Positions 1 to 64,000 of a stretch of 64,000 nt of DNA are shown here, one piece after another. Origin of the DNA: Tangfeifania diversioriginum (lineage in GTDB: Bacteria; Bacteroidota; Bacteroidia; Bacteroidales; Prolixibacteraceae); assembly GCA_945873105.1 (NCBI GenBank), contig CAMCBW010000020.1:1-64000 (forward strand), given 5' to 3'. Within the stretch, counting starts at the first letter, position 1, and each line of letters begins with the position of its first letter. The notes under the pieces are model-generated. The model was given only the letters and a program-made list of their open reading frames with translations. It was not told the DNA's origin and did no database searches. A program made the translations under genes and the position numbers.

Positions 1-184
1 TGAAACATCAGGATACCGCATCACCTGCAACCAACCAACGGAGATCGGCCTTCCTGGTAAGGATGTAAAAAAAGCCTGGCTGAAAATGGAGTCCGGCAAC
101 GAGGAGCTTAAAATAACCAAATCACTCGACGGCCTCCGTATACATGTTCAGGCAATAAAAGATGGGTGGCTGGTATTGGAGTAA
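1..184 (+). CDS. C-terminal end of an unidentified protein (partial)
   Basis: An open frame (codons starting at position 2) enters from the left edge and stops at TAA 182-184, giving about 60 residues. The tail alternates short beta-like stretches and ends in DGWLVLE. This would suit the beta-sandwich domain that closes many secreted glycoside hydrolases, and the neighbours are carbohydrate-active, but no catalytic motif lies inside the window, so the family cannot be named. A 132-nt gap separates it from the next gene on the same strand. Confidence 0.5.
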   Translation, partial: ETSGYRITCNQPTEIGLPGKDVKKAWLKMESGNEELKITKSLDGLRIHVQAIKDGWLVLE

Positions 185-316
185 AAATAGATTAATTGCT
201 ATACACCTGGCACACAAAGGTCTCATACGTCCCAAGCGTCCAAACTGTCGAAACCGACCAACGTGGCAAAACAAATAACTTAGTTTATAAAACTACCAAT
301 AGTACAAAAAACAGAA

Positions 317-1693
317 ATGCAATATAAAACACTGCTTTACAGCCTCCTCTTCACTTCCTTGCTACTGTCGAATGGCGTCGCCAAGGCCCAAAGTCCCACT
401 GCAGACGGCTACAAAGGGATCTGGTTCACCCTCGGACAATTTTCGCAACATGGCGACAAATATTCAGGAGGATTGGGAACCTATACCGCCAACCATATCC
501 CCATCGCCATTTATGCTCCTGCAGCAAAGAAAACCTTTTTTACCTACGGCGGAACGACCGGCAAGGATGAGCGGCATCTGCTGATCATGGTATCCTATTT
601 TGACCATGCAAAAAAGGTTGTTCCCAAACCGGTGGTGGTTTACGACAAGGCGGGAGTGAATGATCCGCACGACAATGCCTCCATTTCGATGGATGAAAAT
701 GGCTACCTCTGGGTATTCGTTAGCGGAAGAGGCAAAACCCGTCCCGGACTGATCTTTAAAAGCAGCGACCCCTACTCCATCGAAGCATTCAATGAGGTGA
801 AGACCGGCGAAATGACCTATCCTCAACCCTGGTGGATCAGCGGCAAAGGCTTCTTTTACCTCTTCACCAAATACACCAACGGCCGGGAACTTTACTGGTC
901 GACCAGCTACAATGGCCACGACTGGACTCCTGATCAAAAATTGGCAGGCATGGGAGGCCACTACCAGGTCAGCAATGCGGTTGGAAACAAGATCGTCTCC
1001 GTTTTCAACTACCATCCGGGCGGCAATGTCGACAAACGCACCAACCTCTACCTGGCACAAACGGAAGACATGGGGATCACCTGGAAAACCATCGATGGGG
1101 AGCTGCTAAAGACGCCGCTTGAAACCATTGGATCACCGGCACTGGTTCACGATTATGCTGCCGAAAAGAAGCTGGTCTACATCAACGACCTGAATTTCGA
1201 TATGGAGGGGAATCCTGTGATACTGGCCGTTGTCAGCAACGACTACCAGCCCGGGCCCAAAGGCGATCCACGTGAGTGGATGGTGATCACCCGCAAGAAC
1301 GGGAAATGGGCCTTCCACACTGTCTGCAACTCTACCCACAACTACGACATGGGCTCCCTCTACATTGAAAAGAATAGCTGGCAAATTGTGGGACCAACCG
1401 AACCTGGACCGCAAAAATATGGGACAGGGGGTGAAATGGCCCTCTGGGAAAGCAAGGATGAAGGGTCAACCTGGAAAAAAATCCGCAACATTACCCATAA
1501 CAGTCCACGGAACCATTCCTACGCTCGCCGGCCTCTGAATACCCATCCCGATTTCTACTCCTTCTGGGCAGATGGGAATGCGGATCAGATGTCAGAATCC
1601 AGACTCTACTTCACGAACAAAAAAGGGAACAAGACCTGGGTGCTGCCTTATGAAATGAAGGAGCCATTTGCCAAACCCGAACTACTTAAATAA
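317..1693 (+). CDS. Secreted BNR_4-type beta-propeller protein, candidate polysaccharide lyase or hydrolase
   Basis: The 458-residue product begins with a clear Sec signal peptide (hydrophobic residues about 5-20, then AKAQ/S). The mature part starts with YKGIWFTLGQ and has repeated blades with Tyr/Trp and Asp-box-like turns (KSSDPYS, DNASISMDENGYLWVF, SKDEGSTWKK), which is how the BNR_4 propeller family reads. That fold is shared with several ulvan lyases and with uncharacterised PUL enzymes. The HDN triplet near residue 118 may belong to the active site, but this is inference. It faces a TonB-dependent receptor gene across a shared hairpin. Substrate unknown; family call fairly sure, activity unsure. 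Confidence 0.75.
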   Translation: MQYKTLLYSLLFTSLLLSNGVAKAQSPTADGYKGIWFTLGQFSQHGDKYSGGLGTYTANHIPIAIYAPAAKKTFFTYGGTTGKDERHLLIMVSYFDHAKKVVPKPVVVYDKAGVNDPHDNASISMDENGYLWVFVSGRGKTRPGLIFKSSDPYSIEAFNEVKTGEMTYPQPWWISGKGFFYLFTKYTNGRELYWSTSYNGHDWTPDQKLAGMGGHYQVSNAVGNKIVSVFNYHPGGNVDKRTNLYLAQTEDMGITWKTIDGELLKTPLETIGSPALVHDYAAEKKLVYINDLNFDMEGNPVILAVVSNDYQPGPKGDPREWMVITRKNGKWAFHTVCNSTHNYDMGSLYIEKNSWQIVGPTEPGPQKYGTGGEMALWESKDEGSTWKKIRNITHNSPRNHSYARRPLNTHPDFYSFWADGNADQMSESRLYFTNKKGNKTWVLPYEMKEPFAKPELLK

Positions 1694-1696
1694 TAG

Positions 1697-1769
1697 GGTC
1701 GCGCAAAGAACGCAAAGTAACGCAAAGTATATTTATTCCTTTGCGTTACTTTGCGTGCTTTGCGCGACC
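1697..1769. terminator. Long inverted repeat between convergent genes, probable bidirectional terminator
   Basis: The arms 1697-1728 and 1739-1769 pair almost completely around an AT-rich loop (tatatttatt). Each arm is itself a tandem of 9-10-nt units of the type AACGCAAAG / TAACGCAAAG, closed at the base by GGTCGCGC/GCGCGACC. The element starts 3 nt after the stop codon of the upstream gene and ends just before the stop of the minus-strand receptor gene, with T-runs on the exit side, which suits termination of both transcripts. Confidence 0.7.
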
Positions 1770-1777
1770 TTTTTCTA

Positions 1778-4345
1778 CTAGAACTGCTCCTTCCCGAAAG
1801 TACTATCCGTTTTCGCGCTGCTCTTTCCCTTCTTGTTGAAAGCATAGCTCACCCCGACCTCCACAATACCACCCTTCCGGTAGTAGGTGGTCTCCTGGTA
1901 AAAGATCTCCTGACCCTTGCTGTTAAACGCCTGTGTATCTAATCCCTCTACATTCGAACCCAACAGATCCAGCACACGCAGCGAGAAATCCCAACCCTTG
2001 AGTTTGGCAGGGGTATAACTCAGCGAGCCGTTCATCAGGTAAAAAATATCATTCTGACCCTGGGCAGTTACCGTGGCAGACTTCAGGTTGAAATCGAGGG
2101 CAAGTTTCAACTCTTTGGTAAGATTCAGGTTGGCGTTCGATTTGAGGCTCCAGTTCAGACTGCTGTTGTCCACCTTGAACCCAAAGATATCCCCCTTCAC
2201 CGAATAATTATAGAGCGAGCCGCCAATGAAAAATTTGCCCACTTTACCCGCATCCAGGTTGGCATTCAGCTCTGCCCCCAGCGACCTTGAGTTTCCGGCA
2301 TTGGTAAAGCTACGAATCAGCACATCCTCCCCGATGATGGCATAAACATCCGGATTTTCGTTGGTAACAGTATTTACCCTGAAGACAGCATTGTCAACTC
2401 CCCGGTAGAATCCGGTCAGTGTCATCGTATGTTTCTTTAGCTTACGTTCGTAGGAGAGCTCTGTGGTCAACAAATATTCCGGCTGAAGCTGCGGATCTCC
2501 TACTTCATACACCTCCAGGTGCCTGCGGTAAAGGAAAGGAGCCATATTTTTTGCCGGCGGCCTGCTGATTCGCCTGCTGCCAGCCAGCGTCAACTTGTCT
2601 TTGTCACTAGCCTCCCATGCCAGGTGCAGGTTAGGGAAGAGGTCGAATCGACGATCGCTGGAGGAGGCTTTTTTCTCTCCGGCAAACAGACTGAAATAAT
2701 CAGGATTCAGTACATCCAACGTCTGGTCGGTATACTCCATGCGCAACCCTGCAATGTATTTGAGTTTTTTGATGCTGCCCGAATAATCTGCATAGGCTGC
2801 AAAAATGTTCCGTTTCAAATCAATGCCATTCTCCAGATCTGTGTAAGGATGAAAATTACCATCCTTTACCGCCAGGGTGTCGTAATTGAAATCGCCGGTT
2901 ACTGAAAGGAATTGGGGTTGAAAACCCAAACCAAGCCTGGATCCGTTGTCAAAAGCTGTGGAATAATCTACCGAGAGGCGGTAACCATTCAGCGGGGTAT
3001 CATCGGATTGACGGTACTCCAGACTTTTCGGCCCCACCGCACCAGTCGAAGGATTGTATTGGTAATTCTGGTTGTTCAGCTCCCTGCTCAGACCGGAGTG
3101 TTCGTAAAGACCGGAGATTTTCAACTCCCTGTTTTTGGAAATTTTGTAGGAATAATCAATGTTGAAATTTTGAAACTGACCGAAACGATCGTCGGTATTG
3201 GGATTGTAAATCCAGGCTTCACTTCTTGAATAGCCTGGTACCGTTACCTTGTGAACGTCGGCATAAAAGATATCATAGATGTAAAAAGCCGAACGACCTT
3301 CCGTCCGGTTGCCAAAAAACCAGCCCCCCGAAAGCATCGAATTTTTTGAGAGCTGATAATCGATGCCCAGGTTGGCAGAGAGGTTTCCATACCATTCCGG
3401 ACGCTCTCCGTCTGCCACCATGTGCCGGTATACCTGGTCGTTCACCCTGATGCGTGCATCTCCGGTTCTGCTGCCATTCACATTCCTGTGGTTGAAGTTC
3501 AATCCACCCGACACAGTCAGTCTCTCCTTGAAATAGACCAGGTTCATTCCACCGCCATAACGGGCATCGTTCTGTTTGTAACCGCTGTAAGTATCTGTCA
3601 GGTTGTTCCATGGGCCGCCGCCTGTCATGCCGTTGAGCGAGACGGACAAACCCTTCATGCCTGTCTTTTTGGTGTTGATGTTGATAATGCCTCCTTTCCC
3701 CTGTGCATCGTATCTGGCAGTTGGCACAGAGATTACCTCCACATTCTCGATCTGCGACACGGAAATTTGACCCAGCAGGGTTGCCGGATCGATCTGGGTC
3801 GGTTTGCCATTCAGGTAGACGATGAAATCGCCGGTTCCCCGCACCGAAACTGCACCGTCAGGATCTACCGATACGGAAGGTATTTTGCTCAGCAGATCCG
3901 TTGCAGTGCCTCCCTTGGCAGTGGCAAAATCAGCTGCCCGGTAGCTCTGCCGGTCGATGGTGCCAACACTCGTTTTGGCGTTGGCAGAAACTTGGACCTC
4001 TGCCACATCAATGGAAACAGGCTTTAGCAGGATGAAACCCAAATTGACAAGGGATGCCTTTTTGTTCAGGACAACTCCTTCTACTGTCTCCGTTTGATAG
4101 CCCATAAACTTGACCACCAGTTTGTAATTCCCGTCTTTCAGGTGGTTTAACACAAAAGTTCCATCACTGCCCGATACACTACCCGCCTGGAAGATGCCTG
4201 CTTCGGTTTGCGCACTGATGGTTGCGAAGGGGATTTTCTCCTTCGACAACTGGTCTGAAATGGTTCCTGTGATGCGCCCGTTTTGTGCGAGTAGCACAGG
4301 GGATACCATCAACAATAAAAAGTAGAAGAGTAAAAAATGTTTCAT
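1778..4345 (-). CDS. TonB-dependent outer-membrane receptor with CarboxypepD_reg-like N-domain
   Basis: This 855-residue protein has a signal peptide (MKHFLLFYFLLLMVSPVLLAQ), a carboxypeptidase-regulatory-like domain at about 22-110 (GRITGTISD, GSDGTFVL), a plug at about 120-230 (SVRGTGDFIVYLNGKPTQI, GKGGIININTKK) and a 22-strand-type outer-membrane barrel, matching the outer membrane beta-barrel group 3 receptors rather than SusC. It would take up a ligand across the outer membrane using TonB energy. No SusD partner is next to it, so the ligand cannot be assumed to be a glycan. I chose ATG at 4345 over the TTG one codon upstream. Its upstream region contains a candidate promoter at 4468-4475. 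Confidence 0.9.
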   Translation of the reverse strand: MKHFLLFYFLLLMVSPVLLAQNGRITGTISDQLSKEKIPFATISAQTEAGIFQAGSVSGSDGTFVLNHLKDGNYKLVVKFMGYQTETVEGVVLNKKASLVNLGFILLKPVSIDVAEVQVSANAKTSVGTIDRQSYRAADFATAKGGTATDLLSKIPSVSVDPDGAVSVRGTGDFIVYLNGKPTQIDPATLLGQISVSQIENVEVISVPTARYDAQGKGGIININTKKTGMKGLSVSLNGMTGGGPWNNLTDTYSGYKQNDARYGGGMNLVYFKERLTVSGGLNFNHRNVNGSRTGDARIRVNDQVYRHMVADGERPEWYGNLSANLGIDYQLSKNSMLSGGWFFGNRTEGRSAFYIYDIFYADVHKVTVPGYSRSEAWIYNPNTDDRFGQFQNFNIDYSYKISKNRELKISGLYEHSGLSRELNNQNYQYNPSTGAVGPKSLEYRQSDDTPLNGYRLSVDYSTAFDNGSRLGLGFQPQFLSVTGDFNYDTLAVKDGNFHPYTDLENGIDLKRNIFAAYADYSGSIKKLKYIAGLRMEYTDQTLDVLNPDYFSLFAGEKKASSSDRRFDLFPNLHLAWEASDKDKLTLAGSRRISRPPAKNMAPFLYRRHLEVYEVGDPQLQPEYLLTTELSYERKLKKHTMTLTGFYRGVDNAVFRVNTVTNENPDVYAIIGEDVLIRSFTNAGNSRSLGAELNANLDAGKVGKFFIGGSLYNYSVKGDIFGFKVDNSSLNWSLKSNANLNLTKELKLALDFNLKSATVTAQGQNDIFYLMNGSLSYTPAKLKGWDFSLRVLDLLGSNVEGLDTQAFNSKGQEIFYQETTYYRKGGIVEVGVSYAFNKKGKSSAKTDSTFGKEQF

Positions 4346-4467
4346 CAAAGAAAAATTAAAAAAATTATGTTCCAGATCTCACTGAAACCTTGGTGCCTTT
4401 GGGTCTTGGCGGCCTCATCTTGGATCAATAAATGCAGGGAACTGACCATAAAATCCCGTCTTAAAAC

Positions 4468-4475
4468 CAAAGATA
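4468..4475 (-). promoter_or_regulatory. Candidate -7 element for the TonB-dependent receptor gene
   Basis: On the minus strand this reads TATCTTTG, a full match to the Bacteroidota -7 consensus TAnnTTTG. The -33 side is weak (TTGG, 21 nt upstream). It would give a leader of roughly 115 nt. Motif match only. Confidence 0.4.
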
Positions 4476-4524
4476 AAATTTCTTATCTTGCTTAACCCAA
4501 TTTCAAATAGCTGAACATCCACCT

Positions 4525-6459
4525 ATGTGCAACAAAATTCTATACGTGATAAATATATGCATAGTTGCATATTTTTCCTGTATTGTAACCACCAGCGCCC
4601 AAAAAACTTTCAAAATCCAATTCGACAGCAACAAAGAGGTCTCCGGCAAGAAATTCGCCATCCGCGACATCTCTCCGGGAATCCCCTCCAACTGGGATGG
4701 CTACAACTTCGTGGTGCTCGAATTAAAGGCCTCCACTCCTCAACGGTTTCATGTCGGATTCACCACCGAGACCGGCTACAACGAGCTTCGCGTCATGAGC
4801 TACTGTGCCAACGGCTGGAACAAGCTAGCCATCCCGCTCCGCTTCTACCGCGATCTGCCCGGCGCAGCCCACGACCTGGCCGCCACCTACAACCAGCCCC
4901 GCTACACCGGCTGGGTCAACCTTGGGGGTAAGCGTGGTCCGCTCAGAGGTATTGATTCGATCGGTATCCGCATGAATGTTCCCATCAACAATCCTTCTAT
5001 CGAACTTAGATCCATCTCCCTTTCGGTGGAGGATCCAGGCGATCAGTACCTTGGGGACCAGCCGGTAGTGGACGAATTCGGCCAGTGGAATCTGGGGAAT
5101 TATGAAAACAAGATCCAGTCGGCCGAACAGCTCCGGAAAGAGTGGGAGGCAGAAGATGCTGAAATCGTCTCCACCAAAGCCTACAACTACGCCAAATTCG
5201 GGGGTTACCTGCCGGGAAAGCTGAGGGCAACAGGGTTTTTCCATACCGAAAAAACCAACGGCAAATGGTGGTTTGTCGACCCGGAAGGGTACCAGTTCCT
5301 CTCCGTTGGGGTCGACTGTGTCAGCCCTGGAGGTGGCGGCAATGCCAGGGATCTCGACAAAAGGGATCACATTTACAAGGCGCTGCCCCCAACCGGTATT
5401 GGCGCCAATCCACGGAGACCCAACTCCGCCTCCTTCGGCAGCTGGAACCTCTTCCGGCGCTACGGGGATAGCTATCCCGAAAAATCCCGCGAGCTGGTCA
5501 TCAAAAGAATGGACAAATGGGGCCTCAACACCATCTGCAACTGGTCCTCCATGGAGGTGATGGCCCTCAACCGAAAAGCATTTATGCTTCAATTGCGCGG
5601 TGTAGGCATCGAAAATGGCATCATGGGACTACCGGATGTCTATGCCCCGGGTTTTGCGGCCAAAGTTGATGCTTCTATCAGGGAATTTGTGACTCCCTTC
5701 CGGGAAAACCCCTGGCTAATTGGCTACTTCTCCGGCAACGAACCCTCCTGGACAGGCCAGGAGGAGCGGCTTTGCGGGATGCTGTTGAGTGGTACCGACC
5801 GTCCCTTCAAAGAAGCACTGACCAAATACCTGGGAGGTAAAGACTCCCCCGAAAAGCGAAAGCAATTTGTGATCGAAACTTTCCGGATTTTCCTGCAGAT
5901 CGTCAACAAATCCCTAAAGACCCACGACCCCAACCACCTCAACCTGGGTATTCGCTTCGGGCACAATCCTGGGTTGGAGATATTGGCCGTCTGCAAGGAT
6001 GTCTTCGATGTCTTCAGCTTCAACTGCTACGACCTCGCCCCGAAGCAAGAGTTCATGGACCAGATCATGGAGGGGACGGGACTGCCGATGATCATCGGGG
6101 AGTACCATTTCGGTACCGTCGACAGAGGCATGGCCCAGTCGCTCTGGCAGGTCAACTCGCAAAAAGAGCGGGGCGTCGCCTTCAGCTACTACACCGAACA
6201 GGCCTATTCCCACCCCGGACTGATCGGAACCGCCTGGTTCCAGTGGTGCGACCAGGACCTGACCGGTCGCTTCGACGGTGAAAATTACAACTGCGGACTG
6301 GTCGACGTCACCGACCGCCCCTACCCCTGGATGGTGGAGGCTGTTGGACGGACCGCCCAAAAGCTATATGGCATTCACAACGGATCCACCCTACCCACCA
6401 GCCAAAAACCAGTCAAGGCAAGGGGGCATGGCGGTATTCCTGATTTGTGGGAGAAATAA
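4525..6459 (+). CDS. Secreted clan GH-A glycoside hydrolase, agarase-like (GH50-like)
   Basis: The 644-residue product has a hydrophobic N-terminus ending near TTSAQ (residue 26), an N-terminal beta-sandwich/CBM-like region to about 180 and a TIM-barrel part from about 235. GKWWFVDPEGYQFLSVGVD (about 246-264) is the opening seen in GH50-type beta-agarases and relatives. GYFSGNEPSW places the Asn-Glu acid/base pair at about N405-E406, and IIGEYHFG places the likely nucleophile at about E526, as expected for clan GH-A. It should hydrolyse a beta-linked polysaccharide outside or in the periplasm; agarose itself is not proven. It is divergent from the receptor gene. Family assignment is from motifs only. 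Confidence 0.7.
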   Translation: MCNKILYVINICIVAYFSCIVTTSAQKTFKIQFDSNKEVSGKKFAIRDISPGIPSNWDGYNFVVLELKASTPQRFHVGFTTETGYNELRVMSYCANGWNKLAIPLRFYRDLPGAAHDLAATYNQPRYTGWVNLGGKRGPLRGIDSIGIRMNVPINNPSIELRSISLSVEDPGDQYLGDQPVVDEFGQWNLGNYENKIQSAEQLRKEWEAEDAEIVSTKAYNYAKFGGYLPGKLRATGFFHTEKTNGKWWFVDPEGYQFLSVGVDCVSPGGGGNARDLDKRDHIYKALPPTGIGANPRRPNSASFGSWNLFRRYGDSYPEKSRELVIKRMDKWGLNTICNWSSMEVMALNRKAFMLQLRGVGIENGIMGLPDVYAPGFAAKVDASIREFVTPFRENPWLIGYFSGNEPSWTGQEERLCGMLLSGTDRPFKEALTKYLGGKDSPEKRKQFVIETFRIFLQIVNKSLKTHDPNHLNLGIRFGHNPGLEILAVCKDVFDVFSFNCYDLAPKQEFMDQIMEGTGLPMIIGEYHFGTVDRGMAQSLWQVNSQKERGVAFSYYTEQAYSHPGLIGTAWFQWCDQDLTGRFDGENYNCGLVDVTDRPYPWMVEAVGRTAQKLYGIHNGSTLPTSQKPVKARGHGGIPDLWEK

Positions 6460-6512
6460 AAAAGCAGAAAGGGTTTGCCTTTCGGCTTCGCTCAGGGACT
6501 GACACTATTTAG

Positions 6513-6611
6513 AACATTTCAAACATTTCAAACATTTCAAACATTTCAAACATTTCAAACATTTCAAACATTTCAAACATTTCAAACATTTCAAACATTT
6601 CAAACATTTCA
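6513..6611 (+). repeat. Eleven perfect tandem copies of a 9-nt unit, abutting a start codon
   Basis: The unit AACATTTCA repeats 11 times without a mismatch from 6513 to 6611, and the next base is the A of an ATG start codon (6612). A TAG stop in the same frame sits directly before the first unit (6510-6512). The unit length is a multiple of three, so copy-number change would alter leader length without shifting frame. The gene behind it has no Shine-Dalgarno sequence; the repeat is its whole leader. Confidence 0.97.
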
Positions 6612-7259
6612 ATGATGAAAACAATCTTCCTGTTACTAGTTTTTTTCATTTCCCTTTCTGCTTTTGCCCAGAACAAGCAAATTGAGATGACCCACTACAT
6701 CTTTCCGGAATTTACAATGGGAATTGTAAAGATGCATGCGGGTGGAACAAATACACCCATGCTCAACTACAACTCGCTCACCGAGGAGATGATTTTTGAC
6801 AGCAACGGCAAGAAGCTGGCCATGGACAAGCTGAACGACATTGACACCATCTACATCGAAGGCAGAATCTTCATTCCCCACCAGAAAAAATTCATTGAGT
6901 TGATTCATAAGAACAAATATGAACTCTTTGTCGCCCACAAATGCAGCCTGATCGATCCGGGCAAACCGGCAGCCTATGGTGGCACTTCACAAACTTCCGC
7001 ATCAACTGCTTTCTCCTCCTTCTCTTCCGGAGGTCAACTCTACGAACTTTCACTGCCAGATGGTTATACCACCAAACCTTATGCAGAGTATCTGCTGTTG
7101 AAGGATGGCAAATACAATCCGTTTCTCACCATCAAACAGCTTTCCAAAATATTTGATGCCCAGTCTGCTTCCTTCAAAACCTACACCAAGACCCACAAGG
7201 TCAAATACGAGGATCAGGAAAGTATCGTTGAACTGATCCGTTTTATGGAGCAGCAGTAA
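6612..7259 (+). CDS. Secreted hypothetical protein behind a tandem-repeat leader
   Basis: The 215-residue product starts with a signal peptide (MMKTIFLLLVFFISLSAFAQ). The rest is unrecognised: an N-terminal part rich in Thr/Asn, a short low-complexity Ser/Gly stretch (about residues 126-140, SQTSASTAFSSFSSGG), and a lysine-rich C-terminus. It has no transmembrane helix or lipobox after the signal, so it is probably periplasmic. Either ATG at 6612 or ATG at 6615 could be used. Expression may depend on the number of 9-nt units directly upstream. Function unknown. Confidence 0.75.
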   Translation: MMKTIFLLLVFFISLSAFAQNKQIEMTHYIFPEFTMGIVKMHAGGTNTPMLNYNSLTEEMIFDSNGKKLAMDKLNDIDTIYIEGRIFIPHQKKFIELIHKNKYELFVAHKCSLIDPGKPAAYGGTSQTSASTAFSSFSSGGQLYELSLPDGYTTKPYAEYLLLKDGKYNPFLTIKQLSKIFDAQSASFKTYTKTHKVKYEDQESIVELIRFMEQQ

Positions 7260-7293
7260 ATATTAGAAAAACCAGAATCGTAAAGCGTTAAAT

Positions 7294-7595
7294 ATGATGG
7301 CACTACCGACAATATTGCCGTTGTTTCTGTACAGTATTTGCTTTGGACAAGTACCTACGACAGACTATTCGCTTTCCCTCGATTTTGCGCCCTCATTTAT
7401 TCCTCCAGGCAAAGTAACAATAGGAAAGAGGTTTTCATCGACCTTTCCAACTTCAAAGGGATGGGTACCATGATTTATCCGCTTTTTAGGTCACTTATAG
7501 AAAAAAATAAAAGAATATTTTGGGTGAAGCCATCACCGGAAGGTCTAAAACATGTTTGGGAAATTGGCGTACCTTCAGAAAACATCCTGAAATAA
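7294..7595 (+). pseudogene. Probable decayed gene of unknown function
   Basis: Two overlapping frames cover this gap. The first (ATG 7294 to TGA 7473, 59 codons) opens with a signal-peptide-like stretch (MALPTILPLFLYSICFGQ) and then stops. The second, in another frame and ending at TAA 7593-7595, carries EVFIDLSNFKGMGTMIYPLF and a tail that vaguely recalls STAS-type folds. A frameshift around 7420 would join them into one product. Neither half is a recognisable complete protein, so I read this as a gene remnant. It could also be two unrelated chance frames. Confidence 0.35.
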
Positions 7596-7643
7596 ATAGA
7601 GAGCTAAGGTGAAAAGTACTCCTCCGAAATAATTTCATTGCGT

Positions 7644-9041
7644 ATGGAACGTAGAAATTTCTTAAAGCATGCCGGTTTGGCTGGTATTGGGTCAACCTTG
7701 GTTAACCATCAGCTTACTGCTTCGGGTGATAATTCAGATAACGAATCTATTGTTGAGCAGCAGCATAAAATACCAACAAAGGGGGTTTTTGAGGTGATCG
7801 TTTGTGGTGGTGGCCCTGCAGGTGTCGCGGCTGCAATTGAAGCAGGCCGCTCCGGGGCCAAAACCATGCTGATAGAAGCAAAAGGGTGTTTGGGAGGTGT
7901 ATGGACCTCCGGACTACTGACCTGGATCCTCGATTTTTATTACCAACCCGGACTCTTAAGGGAAATAACTGAAAAACTAAGCAAAAGAGGTGCCCGTTGC
8001 CCCATTGATACCACCACGAGCTCTTTTTCTTTTGAACCCGAAGCGATGAAATTACTGCTGGATGAATTGTGTACCGAAGCCGGTGTGACCATCCGTTTTC
8101 ATACCCAAGTATGTAGCACGAGTGTAAAGAATAAACGCCTTACCCATGTTATCACGGAATCGAAATCGGGTCGTGAAGCTTGGAAAGCCAATATTTTTGT
8201 AGATGCCACAGGTGATGGAGATCTGGCTGCCCAGGCCGGTTGCGGTTTCGACCTTGGCGATCCTGGCAACAATCAGGCAACACAACCTTTCAGCTTGTTG
8301 GGTCTGTTGACAGGCTTGAATTTTGAGGAGGTCAAAGAGTATACCCGATGGGCCGGGGACAAAAACTCCGTTAGCAAAAAGAGATTACTCGAAGCCATTC
8401 AAAAAGGGGGATTTGAACCCTCCTACCGCCTCCCTACCCTCTTCCCAATTACCCATAACCTCTTCATGATCATGGCAAACCATGAATACGGATTTTCTGC
8501 GCTAAATGCGGAGGATGTAACCAAAGCTACTTTGATTGCCAGAAAAGAGTTTTGGAACACCATCAATGCCTTGCGAAACAATGGAGGAATCTGGAAGGAT
8601 GTAAAGATTGTCTCAACGGCCGAGCAAATTGGTACCCGGGAAGGAAGACGGATTCATGGGCTCTATACCGTTTCGGCGGAGGATCTTATCAAGGGAACCT
8701 ACCACCAGGATGCAATAGCAGAAGTAAGGTTTGGAGTAGATGTACATTCGATTCAGCTGGAAAAAGACCACAACAATGTCAATTACAACCAGGGAATCAA
8801 AAGCAAACCCTATACAATTCCCCTTCGCGCGCTCATTGCAAAGGATGTTAATGGACTATTGCTGGCGGGCAGATGCATCAGCGGGGACTTTATTGCCCAC
8901 TCAAGCTACAGGGTTACAGGACCTGCTTCCACGATCGGACAGGCTGCCGGCCGTGTTGCAGCCATTGCAGCCATTGAGAACAAACTACCACAGGAGATCG
9001 AATTCAATCGTTTCAACCTGGATAGCTTCAAACAGAAATAG
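7644..9041 (+). CDS. Exported FAD-dependent oxidoreductase (FAD_oxidored family)
   Basis: The 465-residue protein begins MERRNFLKHAGLAGIG, a twin-arginine-like start, and has an FAD-binding dinucleotide fold at about 50-80 (VIVCGGGPAGVAAA followed by an acidic end at LIEA), the GGVWTSGLL segment, an ATGDGDLAAQAGC loop, and a C-terminal FAD contact (GLLLAGRCISGDFIAHSSYR). This is the FAD-dependent oxidoreductase family common in PULs and next to sugar-acid genes; substrates are generally unknown. ATG at 7644 is preferred over the TTG two codons earlier because it starts directly at the RR-type export signal. It precedes an esterase fragment and a GntP-type permease, so a role in oxidising or reducing a sugar acid is a reasonable guess. 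Confidence 0.85.
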   Translation: MERRNFLKHAGLAGIGSTLVNHQLTASGDNSDNESIVEQQHKIPTKGVFEVIVCGGGPAGVAAAIEAGRSGAKTMLIEAKGCLGGVWTSGLLTWILDFYYQPGLLREITEKLSKRGARCPIDTTTSSFSFEPEAMKLLLDELCTEAGVTIRFHTQVCSTSVKNKRLTHVITESKSGREAWKANIFVDATGDGDLAAQAGCGFDLGDPGNNQATQPFSLLGLLTGLNFEEVKEYTRWAGDKNSVSKKRLLEAIQKGGFEPSYRLPTLFPITHNLFMIMANHEYGFSALNAEDVTKATLIARKEFWNTINALRNNGGIWKDVKIVSTAEQIGTREGRRIHGLYTVSAEDLIKGTYHQDAIAEVRFGVDVHSIQLEKDHNNVNYNQGIKSKPYTIPLRALIAKDVNGLLLAGRCISGDFIAHSSYRVTGPASTIGQAAGRVAAIAAIENKLPQEIEFNRFNLDSFKQK

Positions 9042-9069
9042 AGTAGAACAAATACCTGACAGGCTTGAT

Positions 9070-9351
9070 ATGAGATTTCAACTATTAACTTTAGTGCTGA
9101 TTTTCCAAACCTGCCTCCTGCAGGCCCAACCCCTTCCTGCAGTGGTTTCAGGCAAGATCACCCAGCACGAAAATTTCACTTCCCGTTTCGTTGGACCGCG
9201 GCATGTGGAGGTCTGGATGCCGGACGGATACAATCATGCCAGAAGATATTCCGTTTTATCCATGCACGACGGCCAGATGCTTTTTGACTGTCTTACTGCC
9301 TGGAACAGGAGACTCGACATTCCCTTGATCTTCCTGTTAAAAACAGAGTAG
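9070..9351 (+). pseudogene. Truncated secreted esterase-like gene
   Basis: Ninety-three codons start with a signal peptide (MRFQLLTLVLIFQTCLLQAQ) and run through VEVWMPDGYNHARRYSVLSMHDGQMLFD, the conserved opening of the putative esterase/Fes-like alpha/beta hydrolases. Shortly after TAWN the similarity is lost and the frame ends (LIFLLKTE). Intact members are about 270-400 residues and carry the nucleophile Ser and the rest of the triad downstream, all missing here. The following 36 nt lead straight into the permease gene, so a deletion removed the bulk of the gene. Confidence 0.7.
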
Positions 9352-9387
9352 TTATTTTTTGTTGTCTTTTTGACCAAATAATCATCT

Positions 9388-10719
9388 ATGAGTACCTTAC
9401 AAACTTCTGCACTCGTTGCCATTAGTATCATTGGAATCATCGTTCTTACCTCAAGGTATAAATTGAAGGCCTTCATTGCCCTCTTTCTGGTCTCTCTTTT
9501 CCTGGCCTTCACCACCCTGCCGCCAACCACCATTGTAGCAACCCTCAAGGAGGGATTCGGCAATACCATGGCCTCCATCGGGTTTCTCATCATTTTGGGC
9601 GCCATCATCGGCATCACCCTCGACAAAACTGGGGGTACACTCAGCATTGCCAGGTATATTCTCTCCAAAACAGGAGCAAAAAGAAGTGCCCCGGCCCTGG
9701 CCATTACCGGGTTTGTAACCGGGTTGCCGATCTTCTGCGATTCCGGTTTCATCATCCTGAGCGGACTGGCCAAATCCTTTAGCTCCGGCGCCAAACTTGC
9801 CATGCCAATGATGGCAACCGTCCTGGCAGGTTCGCTCTATTCCGTCCACTGCCTGATACCACCCCATCCCGGGGCATTGGCTGCTGCCGGATTGCTGCAA
9901 GTCAACATTGGTAACCTGATTCTGCTGGGAACACTCTTTGCCATTCCCGGAACCTTGGCTGCATATTTCTGGAGCCACTGGATGACGAAAGGGAAAAACT
10001 ATCCGCCGGCACAAGAGCGTGAAGTGGATCCGCAATTGTCGGGCGACCATCTTCCTTCTGCACTCCTGTCCTTTCTTCCAATTGTGGTTCCACTTTTGCT
10101 GATCACCATCAAATCCCTGCTGAACCTTTTCGACAAGGGAGGCCAGGGTGTATGGAGCAAACTCTTCTACTTCCCCGGCGAACCCATCTTTGCCCTTTCG
10201 ATCGGGGTGATTCTTGCCATGTTCCTGCTTCGGGAAAAGAGCATCACTTCGATGAACCACCTGTTTGCTGAAGCCATCGAAAAGGCAGGTCCCATCCTGA
10301 TCGTAACGGCAGCGGGCGGAATGTTTGGCATGGTGATCAAATCCACCGGCATCGGCGAGGCCATGGGCAGGGAGCTGGCCGGAACCGGCATTGGACTGGT
10401 GATCCCCTTCCTGATTGCGGCCTTGATGAAAACAGCACAGGGCTCCTCCACCGTGGCCATGATCACCACTGCCTCCTTTGTCGCCCCCATGCTGGCCATG
10501 CTGGGTCTCGATTCGGAATGGGGAAAACTCCTTGCCATGCTGGCCATGGGTGCCGGCTCCATGCTCATTTCCCATGCCAACGACTCCTACTTCTGGGTCG
10601 TTACCAACTTCTCCGGCATCGAACCCGATGTTGCGCTGAAAGTCTATTCCACCTCGACACTGGTGATGGGATTGGTGGTATTTGCCTGTGTCTGGGTCAC
10701 ATCATTGATAATGCTTTAA
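9388..10719 (+). CDS. GntP-family sugar-acid:H+ symporter
   Basis: The 443-residue protein is made of about 12-14 hydrophobic segments. It carries the family hallmarks FGNTMASIGFLIILGAIIG, the GLPIFCDSGFI segment, IPPHPGA, and a KTAQGSSTVAMITTASF stretch near the C-terminus. GntP-type permeases import gluconate and related aldonic or uronic acids with protons across the inner membrane. Its place behind an FAD oxidoreductase and among polysaccharide-active genes suggests uptake of an acidic sugar released outside, but the substrate is not readable. Family call is secure. Confidence 0.92.
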   Translation: MSTLQTSALVAISIIGIIVLTSRYKLKAFIALFLVSLFLAFTTLPPTTIVATLKEGFGNTMASIGFLIILGAIIGITLDKTGGTLSIARYILSKTGAKRSAPALAITGFVTGLPIFCDSGFIILSGLAKSFSSGAKLAMPMMATVLAGSLYSVHCLIPPHPGALAAAGLLQVNIGNLILLGTLFAIPGTLAAYFWSHWMTKGKNYPPAQEREVDPQLSGDHLPSALLSFLPIVVPLLLITIKSLLNLFDKGGQGVWSKLFYFPGEPIFALSIGVILAMFLLREKSITSMNHLFAEAIEKAGPILIVTAAGGMFGMVIKSTGIGEAMGRELAGTGIGLVIPFLIAALMKTAQGSSTVAMITTASFVAPMLAMLGLDSEWGKLLAMLAMGAGSMLISHANDSYFWVVTNFSGIEPDVALKVYSTSTLVMGLVVFACVWVTSLIML

Positions 10720-10742
10720 CACCACAAGAAAGGAGGGAATAG

Positions 10743-12017
10743 ATGAGGACAGCTACAATTACCTTAATTTTGAACCTTTTGGGTACGGTCCTTATTGCGC
10801 AGACCATCGTAGCCGACCACACCGTGGTTGACAAATACAAAGACATCCCACCCTACTACCTCAGCAAGGTGAAGGAGATGTGGGTCATTCTGGCAGGGGA
10901 ATCCCATTCCACAGGATACCGGATTGGTTGCAAACTGCTCAACGAGGCCGACACTGCCTACAGGTACAATACCAAAACCGGTACCCCGGAAGCTCCCACC
11001 AGCAAATATCTGCGGCTGAGCGGAACGACCTGGGGAGATGTCAACAATGCCAGTGGTTGGATGGGCAGCTATGGCGAGGAGGACTGGTTCACCAACCCCA
11101 CGGCCCTTACCCGGACAGAGAGCCACCTCACTTATTGCAATACCCATAACCTGGCCATCGCTGCCATGGGGTTCGGCTGGTGCTGGGACATGACCGCCGA
11201 CAACGGGCCGGGTGGAACCATAGATCCGGTGCACAAGGTACGCTGGGCCGGCCGCTCTGCCGGTGGACCCCAGGGAAGTCTGCGTTGGGGATTGGATGCC
11301 GGTGACTCAATCCTCACAGGAAACTCCATCTGCATGGATCGCTACCTGAAGGCCACCACCCGTTACAGTGATTTCTGCCGTACCAACAACCATCCAACCA
11401 GGATTTTCTTCACCACCGGTCCCGTCGATGGCAGCGGAAACCTCGGGGAGAATGGCTATCAACGTGAGCTGAAACACAACCACATTCGCAACTACGTGAA
11501 GCTCTCGCCCGACAGAATCCTCTTCGACTACGCCGATATCCTCTGCTGGAACAATGCCGGACAGGAGAACCTCACCACCTGGAAAGATGCAGCCGGCATT
11601 ACCCAATCCTTCCAGGCCATCCATCCAGACAACATGCTCGACCTCAACGGCGGCTACACAGAGGATGGCGACCACATCGGCCAACGGGGAGCCCTCCGGC
11701 TGGCCAAGGCCATGTGGTGGATGCTGGCCCGCATGGCAGGCTGGAATGGCATCTCCACCAATTCCGAACCCGGATTGGAAAAACAGGAAGAGGTAAGGGT
11801 ATACCCCAATCCCTTCGAAAATCATCTTTACATCGACCTATCCTCCCCTCAACCCGGATCCGTTGCTTCAATCTGTAACCTGAAAGGCCAACTCCTTACC
11901 AGGAAACTGCTCGGGGATCACTCCACCGAACTGGAGGTCAGCCACCTGAAAAGCGGTATCTACCTGCTGAAAATCTCCGGGAAAAATGAATTCGTACAAA
12001 AAATCATCAAACGATGA
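10743..12017 (+). CDS. SGNH-like hydrolase with type IX secretion sorting domain
   Basis: The 424-residue protein has a signal peptide (to about IAQ, residue 20). LAGESHSTG near 50-58 looks like the block I nucleophile region of SGNH/GDSL-type hydrolases, and DGDHIGQRG near 308 provides the Asp-x-x-His-like dyad region. The last roughly 75 residues (from EVRVYPNPFENHLYID) form a Por secretion C-terminal sorting domain: YPNPF start, ICNLKGQLL core, SGIYLLKI and a basic end KIIKR. It is therefore predicted to leave the cell by the type IX system. A strong AGGAGG lies 8-9 nt before the ATG, unusual for this genome. Substrate (deacetylation or ester cleavage) is unknown. Confidence 0.75.
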   Translation: MRTATITLILNLLGTVLIAQTIVADHTVVDKYKDIPPYYLSKVKEMWVILAGESHSTGYRIGCKLLNEADTAYRYNTKTGTPEAPTSKYLRLSGTTWGDVNNASGWMGSYGEEDWFTNPTALTRTESHLTYCNTHNLAIAAMGFGWCWDMTADNGPGGTIDPVHKVRWAGRSAGGPQGSLRWGLDAGDSILTGNSICMDRYLKATTRYSDFCRTNNHPTRIFFTTGPVDGSGNLGENGYQRELKHNHIRNYVKLSPDRILFDYADILCWNNAGQENLTTWKDAAGITQSFQAIHPDNMLDLNGGYTEDGDHIGQRGALRLAKAMWWMLARMAGWNGISTNSEPGLEKQEEVRVYPNPFENHLYIDLSSPQPGSVASICNLKGQLLTRKLLGDHSTELEVSHLKSGIYLLKISGKNEFVQKIIKR

Positions 12018-12022
12018 TTCGT

Positions 12023-12100
12023 AGAGACAAGGCATGCCTTGTCTCTGCCACAAATCACACCTAAACATTTACCATAGAGACAAGGCATGCCTTGTCTCTA
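12023..12100. repeat. Twin perfect palindromes (REP-like), probable terminators
   Basis: Two copies of the same palindrome, 12023-12046 and 12075-12100, have arms AGAGACAAGGCA and TGCCTTGTCTCT with GCATGC at the centre; the second extends one base pair further each side. They are 28 nt apart and begin 5 nt after the stop codon of the T9SS-tailed hydrolase. They may act as transcription terminators or be copies of a small dispersed palindromic element. The rest of the gap to the next gene shows nothing else. Confidence 0.85.
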
Positions 12101-12264
12101 CACCCAATTTACACCAATTACCTCAAAACAAAATTTCTTTCCCGCGCAACCCAATCAACCAATTGTCAATCTTATAGTCATACAACCGACAACCGGGTCA
12201 GACATCCCCTCAGGGTGAATGGCAGCACTTAACTTAAAAATATTGTACATTAATACCAACGGTG

Positions 12265-13332
12265 ATGAAACTGGAAGATTTGGGCTACAACGATCAATTG
12301 GAAAAAACCAGACTGGAGCTGAAACTCGATGGGTTTGAGCTTGGCAGGGTTGTAGCTGAGCACAAGGAGAGGTACATCGTAAAAAACGAACAGGGAGAAT
12401 TCGAAGCCGAAATTACCGGAAACATGCGCTTCACAGCCAAAAACAGGGAAGACTTTCCCGCCGTCGGCGATTGGGTAGCAATGACTACCTACGATGCTGA
12501 TTTTGCCGTTGTACACCAGATTATCCCCAGATTCTCCACCATCAAGAGACAGGCTGCCGGGCAAATCTCCGATGTTCAGATCATTGCGACCAACCTGGAT
12601 TATGCCTTTTTGGTACAGGCGGTCTCCAGGGATTTTAACATCAACCGGCTGGAGAGATACCTTACCATTTGCAACAATGCCAACATAAAACCCATCATTG
12701 TCTTAAGCAAGATTGATTTAATACAGGAATCGAGATTAAAGGAGATAACAGAGGAGATTCACCAACGGATCCAGGAGGTGCCGGTGGTAGCCATCAGCAA
12801 CGAAACCTTGAATGGCTATGAAGCCATCCTCTCACTCATTGAAAAAGGGAAGAGCTATTGCTTGCTGGGCTCCTCGGGGGTTGGAAAATCCACCCTGCTG
12901 AACAATCTTTCCGGCAAAGAACTCATGAAAACTGCATCCATCAGCCTGAGTAACAACAAAGGGAGGCACACCACGAGTCACAGGGAGTTAACAATCCTCG
13001 ACAATGGCGGCATCCTGGTAGACAATCCCGGCATGAGGGAGGTCGGTATAGCGGATGCGGTCAAAGGACTGGAGATCACTTTTGATGCCATTTACCAACA
13101 TGCCCCTAAATGCAGGTTCAAGGATTGCACCCACGCCTACGAGGCTGGATGTGCCGTCATCGAAGCCGTTCACCAGGGAGAGATCGACCATGCTTCCTAC
13201 AGGAATTGGCTCCGAATGGACCGTGAAAAAGCCCATTATGAATCAACTGTGGCCGAAAGACGTAAAAAGGAGAAAGAGTTTGGAAAAATCATGAAGAATT
13301 ACAAAAAGGAGCTAAAAAGAGAGCGAATATGA
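12265..13332 (+). CDS. rsgA: Ribosome small subunit-dependent GTPase A
   Basis: This 355-residue protein has an N-terminal OB-fold (about 25-95), a circularly permuted GTPase domain (G4 SKID near 148, then G1 GSSGVGKST near 203, then G3 DNPGM near 253) and a C-terminal zinc-binding CRFKDCTH...C cluster near 283-296. These are diagnostic of RsgA, which releases late 30S assembly factors and checks the decoding centre. ATG 12265 is preferred over the adjoining GTG at 12262. Its stop overlaps the start of the next gene by 4 nt (ATGA), so the two are translationally coupled. Confidence 0.96.
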   Translation: MKLEDLGYNDQLEKTRLELKLDGFELGRVVAEHKERYIVKNEQGEFEAEITGNMRFTAKNREDFPAVGDWVAMTTYDADFAVVHQIIPRFSTIKRQAAGQISDVQIIATNLDYAFLVQAVSRDFNINRLERYLTICNNANIKPIIVLSKIDLIQESRLKEITEEIHQRIQEVPVVAISNETLNGYEAILSLIEKGKSYCLLGSSGVGKSTLLNNLSGKELMKTASISLSNNKGRHTTSHRELTILDNGGILVDNPGMREVGIADAVKGLEITFDAIYQHAPKCRFKDCTHAYEAGCAVIEAVHQGEIDHASYRNWLRMDREKAHYESTVAERRKKEKEFGKIMKNYKKELKRERI

Positions 13333-14036
13333 CAGCAAATGAGATTCTGGTAGAACTCGAAAAATTTGGAGATCCGCAAACGAAAAAGATATTGATGAGG
13401 CATGGTGCCAGGGAACCCTTCTTTGGGGTAAAGGTTGCCGACCTGAAAACCATCCTCAAAAAGACCAAAAAGAACCATGAATTGTCCCTGGAACTCTACA
13501 AAACCGGAAATTCAGATGCCATGTATCTCGCATGTCTGATGGCAGATGAAAAGAAAATAACCGAAGCTCAGCTGAACGAATGGATAGACCAGGCCTATTG
13601 GTTCTATTTGAACGAATTCGCTGTTCCGTGGGTCGCTGCAGAAACATCCTTCGGCTTTGAACTCGGTATGAAGTGGATCCAATCTGACCGGGAGTCAATA
13701 GCTGCAGCAGGCTGGTCCACCCTTGCCTATTATGCGGGCGTCAATCAGGACAAAGATCTGGATATTAAGGCATACGTTCAATTACTCGACAAAATTGCAG
13801 CCGAAATTCATCAGGCACCGAACAGGGTCCGGCATACCATGAATGGATTTGTGATTGCCATTGCTACCTATTTGAAAGATCTAACGGAAAAATCCAGAAC
13901 GGTTGCTGCCCAAATCGGCGAAATTACCGTCGACATGCATGGCACCGCCTGTAAAATTCCGCTGGCTTCGGCCTACATCGACAAAGCCATTGAGAAAGGA
14001 CAATTGGGAAAAAAACGCAAAACAGCCAGATGCTGA
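13329..14036 (+). CDS. DNA alkylation repair protein (AlkD-like HEAT repeat)
   Basis: The 235-residue all-helical protein reads as the DNA alkylation repair family: GAREPFFGVKVADLKTI near 25-45, then repeating helix pairs with Trp/Tyr/Asp residues (LACLMADEKKITEAQLNEW, VPWVAAETSFGFELGMKWI) that in AlkD line the DNA-binding face. AlkD-type enzymes excise alkylated bases without base flipping. Members of this subgroup in Bacteroidota are mostly uncharacterised, so glycosylase activity is inferred. It starts inside the rsgA stop codon and its own stop touches the next start, forming a coupled trio. Confidence 0.85.
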   Translation: MTANEILVELEKFGDPQTKKILMRHGAREPFFGVKVADLKTILKKTKKNHELSLELYKTGNSDAMYLACLMADEKKITEAQLNEWIDQAYWFYLNEFAVPWVAAETSFGFELGMKWIQSDRESIAAAGWSTLAYYAGVNQDKDLDIKAYVQLLDKIAAEIHQAPNRVRHTMNGFVIAIATYLKDLTEKSRTVAAQIGEITVDMHGTACKIPLASAYIDKAIEKGQLGKKRKTARC

Positions 14037-15169
14037 TGAAAATGGTCTTTCTGAGCCTCCTGACATTGGTTTCACTTTCCGGTTTTGCTCAAGAAGATAC
14101 TACCCAAGTTAAAAAGAGGCAATACCCTGCTGTTTCGGTCAATTTTGCCTCCGGGAAAATCCTCCCGACCACCGATTTTGTGCGGGGTGACAACCTAAGC
14201 GGAGCGCCAATTACCCGCTACCAGGCTTACTCCCTCAAAGCTCTCTGGCAAAATCCGGGTTACCGCGATTGGCAGAAAGTATACCGCTGTCCATACTACG
14301 GGATGGGCGTTACGATGGGCAATTTTTTCAATGAAGCAGAGATCGGTCACCCGGTCTCTGTCTATGGAATATTGGGAATTCCCATCAAAAGATGGAAAAA
14401 AGCAGAACTATACTCAGAGTTCCAGTTTGGACTTGCGGTTGGCTGGAACCACTACGACTCCATCACCAACCCAAAAAACCTGGTAATTGGCGGTGGGATG
14501 ACTGTCCACCTGAACCTGGGCGTAAATGCACTCTTTCACCTTACCAGGAAACTGGATGCAGGAGTTGGCGTAAGTTTCATCCATTTCTCCAATGGGGGAT
14601 TCGAAAGACCTAACCGGGGTTTCAACATCTATGCCCCCTCACTTGAAATCAAATACCACCTGAACGGCCATCCAGAAGTTAAAGGGGTGGCTCAACACAG
14701 CAGACTGGCCCGTTCGAACGACCTCTACCTGATGCTGGGCTATGGTGACCACCAGCTGGTGACTTACGAAATGAGCCAGTATTACTATGCCGTAGCCGGA
14801 TTGAGCGCCTTTTGGTCACCGCAGCTAAGCAATGCCTTCCGGTTGGGATTCGGCACCGATCTGAACTACTGGATGGGACTCACCGCCCTTGCCGATGGAT
14901 CGATCGGACCGAGGGATTTTAGGAACCTGACCATTGGCTTGGCCATTCAGCCCGAATTTATTGTAGGCAAACTGACCCTCGTGGGGGGTATCGGCATATA
15001 TGCCAAACACCTGCAGTATGGAAATTTTAAACAGACCTACCAGCGGTTGGGTGTCAGGTATGAATTCATAGAAAACATCTCCTTTGGCGTCAATGTCAGA
15101 GCGGTGAACTACATGCTGGCCGAATTTCTGGAATTCAACCTGGGGTACAGGTTCCGCTGGATGAGATAA
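14036..15169 (+). CDS. Outer-membrane acyloxyacyl hydrolase, PagL-like lipid A deacylase
   Basis: After a short signal peptide (MKMVFLSLLTLVSLSGFAQ) the 377-residue protein alternates amphipathic strands typical of a small outer-membrane barrel and contains FIHFSNGGFERPNRGFN near residue 180, the His-x-Ser-containing segment of PagL, whose His and Ser belong to the catalytic triad. PagL removes the 3-O acyl chain of lipid A. Three in-frame ATGs lie at 14030, 14036 and 14042; I chose 14036 because it forms a TGATG stop-start junction with the preceding gene. The length exceeds classic PagL (about 150 residues), as is usual in Bacteroidota homologues. Confidence 0.8.
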   Translation: MKMVFLSLLTLVSLSGFAQEDTTQVKKRQYPAVSVNFASGKILPTTDFVRGDNLSGAPITRYQAYSLKALWQNPGYRDWQKVYRCPYYGMGVTMGNFFNEAEIGHPVSVYGILGIPIKRWKKAELYSEFQFGLAVGWNHYDSITNPKNLVIGGGMTVHLNLGVNALFHLTRKLDAGVGVSFIHFSNGGFERPNRGFNIYAPSLEIKYHLNGHPEVKGVAQHSRLARSNDLYLMLGYGDHQLVTYEMSQYYYAVAGLSAFWSPQLSNAFRLGFGTDLNYWMGLTALADGSIGPRDFRNLTIGLAIQPEFIVGKLTLVGGIGIYAKHLQYGNFKQTYQRLGVRYEFIENISFGVNVRAVNYMLAEFLEFNLGYRFRWMR

Positions 15170-15218
15170 AATTTCTTACCTTCATCCTCGTTTTCAACTA
15201 CTACCAACATATTGCAGC

Positions 15219-16409
15219 ATGACCAGAAAAATCTTCTTTTTCAGCGCCCTGCTTTTCGCCTGTTTTGGCGGCGGAGCGCAAAACACAGTGACCTCCAAAG
15301 CCATTGTCCAACAGGAAATTATCTTTCCTTACCAGGATGAACACACCCACGGCAGCTCCATCGTTCAACTGCCAAACGGCGACCTGCTGGCCGCCTGGTT
15401 CCAGGGAAGCGGTGAGCGCACTGCCGATGATGTGCACATCATGGGTGCCCGGCAGAAAAAAGGGACAACGGCATGGACCACCCCTTTCCCGATGGCCGAT
15501 ACAAAAGGCATTCCCGATTGTAATCCGGTTCTCTTCCTCAACAAAGAGGGGAAACTCTTCCTCTTCTGGATTGCCGTTCAAGCCAACCAGTGGCAATATT
15601 CCCTGCTTCGCTTCCGTACTTCTGCAAATTTTCAGGCAGAAGGGGCACCTCTCTGGGATTGGCAGGATGATATCCTGCTAAAACCGGACGACAGCTTCGC
15701 TACGGAGGTGATCAAAAAGCTGAAGGAGGCCGGCGACACTCCTGCAGGATGGGCAGCCTATGCGCCCAAATACGACGACATGATCATCGAAGCCAGCAAG
15801 GACAAGATGAAACGCAGCTTCGGCTGGATGACACGCATTCATCCCATCACCCTGACCAATGGAAGAATCCTGCTACCGCTCTACTCCGATGGCCTCAACA
15901 TGTCGCTGGTGGCAATATCGGACGACAATGGCACCACATGGAGACCCAGCCTTCCGATCGTCGGCCGCGGACCCATCCAGCCTGCCCTGGCTGTCAGGAA
16001 GAGCGGAGAGGTGGTAGCCATCATGCGCGACAGCGGGGATGCACCCGGCAGAGTTTGGATGAGCAGCTCCGGCGACCAGGGAGAATCCTGGTCCCTGGCA
16101 AAAAAGACAGAGATCCCCAATGAGGCAAGTGTCGAGCTCCATGTGCTGAACGACGGGACCTGGGTTTACTTCGGCAACGATATTTCGGATGGCCGTTACC
16201 AGCTGTCACTCTACCTCTCCAACGATGAAGGAAACAGCTGGTACAAAAAAGAGGTGATCGAATTTTCCCCCGACAGAAAGGCAAGTTTCTCCTACCCCTG
16301 CCTCATTCAGAGTTCCGACGGACTAATCCACATCTCCTACTCCCACTCCATGGGTAGCAAGAATGAATCTATAAAGCACGTTGTGATTGATGTGAATAAG
16401 TTAAAATAG
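15219..16409 (+). CDS. Secreted sialidase-like BNR-repeat protein
   Basis: The 396-residue protein has a signal peptide (to about GGGAQ) and a six-bladed propeller reading with three Asp boxes: SDDNGTTW, SGDQGESW and SNDEGNSW. HTHGSSIVQLPNGDLLAAWFQGS near 42-65 and RIHPITLTNGRILLPLY near 205-222 match the BNR_2/exo-sialidase-like superfamily. A typical GH33 arginine triad with an FRIP motif is not visible, so true sialidase activity is doubtful. These proteins often act on other acidic sugars. Probably exported and active in glycan breakdown together with the upstream genes. Confidence 0.75.
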   Translation: MTRKIFFFSALLFACFGGGAQNTVTSKAIVQQEIIFPYQDEHTHGSSIVQLPNGDLLAAWFQGSGERTADDVHIMGARQKKGTTAWTTPFPMADTKGIPDCNPVLFLNKEGKLFLFWIAVQANQWQYSLLRFRTSANFQAEGAPLWDWQDDILLKPDDSFATEVIKKLKEAGDTPAGWAAYAPKYDDMIIEASKDKMKRSFGWMTRIHPITLTNGRILLPLYSDGLNMSLVAISDDNGTTWRPSLPIVGRGPIQPALAVRKSGEVVAIMRDSGDAPGRVWMSSSGDQGESWSLAKKTEIPNEASVELHVLNDGTWVYFGNDISDGRYQLSLYLSNDEGNSWYKKEVIEFSPDRKASFSYPCLIQSSDGLIHISYSHSMGSKNESIKHVVIDVNKLK

Positions 16410-16613
16410 TAAGTATGAAACGAGCATGGACCAAGACAACCAAAGGCGATGTAAATCAATTTCGAGTTCCATACGTACGAACAGACATTCAATTATTTAC
16501 CTATAATACTTACGTGTGAAACTGAAATAATTGGACTGCCTTGTAGTTAAACCTTTCAATGACAAGTTCTATCAGGAGTGGTGGAACCAAATGTTTCAAT
16601 AAAGAAATATTGA

Positions 16614-16653
16614 ATGGGTCTGGCAGAAGGAAAATACTCTCACCAGACCCATA
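16614..16653 (-). terminator. Hairpin downstream of the bacteriocin-like operon
   Basis: ATGGGTCTGG and CCAGACCCAT pair over 10 bp around a 19-nt loop, about 17 nt beyond the stop codon of the last small gene on the minus strand. The exit side on that strand is U-rich but interrupted. It is the likely end of the operon. The rest of 16410-16613 has no convincing gene. Confidence 0.55.
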
Positions 16654-16669
16654 TTTTCCACAATTCTAC

Positions 16670-16798
16670 TTAATGTGAAACCCTGAAGATTAAATCTCCG
16701 AATCTAACTCCAAGCTGAAAAATAAAGTAAATAGACAGGATCACCGCTATTAGTAGAAGGATCCGTTTGTTTTTTACAACAAATCTTGATATTTCCAT
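16670..16798 (-). CDS. 42-residue single-span membrane peptide of the bacteriocin-like operon
   Basis: An uninterrupted small frame starts at ATG 16798 and ends at TAA 16670-16672. It has a short basic N-terminus (ISRFVVKNKR), one strong transmembrane stretch (ILLLIAVILSIYFIF) and the tail QLGVRFGDLIFRVSH. That tail parallels the end of the neighbouring double-glycine peptide (ELGKATGDFIYQVTH): both fit the pattern x-L-G-x3-G-D-x-I-x2-V-x-H. It has no double-glycine leader, so it would stay in the inner membrane. It starts 7 nt after the stop of the previous gene. An immunity or self-protection role is a hypothesis. Most gene callers would drop it for size. Confidence 0.65.
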   Translation of the reverse strand: MEISRFVVKNKRILLLIAVILSIYFIFQLGVRFGDLIFRVSH

Positions 16799-16805
16799 AA
16801 TTTTA

Positions 16806-17000
16806 CTAATGAGTTACTTGGTAAATAAAATCACCAGTAGCTTTCCCTAATTCAAAAATAGCAAGGGCAGCACCTGCGATAGCCCCAATTGCGATAAAAT
16901 GAGGCAATAGTACCCAGCTTCCGCCGGTCGTTAACAAACACTCTTCATGTGTTAATGGAACAAACACAGACTCTGAAACCAGAGAGATTGAAGTTTTCAT
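16806..17000 (-). CDS. Double-glycine leader peptide, bacteriocin-like (second of operon)
   Basis: From ATG at 17000 this encodes 64 residues. The first 27 form a leader ending LLTTGG, with acidic/hydrophobic spacing of the double-glycine type (HEECLLTTGG). The predicted mature part is 37 residues, starting SWVLLPHF, with a Gly/Ala-rich helix (IAIGAIAGAALAIFELG) and a GDFIYQVTH end. Small helical peptides with GxxxG-like patterns are typical of class IIb two-peptide bacteriocins, and peptides of this appearance occur in Bacteroidota. A longer frame from a TTG at 17027 is possible, but it would overlap the upstream gene and lengthen the leader unusually. No peptidase-ABC transporter lies in the window. 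Confidence 0.75.
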   Translation of the reverse strand: MKTSISLVSESVFVPLTHEECLLTTGGSWVLLPHFIAIGAIAGAALAIFELGKATGDFIYQVTH

Positions 17001-17020
17001 AATCGATATGTATTTGTTTT

Positions 17021-17218
17021 TCAGCAAAATGTGGTAAAGACATTGGATGACTGATCTTCCTCAGCCGCCTCTTTATATCCTACATAAACACCTGCAGCAA
17101 AAATGCATCCTGCAATTATCCAGGCAGCAGTCTTAGCAGAAATAGCGACACCAAGAATCACCACGGGAAAAAAACCGCCCGTGATATTCCTTAATTCCAA
17201 TTCACATAGATCATTCAT
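17021..17218 (-). CDS. Double-glycine leader peptide, bacteriocin-like (first of operon)
   Basis: The 65-residue product starts MNDLCELELRNITGG, a textbook short double-glycine leader (L...EL..I.GG), cut after residue 15. The mature 50-residue part is hydrophobic (FFPVVILGVAISAKTAAWII) with GYKEAAEE after the helix and a Cys at the very C-terminus plus one inside the helix (AGCIFAAG), so a disulfide is conceivable. The helix-then-GYKEAAE arrangement resembles class IIb-type peptides annotated in other Bacteroidota. It is the promoter-proximal gene; 20 nt separate it from the second peptide gene. Confidence 0.75.
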   Translation of the reverse strand: MNDLCELELRNITGGFFPVVILGVAISAKTAAWIIAGCIFAAGVYVGYKEAAEEDQSSNVFTTFC

Positions 17219-17301
17219 AACTTTATTTATATTAAGATCTCAAATAAACACCTTGCTTTATTTAACGTGTTACAAGTATTGCACGCGCAGTACTACTGTA
17301 A

Positions 17302-17332
17302 CAAAGTTACGGGTGTTCACTCTCATAATAAA
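17302..17332 (-). promoter_or_regulatory. Promoter of the bacteriocin-like operon
   Basis: On the minus strand TAACTTTG (17302-17309) matches the Bacteroidota -7 consensus TAnnTTTG exactly, and TTTA (17329-17332) lies 19 nt upstream, the expected spacing for the -33 TTTG element. Transcription would start near 17296, leaving a leader of about 75 nt. The -7 element sits in a small palindrome GTAACaaaGTTAC that could bind a regulator. The rest of 17219-17481 has no gene. Confidence 0.55.
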
Positions 17333-17481
17333 GTAGGGAACGAAATATTTTCTAAATATTTATGCTGTTTTTGTAATCAATCTATTCAACATTAGAAAGC
17401 CCAAAGGGTATTTCTAATATCAACCGATAACAAGTAATAGGTTCATTTGTAGTTACTTTACTAATTTTACCTCACTTGTCC

Positions 17482-18765
17482 TTACTCGCCCACTTTTTTG
17501 TGTCCGTGACGATCTCCCCGATCCCTGTGCCGGAAATCCTTCTTGGCAGGAGCCCTGCGCTCTCCGCCTCTTCCACCTCCGCTGGAGGATCTGGGAGCCA
17601 TTTTTCTTCTGGCTGATGGGTTGTAGAGTGGTCCCTCTCCCATGCCAGCAGGAAGTGGGATCTTGAGGATATCCCGCTCAATCAGCTCTTCAATCTTTCT
17701 GAAGTCGTGCATGTCGTTGTCGGAGATGAGCGTAATGGCAACTCCCGACTGGGAAGCACGGGCCGTACGACCAATCCTGTGCACATAATCTTCCGGATCA
17801 CGGGGTACATCATAGTTCATCACCAGATCGATCGAATCGATGTCAATACCCCTCGAAACGATATCGGTAGCCACCAGGATCTGGGTCTCCCGATTCTTGA
17901 AGCGCAGCATTACCTCCTCACGCTCCTTTTGCTCCAGATCCGAAAGCATGCCATCTGCCGAAAAGCCCATCCTGCGGAGTTCCCTGACCAATCCGTTTAC
18001 ATTGGCCTTTCGCGAGGTAAAGATCAAAATACTCTTGTATTCCGTCTTCCCTTTCAGCAACTCCTTGATCAAAGGCACCTTTTGCCCTTCGTAAACCAGG
18101 TAGGCAGCCTGCACAATATTTTCAGCAGGCTTGGAGATGGCAATGTTGATCTGTTCAGGATTCTTCAGGATCATCCCGGCCATCTGCCGGATCTTGGGTG
18201 GCATCGTGGCAGAAAACAACAAGGTTTGACGAACCACCGGAAGCTCTCCAACAATCCGCATGATGTCATCGAAGAAACCCATGTCCAGCATCCGGTCTGC
18301 CTCATCGAGAATCAAGGTCTGAATGGTGCTGAAATCTGAATATTTCATGTTGATGTGCGAAAGAAGCCTGCCGGGGGTGGCAACGATAATATCGGCACCC
18401 TGCACCAGGGCCGATTTCTGCTGGTCAAAGGCGGCTCCCACTCCCCCACCATAAACAGCCAGTGAAGAGGCTCCGGTAAAATAGGAGAACCCCTCTATCT
18501 GCTGGTCAATCTGCAAAACAAGCTCCCTGGTAGGGGCAATGATAAGGGTGTGCATGCCGGTGTGTCCCTCCCTGGAGATGTTGTTAAGAATGGGAAGAAG
18601 GTAGGCTGCCGTTTTGCCGGTTCCTGTCTGCGCACAGGCAATCAGGTCCTTCCCCTCCATGATCACAGGAATGGCAAACTCCTGGACAGGGGTACATTTT
18701 TCGAAACCCATGGAGGACAAACCATCCAGGACATCGTGGGTAAAATCAAAATCTGTGAAATTCAC
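17482..18765 (-). CDS. DEAD-box RNA helicase (RhlE-like)
   Basis: The 427-residue protein has the full DEAD-box set: Q-motif region (FTDFDF...GFEKCTPVQ), Walker A AQTGTGKTAA near 46, PTREL, VATPGRLL, DEADRMLDMGF, SATMP, ATDIVSRGIDID and HRIGRTAR. The C-terminal 60 residues are Arg/Lys/Gly-rich (SSGGGRGGERRAPAKK), an RNA-contact tail as in RhlE/CsdA-type enzymes. It probably unwinds RNA in ribosome assembly or decay. The exact subfamily name is not certain in Bacteroidota, so no symbol is given. Confidence 0.93.
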   Translation of the reverse strand: MNFTDFDFTHDVLDGLSSMGFEKCTPVQEFAIPVIMEGKDLIACAQTGTGKTAAYLLPILNNISREGHTGMHTLIIAPTRELVLQIDQQIEGFSYFTGASSLAVYGGGVGAAFDQQKSALVQGADIIVATPGRLLSHINMKYSDFSTIQTLILDEADRMLDMGFFDDIMRIVGELPVVRQTLLFSATMPPKIRQMAGMILKNPEQINIAISKPAENIVQAAYLVYEGQKVPLIKELLKGKTEYKSILIFTSRKANVNGLVRELRRMGFSADGMLSDLEQKEREEVMLRFKNRETQILVATDIVSRGIDIDSIDLVMNYDVPRDPEDYVHRIGRTARASQSGVAITLISDNDMHDFRKIEELIERDILKIPLPAGMGEGPLYNPSARRKMAPRSSSGGGRGGERRAPAKKDFRHRDRGDRHGHKKVGE

Positions 18766-18792
18766 TTTCTTAAAACTATAAGATGTATGTTG

Positions 18793-19980
18793 CTATTCTA
18801 CATATAAAACCAATCCTTTCAGGTATTCACCTTCGGGATGATAGATATTGATCGGATGGTCAACCGGCTGGGACAACTGGTGCAAAATACGCACCTCCCT
18901 TCCGGCAATCGCGGCAGCCGAAAAGACTGCTTCGCGGAAGTTGTTCCTGGTCACAACCTGTGAACAGGAAAATGTAAAGAGAATGCCTCCCGGCCTGATC
19001 TGCTGGAAAGCTTTGGTATTGAGTCGCTTGTATCCCTGCAAAGCCTGGGGCAACGCGTTGCGGTGTTTGGCGAAGGCAGGCGGGTCCAGCACGATCAGGT
19101 CGTACTTGTCCTGAATATCCTGCAGGTACTCGAAGCCATCTGCCACAAAAGCTTCATGACGGGAATCTCCCGGAAAATTTAGCTCCACATTCTCCCTGGT
19201 CAGTTCAATGGCCTTCGCAGATGAATCCACCGAATGAACCAACTTTGCCCCCCCTTGCATGGCATAAAATGAGAATCCTCCCGTGTAGCAAAACATATTG
19301 AGCACCGATTTATCCCTGGCATAAGTAGACAGCAGCCTGCGGTTTTCACGCTGGTCGATAAAGAATCCGGTCTTCTGCCCCTCCAGCCAGTCAACCTTGA
19401 ACCGGTTGCCATATTCCTGCACTTCTCCGTTCACAGACGTGCCAAAAAGATAGCCATCCCGGGCCTCAATGTTGGCCTTGAAAGGCAACGTCTTGGCGCT
19501 CTTATCGTAAACGGCTGCCAACTTCTCCCCCAAAACAGCCTTGAGAGCGACTGTGATTGCTTCGCGAACCAGCCACATCCCAACGGTATGTGCCTGCAGC
19601 ACGACAGTCCCGTTGTAGTAATCTGCAATGAGTCCGGGCAAACCATCACCTTCCCCATGAACGAGCCGGTAAACATTGGTATCAGGAGCATCGGTGAGTC
19701 CCATCCGTTCACGGAGGTGGTAGGCTTGTCTGATGCGCATCTCCCAGAATTCGGTTCCAGGAGGTGTCTCCCCGAACGAGAACAACCTCACTGCGATGGA
19801 TCCAATGGCACAATGACCATAGCCAATCACATCGCCATTGCTCTTCCTGACAACTACCAGGTCACCCTCCTCCAGGGGTCCCTCAATCCGATCGATGGCA
19901 CCTGAGAAGACCCAGGGATGAAACCGTTCCATCGACTCCTCCTTGCCCTTCTTTAATAGGATACTGGCTTTTGGTTGCAT
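18793..19980 (-). CDS. rlmI: RlmI-like 23S rRNA (cytosine-C5) methyltransferase
   Basis: The 395-residue protein has an N-terminal PUA domain (HPWVFSGAIDRIEGPLEEGDLVVV, about 22-50), a central domain, and a Rossmann SAM-binding domain starting with VLNMFCYTGGFSFYAMQGGA near 230 and LIVLDPPAFAKHR near 297. The catalytic Cys region is FTFSCSQ. This order defines the RlmI/YccW family, which modifies C1962 of 23S rRNA in E. coli. Its stop lies 27 nt upstream of the helicase start on the same strand; the exonuclease gene is 4 nt upstream. Confidence 0.9.
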   Translation of the reverse strand: MQPKASILLKKGKEESMERFHPWVFSGAIDRIEGPLEEGDLVVVRKSNGDVIGYGHCAIGSIAVRLFSFGETPPGTEFWEMRIRQAYHLRERMGLTDAPDTNVYRLVHGEGDGLPGLIADYYNGTVVLQAHTVGMWLVREAITVALKAVLGEKLAAVYDKSAKTLPFKANIEARDGYLFGTSVNGEVQEYGNRFKVDWLEGQKTGFFIDQRENRRLLSTYARDKSVLNMFCYTGGFSFYAMQGGAKLVHSVDSSAKAIELTRENVELNFPGDSRHEAFVADGFEYLQDIQDKYDLIVLDPPAFAKHRNALPQALQGYKRLNTKAFQQIRPGGILFTFSCSQVVTRNNFREAVFSAAAIAGREVRILHQLSQPVDHPINIYHPEGEYLKGLVLYVE

Positions 19981-19984
19981 GAAG

Positions 19985-20575
19985 TTATTTTTCAGTAAGT
20001 CCTTGGTAGATCATATAGGCAATCCAGGCATCGGTTGCTGCATATACCTGCTGCTGCTCAGTCAAAACGGTAGCCTCCCAGTTGGTGAGCCGCTGGGATT
20101 TGGAGATACGTACCCCACAAACTATGGCAGCCAGCTTCTTGAGACTGAAGTTTTCGATACCATAATCCTTGACCATCTCCTGCAACTCTACAAATCCACC
20201 TGGTCTGAAGGGTGCTATCTTTTGCAGAATCTTGATGTCATCGCGGATGGCCACTCCGATTTTCAGGATCGAAGAAGAGCCCAAAATTTTGACCAGACCC
20301 GGTGAAAGACCGATCATGCTGGTCCTGATCAGAAAGGCTTCGCTGGCGGTGGAGAGTTGCAACAGGGCAACCTGGTGGTTTTGTCCCTTCTTGAAGGTCG
20401 GACGGGTCTCTGTATCAAATCCCAGTATGGGTTGTTGCTTCAGATAATTTACCGCCTCCGTAAGCTCTTCCACCTTTTCGACCAGGTGAATTTTTCCCTC
20501 AAAAACCGATAGGGGAAGCTCCGACAACTCTTCGTCTGTAATTGTTTTTTTAAATTCTTTGATATATTCGCTCAT
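19985..20575 (-). CDS. DEDD-family 3'-5' exonuclease (RNase D-like domain only)
   Basis: From ATG at 20575 the 196-residue protein is one exonuclease domain: motif I GFDTETRP near 55 (D, E), motif II IGVAIRDDI near 118 (D), and motif III with QQQVYAATDAWIAYMIY near 175 (YxxxD). This matches the Bacteroidota 3'-5' exonuclease/ribonuclease D-domain family. HRDC domains of true RNase D are absent. It probably trims RNA or DNA 3' ends. It is followed after 4 nt by rlmI, so the two are cotranscribed. A TTG upstream would add 14 residues with no family support. Confidence 0.85.
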   Translation of the reverse strand: MSEYIKEFKKTITDEELSELPLSVFEGKIHLVEKVEELTEAVNYLKQQPILGFDTETRPTFKKGQNHQVALLQLSTASEAFLIRTSMIGLSPGLVKILGSSSILKIGVAIRDDIKILQKIAPFRPGGFVELQEMVKDYGIENFSLKKLAAIVCGVRISKSQRLTNWEATVLTEQQQVYAATDAWIAYMIYQGLTEK

Positions 20576-20651
20576 TATCAATGTTCTGCTATTCCTATTT
20601 CCCCAGGATCCTATCAATCTCTAACCTTTTGAACACCAGGGATTTTTTTGT

Positions 20652-21206
20652 CTACTCCAAGTGCGCATTGCCATGAACCAGCATGTGAACGGCACGCAGA
20701 CCGTTTACCAGCCGCTGGCCCCAATACTGCTCAAAATTGTTTCTGCACTCCCAAAGTGCGGCACGCATCACTTCGACAGTTCCAATCCGGTAGGAGAGGA
20801 TAAAATCCTTCAAATCCTGGTAGATATCCGAAACATTTTCAGAGATATTTGCCTCAACGCTTGCATCACCAAGGGCCATTCCTGGTTCAAAAATTTCAGG
20901 ATAGCTGTCAAACTCACCAAGTTTCGTACTTAATTTCCGCAGGATGAAATTGTAATCGTTCTCCGTGACAAATTTCTCGGGAGTCTCCTCCGACTCTTCC
21001 AGATCGTTCAACCCGGGCAACAGGGAGGCTTTCAGATAGAGCAGGGGCAGCATCTTCTGGAGCTTTCCCAAAAAATCCTTTCTCTCGTATTCGTTCACCG
21101 ATTCTGCAAAAGTGCAAAACTCATTGGCCACAGTGGCAAACTCAATCACATTTCTGGAATAGACAACATCCTGGAAAAGGGACTCATTCATCGAATTTTG
21201 TTCCAT
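20652..21206 (-). CDS. DUF5063 domain protein
   Basis: The 184-residue protein is acidic and helical, with LPLLYLKASLLPGL near 53-66 and a C-terminus (RNNFEQYWGQRLVNGLRAVHMLV) that fits the Bacteroidota family DUF5063. It has no signal peptide or membrane helix. It is encoded just upstream of the exonuclease gene in the same direction, a neighbourhood often kept in Bacteroidales. Function is unknown. Confidence 0.8.
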   Translation of the reverse strand: MEQNSMNESLFQDVVYSRNVIEFATVANEFCTFAESVNEYERKDFLGKLQKMLPLLYLKASLLPGLNDLEESEETPEKFVTENDYNFILRKLSTKLGEFDSYPEIFEPGMALGDASVEANISENVSDIYQDLKDFILSYRIGTVEVMRAALWECRNNFEQYWGQRLVNGLRAVHMLVHGNAHLE

Positions 21207-21343
21207 GTTCGCTGCAAAAACTTCTCAGCTGCAAAGGTAATCAAACTTCGGTGAGTCAGCCTCCTTCCGTGAAAAAATGCGCAGAATTTGTATGGTATCC
21301 TGCCGGATGGACCATTTGGTTGTTGAGCAACAAGGATGGCTAG

Positions 21344-23251
21344 CTACTCCATCTTCAGTTTTAGTTGATTCAAATTGTTCAATTCTACTTTCCCCTCATC
21401 CAGCATCCACCTGACTACCCTCATGACACTTTTTTCGTTCCCTTCCACGTTGCCGTACAATTCATGGAGCTCAACAGCCTGTGACTGCAACAATTGATAA
21501 ATCTTTCCGCTGATCTCTTCAAACGCAGCATTCGATATCCCAGACCGATGCTCTCCCTTGCAAACATCACAATGTCCGCAAGGTTTCGATCCGGGCTCTC
21601 CAAAATAGGCAAGCAACCTGACGCTGCGGCACTGCTCCTCTGACCTGGCATATTCAATGACAGCATCCACCCTTTGCTGGTAATTGACTTTTCGGTCGTG
21701 GTAATTGGCCGTGGAGATCCGGATTCGGGCTGGATCCACCCTCTCTATAAGAAACTGTATAACAGGTGCTTCTCTTTTTGGTATGTAGTGGATGATCTTC
21801 TGTTGGGAGAGAAATTTCAGATTTTGGTAGAGTTCGTCCGGAGTCACCGCAAGCCTCCTCGCAATCAGCGCCTCGTCGATCCGTACAAAATCATTGAAAA
21901 GGCCGGTATAAGAGCGTAAAAGCATTCCTATCAGCTGCTCCAGATTTTTGCTTCCGGTATCGATGCGGTACAACTCATCCCGGTGCGCCAAAAAATAGAG
22001 CCTTGAGGCACTCTCAGGATCCTCTGTATAAACCAGGAATCCCTCCCGCTCCATCAGCTTCAGACTGTGGAAAACTGTCGTAGCCGGGAAATTGAACTTC
22101 CTGGCAAAGTCCTCTGGTTGAAAAGTATAAAAACCATTTTTCCCGGTACCAACGGCGATCTGGAGATAGTCGCAAAGTGCCTGGTATACACTTCTGATGC
22201 GCTCCTGCTCCGGAAAGGCATCGGTTACCATCTTGTGCAGCCTGCGTTTGTCGGTTCCATTGCAAATCATCAGCGCAACAGACCGCTCACCGTCGCGGCC
22301 AGCCCTCCCGGCTTCCTGGAAATAGGCCTCCAGCGAATCGGGTAGATCGAGGTGAACCACAAAACGAACATCCGGTTTGTCGATGCCCATGCCAAAAGCA
22401 TTGGTCGCTACAACCACCCGCGTAGTCCCTTTCATCCATTGGTTTTGCCGTTCTTTTCGCAGGGCATTGTCCAACCCTGCATGGTAAAAGTCGGCAGCAA
22501 CTCCCAACTGTCGCAGCGAGTCGGAGATCTCCCGGCACTTTTTCCTGCTCCTCACGTAGATGATCCCTGAACCCTTTGATTTGGAAACCGTCTCTAAAAG
22601 ATAGCCCAGTTTGTCCTCCTTTTGCCGGACCAGGTAGGTCAAATTCTCCCGCATAAAACTCTTTCTGAGCAGGTTCTTTTGTGGAAACAACAACTTTTCC
22701 TGGATGTCGTCAATCACTTGACTGGTGGCAGTTGCAGTAAGGGCCAGCAATGGCACCCCCGGAAAGAATTTACGGATGCTGGCAATCTGGAGGTAGGAGG
22801 GACGGAAATCATATCCCCACTGGGAGATGCAATGTGCCTCGTCCACAGCGATCAAATTCAGCTTAAACCGCACAAGGTATTCCAAAAAGTCGGGAGACAA
22901 CAACCTCTCCGGGGATACATAGAGAAATTTGTAATCCCCAAAAACGGCATTGTTACAGGCAATCTCTATCTCCCTGCCACTCATCCCCGAGTAGATAGCC
23001 AAGGCCTTGATTCCCTTGCTCCTGAGATTGTCGACCTGGTCGTTCATCAAGGCTATCAGCGGCGTAACCACCAGGCACATCCCCTCCTCCGAGAGCGCAA
23101 AGACCTGAAAAGTGATGGATTTACCTCCGCCGGTAGGCATCAACCCAATGGTATCCTTCCCGGATGCCACCGAATGGATAATATCCTCCTGCAGCGGTCT
23201 GAAATGATCAAACCCCCAATATTTTAAAAGTATTTCGTGATAGCGCTCCAT
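21344..23251 (-). CDS. recQ: ATP-dependent DNA helicase RecQ
   Basis: ATG at 23251 gives 635 residues starting MERYHEILLKYWGFDHFRPLQ, the normal RecQ opening; the open frame continues 75 codons further upstream without family content and overlaps the guaB start, so I rejected that extension. Motifs: MPTGGGKS (Walker A, near 38-45), DEAHCISQWGYDFRPSY, LTATAT, NAFGMGIDKPDVR, QEAGRAGRDG, and the RQC zinc site C...CGHCDVC. No HRDC domain is evident at the C-terminus. RecQ unwinds DNA in recombination repair. It is divergent from guaB. Confidence 0.95.
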   Translation of the reverse strand: MERYHEILLKYWGFDHFRPLQEDIIHSVASGKDTIGLMPTGGGKSITFQVFALSEEGMCLVVTPLIALMNDQVDNLRSKGIKALAIYSGMSGREIEIACNNAVFGDYKFLYVSPERLLSPDFLEYLVRFKLNLIAVDEAHCISQWGYDFRPSYLQIASIRKFFPGVPLLALTATATSQVIDDIQEKLLFPQKNLLRKSFMRENLTYLVRQKEDKLGYLLETVSKSKGSGIIYVRSRKKCREISDSLRQLGVAADFYHAGLDNALRKERQNQWMKGTTRVVVATNAFGMGIDKPDVRFVVHLDLPDSLEAYFQEAGRAGRDGERSVALMICNGTDKRRLHKMVTDAFPEQERIRSVYQALCDYLQIAVGTGKNGFYTFQPEDFARKFNFPATTVFHSLKLMEREGFLVYTEDPESASRLYFLAHRDELYRIDTGSKNLEQLIGMLLRSYTGLFNDFVRIDEALIARRLAVTPDELYQNLKFLSQQKIIHYIPKREAPVIQFLIERVDPARIRISTANYHDRKVNYQQRVDAVIEYARSEEQCRSVRLLAYFGEPGSKPCGHCDVCKGEHRSGISNAAFEEISGKIYQLLQSQAVELHELYGNVEGNEKSVMRVVRWMLDEGKVELNNLNQLKLKME

Positions 23252-23407
23252 TCCTATCCAAATATAACTGAAAAGCGGTTCATCAACCGACTTCCACGGC
23301 ATTTTTCTAAAAATCCATAACATCGATGGCGCAAAACCCAGCAATGAATCAACCTGGATCTTCGTGGTGAATTTGAAATGCTTACCACAAGGGAAAGGGA
23401 GGAAACA

Positions 23408-24942
<1,535 letters not shown>

Positions 24943-25039
24943 CCTTTCATGGGCGAAGCTGTTAAAGAATCCTAAAAGAAGGAGCGCTGATACAACCTAT
25001 TGAATCCGATTGTCATCAATCATCCGGTAGCTAATTCAT

Positions 25040-25927
25040 ATGTGCAAACGAAACTCTATTTTTCATCCGACAAACCACCGCTGGGTCATTCTGGTCGGAT
25101 TGGCGATGTTTCTGGTTGGTTGCAAATACCTGCCACGCAATAGTGACGATACTTATGTCGCCAAAGTCGACGAAAAAAGCTATCTGCTCAAGGATCTCAA
25201 GTCGCAATTGCCTACCGGGATGACCAAACAGGACAGTCTGACAAGGGTCAACGATATCCTGACCAGATGGATTAAAAAGGAGCTGATGCTGAAGATGGCA
25301 GAGGAGAACCTGGATGAAGACCAACGTGATCTCTCCAAAGAACTGGAGGAGTACAGAAATTCTCTGCTGATCCATCGCTACCAGCAACAACTGCTCAACC
25401 AAAAAATGGATACTGTCCTGACGGAATCCGATATCCACCAATACTATGAAAACAACACCGAGAAATTCAGGCTGGATTACAGTATTGTCAAGGCCATTTA
25501 TGTAGAAATCCCCAGGGAGGTGGCAAAATCCGAACTGATCAAACGATGGATGATCGAAAATAGTACCCGCTCTTTGGGCGAACTGGAGAGTTACAGCTTT
25601 CAGTATGCCTCCAAATACGACCAATTCAACAACAGCTGGGTCGGTTTTAATGCCATTTTGGCGCGAATACCTGGTACCAAAGAGGACCCAGAAGAAATGC
25701 TCAGAAAGTCCAAATTTCACCAGTTCAGCGACTTAAACAATTTCTATTTCCTGTTGATACACGATTATATCGTAGTTGGAGAAAAAGCACCCTACGATTT
25801 CGTAAAGGATAGGATAGAAAGTTTAATTTTGAACAGTCGAAAAATGGAATTTCTGCAGGAACTCGAAAAAAATATTTACGAGAAGGGAAAGAGAGACCAT
25901 CGATTTTCTTTCAAGGAATTCAAATAA
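25040..25927 (+). CDS. SurA-like periplasmic lipoprotein (divergent peptidyl-prolyl isomerase paralogue)
   Basis: The 295-residue protein has a lipobox (LAMFLVGC, Cys near 28), so it should be membrane-anchored, then a helical N-domain resembling SurA/PrsA chaperones (KVDEKSYLLKDLKSQLPTG, LTRWIKKELMLKMAEENL) and a C-terminal helix-rich part (FYFLLIHDYIVVGEKAPYDFV). The PpiC core is reduced or very divergent, so catalytic isomerase activity is uncertain. It lies 12 nt upstream of a full SurA-like gene and an OstA-like gene, so a role in delivering outer-membrane proteins is likely. Confidence 0.7.
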   Translation: MCKRNSIFHPTNHRWVILVGLAMFLVGCKYLPRNSDDTYVAKVDEKSYLLKDLKSQLPTGMTKQDSLTRVNDILTRWIKKELMLKMAEENLDEDQRDLSKELEEYRNSLLIHRYQQQLLNQKMDTVLTESDIHQYYENNTEKFRLDYSIVKAIYVEIPREVAKSELIKRWMIENSTRSLGELESYSFQYASKYDQFNNSWVGFNAILARIPGTKEDPEEMLRKSKFHQFSDLNNFYFLLIHDYIVVGEKAPYDFVKDRIESLILNSRKMEFLQELEKNIYEKGKRDHRFSFKEFK

Positions 25928-25939
25928 GTAACGTTACAT

Positions 25940-27295
25940 ATGTTAAGACATTCAATCAAAGGTTTTCTACTGGCCGCTCTCTTTTTGGGAGTTGTCACTG
26001 TATCCAGTGCCCAGGACAAAGTAGTGGATCAGATCGTGGCAATCGTGGGCAGTAATCCCATCCTGAAGTCCGATATCGAAGCCCAGGCTATTCAACGCCA
26101 GGCAGAAGGTCAGACGACGGAAGGGGACCTGAAATGCGAGATTCTGGAGTCATTGCTGGAACAAAAACTGTTGCTGGCGGAGGCTGAACTCGATACCAAT
26201 ATCGTGGTAACCGACAACCAGATCAACTCCAACATGGACCGCCGGATGAGCTATTTCATCGAAAACATAGGTTCTGAAAAAGAGGTGGAGACCTATTTCA
26301 AAAAATCGATCAACCAGCTCAAGTCAGAAATGGGTGAAATGATCAAGGAACAGCTCAAAACAGAGCAGATGCAAACAACCATCACCAAAAACGTCACCTC
26401 CACCCCCTCCGAAGTGCGCAACTATTTCAGACAACAACCCAAGGAACAAATTCCGATGATAGGGTCACAAATGGAATATGCACAGATCACCATACTTCCG
26501 GTCATTACGGAGCAGGAGGATCTGGAGGTCAAGAGCAAACTGCGTGATTTCAAACGCAGGGTTGAAGCCGGCGAGAATTTTGCCACCCTTGCAGTCATGT
26601 ACTCAGAAGATCCGGGGTCGGCCAGAGATGGCGGCGCGATGGATTATGTTGGGCGCGGTATGCTCGATCCTGCTTTTGCCACCGAAGCCTTTAACCTCAA
26701 AGTTGGTACCGTTTCAAAAGTGGTCAAGAGTGAATATGGATACCACATCATTCAGCTCATTGATAGAAAAGGAGAAAAAATCAAGTGCCGCCACATTCTG
26801 ATCAGACCCAAAATCGATCCTCTGGAACTTGACAAATCCAAAAACCGCATCGACAGCCTGGCCTCGTTCATTGCCAAAAAGAGCATCAGCTGGGAGCAGG
26901 CAGCCTATCTCTACTCTTCCGACAAAAGCACCCGCAACAATGGAGGTCTGGTTACCTCCCAACAAACCGGCTCTTCAAAATTCCTGATGGAAGAGTTGGA
27001 TCCAGCGGTAAGTAAGGTCATTACCGACCTGAAGGTTGGAGAAGTATCTGCACCTTTCCTTGCCATGGACGACAAACAGAGACAGGTATACAAGATGGTC
27101 AAACTATTGTCGAGAAGCAATGCCCATCCTGCCAACCTTCAGGAAGATTACCAATACCTGAGCGAAGTATTCATTGAAAAGAAGAAGGAAAAAATATACC
27201 GGGAGTGGATTGCCAAACAACAGGCAAAAACCTACATCCACATCGATGATCTGTACAGCAACTGCAACTTCAGGCTGAAATCGTGGAAGAAGTGA
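25940..27295 (+). CDS. surA: Periplasmic chaperone/peptidyl-prolyl isomerase SurA
   Basis: The 451-residue protein has a signal peptide (to about VSSAQ), the SurA N-domain opening VVDQIVAIVGSNPILKSDIE, and two PpiC-type domains: around 175-280 (YSEDPGSARDGGAMDYVGRGMLDPAF, EYGYHIIQL) and around 285-395 (IKCRHILIRP, NNGGLV). SurA escorts outer-membrane beta-barrel proteins. The second domain is less conserved. It is the middle gene of a tightly spaced trio (12 and 9 nt gaps) for envelope biogenesis. Confidence 0.92.
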   Translation: MLRHSIKGFLLAALFLGVVTVSSAQDKVVDQIVAIVGSNPILKSDIEAQAIQRQAEGQTTEGDLKCEILESLLEQKLLLAEAELDTNIVVTDNQINSNMDRRMSYFIENIGSEKEVETYFKKSINQLKSEMGEMIKEQLKTEQMQTTITKNVTSTPSEVRNYFRQQPKEQIPMIGSQMEYAQITILPVITEQEDLEVKSKLRDFKRRVEAGENFATLAVMYSEDPGSARDGGAMDYVGRGMLDPAFATEAFNLKVGTVSKVVKSEYGYHIIQLIDRKGEKIKCRHILIRPKIDPLELDKSKNRIDSLASFIAKKSISWEQAAYLYSSDKSTRNNGGLVTSQQTGSSKFLMEELDPAVSKVITDLKVGEVSAPFLAMDDKQRQVYKMVKLLSRSNAHPANLQEDYQYLSEVFIEKKKEKIYREWIAKQQAKTYIHIDDLYSNCNFRLKSWKK

Positions 27296-27304
27296 TTCTG
27301 ATTT

Positions 27305-29242
27305 ATGAGAACCCGGAAATTAAGAAACAACTTGTTGGTCTCATTGTTGCTGATCCTCACTTTTCATGTAGTGTCGGGTTTCCTGCCCCAACCAGAAACA
27401 AAGAAAAAGAGGATCGAGATTCTTAATTCAGACCTCTATACCTACGATGCAAAAATCATCGCCAATGCCGACCGGTTGATCGGCAACGTGGAATTGATGC
27501 ACAACAATGTGCTCCTCTATTGCGACAGTGCCTACTCCTACAAGGACAGTAACATGGTGGATGCTTTTGGCCATGTGCACATAATACAGGGAGATACCCT
27601 CAACTTGTACGGCGACAGAATCAAATACGAAGGCGACAGCAAAATCGCCAGGGTAAAGGGAAATGTCAAATTGGTGAACAAGTCGATTGTCCTGACGACC
27701 GATGAACTGATTTTTGACCTCAGGGCCAACATCGGCAACTACCATACCTGGGGTAAAATAGTGGATACAGCCAACGTGTTGGTCAGCAAAATCGGCCGGT
27801 ACTACTCCAACGAGGATCTTTTCTTCTTCAAAGACTCGGTGAAGGTTACCAACAAGGATTTTGTACTGACTGCCGATACCCTGAAATACAACAGCCAGAC
27901 CGAAAGGGTCTTTATTGTCGGACCAACCCATATTGTTGGCACCTCCAAAAAAGGGACCCTCTATTCCGAGAGTGGCTGGTACGATACCCGCACCAACATT
28001 GCTGAACTCTACAAAGCCTCAAAAATCATTGGCAAAGAACAATCCCTGCAGGGAGATACCATCTTCTATTCCAGAAATTCCGGGATTGGCAGGGCCAAAA
28101 GCCGCGTAATCCTCTCCGATACCACCAACCACATCGCCATCACTGGAAGAAAAGGGAGCTACAACGAAAAGACGAAGATTGCCTTTGTCACCGATTCAGC
28201 AGTTTTTATGCAGTTTTCGCGCAAAGACACCCTTTTCCTGCATGCCGACACCCTGAAATCCATCCCGGACCTGACGGCTAAAGAGTTGATTCAAAAAACC
28301 GGCAAGCAAACACCTGGCCCTGCCAAGGTTGTTACAGCACTGGCTACAGTTGCAGATTCCCTGAAGGCAAAGGGGGATGAAATAAAAAAAGTGCTGGCCA
28401 TTGTCAAAGACTCGCTCGCCAGTACAAAAGATACCACCTTGTTGGAAGTTTTGACCCAAACCGGCCAAGCCTTGTCCAACCTTGACTCCCTGGCTTTGCT
28501 GAAAGACACTGCCAACCTGAAAGGAAAGATTGTTTCCGACATCCTGGTAAGCAATTTATCCGGCAAAGATTCCCTCCAAAATTCTGCAGATACCTTGAAG
28601 AGTGGGGCGAACAACAAGGAAAAAGATGACAAGATTTTTATGGCCTACCACCGCGTTCGCTTTTACAAAAAAGACCTGCAGGGGATTTGCGATTCACTGG
28701 CTTACCTAATGAAAGATTCGGTCATGAGACTCTTCAGCGATCCGGTGCTCTGGTCAGAGGTCCACCAGCTATCGGCCGAAAAGATCGAATACCGCCCCCA
28801 CAATCCCGGACCTGATATAGCACGGCTAGAGAACAATGGATTCATCATCTCCAGGGAGGACTCGATCAAATACAACCAAATTTCGGGAAAAACATTGCTG
28901 GGTTTTATCTACAACAACAAATTAAAGCGAATCGAGGTAAATGGAAACGCCGTCACCCTTTACTACCTGAAAAACAAGGAGCGCTTTTCGGGAATGAACA
29001 AACTTGAAAGCAGCAAGATCAATGTTTACCTGGTGGAAAGCAAAATCGACAGCATTGCCTTCTTCCCCAAACCGGAAGGAAAAACAATCCCGCTGAAGGA
29101 TCTTACGCCGGAGGAGGCCACCCTGAAAGGATTCACCTGGAGAGAGAGCGAAAAACCAAAAAACAGGTTTGACATCTATTCTTTGGATGAAAAGCGCAAA
29201 AAAATAGCAGGCCCTGAAAAGAAACCTGCATCCAAAAAATAA
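27305..29242 (+). CDS. OstA-like protein (LptA/LptD-N-type domain)
   Basis: The 645-residue protein has a signal-like N-terminus (LLVSLLLILTFHVVSGF) and then repeated beta-jellyroll segments alternating patterns such as ADRLIGNVELMHNNVLLYCDSAYSY, DSNMVDAFGHVHI and KYEGDSKIARVKGNVKLV, as in the OstA-like 2 family that carries LPS in the periplasm. A Lys/Asp/Ser-rich linker (about 330-435) separates a C-terminal repeat block. The C-terminus is basic (KKIAGPEKKPASKK). It probably serves LPS transport to the outer membrane. Gene order with the two SurA-like proteins supports that. Confidence 0.85.
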   Translation: MRTRKLRNNLLVSLLLILTFHVVSGFLPQPETKKKRIEILNSDLYTYDAKIIANADRLIGNVELMHNNVLLYCDSAYSYKDSNMVDAFGHVHIIQGDTLNLYGDRIKYEGDSKIARVKGNVKLVNKSIVLTTDELIFDLRANIGNYHTWGKIVDTANVLVSKIGRYYSNEDLFFFKDSVKVTNKDFVLTADTLKYNSQTERVFIVGPTHIVGTSKKGTLYSESGWYDTRTNIAELYKASKIIGKEQSLQGDTIFYSRNSGIGRAKSRVILSDTTNHIAITGRKGSYNEKTKIAFVTDSAVFMQFSRKDTLFLHADTLKSIPDLTAKELIQKTGKQTPGPAKVVTALATVADSLKAKGDEIKKVLAIVKDSLASTKDTTLLEVLTQTGQALSNLDSLALLKDTANLKGKIVSDILVSNLSGKDSLQNSADTLKSGANNKEKDDKIFMAYHRVRFYKKDLQGICDSLAYLMKDSVMRLFSDPVLWSEVHQLSAEKIEYRPHNPGPDIARLENNGFIISREDSIKYNQISGKTLLGFIYNNKLKRIEVNGNAVTLYYLKNKERFSGMNKLESSKINVYLVESKIDSIAFFPKPEGKTIPLKDLTPEEATLKGFTWRESEKPKNRFDIYSLDEKRKKIAGPEKKPASKK

Positions 29243-29257
29243 GTTGAGCCCTATTTT

Positions 29258-29479
29258 TCAGTATTCATCTTCATTGAAGAAGAAGTCATCCTTACTTGGA
29301 TAATCGGGCCAAATATCCTCAATTGATTCATAAATCTCACCCTCATCTTCCATCTCCTGCAAATTCTCAATGACCTCCAGTGGAGCACCTGAACGAATAG
29401 CGAAATCAATCAGTTCATCTTTCGTTGCAGGCCAGGGTGCATCTTCCAATTTTGAAGCCAATTCAAGTGTCCAGTACAT
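29258..29479 (-). CDS. DUF2795 small acidic protein
   Basis: The 73-residue product (MYWTLELASKLEDAPWPATK at the start) matches the DUF2795 pattern: PWPATKDELIDFAIRSGAPLEVIENL, then an acidic tail ending FFNEDEY. It is strongly conserved in Bacteroidota and usually encoded alone. It is convergent with the OstA-like gene, stop codons 15 nt apart. Function is unknown. Confidence 0.9.
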   Translation of the reverse strand: MYWTLELASKLEDAPWPATKDELIDFAIRSGAPLEVIENLQEMEDEGEIYESIEDIWPDYPSKDDFFFNEDEY

Positions 29480-29561
29480 AATATGCTAATTTAGATTATT
29501 GCTCTAAGGTTTTGCGATGATACTATTTTTTTATGAGAATAAAAATAATTAACGCTATTTT

Positions 29562-30107
29562 TTACGGCAACCACTGAACTTCGTCAACATCCTCATCTTT
29601 AGCCACTTTCCTGGAAAGTACAAAAAGATAATCTGACAGCCGGTTGAGGTATCGAATCAACTCAGCAGGAATTGCTACCTCTTTCGACAACTGGCAAACC
29701 CTTCGTTCTGCTCTTCTGCAGACGGTCCTGGCCAAATGACAATAAGAAACGGTATTGCTCCCGCCAGGCAGTACAAAGTGCTCCATGGGTGGCAATTGAT
29801 CGAGGAGCCTGTCCATCTCCGTTTCAAGTTTCGTGATATCTTCAGACCGCAAGGGCAATCTGGCAGAGAGATCTGTTTTTGAAAGATCTGTGGCCAACCT
29901 TGCTCCAATAACAAAAAGATTGGACTGAATGGAGTTGAGAAGATCTTTCGTTGGTTCATCAACAGGTTGGGAACGGATGAGACCGATCCAGCTGTTCAGC
30001 TCATCCACAGTGCCATAAGATTCAAGTCGCAGGTCATACTTTTCAACCCTGGTACCTCCAATCAATCCGGATGTACCATCATCTCCTGTTTTGGTATATA
30101 CTCTCAT
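29562..30107 (-). CDS. Cob(I)yrinic acid a,c-diamide adenosyltransferase (PduO-type)
   Basis: The 181-residue protein begins MRVYTKTGDDGTSGLIGG, the ATP-binding start of PduO/MMAB-type adenosyltransferases, and includes FVLPGGS, the CRRAERRV helix with the conserved Arg/Glu pair and LNRLSDYLFVLSR. It transfers the adenosyl group of ATP to cob(I)alamin, giving the cofactor that methylmalonyl-CoA mutase (encoded at the right end of this window) requires. An octamer repeat tract lies upstream of it. Confidence 0.93.
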   Translation of the reverse strand: MRVYTKTGDDGTSGLIGGTRVEKYDLRLESYGTVDELNSWIGLIRSQPVDEPTKDLLNSIQSNLFVIGARLATDLSKTDLSARLPLRSEDITKLETEMDRLLDQLPPMEHFVLPGGSNTVSYCHLARTVCRRAERRVCQLSKEVAIPAELIRYLNRLSDYLFVLSRKVAKDEDVDEVQWLP

Positions 30108-30160
30108 TCAATCGCTTAATAATAAAATGCTAATCTCTTCTATCGACTTTCAGAAATGCT

Positions 30161-30221
30161 CCCTTAGTCCCCAAGTCCATTAGTCCCTTAGTCCCCAAGT
30201 CCCTCAGTCTCCAAGTCCCCC
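30161..30221. repeat. Seven tandem octamers nnnAGTCC between two minus-strand genes
   Basis: The plus strand reads CTTAGTCC, CCAAGTCC, ATTAGTCC, CTTAGTCC, CCAAGTCC, CTCAGTCT, CCAAGTCC in direct succession, ending in a C-run. The minus strand, which is the sense strand for both neighbours, is correspondingly G-rich with four or more GGG runs. The tract starts about 10 nt after the stop of the ABC gene and ends about 50 nt before the adenosyltransferase start. Confidence 0.9.
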
Positions 30222-30230
30222 ACTTATACG

Positions 30231-30929
30231 TCAATAGATCGGATTTGGATTCAGGTAGTCTTGTTCGATCATTCCATCCTTTAACTTGATGATCCTGTAG
30301 GCATGACGGGCGATATCCTCTTCGTGGGTTACGAGGATAATGGTGTTTCCTTTGGCGTGGATCTGCGCAAATAATTTCATGATCTCCTCCGAAGTTTTGG
30401 AGTCAAGATTCCCGGTAGGTTCATCTGCCAATAAAATGGATGGAGTATTTACCAAAGCCCTGGCAACTGCCACCCGCTGCCGCTGACCGCCTGAAAGCTC
30501 GTTGGGCCGGTGTTCCATCCGATTTTCAAGTCCAACATTGACCAGTGATTTGGTGGCGATCTCCTCTCTTTTGGCTTTCCCAACTCCGGCATAAACCAGG
30601 GGCAACATCACATTCTCAAGGGCAGAATACCTAGGAAGCAGATTGAAGGTCTGAAAAACAAATCCGATCTCTGTGTTACGAATCTCGGCAAGACGGTCAT
30701 CATCCATCAGGTGCACATCCTTCCCGTTCAACTGATAATTTCCGGAAGTCGGGGTGTCAAGACAACCAATGATGTTCATCATGGTAGATTTACCCGATCC
30801 GGATGCTCCCATGATCGCGACATATTCCCCCTTTTTGATATCCAGCGACACCTTTCTTAGCGCCCTTACAACCTGACTACCAACCTGGTAATTCTTCACA
30901 ATCTCCTTCAATTGGATTACATTTTCCAT
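30231..30929 (-). CDS. ABC transporter ATP-binding protein (MacB/LolD-type)
   Basis: The 232-residue ATPase has Walker [10 protein letters not shown] near 39-47, the Q-loop [17 protein letters not shown], signature [15 protein letters not shown], Walker [14 protein letters not shown] and a switch His (LVTHEEDIA). The FQTFNLLP...LENVMLP text is that of the MacB/LolD/FtsE-like class serving permeases that extrude or extract envelope substrates. No permease gene is adjacent in the window, so the partner is encoded elsewhere or the gene is solitary. Confidence 0.93.
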
Positions 30930-31062
30930 CAGAAATATTTTTGCCTTACAAACTTAAGGGAAATTTTGATAAAACCCCGAAGGATTTAACAAAGCATGGG
31001 GTTTATCTCCAAAATTGCGCTATTTTTATTTGCCCATCCATCCGTGGGCTAGCCTTTTTTTG

Positions 31063-32133
31063 ATGAGAAAAGTTACACTAATCCTGCTGCTTCTTTGCGG
31101 TTTTTCCTGCAATCCCAAGGATCCGGTTTCTCCGGATTCCAAAAGCTGTAAAATTGATTCCAACCTGAAGTTTTTTACCCAAAATGAGATGACGCAGGCG
31201 TTCCGGAACGATATCATCGAAAAGCTGGCGAGTTCAAATCAGACCAATCCCGAAGGCGCCCTGGATCGAAACAAAGCGGCCTATTTTCATGTCAGGTTTC
31301 AGCTGGGGATCTCACCGTTGGCCGATTATGCGGTAGATGCACAAAACTCCACGGCCCTTGAAATGGCTGTCAGGGCGATTGAATACAGTTTCAAATACCA
31401 GAAACCGGATGGTGATTTTCAACTGGTTATCCCTGTCGAACTGATCAATACTGCCGCTGCAACTGAAGGAGACAAAATAAGTGGGACCGCCTTCTTTTAC
31501 TCTTCCTTGGGTAGTGGACTACTCGCGCTCAACGACAATGCGGGTTTTCAGGCCCAACTTGCCGCAAGAAAAAGAATCGAAATTTTGATCCCGCAATACC
31601 AGCTCTCCCTGAACTTTCTTAAATCCAGGGCAGATATTCTGAAAGCCATCGATGGCAACGCGCCCAACCGACTGTTTTTTGATGCCCTTGCCTTTTACTC
31701 CATGGGCAGGTACCTGAACGATGATGCCGCCATGAATATTGGGCTCGACTTTGCAGCCCTTGCACTTGCCCGCAAACATCCGGAAGGATACTTTCTGGAG
31801 GGAAACGGTTGGGACAGTAGCTACCAGGGTGTTGCACTGGCCATTGGATTCCGTCTGCTCTCCATCCTGAAACCGGCTGAGCCACTGCGCCAAACACTCT
31901 ACAATGGATTGGCCTGTGCCGCCCACTGGGAGACCACCCGAATTAAACCAACCGGAGAAATCAACTCAGAGGGGAATTCCAGGGTTTTCGCAGGGGGTGA
32001 GACTTTTCTCGGCGTAGAAAAGCAGATCGCCTACAGCAGTGTGCTGATTGGACTTTGGAACATGTACCATTACACAGGGAAGGAAGAATACAACAATTTG
32101 GCCAACAAAGTATTGGCATTTTATGTTCCTTGA
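31063..32133 (+). CDS. Lipoprotein with alpha/alpha-toroid-like repeats, unknown function
   Basis: Starting at ATG 31063 (16 codons inside a longer frame) the 356-residue protein has a lipobox ending LCGFSC (Cys 16), so it is lipid-anchored. The mature part has repeated helical hairpins (AAYFHVRFQLGISPLADYAV, NRLFFDALAFYSMGRYLNDDAAMNIG, VEKQIAYSSVLIGLWNMYHYTG) that resemble six-hairpin enzymes or the alpha/alpha-barrel lyases. No catalytic motif is clear. It could be a secreted glycan-active enzyme or a structural lipoprotein. Confidence 0.75.
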   Translation: MRKVTLILLLLCGFSCNPKDPVSPDSKSCKIDSNLKFFTQNEMTQAFRNDIIEKLASSNQTNPEGALDRNKAAYFHVRFQLGISPLADYAVDAQNSTALEMAVRAIEYSFKYQKPDGDFQLVIPVELINTAAATEGDKISGTAFFYSSLGSGLLALNDNAGFQAQLAARKRIEILIPQYQLSLNFLKSRADILKAIDGNAPNRLFFDALAFYSMGRYLNDDAAMNIGLDFAALALARKHPEGYFLEGNGWDSSYQGVALAIGFRLLSILKPAEPLRQTLYNGLACAAHWETTRIKPTGEINSEGNSRVFAGGETFLGVEKQIAYSSVLIGLWNMYHYTGKEEYNNLANKVLAFYVP

Positions 32134-32142
32134 AAATTTGAT

Positions 32143-32892
32143 TTAAAACCTGACTACAAACTCCTCCTTTTGTAACCCTTTTTTGCAGATAAAAATCCCT
32201 ACATCGAACAAATCCAGTGCAATACGAACCCGATCCATCTCCTTGTAATTGTTCCAAACGGACTCCAACTCCCTCGAAGTATGGATGCCGCATACCACAA
32301 CTACCCCCGCAAATGCCGGATTTCCCAAGACCTGGGCGAGAATATGGTCACAAGTGGCTGCATCTTCTGGAAGTTGAACCACCAAAAAATCAGCATCGGT
32401 CACACTCCCCCACTCCCTCACCTCAACATTTGGCGCACCGAACTCCTCCACAACGCGCAGGGAGAAGGAGCGATAGGAATGGTTGGGTACAATGGCAGCA
32501 AGTGGGATCCTGCTGTCGGCAATGGCCAGTGCCAGCAAGGTCACACCAAAAGTGTTGCCGAAGAAGGAGATACGACTGGGTGAAAATTCATTCACAAGTC
32601 TGAAAAGGAGGCGGTTGAAGGGGGGGGACAACAAATGATCTGATCGCTTCAAGCGCACAGGAGTGCCCTTAGGGGTGGTAACCGGCACTTGCCAGGATTT
32701 CTCGTTCAGGATGCTGAGCATTCCCCTAACATGCTGCTCTGCTGCCGCCAGTTTGGGGTAAGCCGAGAAAAAGCCGTCATTCTCCATCACCTCTGTTACA
32801 AAGCGAAACAAAAAGGGAGAGTGAATCCCGTGGCCCCGCCGGTGACGGGCTTTGAAGAGATAAGAGATTTTGGAGCGAATCCGGTAATTCAT
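32143..32892 (-). CDS. Class I SAM-dependent methyltransferase-like protein
   Basis: The 249-residue protein starts with a basic N-terminus followed by RRGHGIHSPFLFRFVTEV, the signature opening of a Bacteroidota methyltransferase-like family. A Rossmann-type SAM pocket is suggested by PSRISFFGNTFGVTLLALAIA near 104-124, but the glycines typical of motif I are altered. The target is unknown. It is divergent from recG, and the start codon is 5 nt from an inverted and tandem repeat region shared with recG. Confidence 0.7.
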   Translation of the reverse strand: MNYRIRSKISYLFKARHRRGHGIHSPFLFRFVTEVMENDGFFSAYPKLAAAEQHVRGMLSILNEKSWQVPVTTPKGTPVRLKRSDHLLSPPFNRLLFRLVNEFSPSRISFFGNTFGVTLLALAIADSRIPLAAIVPNHSYRSFSLRVVEEFGAPNVEVREWGSVTDADFLVVQLPEDAATCDHILAQVLGNPAFAGVVVVCGIHTSRELESVWNNYKEMDRVRIALDLFDVGIFICKKGLQKEEFVVRF

Positions 32893-32897
32893 TTAAC

Positions 32898-33065
32898 AAG
32901 TGCCTAAAGTGAACTAAAGTGCCTAGAGTGCCTAAAGTACTTCGCGTCGTCGAAAATAGCTATTTTTACAACAATGCCATTCAAATCCAGAATGCACTAA
33001 ATACTTTCTTCTTAACTTTAGGCACTCTAAATACTTTAGGCACTTTAGTTCACTTTAGGCACTTT
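32898..33065. repeat. Inverted repeat of 9-10-nt tandem units filling the divergent promoter region before recG
   Basis: Arms 32898-32925 and 33037-33064 are 28-nt perfect inverted copies, each built from units AAAGTGCCT and AAAGTGAACT (or the complement ACTTTAGGC). Extra rearranged units (AGAGTGCCT, AAAGTAC, ACTCTAAATACTTTAGGC) continue inward on both sides to about 32938 and 33014. Each arm ends within 2-5 nt of a start codon: ATG at 32892 on the minus strand and ATG at 33068 on the plus strand. The centre (about 32940-33013) is unique, AT-rich sequence. Confidence 0.95.
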
Positions 33066-33067
33066 CT

Positions 33068-35164
33068 ATGTTGGAACAGGAGATCAAATTTCTGCCGGGG
33101 GTTGGTCCCAAAAGAGCAGCCATCCTTACGCTGGAGCTGAAGATCACTACGGTGGCCGAGCTGATCTATTACTTTCCCTACAAATACATCGACCGCACCA
33201 AGTTCTACAAGATCAGGGAGATCAATGAAACCCTCCCCTTTATCCAGATCAAGGGGGTGATAACTTCCCTCGAAACATTGGGTGAAGGATCCGCCCAGCG
33301 GATGGTTGCCAGCTTTTACGACGGTGAAAACCAGATGGAGTTGGTTTGGTTCCGGGGAATCAAATTCGTGAAAAGTACCCTCAAAAAGAATTTCCCCTAT
33401 GTCATCTTTGGAAAGCCAACAGAGTTCAATGGAAAATGGAAGTTGGTTCACCCCGAACTGGAAGAAGTGGTAACGGAGGAGCAGAAAAAGGAGGGGTACA
33501 TTCAACCCTTTTACAATACCAGCGAGAAGATGAAAAGCAATTTTCTCGTCTCCAAAACCATTCAGAAGTTTCAATATGCCGCGCTCCAATTGTGCAAGGG
33601 AAAAATTACGGAAACCCTGCCAGGTTGGCTGATCGATCAACTCAAACTGATTCCACTCGAAACAGCGCTGGTAAACATCCATTTTCCCCTCGACCCTTCC
33701 ACGCTCAGAAGAGCCGAATACCGGTTGAAATTTGAAGAGCTGTTTTACATCCAGTTGAAACTCCTACACCTCAAGCATGAAAGACAAAACAAATTCAAAG
33801 GACACATTTTCAAGGAGGTAGGCGCCCATTTCAACACATTCTTTCACGAGCATCTTCCCTTTGAACTTACCGGAGCCCAAAAGCGGGTGGTCAGGGAGAT
33901 CCGGAAGGATACCCTGGCAGGCAAACAGATGAACCGGCTTCTGCAGGGCGATGTTGGAAGCGGTAAAACCATGGTGGCGCTGATGATCTCACTGATCGCC
34001 ATGGACAATGGTTTTCAGGCTTGCATGATGGCCCCTACGGAGATTCTGGCAGTTCAACACTACCAGTCGGTAGTCAAATTGATCGGCAACCTTCCGATCC
34101 AGGTAAAATTGCTAACCGGATCCACCAAAAAATCAGAACGGCTGGTGATCCACCAAATGCTGCTCGACGGATCACTGAACCTCCTGATCGGCACCCATGC
34201 ATTGCTGGAAGATATTGTCGAGTTCAAAAATCTTGGCATGGTGGTCATCGATGAACAGCACCGGTTTGGGGTTATGCAAAGGGCCAAATTGTGGAGAAAG
34301 AATTTTCTCCCACCCCATGTGCTGGTGATGACGGCTACCCCAATCCCCCGTACATTGGCCATGACCGTATACGGCGACCTCGATGTATCGGTCATTGACG
34401 AGCTGCCTCCCGGTAGAAAAGCCATACGGACCTTTCACTATTACGACAACCACAGGGCTGAACTCTACCAGTTTATCCGAAAGGAGATTGCCCTTGGGCG
34501 CCAGGTCTACATCGTCTTTCCTTTGATCAAAGAGTCTGAGAAACTGGATTACAAAAACCTTGAGGAGGGTTTTGAACAACTCAGGATTGCCTTTCCTCAG
34601 CCCCAGTACCTGATCAGCATGGTACACGGCAAGATGAAACCTGCTGCCAAAGAGCTGGAAATGCAGCGTTTTAAAAACAAGGAGACCCAGATACTCGTCG
34701 CAACTACCGTGATTGAAGTGGGGGTTGATGTTCCAAACGCCTCCGTGATGGTGATCGAGAGTTCCGAAAGATTTGGCCTCTCCCAGCTACACCAACTCAG
34801 GGGAAGGGTCGGTCGGGGGGCAGATCAATCCTACTGCATCCTGATGAGCAGCGTAAAATTGAGCCACGAGAGCAGACAACGCATCGAGACCATGGTTGCC
34901 ACCAACGATGGCTTTGAAATTGCAGAGGCCGACATGCGGCTCCGGGGACCAGGGGACCTGGAAGGAACCCAGCAGAGTGGCCTTGCCTTCGATCTCAGGA
35001 TCTCCAATCTTGCCAAAGATGGTCAAATCCTGCAATATGCCAGGGACAAGGCCGAAGAGATCCTTGAGGGAGATCCGCTGCTGCAGCAGCCAGCAAACAA
35101 CATCCTCGTCAAACAGCTGATAGCCCTGCGAAAAAACCACCTCAACTGGGGTGCAATCAGCTAG
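33068..35164 (+). CDS. recG: ATP-dependent DNA helicase RecG
   Basis: The 698-residue helicase has the N-terminal wedge/OB domain (FLPGVGPKRAAIL, then about 60-160) and motor domains: QGDVGSGKTMVAL (Walker A, near 300), DEQHRFGVMQR, MTATPIPRTLAM, the TRG-like VEVGVDVPNASVMVIE segment and LRGRVGRG. RecG remodels stalled forks and Holliday junctions. Length is standard. The start is directly behind the 9-10-nt repeat element, so translation initiation may depend on it. Confidence 0.97.
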   Translation: MLEQEIKFLPGVGPKRAAILTLELKITTVAELIYYFPYKYIDRTKFYKIREINETLPFIQIKGVITSLETLGEGSAQRMVASFYDGENQMELVWFRGIKFVKSTLKKNFPYVIFGKPTEFNGKWKLVHPELEEVVTEEQKKEGYIQPFYNTSEKMKSNFLVSKTIQKFQYAALQLCKGKITETLPGWLIDQLKLIPLETALVNIHFPLDPSTLRRAEYRLKFEELFYIQLKLLHLKHERQNKFKGHIFKEVGAHFNTFFHEHLPFELTGAQKRVVREIRKDTLAGKQMNRLLQGDVGSGKTMVALMISLIAMDNGFQACMMAPTEILAVQHYQSVVKLIGNLPIQVKLLTGSTKKSERLVIHQMLLDGSLNLLIGTHALLEDIVEFKNLGMVVIDEQHRFGVMQRAKLWRKNFLPPHVLVMTATPIPRTLAMTVYGDLDVSVIDELPPGRKAIRTFHYYDNHRAELYQFIRKEIALGRQVYIVFPLIKESEKLDYKNLEEGFEQLRIAFPQPQYLISMVHGKMKPAAKELEMQRFKNKETQILVATTVIEVGVDVPNASVMVIESSERFGLSQLHQLRGRVGRGADQSYCILMSSVKLSHESRQRIETMVATNDGFEIAEADMRLRGPGDLEGTQQSGLAFDLRISNLAKDGQILQYARDKAEEILEGDPLLQQPANNILVKQLIALRKNHLNWGAIS

Positions 35165-35257
35165 CGAGTTCACTATTTTTATTGCTTTTAAATTAATGCC
35201 CGCTCCAATGATATCAATCTTTCTGGAGTGGTTTATTGAAAAAGTAACTAATTTTGG

Positions 35258-35728
35258 TTGCGCTTGAGCCACCAAAAAATTCAAACTGAGGTGAACGCCG
35301 ATCTGATTAGCCACATAGGGACCATAAAATCTATTAACAATCATCAGTTTATTGTTAAAATTACCTCACAAACCGCTTGTGCTTCCTGCCATGCCAAGGG
35401 GAGTTGTACCTCTTCTGAACAGGAAATTAAGGAGATTGAGATTGACAGCACGGAGGGGGGTTTCAAAATTGGCGAAGTAGTTCAGGTAATCACTACCACA
35501 TCACAGGGGTATACTGCCGTTGTTATGGCCTACCTTCTGCCACTGATACTGCTTGTTGTAACCCTGTTGATACTCCTCTCCTTCCATGCCGGAGAGGCCA
35601 TTGCCGCCACCGGAGCTTTGGTGATTCTACTGCCCTATTATTGGTTACTCTACCATTTCAGGGATAAGATAAAATCCACCTTCCATTTCTCGCTTCACAA
35701 AATGCCAAACATGCCTGTAAATGAATAA
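35258..35728 (+). CDS. rseC: RseC/MucC-family membrane protein (SoxR reducing system)
   Basis: The 156-residue protein carries the RseC pattern: SHIGTIKSI start, a Cys cluster CASCHAKGSC near 41-50, and two transmembrane segments (AVVMAYLLPLILLVVTLLILL and AIAATGALVILLPYYWLLY). RseC is typically encoded with rnf genes, and it precedes rnfB here with an 8-nt overlap. No ATG lies in frame at the start; TTG 35258 or GTG 35291 (starting NADLISHIGT) are both possible, and the GTG agrees better with family N-termini. Confidence 0.85.
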   Translation: MRLSHQKIQTEVNADLISHIGTIKSINNHQFIVKITSQTACASCHAKGSCTSSEQEIKEIEIDSTEGGFKIGEVVQVITTTSQGYTAVVMAYLLPLILLVVTLLILLSFHAGEAIAATGALVILLPYYWLLYHFRDKIKSTFHFSLHKMPNMPVNE

Positions 35729-36575
35729 TATCTTGTTTATCACCATCATAGTAATCAGTGCCATTGGTTCAATATCAGCAGTAGTACTCTACTTCGTATC
35801 GAAAAAATTTATGGTGTTTGAAGACCCCAGAATTGACGAGGTCGAAGCTTTGCTCCCATCTTCCAATTGCGGGAATTGCGGTTTCGCTGGTTGCAGAGCT
35901 TTTGCAGATGCTTGTATTTCAGCCGATAGCTTGAATCAGCTCAATTGTCCCGTAGGAGGCAATGAAACCATGAAGGCCATTGCACATTACCTTCAGCTGG
36001 ATACCCTATTGGTATCCCCAAAAACAGCGGTTTTGCGTTGCAACGGCAACTGTGAAGTACGCCCCAAAACCAGCAAATACGAAGGAGTCCTCACCTGTGG
36101 TGCCGCACATGGGGTCTATGGCGGAGAAACCGGATGCCATTATGGCTGCCTGGGTTTTGGAGATTGTGCAGTGGTTTGCCAGTTTGATGCCCTTCACATG
36201 AATCCGGTCACAGGACTACCCGAAGTCGACGATCTGAAATGCAATGGATGCGGTGCCTGCATTGCTGCATGTCCACGACTGTTGCTGGAACTTAGGAAAC
36301 AGATGCCCAAACACCGGAAGGTTTATGTAGCCTGTAGGAACAAGGACAAGGGTAAGACGGCGGCCAAAGCCTGTAAGGTAGCCTGCACTGGCTGTCAGGA
36401 ATGCCAGAAGGTGTGCAATTTTGGTGCAATTACCATCGAAAGAAACCTCGCTTACATCGATGCCGAGAAATGCACGCTTTGCCGGAAATGTGTGACGGTC
36501 TGTCACACCAACGCCATTTTGGAGATCAACTTCCCGACCAGGAAAATCAAGAGTGAACAAATTTCGGAAGCCTAG
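35721..36575 (+). CDS. rnfB: Rnf electron-transport complex subunit B
   Basis: The 284-residue subunit has an N-terminal membrane anchor (LFITIIVISAIGSISAVVLYF), the 4Fe-4S domain CGNCGFAGCRAFADAC near 50-65, and several ferredoxin motifs: CNGCGACIAACPRLL, CTGCQECQKVCNFGAI and CTLCRKCVTVCHTNAI. It receives electrons from ferredoxin and passes them to RnfC/D/G in the Na+ or H+ translocating ferredoxin:NAD+ oxidoreductase. It opens a continuous run rnfB-C-D-G-E-A. Confidence 0.97.
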   Translation: MNNILFITIIVISAIGSISAVVLYFVSKKFMVFEDPRIDEVEALLPSSNCGNCGFAGCRAFADACISADSLNQLNCPVGGNETMKAIAHYLQLDTLLVSPKTAVLRCNGNCEVRPKTSKYEGVLTCGAAHGVYGGETGCHYGCLGFGDCAVVCQFDALHMNPVTGLPEVDDLKCNGCGACIAACPRLLLELRKQMPKHRKVYVACRNKDKGKTAAKACKVACTGCQECQKVCNFGAITIERNLAYIDAEKCTLCRKCVTVCHTNAILEINFPTRKIKSEQISEA

Positions 36576-36623
36576 CCAAAGCCTTTTACCATTCAATTGA
36601 CAAGAAAATATTAGATCGCATAT

Positions 36624-37985
36624 ATGTTAAAAACATTCAAATTTGGAGGAGTTCATCCGAAAGAGGAGAAGCTGACAGCTGGATTGGCCATTCAAAGGCT
36701 TCCCCTCCCAAAGAAGGTAATCCTCCCTGTGGCACAACACATTGGAGTCCCGGCAATGCTGGCGGTCAAAAAAGGGGACCTGGTAAAAACCGGAATGCTT
36801 ATCGCCAAATCCGGGGGATTCGTCTCTGCAAATATCCATGCTCCTGTATCGGGCAGGGTCTCCAAAATTGCGGAACGAATCGATGCATCGGGCTACAAAT
36901 CCCTCTCCATAGTCATCGAAACCGAGGGGGACATTTGGGAGGAGTCCATTACACTGGATCAGCCATTCCAGGCTATCGAAGCGCTGACAACCGCCGAACT
37001 GCTTCTCAAAATTCGTACAGCCGGAGTGGTGGGACTGGGAGGAGCTGCCTTCCCGACCCATGTAAAACTGGAACCTCCTGCCGGCATGAAAGCCGACACC
37101 CTGCTCATCAACGGGGTTGAATGCGAACCCTACCTCACCTCCGACCATAGCCTGATGCTTGAAAAGGGATCAGAGATCCTCAAAGGTACCTCTTTGCTCA
37201 TGAAGGTGCTGAAGGTACAGCGTGCCATCGTGGGGATCGAAATCAACAAGCCGGATGCCATCTTGCTGCTGAGGGATCTTGCCAAGAACTTCCAGGGCAT
37301 TGAAGTGGAACCCCTTCAGCTAAAATATCCGCAAGGAAGTGAAAAACAGCTGATACAGGCACTCACCGGGAGGATGGTGGGACCGGGTGCACTTCCTGCA
37401 TCGGTTGGAGTAGTGGTGAACAACGTGGCTACCGCTTTTGCCGTATACGAAGCCGTTGCCTTCAACAAACCACTCATCGAGCGGGTGGTAACTGTCACCG
37501 GCAAAGGGGTGAGCAAGCCGGGCAACTTCCTGGTAAGAATTGGAACCCCCATCAAGGAGCTGATCGAAGCTGCCGGTGGCCTGCCGGAGGATACCGGAAA
37601 GGTGATCCTCGGCGGTCCCATGATGGGCAAAGCCATCTCCAACCTAAAAATCCCTGTTACCAAAGGAATGTCAGGAATCGTACTGATTCAGGAGAAAGAG
37701 GCCTCCCGCCAGCAGGTAATGCCCTGCATCAGGTGCGCAAAATGCGTGGACGGTTGTCCGATGAATCTCGAACCCTACCTGCTGATGATGATCTCGGAGA
37801 AGGGAATGTGGGAGCAAGCTGAATCCAATCACGTTACGGACTGCATCGAATGTGGCTCCTGTTCCTACACCTGCCCCTCCTCCAGGCCCCTGCTCGACTA
37901 CATCAGAACCGGCAAATCCAAAGTGGGCAAACTGATCCGGTCACGCCAGAATTCAGTGCTAACAGACAAACAAATACCTATTTAA
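36624..37985 (+). CDS. rnfC: Rnf electron-transport complex subunit C
   Basis: The 453-residue soluble subunit includes the RnfC barrel-sandwich N-terminus (GVHPKEEKLTAGLAIQRLPLPKKVILPVAQH), GLGGAAFPTHVKL (FMN-site loop, near 138-150), INGVECEPYLTSDH, and two 4Fe-4S motifs, CIRCAKCVDGCPMNLEP and CIECGSCSYTCPSSRP. RnfC holds the FMN/NADH site. Length is normal for Bacteroidota. It is separated from rnfB by 48 nt and from rnfD by 14 nt. Confidence 0.97.
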   Translation: MLKTFKFGGVHPKEEKLTAGLAIQRLPLPKKVILPVAQHIGVPAMLAVKKGDLVKTGMLIAKSGGFVSANIHAPVSGRVSKIAERIDASGYKSLSIVIETEGDIWEESITLDQPFQAIEALTTAELLLKIRTAGVVGLGGAAFPTHVKLEPPAGMKADTLLINGVECEPYLTSDHSLMLEKGSEILKGTSLLMKVLKVQRAIVGIEINKPDAILLLRDLAKNFQGIEVEPLQLKYPQGSEKQLIQALTGRMVGPGALPASVGVVVNNVATAFAVYEAVAFNKPLIERVVTVTGKGVSKPGNFLVRIGTPIKELIEAAGGLPEDTGKVILGGPMMGKAISNLKIPVTKGMSGIVLIQEKEASRQQVMPCIRCAKCVDGCPMNLEPYLLMMISEKGMWEQAESNHVTDCIECGSCSYTCPSSRPLLDYIRTGKSKVGKLIRSRQNSVLTDKQIPI

Positions 37986-37999
37986 TCCACTTTTTTAGA

Positions 38000-38983
38000 A
38001 TGAGCAATCTATTCACAGTCTCACCCTCCCCGCATACCAAAGGGGATGATTCCATTCCAAAAATCATGTGGAGTGTGGTCATTGCCCTGGTTCCGGTGAT
38101 CCTCATGGCAAGCCTCTTCTTCGGCCTGCACAGCCTCAAGATTATGGTAGTGGCCGTTGTCTCCTGCCTCCTGTTTGAATACACCATCCAAAAATACATC
38201 CTGAAGGTTCCTACCACCATCCGGGATGGTTCCGCCATCATCACCGGTTTATTGCTGGCTTTTAACCTGCCTGCCGGATTGCCAGTGTGGTTGGTGGTCC
38301 TGGGTTCACTGGTGGCCATCGGTATCGCCAAATTGTCCTTTGGGGGACTTGGCCAAAACCCTTTCAATCCGGCCCTGGTGGGAAGGGTATTTCTGCTGAT
38401 CTCTTTCCCCGTTCAAATGACCACCTGGACAGCCAATATTACCGTTACCGATACCTTCACAGGAGCCACCCCGCTGATGCTGCTGAAAGAGGGGGTAAAA
38501 AGCGGCAAATCGCTGGCAGAGATCACCACCAACAGCCAGATGCCGGGATACTTCGACATGTTCTGGGGAAACATGAGCGGTTCACTGGGAGAGATTTCCG
38601 CCATGGCTATTCTCCTCGGGGGCATCTACCTTCTCTGGAAAAAAATCATCACCTGGCACATTCCGGTTGCGGTGCTTGGTTCCATCTTCCTCTTCGAAGG
38701 AGTGCTCTGGATGGCTGCACCGGATCGTTTCATGGATCCTGTTTTTCACCTGATTACAGGAGGTGTGATGCTGGGTGCCATCTTCATGGCCACAGACCTG
38801 ACCACCTCCCCAATGACCCCCTTGGGCAAGGTCATATTCGGGGTCGGAATTGGGGTAATAACCATCTGTATCCGCAATTTCGGAGCTTACCCTGAGGGCA
38901 TCTCCTTCGCCATTCTGATCATGAACGGATTTACACCGCTGATCAATGCCAAAGTTAAACCCAAAAGATTCGGAGGAAAGTAA
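38000..38983 (+). CDS. rnfD: Rnf electron-transport complex subunit D
   Basis: From ATG 38000 the 327-residue protein begins MSNLFTVSPSPHTKGDDS, as RnfD proteins do, with about nine transmembrane helices and DTFTGATPL near 150, whose Thr carries covalent FMN in this family. A longer frame starting inside rnfC has no family support and was rejected. It sits in the membrane core together with RnfA, E and G. It ends 2 nt before rnfG. Confidence 0.96.
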   Translation: MSNLFTVSPSPHTKGDDSIPKIMWSVVIALVPVILMASLFFGLHSLKIMVVAVVSCLLFEYTIQKYILKVPTTIRDGSAIITGLLLAFNLPAGLPVWLVVLGSLVAIGIAKLSFGGLGQNPFNPALVGRVFLLISFPVQMTTWTANITVTDTFTGATPLMLLKEGVKSGKSLAEITTNSQMPGYFDMFWGNMSGSLGEISAMAILLGGIYLLWKKIITWHIPVAVLGSIFLFEGVLWMAAPDRFMDPVFHLITGGVMLGAIFMATDLTTSPMTPLGKVIFGVGIGVITICIRNFGAYPEGISFAILIMNGFTPLINAKVKPKRFGGK

Positions 38984-38985
38984 CC

Positions 38986-39633
38986 ATGGCACAACCACAG
39001 TCCAATTTTAAAAATATGTTCCTGGCACTTTTTGCCGTGACTTTTGTAGCCTCCGCCATCCTGGGCGGCATCAACGAAGCGACCAAATCAGCCATCGTCA
39101 AAGCCGACCTCGAACAGCAAAACATTGCCATCGCAACCATTCTTCCCGCGTTCAGCTATCTCGGAACCAGCTTCAAGGTATTGCCCGCTGGGGAAACCGA
39201 TTCGCTGCAATTCTTTCCGGCATTTTCCAAAGACAGCATACTGGTCGGAACCGCCATCAAAAGCTATTCAAGAAAGGGCTTTTCTGGGTTAATTTTGGTC
39301 ATGGTAGGACTTACCCCGGAGGGCAATATCTCTGGTTTTAAAATTCTCGAACACAAGGAGACGCCCGGATTGGGTTCCAAAATGGCGCAATGGTTCTCCG
39401 ACAAAAACAAACCCAAACAGTACGTAATTGGCAAGAATCCCGAAATTACCAACTTCACGGTAGTGAAAGACGGGGGATCTATCGATGCAATCACTGCTGC
39501 GACCATCTCCTCCAGGGCATTTCTTGAATGTGTCAAGAGAGCCCACACTGCCTGGAAGAGCAACAGATCAAACCAACTCATACCTGCCACTACCGTGAAA
39601 GCTGAACCATCTAAAGAAGGAGGTGCCCAATGA
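38986..39633 (+). CDS. rnfG: Rnf electron-transport complex subunit G
   Basis: The 215-residue protein has one N-terminal transmembrane segment (MFLALFAVTFVASAILGGI) and a periplasmic FMN-binding domain: KILEHKETPGLGSKM and DAITAATISSRAF near 165-177, where the Thr in TAAT is the likely covalent FMN site. Its stop overlaps the start of rnfE by 4 nt, indicating translational coupling. Confidence 0.95.
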   Translation: MAQPQSNFKNMFLALFAVTFVASAILGGINEATKSAIVKADLEQQNIAIATILPAFSYLGTSFKVLPAGETDSLQFFPAFSKDSILVGTAIKSYSRKGFSGLILVMVGLTPEGNISGFKILEHKETPGLGSKMAQWFSDKNKPKQYVIGKNPEITNFTVVKDGGSIDAITAATISSRAFLECVKRAHTAWKSNRSNQLIPATTVKAEPSKEGGAQ

Positions 39634-40214
39634 AACGCATGCAGACATTCCTGAACGGGTTGATGAAAGAGAACCCGATTTTCGTGATCATGCTGGGGAT
39701 GTGCCCCACGCTTGGCGTCTCCTCCAATGCCATCAATGGCATTGGCATGGGTCTGGCAACCACCTTCGTGCTGGTGATGTCCAACCTGATTGTTTCGCTG
39801 GTGGCAGGCTACATCCCCGACAAAGTCAGGATTCCAAGTTACGTGGTGATCATTGCCACTTTCGTAACGGTGGTGCAACTTACCATGCAAGCCTGGCTTC
39901 CTTCCCTCTACGCATCGCTCGGACTCTTCATCCCGCTCATTGTGGTTAACTGCATTGTATTGGGAAGGGCCGAGGCCTTCGCCTGCAAAAACGGAGCAGT
40001 CCTCTCCATCCTGGACGGCCTTGGAATGGGTTTTGGATTTACTTTTGCGCTGACCCTGCTGGGTGCCATCCGAGAATTCCTGGGAACCGGAAAGGTGTTT
40101 GACCTGACCATCTACCCGGAACAATACGGCAGCCTTATCTTTGTGCTAGCACCCGGTGCCTTCATTGTCCTGGGCTACCTGATCGCCGTCATCAACAAAA
40201 TCAACAAAACCTAA
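39630..40214 (+). CDS. rnfE: Rnf electron-transport complex subunit E
   Basis: The 194-residue membrane protein has six predicted helices and the RnfE opening ENPIFVIMLGMCPTLGVSSNAINGIGMGLATTFVL, with the conserved Cys that ligates the shared Fe-S centre at the RnfA/RnfE interface. RnfA and RnfE are inverted-topology paralogues, and both occur here in normal order. The start ATGA overlaps the rnfG stop. Confidence 0.95.
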   Translation: MKRMQTFLNGLMKENPIFVIMLGMCPTLGVSSNAINGIGMGLATTFVLVMSNLIVSLVAGYIPDKVRIPSYVVIIATFVTVVQLTMQAWLPSLYASLGLFIPLIVVNCIVLGRAEAFACKNGAVLSILDGLGMGFGFTFALTLLGAIREFLGTGKVFDLTIYPEQYGSLIFVLAPGAFIVLGYLIAVINKINKT

Positions 40215-40219
40215 AGACC

Positions 40220-40792
40220 ATGCAGTACCTGATCATCGTCATATCCGCCATTCTTGTCAACAACATTGTACTGGCACAATTCCTTGGAATCTGCCCCTTC
40301 CTGGGTGTCTCCAAAAACAGCACCACTGCCATCGGGATGGCCGCCGCCGTTGCCTTTGTGATGACCCTCTCCACCATTGTGACCTACCTGGTCCAGCACT
40401 TCATCCTCGATCCCCTGCAGGTGAGCTACCTTCAAACCATCTCTTTCATCCTGATCATTGCTGCCCTGGTGCAATTGGTGGAGATCATTTTAAAGAAGGT
40501 TAGTCCGGCACTCTACCAGGCACTCGGCGTCTACCTGCCGCTGATTACCACCAACTGCACCATCCTGGGGGTCGCCATCCTTACCATCACCAAGCAGTTC
40601 AATCTGCTGGAGGGAGTCGTTTTTGCCATCTCAACCGCCGGCGGTTTCGGACTGGCTTTGCTGATCTTTGCCAACATCCGCGAACAAATGGAGTTTTCCA
40701 ACATCCCGGAAGGGTTGAAAGGTACCCCAATAGCACTCATCACTGCTGGAATCCTTGCCATGGCCTTCATGGGATTCTCCGGGATCGTGTGA
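40220..40792 (+). CDS. rnfA: Rnf electron-transport complex subunit A
   Basis: The 190-residue membrane protein begins MQYLIIVISAILVNNIVLAQFLGICPFLGVSK, the standard RnfA text with the shared Cys, and continues with six helices (LITTNCTILGVAILT near 110). Its end overlaps by 4 nt an upstream extension of the next frame, but the likely start of that gene is 60 nt downstream. It completes the Rnf complex, which links reduced ferredoxin to NAD+ and an ion gradient. Confidence 0.96.
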   Translation: MQYLIIVISAILVNNIVLAQFLGICPFLGVSKNSTTAIGMAAAVAFVMTLSTIVTYLVQHFILDPLQVSYLQTISFILIIAALVQLVEIILKKVSPALYQALGVYLPLITTNCTILGVAILTITKQFNLLEGVVFAISTAGGFGLALLIFANIREQMEFSNIPEGLKGTPIALITAGILAMAFMGFSGIV

Positions 40793-40851
40793 GATCGGAT
40801 TGGTCATTGTTCACGATTTTACAGCTTAGATTGAAACAAAATCTTCGATTC

Positions 40852-41598
40852 ATGGGAAAAATTCTTGTCATACTTTTTATGGCCTTGCCTGCTATGCTAA
40901 CAGGAAAGGAGACAAAGAAAGTTGTCCGCCAAAATTTTTACCCTCCCTACAAGGAGACCTATTATATCCTTAAATCGGATACCGCTATAAAACATGGCAG
41001 TTACAAGGCAGAGGCTGCAGAAAGGATTTTGGCAGAAGGATATTACAACATGGGCTACATGGATAGTCTCTGGACGCATTACAACATCCAGGGAAGGATA
41101 CAGGCCAGAGGATGTTATGTAAAAAGCAAAAGGGACGGAATCTGGGAGTTTTTTGACAGCAAAGGGGAGCTGGAACAGAAAATTGATTTTACCAACAACC
41201 TGGTGCTGCAATACAAGACCACTTTTGCCAACCACATCTTTAAAGTATTTACCGGCAAAGACACCCTTTTATCCAAACTTGAAAGACCTCCCCTTTACAT
41301 TGGCGGTTCAAGTTGGTTTAGTGGTTATGTCGAACAGGAACTCCGCCTCCCGCTTCACAAACCACAGGAAAAAGTGAACGGAGTGGTCTATGTGGGATTT
41401 GTGATCGACAGCCTCGGCATTACTTCCAACCACCGGGTACTGAAAGGATTGGGAAGAGCCTGCAACAACGAAGCATTGAGGGTCCTGAAAGCCATTCCTG
41501 ACGATTGGATGCCCGGAGTTTATGAGGGGAAATTTGTTTCTGCCGAATATGTGGTGATCATCATATTTGATGAAAATACCCGGACAATGGAATTTTAA
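40852..41598 (+). CDS. Exported TonB C-terminal-domain protein with MORN_2-type repeats
   Basis: From ATG 40852 the 248-residue product has a signal peptide (MGKILVILFMALPAMLTG). The middle (about 60-125) has repeats of the toxin-antitoxin MORN_2 type: GYMDSLWTHYNIQGRIQARG, KRDGIWEFFDSKGELEQ. The C-terminus (GVVYVGFVIDSLGITSNHRVLKGLGRACNNEALRVLKAIPDDWMPG) is a TonB C-terminal domain. Unlike classical TonB it lacks an N-terminal membrane anchor and a proline-rich linker, so it may be a periplasmic adaptor rather than an energy transducer. It follows rnfA directly. Confidence 0.75.
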   Translation: MGKILVILFMALPAMLTGKETKKVVRQNFYPPYKETYYILKSDTAIKHGSYKAEAAERILAEGYYNMGYMDSLWTHYNIQGRIQARGCYVKSKRDGIWEFFDSKGELEQKIDFTNNLVLQYKTTFANHIFKVFTGKDTLLSKLERPPLYIGGSSWFSGYVEQELRLPLHKPQEKVNGVVYVGFVIDSLGITSNHRVLKGLGRACNNEALRVLKAIPDDWMPGVYEGKFVSAEYVVIIIFDENTRTMEF

Positions 41599-41663
41599 TA
41601 TTTTCAGTATAAAATAGCTAGAAGACAAGCATCTACAAAAAACATACAACAAAACCATCTACC

Positions 41664-42002
41664 ATGAACGATGACACCTTGATTACAACAAGTACCACCC
41701 TGGAAGGATACCGCATCATCAAACAACTCGGTCTCGTAAGAGGCATCACCGTCCGCTCCAGGAACATCTTCGGCTCCTTTGCAGGAGGCCTGATGACCAT
41801 CTTTGGCGGAAGGAATGTCATTTACACCGAATTGTGCGAGAAGGCAAGGGAGGAGGCCCTGCAATTGATGATCGAACATGCGCGGGTGATTGGTGCCAAT
41901 GCCATCATCAGCATGCGCTACGATGCCAACGATGTAATGACCGGCTTGACGGAGGTCTTGGCCTACGGCACGGCGGTTGTAGTGGAGAAAATTGGTGAAT
42001 AA
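41664..42002 (+). CDS. YbjQ-family heavy-metal-binding-domain protein
   Basis: The 112-residue protein reads as YbjQ/UPF0145: STTLEGYRIIKQLGLVRGITVRSRNIFGSFAGGL, EKAREEALQLMIEHARVIGANAIISMRYD and VLAYGTAVVVEKI. The family forms a pentameric fold of unknown function. It has no signal peptide. It stands between two membrane/export genes without an evident operon link. Confidence 0.92.
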   Translation: MNDDTLITTSTTLEGYRIIKQLGLVRGITVRSRNIFGSFAGGLMTIFGGRNVIYTELCEKAREEALQLMIEHARVIGANAIISMRYDANDVMTGLTEVLAYGTAVVVEKIGE

Positions 42003-42041
42003 ATAGTTATGAACACAAAGAATACTATTGTTAAAAATAAA

Positions 42042-42049
42042 TATTTTTG
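42042..42049 (+). promoter_or_regulatory. Candidate -7 element for the lipoprotein gene at 42081
   Basis: TATTTTTG matches TAnnTTTG and would give a leader of about 25 nt. A clear -33 element at the proper distance is not seen, so this is only a weak candidate. Confidence 0.3.
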
Positions 42050-42080
42050 CCCCCGTTACTTTTAATCGAAAACCCTACCC

Positions 42081-43217
42081 ATGCGTATCCTACTTTCCTC
42101 CGCTGCCATTTTTTGTTTGATTCTTGTATCTTGCTCCTCCGGTAAAAAAGCCTTCGACAGGGGCGATTATTACAATGCCACCCTCAAGGCAGTAAACCGG
42201 TTGAGAAGTGACCCCAACTCCTCCAAAGCAATTCAGGCGGTAAAGGATAGCTATCCCATGGCATTGATTTTTTTCCAGGGGAAAATTGACAACGCTTTGA
42301 GCGTCAACCTTCCCTTCAAATACACAGAAGTGGTCGGCCATTATGAGAAGATGAACCGCATGGCAGATGAGGTCAGCAGGTGTCCGGCTGCGCTGAAACT
42401 CTTTCCGCAACTCAATTATTATACATTTGAACTGGAACAAACCCGCCAGCTGGCAGCGGAAGAACAATATACTGCCGGATTGGCAAATGAAAAATTGGAT
42501 ACACGCCTCTCCTGGAAGGATGCTTGGTACAATTACAAACAGGCCGACCGGTTTGCCCCGGGCTACAAGGATGTCAGGAGTCGCCTGGACCAGGCTAAAT
42601 ACAATGGCACCCTAAAAGTAATCGTTGAACAGATCAAGGTACCGCAAAAATACCAGCTTACCTCTGATTTCTTTTTGAATCAAATCATCGAAAATCTGTT
42701 GCACAACCGGCCCAATGAATTTGTTGCCTACTACTCCCCTGAATCTGCCAAAAAAGAGGGGATCAATCAGCCGGATCAGCTGCTGCGAATGAACTTTGAC
42801 GATTTTGTGGTGGGTCAGTTTTATGACAAGGAGTCGGTCAAGGAGCTTTCACGCGACAGTGTACAGATTTCGGTCACCCTTAAAACCGGGGAAAAGGTAA
42901 AAGCTTATAATACCGTGAAGGCCAAACTGACGGTCAACCGCCGTGAGCTAATCTCAAAAGGAGTCCTGGATGTCACCATCCTGGATCTTCCCGCCAACAA
43001 AGTCGTTTCGCAGCGCAAATTCCCCGGGCAATTTGTCTGGTTCGCAGAGTGGGGTTCATTCAATGGAGACGAACGGGCCCTCGATGAAAAGCAATTGGCC
43101 ATTTGTCGCCGCAAACCATTGCCCCCACCCGGGCCACAGGAGCTGTTTGTAGAATTCACCAAACCTATTTTCAACCAGGTAACCCCCTATCTCAAATCCT
43201 TCTACCAACAATACTAA
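42081..43217 (+). CDS. Lipoprotein with TPR-like helical repeats, unknown function
   Basis: The 378-residue protein has a lipobox (CLILVSC, Cys near 18) and then helix-rich text resembling TPR units (AFDRGDYYNATLKAVNRLRSD, SWKDAWYNYKQADRFAPGYKDVRSRLDQA). The C-terminal third is beta-rich (SVQISVTLKTGEKVKAYNTV). The family is seen in other Bacteroidota as an uncharacterised lipoprotein. It precedes the repeat-rich gap before yicC. Function is not inferred. Confidence 0.75.
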   Translation: MRILLSSAAIFCLILVSCSSGKKAFDRGDYYNATLKAVNRLRSDPNSSKAIQAVKDSYPMALIFFQGKIDNALSVNLPFKYTEVVGHYEKMNRMADEVSRCPAALKLFPQLNYYTFELEQTRQLAAEEQYTAGLANEKLDTRLSWKDAWYNYKQADRFAPGYKDVRSRLDQAKYNGTLKVIVEQIKVPQKYQLTSDFFLNQIIENLLHNRPNEFVAYYSPESAKKEGINQPDQLLRMNFDDFVVGQFYDKESVKELSRDSVQISVTLKTGEKVKAYNTVKAKLTVNRRELISKGVLDVTILDLPANKVVSQRKFPGQFVWFAEWGSFNGDERALDEKQLAICRRKPLPPPGPQELFVEFTKPIFNQVTPYLKSFYQQY

Positions 43218-43268
43218 ACTTTTGCAAAGATTTCCCAGAAGAGCATTCAAAGAAATTTGACTACAAAA

Positions 43269-43313
43269 TGCAGAAGGCAGAATAGGGAAAATTCCCCCAC
43301 TCCGCCTTCTGCA
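43269..43313. terminator. Hairpin after the lipoprotein gene
   Basis: TGCAGAAGGC and GCCTTCTGCA pair over 10 bp around a loop that itself contains GGGAAAATTCCC. It lies about 50 nt after the stop codon and just before an octamer-phased pyrimidine tract. No strong T-run follows, so termination is likely but not certain. Confidence 0.5.
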
Positions 43314-43322
43314 AACTGACTC

Positions 43323-43484
43323 ATCCCCGCATCTCTTCATCCCCTCGTACCCTCATCTCTCCATTATCCCTAAGTCTCCTAGTCCCTCAGTCATTCCTCC
43401 GTCTCTCCGTCCTTTTTTCCCTCCGTCATTCATCCGTCATTTCAGTCCCTCCGTCATTCTTCCCTCCCTCCCTCCCTTCATCTT
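43323..43484. repeat. Octamer-phased pyrimidine-rich tract before yicC
   Basis: On the plus strand the sequence advances in steps of about eight: CATCCCCG, CATCTCTT, CATCCCCT, CGTACCCT, CATCTCTC, CATTATCC, CTAAGTCT, CCTAGTCC, CTCAGTCA, followed by CTCCGTC-type units (TCTCTCCG, TCCCTCCG, TCATTCTT) and CCCTCCCT runs. It shares the nnnAGTCC units with the tract at 30161-30221. With 43218-43322 and 43485-43542 this forms the largest gene-free stretch of the middle region. No reading frame is supported. Confidence 0.85.
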
Positions 43485-43517
43485 CCTGTCGGCACTTCAC
43501 CGTTCTCCCTTTTTTCT

Positions 43518-43525
43518 TACCTTTG
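43518..43525 (+). promoter_or_regulatory. Candidate -7 element of the yicC-gmk promoter
   Basis: TACCTTTG fits TAnnTTTG and sits directly downstream of the pyrimidine tract, predicting a transcript start about 10 nt before ATG 43543. The -33 region is occupied by the end of the repeat tract and has no clear TTTG. Confidence 0.4.
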
Positions 43526-43542
43526 CCCAAAAGCAGCAGGAT

Positions 43543-44415
43543 ATGTTAAAATCGATGACCGGTTACGGCAAGGCCGAATGTGAACTTGCTCAAAAGAAGG
43601 TGACAATTGAGATTAAGTCACTGAATAGTAAGCAGATGGATCTAAACACCCGTATTTCACTCCTCTTCAGGGAGAAAGATCTTGAGATTCGGAGAGAACT
43701 GTCAGACCGGCTCATTCGCGGCAAGGTTGACTTTATCCTCTATACCGAATCACTGGGTGAAGATGCTGCCACAAAAATCAACGCAGGAATTGTCAAAAGC
43801 TATTACAGGCAACTGGAACAGATCGCAGCCGATCTTACCATCCAACTGAACGACAACATCCTGCAATCCATTCTTTCCCTGCCCGAGGTCGTTAAAAATG
43901 AACGGGAAGAGTTGAACGACAAAGAGTGGAAGCTGATCCTGGTGAAAATTTCTGAAGCCATCAACGCCCTGGATCAGTTCCGCATCCAGGAGGGAAAGGT
44001 CTTGAAGCAGGATATCATTGCAAATGTTCAGGCAATTACCTCCCTCCTCTCGGAAGTAGACCAATATGAGGAGGAACGGGTAACCCGGATCAAGGAAAAA
44101 ATTTACGAAGGACTGAAGGATATAGCCATCGAGCAGGTGAATGAAAACAGGCTGGAACAGGAGATGATCTTTTACCTGGAGAAAATGGATGTCAACGAAG
44201 AGAAAGTGAGGTTGCTGAACCACTGTAACTATTTCCTCGAAACCATTGAACTGAATGAACCGGTAGGCAAAAAACTCGGTTTCATCGCCCAGGAGATTGG
44301 CAGGGAGGTAAATACCCTTGGATCTAAAGCCAACCACATTGAAATGCAGCGACTGGTGATCCAGATGAAAGACTCACTCGAAAAAATCAAGGAACAGCTT
44401 CTCAACGTATTATAA
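43543..44415 (+). CDS. yicC: YicC-family endoribonuclease-like protein
   Basis: The 290-residue protein begins MLKSMTGYGKAE, and contains EIKSLNSKQMDLNTRI, and C-terminal GFIAQEIGREVNTLGSKANHIEMQRLVIQMKDSLEKIKEQLLNV, all diagnostic for YicC. E. coli YicC is an RNase that targets the sRNA RyhB. Its stop codon TAA is followed directly by the gmk start (ATG 44416), as in many bacteria. Confidence 0.94.
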   Translation: MLKSMTGYGKAECELAQKKVTIEIKSLNSKQMDLNTRISLLFREKDLEIRRELSDRLIRGKVDFILYTESLGEDAATKINAGIVKSYYRQLEQIAADLTIQLNDNILQSILSLPEVVKNEREELNDKEWKLILVKISEAINALDQFRIQEGKVLKQDIIANVQAITSLLSEVDQYEEERVTRIKEKIYEGLKDIAIEQVNENRLEQEMIFYLEKMDVNEEKVRLLNHCNYFLETIELNEPVGKKLGFIAQEIGREVNTLGSKANHIEMQRLVIQMKDSLEKIKEQLLNVL

Positions 44416-44997
44416 ATGAAGGCAACAGGAATTAAAGAAGGCAAAGTCATCATCTTCTCGGCTCCATCAGGTGCGGGCAAAACCACCATCGTGAGGCACT
44501 TGCTCTCCAGGTTTCCTGATTTTGCCTTCTCTGTCTCGGCGACCAGCCGGAAATCCAGGGGAAGTGAAGTGAACGGTACAGACTATTTTTTCCTCTCTAC
44601 CGAAGAATTCAAAGCAAAAATTGACAACGAGGAATTCCTGGAATGGCAGGAGGTCTATCCAGACAACTTCTACGGGTCGCTGAAAAGCGAAGTGAACAAG
44701 ATTTTGGAAAGCGGAAAGAATATACTCTTCGATGTGGATGTAGTGGGTGGTAGCAACATCAAAAAATATTATGGGGAGCGTGCCCTCGCCCTGTTCATTC
44801 AGCCACCTTCACTCACCGAATTGGAAAAGAGGCTGATCGCCCGCTGCACCGACGACAAGGAGGTCATCCGAAAGCGGGTAGAGAAGGCAGAACGCGAATT
44901 GACCTATGCCCCGCTGTTCGACTTCATCATCGTCAACGATACCCTGGAGCATGCCTTGCAGGAGGCGGAGAATCGGGTGAAGGAGTTTTTGAAGTAA
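44416..44997 (+). CDS. gmk: Guanylate kinase
   Basis: The 193-residue enzyme phosphorylates GMP to GDP with ATP. P-loop SAPSGAGKTTIVRHLL is near 14-29, followed by the GMP-binding SVSATSRKSRGSEVNGTDYFFLS and GSLKSEVNKIL, and the lid with RCTDDKEVIRKRVEKAERE. It starts directly at the yicC stop and is followed after 57 nt by nadD. It fits functionally with guaB elsewhere in the window. Confidence 0.97.
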   Translation: MKATGIKEGKVIIFSAPSGAGKTTIVRHLLSRFPDFAFSVSATSRKSRGSEVNGTDYFFLSTEEFKAKIDNEEFLEWQEVYPDNFYGSLKSEVNKILESGKNILFDVDVVGGSNIKKYYGERALALFIQPPSLTELEKRLIARCTDDKEVIRKRVEKAERELTYAPLFDFIIVNDTLEHALQEAENRVKEFLK

Positions 44998-45054
44998 GCT
45001 TCCATTGGTTGTTTCAAATTTCTTGATCGTTCACTTTTCACTATTTTCAAATTC

Positions 45055-45642
45055 ATGAAAATCGCCATCTATTCCGGATCATTCAACCCCATCCACAACG
45101 GCCATATCGCCATCGCAGAAGCCGCATTGGAGGAAGGTTTCGATGAGGTTTGGATGATCGTCTCCCCGCAGAATCCACACAAAAAAGAGGAGGAGCTATG
45201 GCCATTTGAAATGCGGTTTAAAATGGTTGAACTCGCGGTAAAAGATCGGTCACGGATCAAAGTCAGTGATTGTGAAAACGACCTGCCACGTCCCTCCTAC
45301 ACCATCAACACCCTCGAATTCCTGCAAAATAAATGGCCACGGCACCAGTTCAGGTTGTTGATTGGCGGAGACAACCTGCAGAAATTCCGAAACTGGAAAG
45401 ATTTTCAGCGGATCATTGACCAATTTGGACTGCTGGTCTATCCGCGCGCGCACCAATCGGAGAATCCATTTGGCGATGTGCCCAACATCATTCATTTCAC
45501 TGCACCTCTCCTCGACATCAGTTCATCCGACATCAGGAAAAGACTCCTCGAAAACAGATCTATCACAGGTTTGCTTCCGGATAATGTAGCAAAATTCCTT
45601 TTGCAAAAATTTAAAACTGACCCCCAAAAACCAGTTTTTTAA
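45055..45642 (+). CDS. nadD: Nicotinate-nucleotide adenylyltransferase
   Basis: The 195-residue enzyme adenylates nicotinate mononucleotide in NAD synthesis. Motifs: YSGSFNPIHNGHIAIAEAAL (HxGH site, near 5-24), the RPSYTINTLEFLQ substrate loop, LIGGDNL, and ISSSDIRKRL with the ISSxxxR phosphate motif near 160. Length and order are normal. It lies between gmk and priA on the same strand. Confidence 0.96.
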   Translation: MKIAIYSGSFNPIHNGHIAIAEAALEEGFDEVWMIVSPQNPHKKEEELWPFEMRFKMVELAVKDRSRIKVSDCENDLPRPSYTINTLEFLQNKWPRHQFRLLIGGDNLQKFRNWKDFQRIIDQFGLLVYPRAHQSENPFGDVPNIIHFTAPLLDISSSDIRKRLLENRSITGLLPDNVAKFLLQKFKTDPQKPVF

Positions 45643-45699
45643 TGTAAAATTGTCTTCGGTTACGATCCCCATTGAAAAAAGAATTGGCCATTATTCTGC

Positions 45700-48195
45700 A
45701 TGAACAACAAACCCGATCTCTACGCTGATCTGATTCTTCCCCTTCCCCTGCAAGGGTCATTTACCTACCTTGTTCCGGAAGAGTTGAAAGAAAAATTGGT
45801 ACCCGGAATGAGGGTGGTGGTGCAATTTGGGGCAAAAAAGTTCTACTCTGCCCTGGTGAGGAAGGTACACCGGAACAAACCGGATAACCTCACCCCCAAA
45901 TTGATCGAATCACTGTTGGATGAAAAACCCATCCTTTCAGGAAGCTGTTTCCCATTGTGGGACTGGATTGCTGCCTATTACCATTGTACTTTGGGTGAAG
46001 TTCTCAAGGCCGCATTGCCATCCGGTCTCAAAATGGAGAGCGAAACAAGAGTCTCCATGGCCGAAGAACCACAAAAACCAATCAGGCAGGAGTGGTCTCC
46101 GAAAGAGATACTGCTGCTGGAGATCATCCGTGAAAAAAAAGGGATCACCGTCAGTGAACTGAACAATACCGTATTAAAAAAAGGGACGCTGCCTGTTTTA
46201 AAAGAACTTCTGAAAAAAGGGGTGGTTCGCATCGACGAAGAGATCAGGGAAAGCTACAAGGCACGGACCGAAACCATTGTAACCCTCGGAGCCGCCATCT
46301 TTTCAGAGGAGAAATTGCTGAGGACCCTCGACCTGCTGATAAAAATCCCCAAACAGCGGGAGATGATGCTCCTCTTCCTGCAAGAGAACGAGCACAATAC
46401 TGATCTCAAGGCCAAGGCCTATCCCAAAAAAGCCCTGCTGATGAAGAGCGGTGCCAGCATAACCGTTTTCAATGGTTTGGTAAAGAAAGAGATCCTCACT
46501 ACCTACGAACAATCCATCGACCGGCTGGAAGCGGGCGAGGCTGCTACCCGTAAAAGTTATCCGCTCTATCCGGCGCAGCAATCGGCGCTCGAACAGATCC
46601 AAGCCTCCTTTTCAAAGAACCAGGTTACACTGCTGCACGGAGTGACTTCGAGTGGTAAAACAGAGATTTACATTCAATTGATCGAGCAGTGCTTGAAGGA
46701 GGGTAAACAGGTGCTCTACCTCCTTCCCGAAATAGGATTGACGACCCAAATGATTGGCAGGTTTCTGGAAGTCTTTGGAGAAAAAGCCGGCATTTATCAT
46801 TCTAAGTTTAGTGATGCTGAGCGTGTTGAAATATGGAACAAAGTTCTGCAGTTTCAACCAGGATCCATGTACCAGAGTCACCAACTGGTAATTGGTACCC
46901 GCTCCTCCATCTTTTTGCCCTTTTCCGACCTTGGATTAATTGTGGTGGACGAAGAGCACGAGAACAGTTTCAAACAATTCGACCCTGCCCCGAGGTACCA
47001 TGCCAGGGATACTGCCATTGTCCTCGGTACAATGCTTAAAATACCTGTACTTCTGGGAACTGCAACACCAGCCATCGAAACCTATTTCAATGCAAAATCA
47101 GGAAGATACGGATTGGTAGAACTGAAAGAGCGTTACAAACAGGTAGATCTTCCAAAAATTGTTACGGTCGACCTAAAACGTGCCTACCAGAAAAAATCAA
47201 TGCGCTCCTGCCTGACTCCAGAGCTTTACAACGAGATTACCCTGGCACTGGAAAAAAAAGAACAAATCATTCTCTTCCAGAACAGGCGGGGTTTTTCACC
47301 CTTCATCGAATGCAAGAACTGCGGATGGATTCCCAAATGCAACCATTGTGATGTCAGCCTTACCTACCATAAAAACAGCCGCAGGCTAATTTGCCACTAT
47401 TGCGGCTACTCCATTTATTACCCTTCGCAATGTGCCTCCTGCCAGTCGGGGGATCTCACCAACAAAGGGTTTGGCACCGAAAAAGTGGAAGAAGAACTCT
47501 CCTTGATCTTTCAGGATGCGGTGATCGAACGACTCGATCTCGATACTACCCGCACAAAAAAAGCATTCCAGTCTATCCTGCAAAGATTCGACAGGGGTGA
47601 TACCGACATCTTGGTAGGGACGCAGATGATTACAAAAGGACTTGATTTTGAACATGTTCAGGTAGTTGGCATCCTGAATGCAGACAATTTGCTTAACTTC
47701 CCCGATTTTCGCTCCCACGAACGAAGCTACCAACTGATGGCACAGGTCAGCGGGCGTGCAGGAAGAAGGTCCAAACAGGGCACTGTAATCATCCAGACTT
47801 CTCAACCCGACCACTTTATCATCCAAAAAGTGGCAGAAAACGACTATGAGGGCATGTACGAACAGCAAATTGCCGAGCGTAAATATTTTAAATACCCCCC
47901 CTTTTACAGAATGATTCGGATTACCTTGAAACACAGGGATCTTTATGAGTTAGACCGGATCGCACAGGAGTGTGCCACAGCTTTGCGCAGCAGGTTTGGA
48001 AACCGGTTGCTTGGTCCCGAATACCCTGCAGTTGGTCGCATCAAACTAATGTACATGAAGGAGATGTGGCTGAAGTTGGAACGCGAAATATCCATTACAT
48101 CGGCCAAACGTCAGATGCAGGAAATGCTGGAGAGTGTCAGAACCATGGATAAGAACAAATCTCTGCTAATCGTGGTGGATGTCGATCCGATGTAG
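45700..48195 (+). CDS. priA: Primosomal protein N', replication restart helicase PriA
   Basis: The 831-residue protein has the N-terminal 3'-binding domain (LILPLPLQGSFTYLVPEELK), Walker A GVTSSGKTEIY near 315, DEEHENSFKQ, the zinc module with eight Cys (CKNCGWIPKCNHCD, CHYCGY, CASC near 545-595), and motifs VGTQMITKGLDFEHV and SGRAGRR. PriA reloads the replisome at stalled forks. Length is standard for Bacteroidota. Confidence 0.97.
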   Translation: MNNKPDLYADLILPLPLQGSFTYLVPEELKEKLVPGMRVVVQFGAKKFYSALVRKVHRNKPDNLTPKLIESLLDEKPILSGSCFPLWDWIAAYYHCTLGEVLKAALPSGLKMESETRVSMAEEPQKPIRQEWSPKEILLLEIIREKKGITVSELNNTVLKKGTLPVLKELLKKGVVRIDEEIRESYKARTETIVTLGAAIFSEEKLLRTLDLLIKIPKQREMMLLFLQENEHNTDLKAKAYPKKALLMKSGASITVFNGLVKKEILTTYEQSIDRLEAGEAATRKSYPLYPAQQSALEQIQASFSKNQVTLLHGVTSSGKTEIYIQLIEQCLKEGKQVLYLLPEIGLTTQMIGRFLEVFGEKAGIYHSKFSDAERVEIWNKVLQFQPGSMYQSHQLVIGTRSSIFLPFSDLGLIVVDEEHENSFKQFDPAPRYHARDTAIVLGTMLKIPVLLGTATPAIETYFNAKSGRYGLVELKERYKQVDLPKIVTVDLKRAYQKKSMRSCLTPELYNEITLALEKKEQIILFQNRRGFSPFIECKNCGWIPKCNHCDVSLTYHKNSRRLICHYCGYSIYYPSQCASCQSGDLTNKGFGTEKVEEELSLIFQDAVIERLDLDTTRTKKAFQSILQRFDRGDTDILVGTQMITKGLDFEHVQVVGILNADNLLNFPDFRSHERSYQLMAQVSGRAGRRSKQGTVIIQTSQPDHFIIQKVAENDYEGMYEQQIAERKYFKYPPFYRMIRITLKHRDLYELDRIAQECATALRSRFGNRLLGPEYPAVGRIKLMYMKEMWLKLEREISITSAKRQMQEMLESVRTMDKNKSLLIVVDVDPM

Positions 48196-48262
48196 TTGAT
48201 ATCTTTTCTTCCATTAGTGCATCAAATTTCGGGTCCCTCTGTTCTCGTTGAGACTAAAATAC

Positions 48263-48270
48263 TAACTTTG
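48263..48270 (+). promoter_or_regulatory. Candidate -7 element upstream of parA
   Basis: TAACTTTG matches TAnnTTTG, 24 nt before ATG 48294. No good -33 element at 19 nt spacing is visible. It is the same -7 octamer as that of the bacteriocin-like operon. Confidence 0.4.
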
Positions 48271-48293
48271 AGGCCGACTAAAAATTATTATTC

Positions 48294-49088
48294 ATGGGAA
48301 AAGTTATCGCGATCGCAAACCAGAAAGGCGGAGTAGGAAAGACTACTACTGCCATAAATCTGGCAGCGAGCCTTGCAGTTCTGGAATACAAGGTACTCCT
48401 CATTGATGCCGATCCCCAGGCCAATGCAACCTCGGGAGTTGGTTTCGATGTTCGAAATGTCAAGACCAGTATCTACGAATGTGTGGTAGATGACATTGAC
48501 CCAAGGAGCATTATCTTAAATACCAACACTCCGGGGTTTGATCTGATTCCCTCGCACATTGACCTGGTAGGTGCTGAGATCGAAATGCTCAACATGCCCA
48601 ATCGTGAAAAGGTGCTTAAACTGGTCATAGAAAAAATCAGGGACAATTACGATTTTATCTTCATCGACTGCTCTCCCTCCCTTGGATTGATCACTGTCAA
48701 TGCCCTTACCGCTTCTGATTCTGTCATCATCCCCGTTCAATGCGAATATTTTGCCCTGGAAGGATTGGGAAAACTGCTCAATACCATCAAAATCATCCAA
48801 AGCAGGCTAAATCCTGAGCTCCAGATAGAAGGCTTTTTACTGACCATGTACGATTCGAGGCTCAACCTCTCCAACCAGGTACTGGATGAGGTGAGGAAAC
48901 ATTTCCAGGAGATGGTCTTCGAATCACTGATTACAAGAAATATCCGGCTATCAGAGGCTCCCAGTTACGGAGTTCCTGCAGTTTCCTACGATATTGGTTC
49001 CAAAGGAGCACAGAATTACCTGAATCTGGCCAGGGAATTGCTACAAAAGAACAAAATGACAAAAATGGACCACAAAGAGATTGTTTGA
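48294..49088 (+). CDS. parA: Chromosome partitioning ATPase ParA/Soj
   Basis: The 264-residue ATPase has the deviant Walker A KGGVGKTTTAINLA near 11-24, LIDADPQANATSGVG (Walker A'), FIFIDCSPSLGLITVNAL and VQCEYFALEGLGKL. It works with ParB to segregate the origin region. The parB gene follows after 21 nt. This pair is usually near the origin, but no dnaA or oriC features are seen nearby. Confidence 0.97.
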   Translation: MGKVIAIANQKGGVGKTTTAINLAASLAVLEYKVLLIDADPQANATSGVGFDVRNVKTSIYECVVDDIDPRSIILNTNTPGFDLIPSHIDLVGAEIEMLNMPNREKVLKLVIEKIRDNYDFIFIDCSPSLGLITVNALTASDSVIIPVQCEYFALEGLGKLLNTIKIIQSRLNPELQIEGFLLTMYDSRLNLSNQVLDEVRKHFQEMVFESLITRNIRLSEAPSYGVPAVSYDIGSKGAQNYLNLARELLQKNKMTKMDHKEIV

Positions 49089-49109
49089 CAACGACAGAAT
49101 TTTAACAGT

Positions 49110-49988
49110 ATGATGCAAAAACGTAATGCCCTGGGCAGAGGTTTGGGTGCCCTGATCGATGATTCTAACATGATCCGTGAACAGAATCCGGTATCCAATG
49201 AAATTCTGATTTCCGAAATTGAAGCCAATCCATTTCAACCACGCGTTCACTTCGACGAGGAGGCATTGAACGAATTGGCCGCTTCCATCAAGGAGGTTGG
49301 GATTATCCAGCCCATCACCCTCCGCAAGATCGGAGAGAGAAAATACCAGATCATCGCGGGCGAGCGGAGATTCAGGGCTTCCAAAATTGCCGGACTTACC
49401 AAGGTTCCTGCCTTTGTCAGGGAGGCTGGCGATGAGGCCATGCTCGAACTTGCCCTGGTGGAAAACATTCAAAGGGAAGATCTGGATGCCATCGAGGTGG
49501 CGCTCAGTTACCAGCGACTGATGGAAGAGTGCAAACTTACCCAGGAGAGCCTGAGTGACAGGGTTGGTAAAAAAAGATCCACCATCTCCAATTATCTTCG
49601 CCTGCTCAGACTGCCGGCTGTCATCCAAAAAGCCATCAGGGAACAGGAGATCACCATGGGACATGCCCGAGCCCTGATCAACATCAACGATTCAGAAACA
49701 CAGGTAATGGTCTACCGTCAGGTGGTCAAATACGATTTCTCTGTCCGCAAAACAGAAGATATTGTTCGCAAACTAAGTGCATCGGAGGAAGAACTCAAGA
49801 ATACATCCGGTAAAGATCCATCCATGAATGACCAGTTCAGTGATTTGAAAAAACATCTGGGAAAATATTTCAACAGTAATATCGGACTAAAGATCAATGA
49901 TCAATACAAAGGGAAAATCGAAATCCCTTTCAAGGATTCAAAAGATTTGGAACGGATTATCGGTATTTTCGACAGACTAGATTCATAA
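49110..49988 (+). CDS. parB: Chromosome partitioning protein ParB/Spo0J
   Basis: The 292-residue CTPase/DNA-binding protein has ALGRGLGALI at the N-terminus (ParA contact), the ParB/Srx CTP-binding region (NPFQPRVHFDEEALNELAAS, IAGERRFRASKIAGL), ALVENIQREDLDAIE, and the HTH (TQESLSDRVGKKRSTISNYLRLLRLP). It binds parS sites. A canonical parS palindrome was not noticed in this window. Confidence 0.97.
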   Translation: MMQKRNALGRGLGALIDDSNMIREQNPVSNEILISEIEANPFQPRVHFDEEALNELAASIKEVGIIQPITLRKIGERKYQIIAGERRFRASKIAGLTKVPAFVREAGDEAMLELALVENIQREDLDAIEVALSYQRLMEECKLTQESLSDRVGKKRSTISNYLRLLRLPAVIQKAIREQEITMGHARALININDSETQVMVYRQVVKYDFSVRKTEDIVRKLSASEEELKNTSGKDPSMNDQFSDLKKHLGKYFNSNIGLKINDQYKGKIEIPFKDSKDLERIIGIFDRLDS

Positions 49989-50006
49989 TCAGGAAATTAA
50001 GCTGTT

Positions 50007-50648
50007 TTGAAAATTATTTTGAAAGGACTTTTTATTGGAACCATTCTATCACTCCTCTGCTTCAATCTGGTAGCACAGGAGTTTACTGTCCCAAAAGACA
50101 GTCTGAATATTTCTATTTCACAGGAAAAAAAAGTACTTTCGCCAAAGAAGGCTTCCATTTATGCTGCCCTGTTCCCCGGACTGGGACAGGTATACAATGG
50201 GAAGTACTGGAAATTGCCCATCGTTTACGGTGGATATGTAGGTTTGATTTATGTGCTTGGATGGAACAATAACAACTACAACGACTATTTTGATGCTTAC
50301 CAAACAATTTCCAAGTATCAAACAGTCAGTCAGATGAGCGAAGCAGATAAGGATTATCTGAACGATATGTTTAAAATTCCATACTGGGATATGAATGCGA
50401 ATCCATCCCATTTTGACAGTTTCAAGTCGCAGTTAAAAAGTGGGAAGGATTATTACAGAAGGAACAGGGATCTTAGCGTAATTGCGATTGCAGCCATGCA
50501 CGTTTTAAGCATCATTGACGCGAGCGTGGATGCAAATTTGGCTGATTTTGACATCAACGAGAACCTGAGTATGAGGGTTGAACCGATGCCCTTCTATGTT
50601 GGGAAAGGAAATCAGGTAATTGGCATCAATGTTGCCTTTAACTTTTAA
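50007..50648 (+). CDS. DUF5683 membrane protein
   Basis: The 213-residue product has a signal-like N-terminus (MKIILKGLFIGTILSLLCF, ending NLVAQ), then SPKKASIYAALFPGLGQVYNGKYWKLPIVYGGYVGLIYVLG, the DUF5683 pattern with one or two transmembrane segments. Start is TTG at 50007; no ATG is available in frame nearby, and the signal sequence starts exactly there. AGGAAATTAAG upstream may assist. It follows parB by 18 nt and precedes an MltD-like gene, a conserved Bacteroidota order. Function unknown. Confidence 0.85.
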   Translation: MKIILKGLFIGTILSLLCFNLVAQEFTVPKDSLNISISQEKKVLSPKKASIYAALFPGLGQVYNGKYWKLPIVYGGYVGLIYVLGWNNNNYNDYFDAYQTISKYQTVSQMSEADKDYLNDMFKIPYWDMNANPSHFDSFKSQLKSGKDYYRRNRDLSVIAIAAMHVLSIIDASVDANLADFDINENLSMRVEPMPFYVGKGNQVIGINVAFNF

Positions 50649-50663
50649 TTTTTTGTGTGTACC

Positions 50664-52355
50664 ATGGCTATAAAATTCAACATTTTACTACTAACCATTC
50701 TCACACTGAACCTGGGTGGAATGGCGCAGGTGCAGGAAAAACCGATTACTGCCGAAGAAGAGCAAAAAATTTGGGGCGCGGATACGGTCGCCAACAAAAT
50801 GGCGGACAAATTGATCAATGAAAATTTGAACATGCTGGTATCCGACAAACTTGATTCCCTGGTAAATACCTGGTACATCAAAAATGCATTTTCCTACGAT
50901 AACACTGAATTTAACTCGCTGCCTGACGAGATCAAAAGCTACCTGCCTGATTCAGTATACATCAGCCGCCTTCAGGCCATCGACTCCTTCCTCCCCCTTC
51001 CCTACAACGAAACAGTCCGCAATTTTATTGGGCTCTATACCATTCGGAAACGGGAACTTACCTCCTACATGCTGGGACTCTCCAACTATTACTTCCCCAT
51101 TTTTGAAGAGGCACTGGAAAGATACCAGCTTCCCCTGGAGTTGAAATACCTCCCCATCATCGAATCAGCCCTCAATCCCAAGATTGTCTCCAGGGCCGGA
51201 GCCTCCGGTTTGTGGCAGTTTATGATCGGAACCGGCAAACTCTATGGTCTGGAAATCAATTCCTACATCGATGAACGCAACGATCCCATCAAATCCTCCG
51301 ATGCTGCCGCAAGGTACCTTCGGGATCTTTACGAAATTTATGGCGATTGGCATGTCGTCATTGCAGCCTACAATTGCGGTCCGGGAAATATCAACAAAGC
51401 AGTGAGACGCAGCGGCGGGAAACAGAGTTACTGGGATATTTACTATTCGCTTCCCAGAGAGACAAGGGGATACATTCCGGTCTTTATCGCTGCTACCTAT
51501 GTGATGAATTACGAGAAAGAGCATCTCCTGAATCCTACCGAGCCAAAATTTAAAACGGTAACAGATACGATTGAAGTACACAACTACCTCAACTTCGAGC
51601 AACTTTCGGCTGTATTGAACATCTCTGTAGAAGAACTCAGACGGCTCAATCCCCAGTACCGGCGCGACATCATCCCTGCAAGACCGGATAAACCCTATCT
51701 GCTCAAACTGCCCAACGAAGCCATTTCCGCATACATTGACAACCAGACCCAGATATTTGCCTACAACCGCGACAAATATTTTCCGAACAACCAACTGGTG
51801 CCGCTCAAGGGAAAATCCACGAAAAGTTCAAACGGTGCTATTACCCCTGTAGACGGGATGAGGGAGATTACCCATGTCGTGAAATCGGGAGACAATCTTG
51901 GTGCAATCGCCAACAAATACAGGGTCTCTTTAAACGATCTCCGTGCATGGAATGACTTCAGAAAGAAGACACTTCAAATTGGCCAACGGATCACTGTTTA
52001 CGTACCCGGAAAGCCATTGAAAAGCAAAGAGGCCCTGATCGCAAAACCGGCAGCCACACAACCGACCCTGGCAAATCAGTCAGTTGAATCCAATACAACT
52101 ACTGCAGCCGTTCCAGCCACTGTTGAAACGAATACAACCAATACGGTCAGTCAGTCAGCCAGCCAAACTAAAGAGAACAATTCAACCAGCAACGGCGAAT
52201 ATATCCTCTATACGGTTCAGCGGGGAGATAGCCTCTTTACCATTGCCAAAAAATTTCCCGGCATTACAGATGCTGAATTGAAGGCATTCAACAACATCAG
52301 AAATGTGAAAGGCTTGTATGTAGGCCAGCAACTCAAGATTCCAAAGAGAGCCTAG
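50664..52355 (+). CDS. mltD: MltD-like lytic transglycosylase with two LysM domains
   Basis: The 563-residue protein has a signal peptide (MAIKFNILLLTILTLNLGGMAQ), a transglycosylase SLT domain (about 155-300) with the catalytic Glu in PIIESALNPKIVSRAGASG and GLWQFMIGTGKLYGL, and a VVIAAYNCGPGNINKA segment. LysM 1 (HVVKSGDNLGAIANKYRVS, about 400) and LysM 2 (YTVQRGDSLFTIAKKFPG, about 520) are separated by a Thr/Ala/Gln-rich linker. It cleaves peptidoglycan in the periplasm. ATG 50664 is chosen over a GTG three codons upstream. Confidence 0.93.
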   Translation: MAIKFNILLLTILTLNLGGMAQVQEKPITAEEEQKIWGADTVANKMADKLINENLNMLVSDKLDSLVNTWYIKNAFSYDNTEFNSLPDEIKSYLPDSVYISRLQAIDSFLPLPYNETVRNFIGLYTIRKRELTSYMLGLSNYYFPIFEEALERYQLPLELKYLPIIESALNPKIVSRAGASGLWQFMIGTGKLYGLEINSYIDERNDPIKSSDAAARYLRDLYEIYGDWHVVIAAYNCGPGNINKAVRRSGGKQSYWDIYYSLPRETRGYIPVFIAATYVMNYEKEHLLNPTEPKFKTVTDTIEVHNYLNFEQLSAVLNISVEELRRLNPQYRRDIIPARPDKPYLLKLPNEAISAYIDNQTQIFAYNRDKYFPNNQLVPLKGKSTKSSNGAITPVDGMREITHVVKSGDNLGAIANKYRVSLNDLRAWNDFRKKTLQIGQRITVYVPGKPLKSKEALIAKPAATQPTLANQSVESNTTTAAVPATVETNTTNTVSQSASQTKENNSTSNGEYILYTVQRGDSLFTIAKKFPGITDAELKAFNNIRNVKGLYVGQQLKIPKRA

Positions 52356-52396
52356 AATTATTTGCGATACTGGCTGTACTTTCTTCCTTGATACAA

Positions 52397-52759
52397 CTAT
52401 TTGATGCTCACACTGTCGACAATGTAGGGTGAATCTCCATTCCAGGGCAAGCGGCCATTCTTTTCCGTGTAATGCACCACTACGCTCTCGCCCTGTAGTT
52501 TCTCAATTTTTCTTGCAACATCCTCATCCGTTACAGAAAAGAAAAACTTTTCGGATGCAATAGCAACATTGGCATTGGTCTGGACACTGCTAAGAATCAT
52601 CTCCCCTTCATAGGTCTTGAAAAATGTCCCCTTGCTTGAAAATTTTTGCAGCAATCCGGCACGATAACCTTCACTATAATCGAAAATATATTTCCAGTAA
52701 AAAAATGATGCGAGCAGTATCAGTAGTACAATCAGCGCACGGCTTAAAAATCTCTTCAT
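52397..52759 (-). CDS. Small membrane-anchored conserved protein
   Basis: From ATG 52759 the 120-residue product has one N-terminal transmembrane helix (SRALIVLLILLASFFYWKYIF) followed by YSEGYRAGLLQKFSSKGTFFKTYEGEM, a text that recurs in Bacteroidota proteins sometimes mislabelled as 6-phosphogluconate dehydrogenase; no dehydrogenase fold is present. The extracytoplasmic part is beta-rich. It is convergent with the MltD gene. Function unknown. Confidence 0.75.
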   Translation of the reverse strand: MKRFLSRALIVLLILLASFFYWKYIFDYSEGYRAGLLQKFSSKGTFFKTYEGEMILSSVQTNANVAIASEKFFFSVTDEDVARKIEKLQGESVVVHYTEKNGRLPWNGDSPYIVDSVSIK

Positions 52760-52945
52760 AGGGAAGTTTTTTAAAGTTACAATCCATCCAAATTTAGTAA
52801 AAAATGATTCAACCGGGTTCGACCCCGCCTCATTTTTACACAACAAATGAAGTCACATTGATTTTCCTCTGCGAAACCTTCGATTCGCTATTGCCATTTC
52901 GATGGAAAAAGCGAATTTTACAACCTATAAAATAACGATAGACAG

Positions 52946-54628
52946 ATGAGCGACGACAAGCAGATTATATTTTCGATGTACAAGGTGAGTAAAACATACC
53001 CACCTCAAAAACAAGTAATTAAAGACATTTCCCTCTCCTTCTTCCTGGGTGCAAAGATTGGCATCATCGGATTAAACGGATCTGGAAAATCAACATTGCT
53101 AAAGATCATTGCCGGAATTGAGAAAGATTTCCATGGAGAACTCGCCTTTTCTCCCGGTTATACCGTGGGGCACCTCTCACAAGATCCAATTCTTGATCCG
53201 TCGAAAACGGTAATGGGAATTGTGCAGGAAGGGGCACAGGAGATCGTGGATCTACTGGCAGAATTCGAGAACATCAATTTGCAGTTCGGATTGCCCGAAG
53301 TATACGAGGATGCCGACAAAATGGACAAACTGATGGACCGTCAGGCCATGTTGCAGGAGAAAATAGATGCAACCGATGCCTGGAACCTGGATAACAAACT
53401 CGAAAGGGCCATGGATGCCTTGCGTTGCCCAGATGGGGACACTCCGGTATCAGTGCTATCAGGAGGCGAACGACGCAGGGTTGCCTTGTGCCGCCTGCTG
53501 TTGAAACAGCCCGACATCTTGCTCCTCGATGAGCCCACCAACCACCTCGACGCAGAGTCCATCGACTGGCTCGAGCAGCACCTGCAGCAATATCCCGGAA
53601 CGGTCATTTGTATTACCCACGACCGTTACTTTCTGGACAATGTCGCAGGTTGGATCCTTGAACTGGACCGCGGAGAAGGTATCCCATGGAAAGGCAATTA
53701 TACCAGCTGGCTGGAGCAAAAACAGAAACGACTGGAAATGGAGGAGAAGGGAGTCTCCAAACGCCGCAAAACCTTGGAACGTGAGCTGGAATGGGTGAGA
53801 ATGAGCCCGAAGGCCAGACAGGCCAAATCAAAAGCGCGCCTGGGTGCCTATGAAAAACTATTGAACGAAGATGTCAAACAGAAGGAGGATAAATTGGAAC
53901 TGTTTATTCCCAACGGTCCACGTTTGGGTGACAAAGTTATCCTTGCGGAAAACGTTGCCAAAGGTTATGGCGAAAGACTCTTGTTCGAAAACTTGAATTT
54001 CACTTTGCCACCCAACGGAATCGTTGGGGTCATCGGGCCCAACGGTGCAGGAAAAACGACCCTTTTTAAGATGATCATGGGAATGGAAACATCTGATTCG
54101 GGGACTTTCACGGTAGGCGAAACCGTTAAAATTGGTTATGCAGATCAATCACATTCCGAGATTGATCCGGATAAAACAGTCTACCAGGTTCTATCCGGCG
54201 GAACCGATGAAGTGATGGTGGGTGGAAGAATGATCAATGCCCGGGCATTTGTTTCAAAATTCAACTTCAGTGGTTCAGACCAGGAGAAAAAATGCGGCGT
54301 TCTTTCGGGTGGTGAACGCAACAGGCTGCACCTGGCCATTACGCTCAAATCCGGAGCCAACGTATTGCTGCTGGATGAACCCACCAACGACATCGATGTA
54401 AACACACTTCGGGCACTGGAAGAGGGATTGGAGAGCTTTGCCGGCTGCTGCGTGGTGATCTCACACGACCGGTGGTTTTTGGACCGGATAGCCACCCACA
54501 TATTGGCCTTCGAAGGCGATTCTCAAATCTATTTCTTTGAAGGAAGTTACTCCGAGTACGAAGAGAACAAGAAAAAAAGATTGGGAGATTCGACTCCGCA
54601 CAGGATCAGGTACAAAAAATTGGTCTGA
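52946..54628 (+). CDS. ettA: Energy-dependent translational throttle protein EttA (ABC-F)
   Basis: The 560-residue ABC-F protein has two ATPase domains with Walker A GLNGSGKST (near 43) and GPNGAGKTT (near 362), signatures LSGGERRRVAL and LSGGERNRLHL, and Walker B LLLLDEPTNHLD and VLLLDEPTND. The inter-domain linker is basic (KRLEMEEKGVSKRRKTLERELEW...KARQAKSKARL). EttA binds the ribosomal E site and couples initiation to energy charge. Length matches the family. Confidence 0.95.
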   Translation: MSDDKQIIFSMYKVSKTYPPQKQVIKDISLSFFLGAKIGIIGLNGSGKSTLLKIIAGIEKDFHGELAFSPGYTVGHLSQDPILDPSKTVMGIVQEGAQEIVDLLAEFENINLQFGLPEVYEDADKMDKLMDRQAMLQEKIDATDAWNLDNKLERAMDALRCPDGDTPVSVLSGGERRRVALCRLLLKQPDILLLDEPTNHLDAESIDWLEQHLQQYPGTVICITHDRYFLDNVAGWILELDRGEGIPWKGNYTSWLEQKQKRLEMEEKGVSKRRKTLERELEWVRMSPKARQAKSKARLGAYEKLLNEDVKQKEDKLELFIPNGPRLGDKVILAENVAKGYGERLLFENLNFTLPPNGIVGVIGPNGAGKTTLFKMIMGMETSDSGTFTVGETVKIGYADQSHSEIDPDKTVYQVLSGGTDEVMVGGRMINARAFVSKFNFSGSDQEKKCGVLSGGERNRLHLAITLKSGANVLLLDEPTNDIDVNTLRALEEGLESFAGCCVVISHDRWFLDRIATHILAFEGDSQIYFFEGSYSEYEENKKKRLGDSTPHRIRYKKLV

Positions 54629-54735
54629 TTTCAAATGCAATCTTTCTAAAAAAATATTCAATTAACTGGTAGAATTATTATTCATAGTTCACAAATAATT
54701 AATAATATTTTTACATTTAGTAATAATAAATTCAC

Positions 54736-54823
54736 TACATTTGTGTTGTTAATAGTTATTAGTAGTAGTTAGTTGATTTGGATTCGTAAGAGGTTGCCAC
54801 CCCGGCAGCCTCTTTTCGTTTTT
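54736..54823 (+). ncRNA. Putative short untranslated RNA with own promoter and terminator
   Basis: TACATTTG at 54736-54743 is an exact Bacteroidota -7 match. About 45 nt later comes a 10-bp hairpin (AGAGGTTGCC with GGCAGCCTCT, loop of five nt) followed by TTTTCGTTTTT. Transcription would start near 54750, giving an RNA of roughly 75 nt without a reading frame; its first part is AT-rich (repeats of TTAGTTATTAGTAG type). The 440-nt stretch between ettA and the purine phosphorylase otherwise holds no gene. It could instead be a late terminator of ettA. Confidence 0.4.
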
Positions 54824-54956
54824 ATACATGTTAAATATCAGCCAGTTAACGTTAGCCCATCAAATTCTTACCACTGCTTTCCGTCCATTCAACTTCAAAT
54901 TGCAAGATTGCGATTAATAGTATCCTTTACTATTATTAAATCTGTCTACAATTCAC

Positions 54957-54995
54957 AAAAAAAAGACGTTTTCAATCTAAACATTGAAAACGTCT
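54957..54995 (-). terminator. Intrinsic terminator of the lpxK-punA transcript
   Basis: Arms AGACGTTTTCAAT (54964-54976) and ATTGAAAACGTCT (54983-54995) form a perfect 13-bp stem with a 6-nt loop, and on the minus strand the stem is followed by a run of eight T. It lies about 70 nt beyond the stop codon of the purine nucleoside phosphorylase gene. Confidence 0.9.
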
Positions 54996-55068
54996 CCGCT
55001 CCTAAACTTAAAGAGTCTGTCGATTTAAAATATTGGACAAGTGGCTGCAAAATCCTGCAAGCTTATGG

Positions 55069-55881
55069 CTACAGACCCGCAACCAATTCCCGTATAATCA
55101 GGCTCATCTTGGGCTCCGCCTGCATGGCAACTGCTTGTACCTCCTCATGTGAAATCTCCACAATCTCTCCGGGAACACCACTGTCTGTGATAATAGAGAT
55201 TCCAAAGACCTTCATATCCATGTGTCTGGCTACGATTACTTCCGGTACGGTAGACATTCCAATGGCATCACCCCCCAAAACCCTAAACATTTTATATTCC
55301 GCAGGTGTTTCAAAGGTAGGTCCTGCTACACCAACATAGACCCCTTCTTTCAAATCAATGCCATTCTGAAGGGCAATCTTCAGGGCCAGGTTGCGCAAAT
55401 GCAGATTATAGGGCTGACTCATATCTGGAAATCTGGGACCCAACTCTTTGATGTTCTGACCCATCAGGGGATTGTCTCCAAACATGTTGATGTGATCATT
55501 GATCATCATGACATCTCCCACCCTAAATTTAGGATTCAAACCTCCGCTGGCATTGGAAACAAAAAGCGTCTTGATGCCGATGGCCTTCATCACCCTGACT
55601 GGAAATGTCACCTCTTTCATGCTGTAACCCTCGTAAAAATGGAAACGGCCTTGCATGGCAATCACCCTTTTGCCGCCAAGCACGCCAAAAATCAGCTGGC
55701 CCTTGTGCCCTTCAACCGTGGATACCGGGAAATGAGGTATTTCTGCATAGGGAATTGTATGTTCGATCTCGATCTCTTTGACCAAACCGCCCAAACCCGT
55801 ACCCAGTACAATGGCAATCTCAGTCTTAAATTTTGTTCTTTCTAGAATGTAATTCGAAGTTGCTTTTATTTTCTCCAACAT
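55069..55881 (-). CDS. punA: Purine-nucleoside phosphorylase (class I trimeric type)
   Basis: The 270-residue enzyme phosphorolyses purine nucleosides to base and ribose-1-phosphate. Motifs: IAIVLGTGLGGLV near 23-35, EGHKGQLIFGVLGGKRVIAMQGRFHFYEGY (phosphate site with His and Arg), VSNASGGLNPKFRVGDVM, and FETPAEYKMFRVLGGDAIGMSTVPE (base-binding Glu). It overlaps the 3' end of lpxK by 56 nt in another frame, so the two are cotranscribed. Confidence 0.94.
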   Translation of the reverse strand: MLEKIKATSNYILERTKFKTEIAIVLGTGLGGLVKEIEIEHTIPYAEIPHFPVSTVEGHKGQLIFGVLGGKRVIAMQGRFHFYEGYSMKEVTFPVRVMKAIGIKTLFVSNASGGLNPKFRVGDVMMINDHINMFGDNPLMGQNIKELGPRFPDMSQPYNLHLRNLALKIALQNGIDLKEGVYVGVAGPTFETPAEYKMFRVLGGDAIGMSTVPEVIVARHMDMKVFGISIITDSGVPGEIVEISHEEVQAVAMQAEPKMSLIIRELVAGL

Positions 55882-56923
55882 ATTTTAATATTTTTTTGTC
55901 AAAATCATTGTCTGTCTGATTGATAAACTTGATTTCAATTGGGATATAATAGAGATTTTCCGCGATAATTTCAGGCAGGTTGTCAATTTCCTTGATGCGG
56001 AAGGTATCTTTTTCGGTGGTGATAATCATTTTTTTGACTGTGGTGAGTGCCGTCAACTGGGAGGCAACCTGCTCCATATCCTTCAAAGAAAATGCATGAT
56101 GATCCGGATATTCCGCCGATACCACCGTTCTGGTCGTCTGAAGAAGTTTTGCTTTCAGTGACTCAGGATTGGCTATACCAGTTAGCAGGAGCACACCAGT
56201 CTCGCTGTCAATAGCTCCCTTGGTCTCTTTTACCTTGTCCGGAAAGAGTGGCATCAACTCCCCATATTTTATCCGCGAAAAAAACAGATCCTGGTATGGC
56301 CAGATGTGTAAATCTTTGGTGATGATCCGTTCATCAATGGGTTTGATCTCTCTGGGGCATTTGGTTACTATAATGATATTGGCCCTGTCACGATTGGAGG
56401 CAGGCTCGCGCAAACGTCCCAGTGGTAGCAATTCATCCTCGGTAATCATGCGGGAAAAATCAATCAGCAAAATATTGATGGAGGGTGTCACATACCGGTG
56501 CTGAAAGGCATCATCCAGGATAATTACATCCGGTCGTTTTTCACTGATCGCCAAAATCCGCTCAATTCCCCTCACCCTATTCTCATCCACGGCCACCATC
56601 ACGGAAGGGAACTTCATCTTGATCTGAAGCGGCTCATCCCCAACTTGTTTGCTGGTAGAGGTAGTCTCTACCGGGAGAAATCCTCTACTCTTTCGCTTGT
56701 ATCCACGGCTTAGGACTGCAATGTTGAATTTCGTGCTCAGCAGCTGGATCAGATGCTCGGTATGCGGCGTTTTTCCGGTTCCTCCGACGGTGATATTGCC
56801 AACCGAAATCACAGGCACCTCAAACTCTCTTCCCCGAAGGATGTTAAGATTGAAAAGCAGATTCCGGAAATTAACCACCATTCCGTAAACCAAAGAGAAC
56901 AGGTAGAGTATAAATTTCTTCAA
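55826..56923 (-). CDS. lpxK: Tetraacyldisaccharide 4'-kinase
   Basis: The 365-residue inner-membrane enzyme phosphorylates the lipid A disaccharide. It has an N-terminal hydrophobic helix (KKFILYLFSLVYGMVVNFRN), VISVGNITVGGTGKTPH (P-loop, near 40-56), LSRGYKRKS, GDEPLQIKMKFP and ILDDAFQHRYV (catalytic Asp and His). The C-terminus runs beyond the usual end with a basic tail (ENKSNFELHSRKNKI) that overlaps punA. Present together with the PagL-like gene as lipid A functions. Confidence 0.95.
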   Translation of the reverse strand: MKKFILYLFSLVYGMVVNFRNLLFNLNILRGREFEVPVISVGNITVGGTGKTPHTEHLIQLLSTKFNIAVLSRGYKRKSRGFLPVETTSTSKQVGDEPLQIKMKFPSVMVAVDENRVRGIERILAISEKRPDVIILDDAFQHRYVTPSINILLIDFSRMITEDELLPLGRLREPASNRDRANIIIVTKCPREIKPIDERIITKDLHIWPYQDLFFSRIKYGELMPLFPDKVKETKGAIDSETGVLLLTGIANPESLKAKLLQTTRTVVSAEYPDHHAFSLKDMEQVASQLTALTTVKKMIITTEKDTFRIKEIDNLPEIIAENLYYIPIEIKFINQTDNDFDKKILKYVGENKSNFELHSRKNKI

Positions 56924-56928
56924 AATAG

Positions 56929-58710
56929 TTAGTTAATTTCTACATTAAATGGCATTCTTGTATAGATTCCCCTGGAATTGGCCTCCCTCGACAGCTCTTT
57001 CCAATATCCGTATGAAGTTCCCATGACCGACTCTACGATCTTGTTTTGCATACTTACCGAAAAATTCTTGAAAAGCTCAGCGAAAGGATCCTTTTGCTTT
57101 GGCAACTCCTTGATGCGGTACTCCTTGATTCCTGCCTTCTCAGCAGCCAGCTTAAGGGCTTCCTTGATCCCCCCAAAACCATCAACCAATTGATTGCCTT
57201 TGGCGTTCACACCGCTCCAAACCCTGCCCTGTCCAATTGAATCTACACCTGTTGTTGTTAAATTGCGACCCTCAGCGACATGTGACAAGAAAATGTTGTA
57301 GGTATTCTCCACGTAATTCTGCATCAGGCTCGCTTCAAATGGAGTCATCTTGCGGGTAATGGATGGCATGTCAGAATGTTCATTGGTCATTACATTGTCA
57401 AAAGTAATCCCAATTTTATTGTTGAGCAGTTCCCCTGCATTAGGGATGGTCCCAAAAACCCCAATAGAACCGGTAATAGTGGTCGGGTTAGCCATAATAT
57501 AGGTTGCCGGAGCGGCAATGTAATAGCCTCCTGACGCGGCATAATCACCCATTGAGACAATGACAGGTTTCACCTCCTGTGCAAGTTTAACTTCACGCCA
57601 GATAACTTCGGATCCAAAGGCAGATCCACCTGGAGAATTCACCCTCAAAACAATGGCTTTCACTGTTGTATCTATGCGCGCTTCCCGAATACCCTGGGAA
57701 ACCTCCTTTGAGTTGATGTCATGCGGGCTGCTGGATGAACCGGTATCAATTTCGCCCTCAGCATAAACCACCGCAATTCGCTCCCTGACCAGTGTTTTGG
57801 CTTTAGGTTCTGCCGGAATCTTATCGTATTCAGCAACTGTAACAATGGGTATTTCTGCATTAACCTTTAAACCGGCAAGAGACCTAAGGTCTGTCAGCAC
57901 CTGATCCCTGTATTTTAGCCTGTCAAAGAAATGGGCCTTCTGCGCAGCCTCCGCTGTTTGGAAAGTCATTACTGAATTGGCATATTCGTTCAGGGCGTCA
58001 ACCGCAATCTTCCTAGATTCAGAGATCCCTTTCAGCAAATGGTTCCAAATGGTAGCGAGGTAAAGGGTGGTCTGTTCCTTGTTGGCAGGACTCATTTTGT
58101 CGTACATGTAAGGTTCTACAGCCGATTTGAACTTGTTGTCCTTACCCCTGACCACCTGCATCTCTATTCCAAACTTGTCGAGTGCCTTTTTGAAGAAAAC
58201 ATGTTCTGCATTCAGTCCCCTGAAATCAAACATCCCAACCGGGTTCAACATCAAACTATCGGCGACGGAGGCCAGGTAATAGGCCTTTTGAGAAATCGCG
58301 TCGGAATAGGCATAAACAAATTTACCACTCGATTTGAAGTCGATCAAGGCATTCCGGATCTCTTCAGCAGTGGCATAACCTGCAGAAATTTCTGACAATT
58401 CAAGGTAGATCCCTTTGATATTATTGTCCCCTTTGGCTTTCTGAATCACATTCAGTATCTGGTTTAATCCAATGGTAGTGGCGCCTTCCATCCCAGGAAT
58501 CTCCAAATCTTCAAATGGGTTGTTGGATTTCCGTTCCACAATACGGTTGTCCAGTTTTAAGATGAGCAAAGAATTCTCCTTAACTGTAACTGATTGTTCA
58601 CCAAGGGTGGCCAGAGAGGAGACAAGTCCGGCCATTAAAAATATGAACAAAAAAGTTGCAACAAGAATGGCAGCCAATGAGGCAAAAAATGCTTTCCAGA
58701 AAAATTTCAT
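56929..58710 (-). CDS. sppA: Signal peptide peptidase SppA, 67-kDa type
   Basis: The 593-residue membrane protease has an N-terminal transmembrane helix (AILVATFLFIFLMAGLVSSL) and two S49 domains. The nucleophile Ser is in SMGDYAASGGYYIAAPA (near 387) and the catalytic Lys in the N-domain segment AYSDAISQKAYYLASVAD (near 200), as in E. coli SppA. It degrades cleaved signal peptides in the inner membrane. It lies 5 nt upstream of lpxK on the same strand. Confidence 0.95.
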   Translation of the reverse strand: MKFFWKAFFASLAAILVATFLFIFLMAGLVSSLATLGEQSVTVKENSLLILKLDNRIVERKSNNPFEDLEIPGMEGATTIGLNQILNVIQKAKGDNNIKGIYLELSEISAGYATAEEIRNALIDFKSSGKFVYAYSDAISQKAYYLASVADSLMLNPVGMFDFRGLNAEHVFFKKALDKFGIEMQVVRGKDNKFKSAVEPYMYDKMSPANKEQTTLYLATIWNHLLKGISESRKIAVDALNEYANSVMTFQTAEAAQKAHFFDRLKYRDQVLTDLRSLAGLKVNAEIPIVTVAEYDKIPAEPKAKTLVRERIAVVYAEGEIDTGSSSSPHDINSKEVSQGIREARIDTTVKAIVLRVNSPGGSAFGSEVIWREVKLAQEVKPVIVSMGDYAASGGYYIAAPATYIMANPTTITGSIGVFGTIPNAGELLNNKIGITFDNVMTNEHSDMPSITRKMTPFEASLMQNYVENTYNIFLSHVAEGRNLTTTGVDSIGQGRVWSGVNAKGNQLVDGFGGIKEALKLAAEKAGIKEYRIKELPKQKDPFAELFKNFSVSMQNKIVESVMGTSYGYWKELSREANSRGIYTRMPFNVEIN

Positions 58711-58870
58711 AGGTTAAATTTTATTTTTAATTGCTGAAGCTTGGAAAATAATTAAAAAAACCGGGATCAAGGTATCTCACTCCTGATTTAGAATGAATTC
58801 ACTTTGAATTTTTATCTACATTTACTTAAGTAGTATAATAAGAACTATAATTGTTACAAAGATACGCACT

Positions 58871-59503
58871 ATGCCGATAGTTTATCTCATTTTGGGAGGA
58901 AATCAGGGTAATCGGAATGAAATAATCTCTGAGGCAATTGATTTGGTTACCAGTCAGATCGGTATTCAAATGGATAGTTCCTCCAGGTATGAAAGTGAAT
59001 CGTGGGGCTTTAAGTCAGAACCATTTATAAATCAAATAATTGTACTAAATACAGATTTAAACCCGGAGGAAATACTCGAAAAAATACATTCCATTGAAGA
59101 TCAACTCGGGAGAACAAGAAAAACAAAGCAATACGAAGCAAGAACCATTGATATTGACCTGCTTTACATGGATTCACTTGTGATCAACAGCGCCAACCTG
59201 GTAGTTCCACATCCTAGAATTGCCTCTCGCAGGTTTGTATTGCTCCCGCTGGCCGAAATTGCCCCTGAATTGTTGGATCCGGTCACCGGGAAGACAGTGG
59301 CCGAAATGCTGGAGCAGTGCAGCGACATCTCTTACGTCAGACGACTTGTTCAACCGATACCTGATACTAAAAATGGGAATGCGGAACAATCTCCTTGGAA
59401 TCGATCTTCGCACCAAAAGCCAGGTCCCCTGCATCTCCCAAACCAGGGACGATGTAGGATTTCGGGGTCATCTCCGGATCAATCGCCCCCACCCAAAGGG
59501 TAA
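58871..59503 (+). CDS. folK: HPPK, 2-amino-4-hydroxy-6-hydroxymethyldihydropteridine pyrophosphokinase
   Basis: Residues 1-165 are a complete HPPK: VYLILGGNQGNRNEII near 4-19, SSRYESESWGFKSEPFINQ, LGRTRKTKQYEARTIDIDLLYMD (catalytic loop with the DIDLL Asp pair) and VVPHPRIASRRFVLLPLAEI. It transfers pyrophosphate from ATP in folate synthesis. The frame continues about 45 further residues (polar, Pro/Ser/Gly-rich, ending SSPDQSPPPKG) that are antisense to the 3' end of upp; this tail is probably a consequence of a lost stop codon rather than a domain. Confidence 0.93.
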   Translation: MPIVYLILGGNQGNRNEIISEAIDLVTSQIGIQMDSSSRYESESWGFKSEPFINQIIVLNTDLNPEEILEKIHSIEDQLGRTRKTKQYEARTIDIDLLYMDSLVINSANLVVPHPRIASRRFVLLPLAEIAPELLDPVTGKTVAEMLEQCSDISYVRRLVQPIPDTKNGNAEQSPWNRSSHQKPGPLHLPNQGRCRISGSSPDQSPPPKG

Positions 59504-60050
59504 TCTTGTCGTTGGGCAGCCGGTCCATGATGTAGTCGACTCCCTGCTTGCTGGCAATTAGTGAAACCAGGTGTATGTGACTGGGGTCTCCCTTTTCCAG
59601 CAAGGCATGGTAACCTACCTCCATGGAAGAACCGGTGGCCAACATCGGATCAGAAAGTATCACCACCTTATTGTCCAGCAATGGAGAAGCAATGTATTGA
59701 AAATCAATATGAAACTCACCACTTGGATCGTACTTCCGGTAGGCAGAGATGAAGCAGTTTTCCGCCTGGTCAAAGCAACTCAACAATCCCTGGTGCAATG
59801 GCAGTCCAGCCCGCAGAATGGTGGCCAGCACAGGTTGCTGCTCCAATACCCTCATTTTTGCTACCCCCAGCGAGGTGGTCACCTCCTTGTATTTGAAGGG
59901 GAGTTCCTTGCTAATCTCATAGGCAAAAATCTCTCCGACACGCTCCAGATTTCTTCTGAACCGCATGGGATCTTTTTGTATGACTTCGTCACGAATTTCG
60001 GAAAGGTATTGGTTGAAAAGGGAGTTGCTGTCGCCGAGTATGTGTATCAT
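59367..60050 (-). CDS. upp: Uracil phosphoribosyltransferase
   Basis: From ATG 60050 the 227-residue enzyme converts uracil and PRPP to UMP. The PRPP loop is VILSDPMLATGSSMEVG (near 130-146), and the uracil site is SYIVPGLGDAGDLAFG near the C-terminus; ATILRAGLPLHQGL is also conserved. The longer frame adds 28 residues with no family support. Its last 137 nt are overlapped on the other strand by folK. Confidence 0.93.
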   Translation of the reverse strand: MIHILGDSNSLFNQYLSEIRDEVIQKDPMRFRRNLERVGEIFAYEISKELPFKYKEVTTSLGVAKMRVLEQQPVLATILRAGLPLHQGLLSCFDQAENCFISAYRKYDPSGEFHIDFQYIASPLLDNKVVILSDPMLATGSSMEVGYHALLEKGDPSHIHLVSLIASKQGVDYIMDRLPNDKITLWVGAIDPEMTPKSYIVPGLGDAGDLAFGAKIDSKEIVPHSHF

Positions 60051-60175
60051 CAGAGATTTTTGGTAAAAATAAAAAAAAACTTTCATTTGTTTATAATTGT
60101 TTTTCAACGGCCAAATGGAACTCCCAATAATCATAGGCTTGTGAGTGAAAAATTTACTGTGGTCGTTTCAGATGA

Positions 60176-60871
60176 CTACAACAATCCTTCGTCTGCAAAA
60201 CTAAAATAACCGGATTGTGTTACAATCAAATGGTCGATTACAGGAATTTCCATCAATGCAGCAGCCTCTTTCAGCTGACGGGTGATCTTCCGGTCTGCAT
60301 CACTGGGTTCCAGGTTTCCGGAAGGATGATTGTGGCAGAATATCAGGGAGGTGGCATGCTTTTCAAGCGCAGATTTCAACACCAATCGTACATCGATGAC
60401 GGTTCCGGTCATCCCACCCTGACTAAGTTTCTGTTTGTCAATTACTTTATTCTGCCGATTGAGGAACAGTACCCAAAACTCCTCGTGAGAAAGGTCGCCG
60501 ATCTCCGGTCGAAGGTAGTTGGCGGCATCTTTGCTGCCACGTATCTGCCCATTATCCAGCGCCTCCGACTGATTCCGCCTCCTTCCAAGCTCCAGGGCGG
60601 CAATCAGCGTGACTGCCTTGGCCTGGCCGATCCCCCTGAACCTTTTCAGTTCATCACAATTCAATTTACCCAGTTCATGCAAGTTGTTGTGGATGGAATC
60701 CATGATGCGCCGCGACAACGCAACTGCCGACTCCTTGCTGTTTCCACTCGAGATGAGTATCGCGATGAGTTCACCATCGGTGAGGGCGGATATGCCCCTG
60801 CTCATCATCTTCTCTCTGGGACGATCCTCCACGGCCCAGGTCTTGATGCCAACTTTGCTGTAATTTCCCAT
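60176..60871 (-). CDS. radC: JAMM-domain protein RadC
   Basis: The 231-residue protein from ATG 60871 (MGNYSKVGIKTWAVEDRPREK) has an N-terminal helix-hairpin-helix region (LKRFRGIGQAKAVTLIAALELG, about 75-95) and the C-terminal JAMM metalloprotease-like motif HNHPSGNLEPSDAD (near 185). RadC's DNA-repair role is disputed and its enzyme activity unproven. An upstream start would add 16 residues without family match. Confidence 0.93.
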   Translation of the reverse strand: MGNYSKVGIKTWAVEDRPREKMMSRGISALTDGELIAILISSGNSKESAVALSRRIMDSIHNNLHELGKLNCDELKRFRGIGQAKAVTLIAALELGRRRNQSEALDNGQIRGSKDAANYLRPEIGDLSHEEFWVLFLNRQNKVIDKQKLSQGGMTGTVIDVRLVLKSALEKHATSLIFCHNHPSGNLEPSDADRKITRQLKEAAALMEIPVIDHLIVTQSGYFSFADEGLL

Positions 60872-60954
60872 AACCCCGAAGTCTGCCGGATGGTTCAATG
60901 GCAAAACTTCTGTCCTCAAGTTACGACAAAATCAGGAGAAAAGAGAAAATTAAA

Positions 60955-60987
60955 GACAAAAAAGGGCACCCAATTTGGGCACCCTTT
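60955..60987 (-). terminator. Intrinsic terminator of rpsT
   Basis: AAAGGG (60961-60966) pairs with CCCTTT (60982-60987) outside an inner CCCAA/TTGGG stem; on the minus strand a run of T follows. It begins about 24 nt after the rpsT stop codon and also lies before radC. Confidence 0.8.
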
Positions 60988-61010
60988 CAAAAATATATTG
61001 TTTGAACAGA

Positions 61011-61262
61011 TTAAAGCGCGTTGACGTGAAGCGTCAGACTTGACTTAAGGTTAGAGGCTTTATTCTTGTGGATGACATTGGTTTTTGCCAACTTATCCAA
61101 CATCCCTACCACTTTTGGAAGAAGCTCAGCAGCCTTTTCCTTCTCGGTAGTTGAACGCAGTTCGCGAACAGCATTACGGGTTGTTTTTGAATAATACTTG
61201 TTGTGAAGACGGTGAACTTCACTCTGCTTTGCTCTCTTGATGGACGACTTATGGTTTGCCAT
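61011..61262 (-). CDS. rpsT: 30S ribosomal protein S20
   Basis: The 83-residue basic protein ([21 protein letters not shown] at the start) has the S20 pattern of three long helices with [14 protein letters not shown]...[23 protein letters not shown] and a [12 protein letters not shown] end. It binds 16S rRNA early in 30S assembly. It lies directly downstream of two tRNA-Glu genes on the same strand and is probably cotranscribed with them. Confidence 0.97.
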
Positions 61263-61295
61263 TGTGTAAAAATAATTTCTATCAAATAATAAATG

Positions 61296-61367
61296 TAGTC
61301 TGTAGGGGATTCGAACCCCTATGGCAAGAATGAAAATCTTGAATCCTAACCCTTAGATGAACAGACC
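61296..61367 (-). tRNA. tRNA-Glu (anticodon TTC), copy nearer rpsT
   Basis: The 72-nt minus-strand sequence folds as a cloverleaf with acceptor GGTCTGT/ACAGACT, anticodon stem CAAGA/TCTTG around loop TTTTCAT (anticodon TTC), and a T-arm AGGGG-TTCGAAT-CCCCT. No CCA is encoded after the discriminator A. It lies 33 nt upstream of rpsT. Confidence 0.96.
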
Positions 61368-61458
61368 ATCTTGAACCTCCCTGATTGGGGTCGTAAAATT
61401 AATCTTTTTTTTGTTACGATACAATTTTACCAGAAAATTGAGAACAAAAATTTGATGG

Positions 61459-61530
61459 TAGTCCGTAGGGGATTCGAACCCCTATGGCAAGAATGAAAAT
61501 CTTGAATCCTAACCCTTAGATGAACGGACC
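61459..61530 (-). tRNA. tRNA-Glu (anticodon TTC), upstream copy
   Basis: Same cloverleaf and anticodon as the copy at 61296-61367; the two differ at only two bases, which form one acceptor-stem pair (GGTCCGT/ACGGACT here, versus T-A there). The discriminator A is followed by an encoded CCA (complement tgg at 61456-61458). Together with the other copy it precedes rpsT. The roughly 300 nt on its upstream side hold no gene that I can support, only an AT-rich promoter-like stretch. Confidence 0.96.
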
Positions 61531-61827
61531 ATCGCTAACTCTTTTTTTATGTAAAAAGAGTGAAAAAATTTACTCAAACCGACAGCTTGGCCAACGACCA
61601 ACAGTTCAGATTTTCGCGATGCAAAGAAAAGAGTTTTTTTTCTAAATGACAATAGCCTTTTTAAAAAAAATACCTCTTTGCTGAAACGAAAAAAATTGTT
61701 TGAAAGAGGCTATTCCACATCCATCAAATCTGTAACCGATCTCCTTTACAAACCTGTCAGCTCTGCTGGGCATAACCAGGTTGAGCAAGGCTGCACTGCC
61801 GAGGGCGATGAAATGGATTCACCTCTG

Positions 61828-63978
61828 CTATTCCTGTGCTGCTACCAGGATCTCCATGATCTTCTTTCCGGCAGCCGCTACGGAGGTTCCAGGACCGAAG
61901 ATGGCCACCACACCCGCATCGTAGAGGAACTGGTAGTCCTGGGATGGAATCACTCCACCGGCAATGACCATGATATCTTCGCGGCCGAGCTTCTTCATCT
62001 CCTCAATAACAGCAGGAATGAGCGTCTTGTGTCCGGCGGCCAGCGAAGAGATCCCCATGATGTGCACATCGTTCTCTACCGCCTGTTTGGCAGCCTCTTC
62101 CGGGGTTTGGAACAATGGTCCCATGTCGACATCGAATCCGAGGTCGGCATAACCTGTAGCCACCACTTTTGCGCCACGATCGTGTCCGTCCTGACCCATC
62201 TTGGCAATCATGATCCTGGGTTGCCTTCCCTCTTTCTCCGCAAATTTCTGAACGAGCTCCTTCGCACTGGTGAAGTCACCGTCATTTTTAGCTTCTGATG
62301 AATACACGCCTGATATGGTTCTGATGGTTGCTTTGTATCGTCCTACAATTTTCTCACAAGCGAAGGAGATCTCTCCAAGTGTGGCACGTTTTTGCGCGGC
62401 ATCGACGGCCAGTTCAAGCAGATTGCCCTTTCCTGTCTGCACGCAGGCAGTGATAGCCTCCAGCGATGCAATGACCTCCTTTTCGTTGCGGTTGGCCCGC
62501 AGCTGGTTCAGCCGGTCGATTTGCGAAAGACGAACCGCACTGTTGTCGATCTCAAGGATATCGATGGGATCTTCCTTCTCCAACCTGTACTTGTTCACCC
62601 CAATGATTGCCTGCGAACCAGAGTCGATGCGGCCCTGTGTCCTTGCTGCTGCCTCTTCGATGCGCATCTTCGGAACACCTGTCTCGATGGCCTTTGACAT
62701 TCCACCCAACTCCTCTACCTCTTCAATCAATGCCCAGGCTTTTTTGAATATTTCGTTGGTCAGTGACTCCACATAGTAGGAGCCGGCCCAGGGATCCAGC
62801 GAACGGCAAATCTCCGTCTCCTGTTGCAAATAGATTTGGGTATTTCTGGCAATCCTGGCCGAGAAGTCTGTCGGAAGTGCTATGGCCTCATCCAACGCGT
62901 TGGTATGCAATGATTGCGTATGTCCCAACGCTGCAGCAAGTGCTTCGATACAGGTTCGACCCACGTTGTTGAATGGATCCTGCTCAGTAAGCGACCAGCC
63001 CGATGTCTGTGAGTGGGTGCGCAGTGCCATCGATTTGGCACTCTTTGGATTAAACTGTTTGACCATCTTGGCCCAGATCATCCTGGCAGCACGCATCTTG
63101 GCAATCTCCATGAAGTGGTTCATGCCAACAGCCCAGAAAAAGGAGAGCCGTGGGGCAAATGCATCAATGTCGAGTCCAGCTTTGATCCCGGTGCGGATGT
63201 AATCCAACCCGTCGGCCAGGGTATAGGCCATCTCGATATCCGCGGTAGCACCTGCCTCCTGCATGTGGTATCCTGAGATGGAGATGGAGTTGAATTTTGG
63301 CATCTTCTGGGAGGTAAACTCGAAGATGTCGGCTATGATCTTCATCGAAAATTCGGGTGGATAGATATAGGTATTCCGCACCATGAACTCTTTGAGAATA
63401 TCGTTCTGTATGGTCCCTGAGAGCTCTTCCAGCTTTGCTCCCTGCTCGAGGGCAGTCACAATGTAAAATGCCATGATGGGAAGCACTGCTCCGTTCATGG
63501 TCATCGAAACTGACATCTTGTTGAGAGGGATCTGGTCGAAAAGAATCTTCATGTCCAGGATAGAATCAATAGCTACCCCTGCCTTTCCAACATCTCCGGT
63601 TACCCGTGGATGGTCTGAATCATACCCCCGGTGGGTAGCCAGGTCGAAAGCTACCGACAAACCCTTCTGCCCGGCAGCCAAATTTCGGCGGTAAAAGGCA
63701 TTGGACTCTTCGGCAGTGGAGAATCCGGCATATTGACGAATGGTCCAGGGTTGCATGACATACATGGTAGAATAAGGACCCCTGAGGAAGGGCGCCTTCC
63801 CGGCTGCGTAATTCAGGTGCTCCATTCCTTCCAGGTCGGCTTTGGTATAAACCCCCTTGACAGGAATCAGCTCCGGCGTCATCCAGGTCGTTTCGGAGCC
63901 CGAAGGTTGTTTTGTATCTTTGGGTTCACCTGCTTCCAGGCAACCAGTGATCTCTATCTCTTTAAAATTCGGTGTCAT
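61828..63978 (-). CDS. scpA: Methylmalonyl-CoA mutase, large subunit
   Basis: The 716-residue enzyme interconverts succinyl-CoA and methylmalonyl-CoA with adenosylcobalamin. It has the substrate-binding barrel from about 60 ([59 protein letters not shown]) and a C-terminal B12 domain with DGHDRGAKV near 599-607 (the DxHxxG cobalt-ligand motif), then [15 protein letters not shown] and VIAGGVIP. The small subunit is expected upstream, beyond the right edge. It fits the fermentation of sugars to propionate via succinate. Confidence 0.97.
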
Positions 63979-64000
63979 AATTAAATTTTCGATTTTGGAT

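Follow-up and report, generated by a model that had tools for sequence, protein, structure and literature searches.

The window, i.e., the whole stretch of 64,000 nucleotides that was analysed, comprises positions 1-64,000 of contig CAMCBW010000020.1 in assembly GCA_945873105.1 of Tangfeifania diversioriginum. This assembly is denoted the own genome, and C1, C16, C20, C21, and C31 are contigs in it. According to the sequence and its list of open reading frames (ORFs), three successive minus-strand genes, p1, p2, and p3, encode 65, 64, and 42 residues and are separated by gaps of 20 and 7 nt, in agreement with the three-gene operon proposed in an earlier sequence-only reading. The p1 gene (17021..17218, minus strand) encodes a peptide with a double-glycine leader, MNDLCELELRNITGG, and the GxxxG motif GVYVG in its mature helix. 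The p2 gene (16806..17000, minus strand) starts with ATG, a TTG at 17027 being likewise open as an alternative start that gives a longer frame; its mature helix contains GKATG, and the mature part ends in ELGKATGDFIYQVTH. The two leader ends of the earlier reading, NITGG in p1 and LLTTGG in p2, are both found in the sequence. The product of p3 (16670..16798, minus strand), a candidate immunity protein, is leaderless and has a single transmembrane (TM) helix, with a mean hydropathy of 2.8 in the TM window and an N-terminal charge of +3, from which an N-in orientation is expected. The GC content of 300-bp windows is 34-39% within the trio region and 46-60% in the flanking genes, which are a DEAD-box helicase gene upstream (named from its motif) and, next downstream of p3 and on the opposite strand, a gene for a BNR-repeat protein.

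On the 3' side of p3 lies a terminator-like hairpin (stem at 16614..16652, minus strand), which is not immediately followed by a long run of T. Its folding energy of -25.6 kcal/mol (z -3.1) is equalled by three of 200 shuffled sequences, so that the terminal hairpin noted earlier is borne out. A terminator scan that requires a T run does not list it and gives two matches, both within p2, and an Rfam search of 16400-17500 gave no match up to E 0.5.

Upstream of p1 there is a palindrome-like promoter element of 26 bp, TTCCCTACTTTATTATGAGAGTGAAC (17315..17340, minus strand), which is common to other double-glycine modules. It is accompanied by a candidate -7 box, TAACTTTG (17302..17309, minus strand), in which TAAcTTT is conserved among the aligned elements; the Bacteroidota -7 consensus is TAnnTTTG. 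Of the promoter with -7/-33 spacing that had been proposed, a candidate -7 part is present; a convincing -33 box was not seen, and a sigma-70 promoter scan found four sites against 3.9 in shuffled sequence, i.e., no signal. With at most three mismatches, the element is found in 17 of the 140 family genomes, at 20 places in all; a control with the reversed pattern gave none. At 17 of these places (three are without) an ATG-started double-glycine ORF follows 116-127 nt after the element, the distance in the window being 122 nt; 13 of the 20 places belong to the loci that supplied the pattern, and of the seven new ones four have such an ORF. Besides the window, the own genome has the element at C16:33488, C21:98, C31:4, and C31:1028 (loci L157, L112, L154, and L150). 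A DNA search of the genus with the upstream block gave 19 matches, of which nine were read, two (the window and G007:C247) were known, and eight weak ones (29-32 bits) were left out. The ends of the element, TTC(A/C)CT...AGTGAA, form an imperfect palindrome by eye, and its arms seem to vary together in L123 and L033, which suggests an operator; that the HTH gene beside the exporter described below encodes its regulator is a guess. Several modules also have a second stretch, similar to GTAACGTTACGCG, in their 5' leaders. The occurrence of one element before several different double-glycine modules likely reflects a bacteriocin regulon.

Homologous trios, bacteriocin class, and exporter

Relatives of p1 were sought by searching a two-row p1 alignment against the genomes of named species. 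Among 191 pattern matches there were two relatives, L087 in a metagenome-assembled genome labelled 'Bacteroidales bacterium' (one and the same locus as L045) and L086 in Pontibacter sp. FD36. Both loci have relatives of p1, p2, and p3, in the same order and on the same strand as in the window, so that the homologous trio by which the operon was to be judged has been found. When the genes of the three trios are compared in pairs, codon positions 1 and 2 are more conserved than position 3 in nine of nine comparisons (e.g., 0.74/0.77/0.45 at positions 1/2/3 for p1, own against Pontibacter, and 0.43/0.60/0.36 for p3), a pattern that fits purifying selection, the identity of p3 between trios being only 22-26%. 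Since relatives occur in equal order and strand in two genomes, and since codon positions 1 and 2 are the better conserved ones, the trio is more than a chance arrangement of frames. When p2 alone was searched against the relatives set at E 0.01, none of the 99 genomes other than the own one had a relative, and none of the 34 pattern stretches found with p1 in viral contigs is a relative.

The class of the peptides was tested with the NCBI family TIGR03949 (lactobin A/cerein 7B family, class IIb), which has a cut-off of 21.5 bits. The p1 peptide of the window scores 18.9 bits, narrowly below the cut-off, p2 has no match in NCBIfam, and p3 has none of note. For the relatives, the values are 23.7 and 31.6 bits (p1) and 21.9 bits and no match (p2). 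Three of the four relatives accordingly pass, and in Pontibacter the trio is immediately preceded by genes for a C39-ABC exporter and an HTH protein; both facts support the earlier suggestion of a class IIb-like two-peptide system. The likeness to this class consists in the leader, the size, the GxxxG helices, and the adjacent pair of double-glycine genes, which is seen also in L086 and L087. The differences are that p1 falls just under the cut-off, that p2 is without a match, that the host belongs to the Bacteroidota, and that the exporter is encoded in trans. Locus L102 (G733:C1:2257027-2259077) has twelve double-glycine matches of the TIGR03949 type in a head-to-tail array with a spacing of roughly 180 bp.

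As had been stated, there is no exporter gene beside the trio in the window. In Pontibacter the trio directly follows genes for HlyD, a C39-peptidase ABC exporter, and an HTH protein, and the own genome has genes for HlyD, C39-ABC, and a small HTH-like protein in equal order at C1:243291-246949, with the C39-ABC exporter at C1:243598-245808, on another contig than the trio; this is a transporter of the kind that, according to the sequence-only reading, should be looked for elsewhere in the genome. The ABC proteins of the two organisms are 58% identical over 717 residues and the HlyD and HTH proteins 35%, and the own genome yielded just one further C39 protein, with 29% identity. From the presence of this homologue of the Pontibacter trio's exporter follows that a fitting exporter exists in trans. 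No peptide gene was found behind the HlyD, C39-ABC, and HTH genes on C1, and the own HTH-like protein itself matches no Pfam family. Two distant Bacteroidota thus have a small HTH-type gene, a candidate regulator of the element, immediately after the C39-ABC exporter (L005:19292-19612 and L086:5569-5904; 106 and 111 residues, 35% identical).

Among the other members of the genus, the helicase gene is present in six of seven. In G002, G003, G005, and G006, only 45-195 bp separate it from the BNR gene and the module is absent; in G004 there are other genes at the helicase site; and in G007 the interval is 1540 bp and holds a different trio. The 131 bp before p1 are 75% identical between the own genome and G007, whereas the coding DNA of the two trios has short matches only, the best being 13 bp at the starts of the third genes. 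These third genes are somewhat alike in their first part (score 35, both beginning with MEIS), and therefore some of the likeness may be due to common descent. A second chromosomal site, at L157, L144, and L146, also has differing double-glycine modules in sister species, as at the helicase site; the gene beside it (roughly 381 residues) we take to be decarboxylase-like. The best reading of the locus, from its sequence, is that of an exchangeable two-peptide cassette that would encode a class IIb-like bacteriocin, a class that is already known.

Matched tails of peptides and third genes

When the C-terminal 17 residues of p3 (16673..16723, minus strand), ending in IFQLGVRFGDLIFRVSH, are compared with those of p2 (16809..16859, minus strand), ending in IFELGKATGDFIYQVTH, the BLOSUM62 score is 50, which is reached by none of 5000 shuffles. 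For the last 16 residues, with the comparison anchored at the C-terminus, the match is reached by none of 100000 shuffles and, when residue classes are kept in the shuffling, by 18 of 100000. The corresponding score of p3 against p1 is only 21 (232 of 5000 shuffles). The match between p2 and p3 is retained in both homologous trios (scores 54 and 53, 0 of 5000 shuffles each), and in the module on own contig C21 the third gene and a peptide match with a different tail and a score of 86. The likeness of the third gene is confined to a single one of the two peptides in the window, C21, L086, L087, and G007. Of 17 look-alikes, with starts chosen by hand, 14 carry a positive charge N-terminal to the TM window, as does the presumed CbnZ discussed below; the charge is negative in Pc512, Pontibacter, and G580a. 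The positive charge is in line with an N-in/C-out topology, as predicted for these proteins. The earlier statement that no immunity gene is attached to the peptides is accordingly not supported: p3 is the best candidate for one, with a tail that copies the tail of p2 in the way third genes do elsewhere.

How general this matching is was evaluated with loci gathered by TIGR03949 in 26 of 140 family genomes (E 0.05), 14 of 393 order genomes (E 0.02), and 19 of 395 phylum genomes (E 0.005). The tail of each small membrane ORF that has a double-glycine neighbour on the same strand was ranked against the tails of its neighbours and against peptides from other loci. In the first, stricter version of the test (30 loci, the window included), an own neighbour came first for three of 37 ORFs, with 1.30 expected. 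Since real pairs overlap and since homologous modules score each other, an overlap of 60 nt was thereafter allowed and other-locus peptides homologous to the own one were excluded. Then 13 of 95 ORFs had an own neighbour first, with 1.47 expected (12 loci dropped as duplicates), and with longer stretches of largely identical loci (53 loci, duplicate ORFs dropped) the outcome was 13 of 140, with 1.96 expected; the loci of these later versions overlap largely, so that the versions are independent neither of each other nor of the idea, which was born from the window and these loci. One of the 13 pairs (L048) has no convincing double-glycine peptide, and without it the count is 12 of 140. A score of at least 34 is attained by 11 of the 140 small membrane ORFs, in 10 loci; the null resamples average 0.63 with at most 6, and none of 2000 reaches 11. 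The Pontibacter pair is outside these counts, as the leader pattern missed its p2.

The matched tails are of several types. GxxxG-type tails occur in the window, L087, L107, and L089, and by hand in L086; others are GxxxGxxxG...HIL (own C21), GYxDGRxDKH (L088), and EGxKIG (L108), in addition to L114; and tails of the form [DN]W[DE]xxK, here called NWD-type, occur in L115, L116, and, more weakly, L105. The GxxxG motif is contained in the copied tails of the window, C21, L087, L088, L107, L108, and L089, while NWD-type tails are without it. Taken singly, the NWD-type pairs are weak. In G007 the end of the third gene product, NNWDYLKQVIANLFR, matches that of the first peptide, NDWENFKKGFMSAFH, with 22 of 5000 shuffles reaching the score; in G002 the number is 104 of 5000 (53 for the partner peptide, the better match of the two, both being about equally weak), and in G006 it is 1752 of 5000, which is not significant. 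There are also modules of the same regulon in which the third gene is not a look-alike, namely C31, G001, G004, and G007:C140. Behind the common element in L150/L154 (C31, where the module stands as two copies in tandem), L143, L145, L172, and L149, the third gene encodes 59-86 residues with, by eye, about two TM helices, and such genes are possibly a second kind of immunity gene.

On own contig C16 there is a single double-glycine gene; a lone small NWD-type protein ending in GNWDKIKTFVINAI is encoded 1.3 kb away from the element, with a 216-residue ORF in between. An NWD-type profile was built from six peptides; it detects the known C16 peptide, which a query with a single peptide had missed. 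With this profile the members in G002, G006, and G007 score 80-88 bits, and in the own genome no NWD-type peptide appears: there are leader-type matches of 15.6-26.5 bits only (the first peptides of C21, C20, C16, and C31) and two matches of at most 12.2 bits inside larger frames. From this follows that the shield-like gene on C16 stands without its peptide in the assembly. G002 and G006 have NWD-type peptides beside what is apparently the same neighbour gene as on C16. Judged by its sequence, the lone C16 protein is what a retained, orphan immunity gene would look like. In L072/L089 (G580:C12) and L169 (G155:C466) several small ORFs with one TM helix follow each other; some of them have tails of the NWD or GxxxG type, with no matching peptide nearby in the stretch read, and these runs are possible orphan immunity arrays.

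Proposed immunity by a look-alike of the peptide

We consider it probable, by a modest margin over even chance, that the locus encodes a two-peptide bacteriocin and that a membrane-anchored look-alike serves as its immunity protein, p3 being the candidate and immunity being inferred. To exemplify how this could work, p1 and p2 would be made with double-glycine leaders, and the HlyD/C39-ABC operon at C1:243.6-246.9 kb, acting in trans, would cleave and export them. They would come together in a competitor's inner membrane, and their GxxxG helices would assemble into a pore. In the producer, p3 would remain as a single N-in/C-out helix, the outer end of which bears the GxxxG helix face and the tail of p2. 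The arriving p1 (alternatively p2, or p2's docking site) would be bound by p3 in an unproductive complex, comparable to the poisoning of a holin by its antiholin. In phage lysis, such a near-copy in the membrane poisons the assembly of the pore, and the likeness to p3 is an analogy of mechanism only.

The copied part of p3 is a C-terminal tail, which may be the docking part, and several class IIb bacteriocins have known receptors, as stated in the accessible part of PMC8538875. The protein could protect by occupying a membrane receptor used by p2, as a receptor look-alike, rather than by pairing with the peptides; this is unlikely, as several copied tails contain the helix-pairing GxxxG (NWD-type tails being without it) and no receptor candidate is known. 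Even less probable is a role of p3 as an additional, third bacteriocin without a leader, or as a helper in the membrane by which p2 is retained until its export, the tail likeness then being merely a gene duplication. Leaderless bacteriocins do exist, and p3 could descend from a copy of p2, but it has a membrane anchor and no leader, and the C16 look-alike stands alone without a matching peptide in its genome (with L072 and L169 as further candidates), where a helper would hardly be kept. That the peptides are a secreted signal pair, with p3 as sensor or brake and no antimicrobial function, we regard as the most improbable of these readings. Double-glycine leaders also serve pheromones, and the common promoter element implies coordinated control; however, the ORFs adjoining the trio include no kinase/regulator pair, and the long hydrophobic GxxxG helices, the class IIb family matches, and the module exchange better fit warfare. 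The signalling alternative of the sequence-only reading is thus left without support of its own.

Of the known systems, the look-alike immunity proposed for p3 is best compared with that of carnobacteriocin XY from Carnobacterium maltaromaticum, for which, according to the part of PMC6957408 that was accessible, the proven immunity protein CbnZ has 42 residues and one TM helix in N-in/C-out orientation and gave a 250-fold gain in resistance. This system, too, has two double-glycine peptides and a very short, one-TM third gene product of the same length as p3; it differs by being Gram-positive, and a look-alike is not mentioned in the accessible text (PMC6957408). An unannotated ORF of 42 residues behind cbnX and cbnY in two plasmids fits CbnZ by length, place, and L41 and is presumed to be it. 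Its match to the tail of CbnX is weak (138 of 5000 shuffles, rank 6 of 112), and its scores against third genes, reached by 1132 (own p3), 2630 (Pontibacter), and 58 (Pc512) of 5000 shuffles, give no sequence relationship between p3 and CbnZ. AbpIM and the presumed CbnZ were tried as further look-alike examples and rejected, AbpIM having no tail match and CbnZ only the weak one; neither protein therefore carries the copy rule over to lactic acid bacteria. The CdzC/CdzD/CdzI system of Caulobacter is, in the accessible part of PMC5380434, likewise a Gram-negative two-peptide system with leaders, a T1SS, and a small membrane immunity protein, and differs in that three TM helices are predicted for CdzI, which is without obvious homologues, the peptides are larger and contact-dependent, and the exporter is adjacent. 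With one TM helix in p3 and the candidate exporter on another contig, the locus is not of the Cdz type, and CdzI was rejected as a known look-alike on account of its three TM helices (PMC5380434, same part). Bacteroidetocins share the phylum, the double-glycine leader, and the C39-type ABC exporter, and differ in being class IIa-like, in having other accessory genes, and in that their authors, in the accessible text, found no immunity protein (PMC6671954).

In the parts of these papers that were accessible, the mechanism of class IIb immunity is termed a mystery (PMC6957408), and finding the immunity genes of double-glycine systems in Gram-negative bacteria is said to be difficult (PMC5380434). 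What would be new here is the candidate look-alike immunity gene, which recurs with matched tails and appears to be swapped as part of a cassette; no description of such a protein was found in the literature searched, most subscription journals being outside reach. More tentatively, and at somewhat less than even chance, the principle could be a general one in Bacteroidota: pore assembly would be poisoned by a copy, anchored in the membrane, of the helix and tail at the C-terminus of one of the cell's own peptides, with the tail alone setting immunity, cassettes would be exchanged behind one promoter element with one exporter in trans, and lone copies would be kept as shields against absent peptides. 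If the look-alike rule is true, immunity genes and their specificity can be read from sequence, and the mechanism can be tested by a swap of the 17-residue tail. The common promoter element and the trans exporter suggest the presence of several exchangeable cassettes in a single organism, and when this is the case, genomes could serve to predict relations of kinship and rivalry between Bacteroidota.
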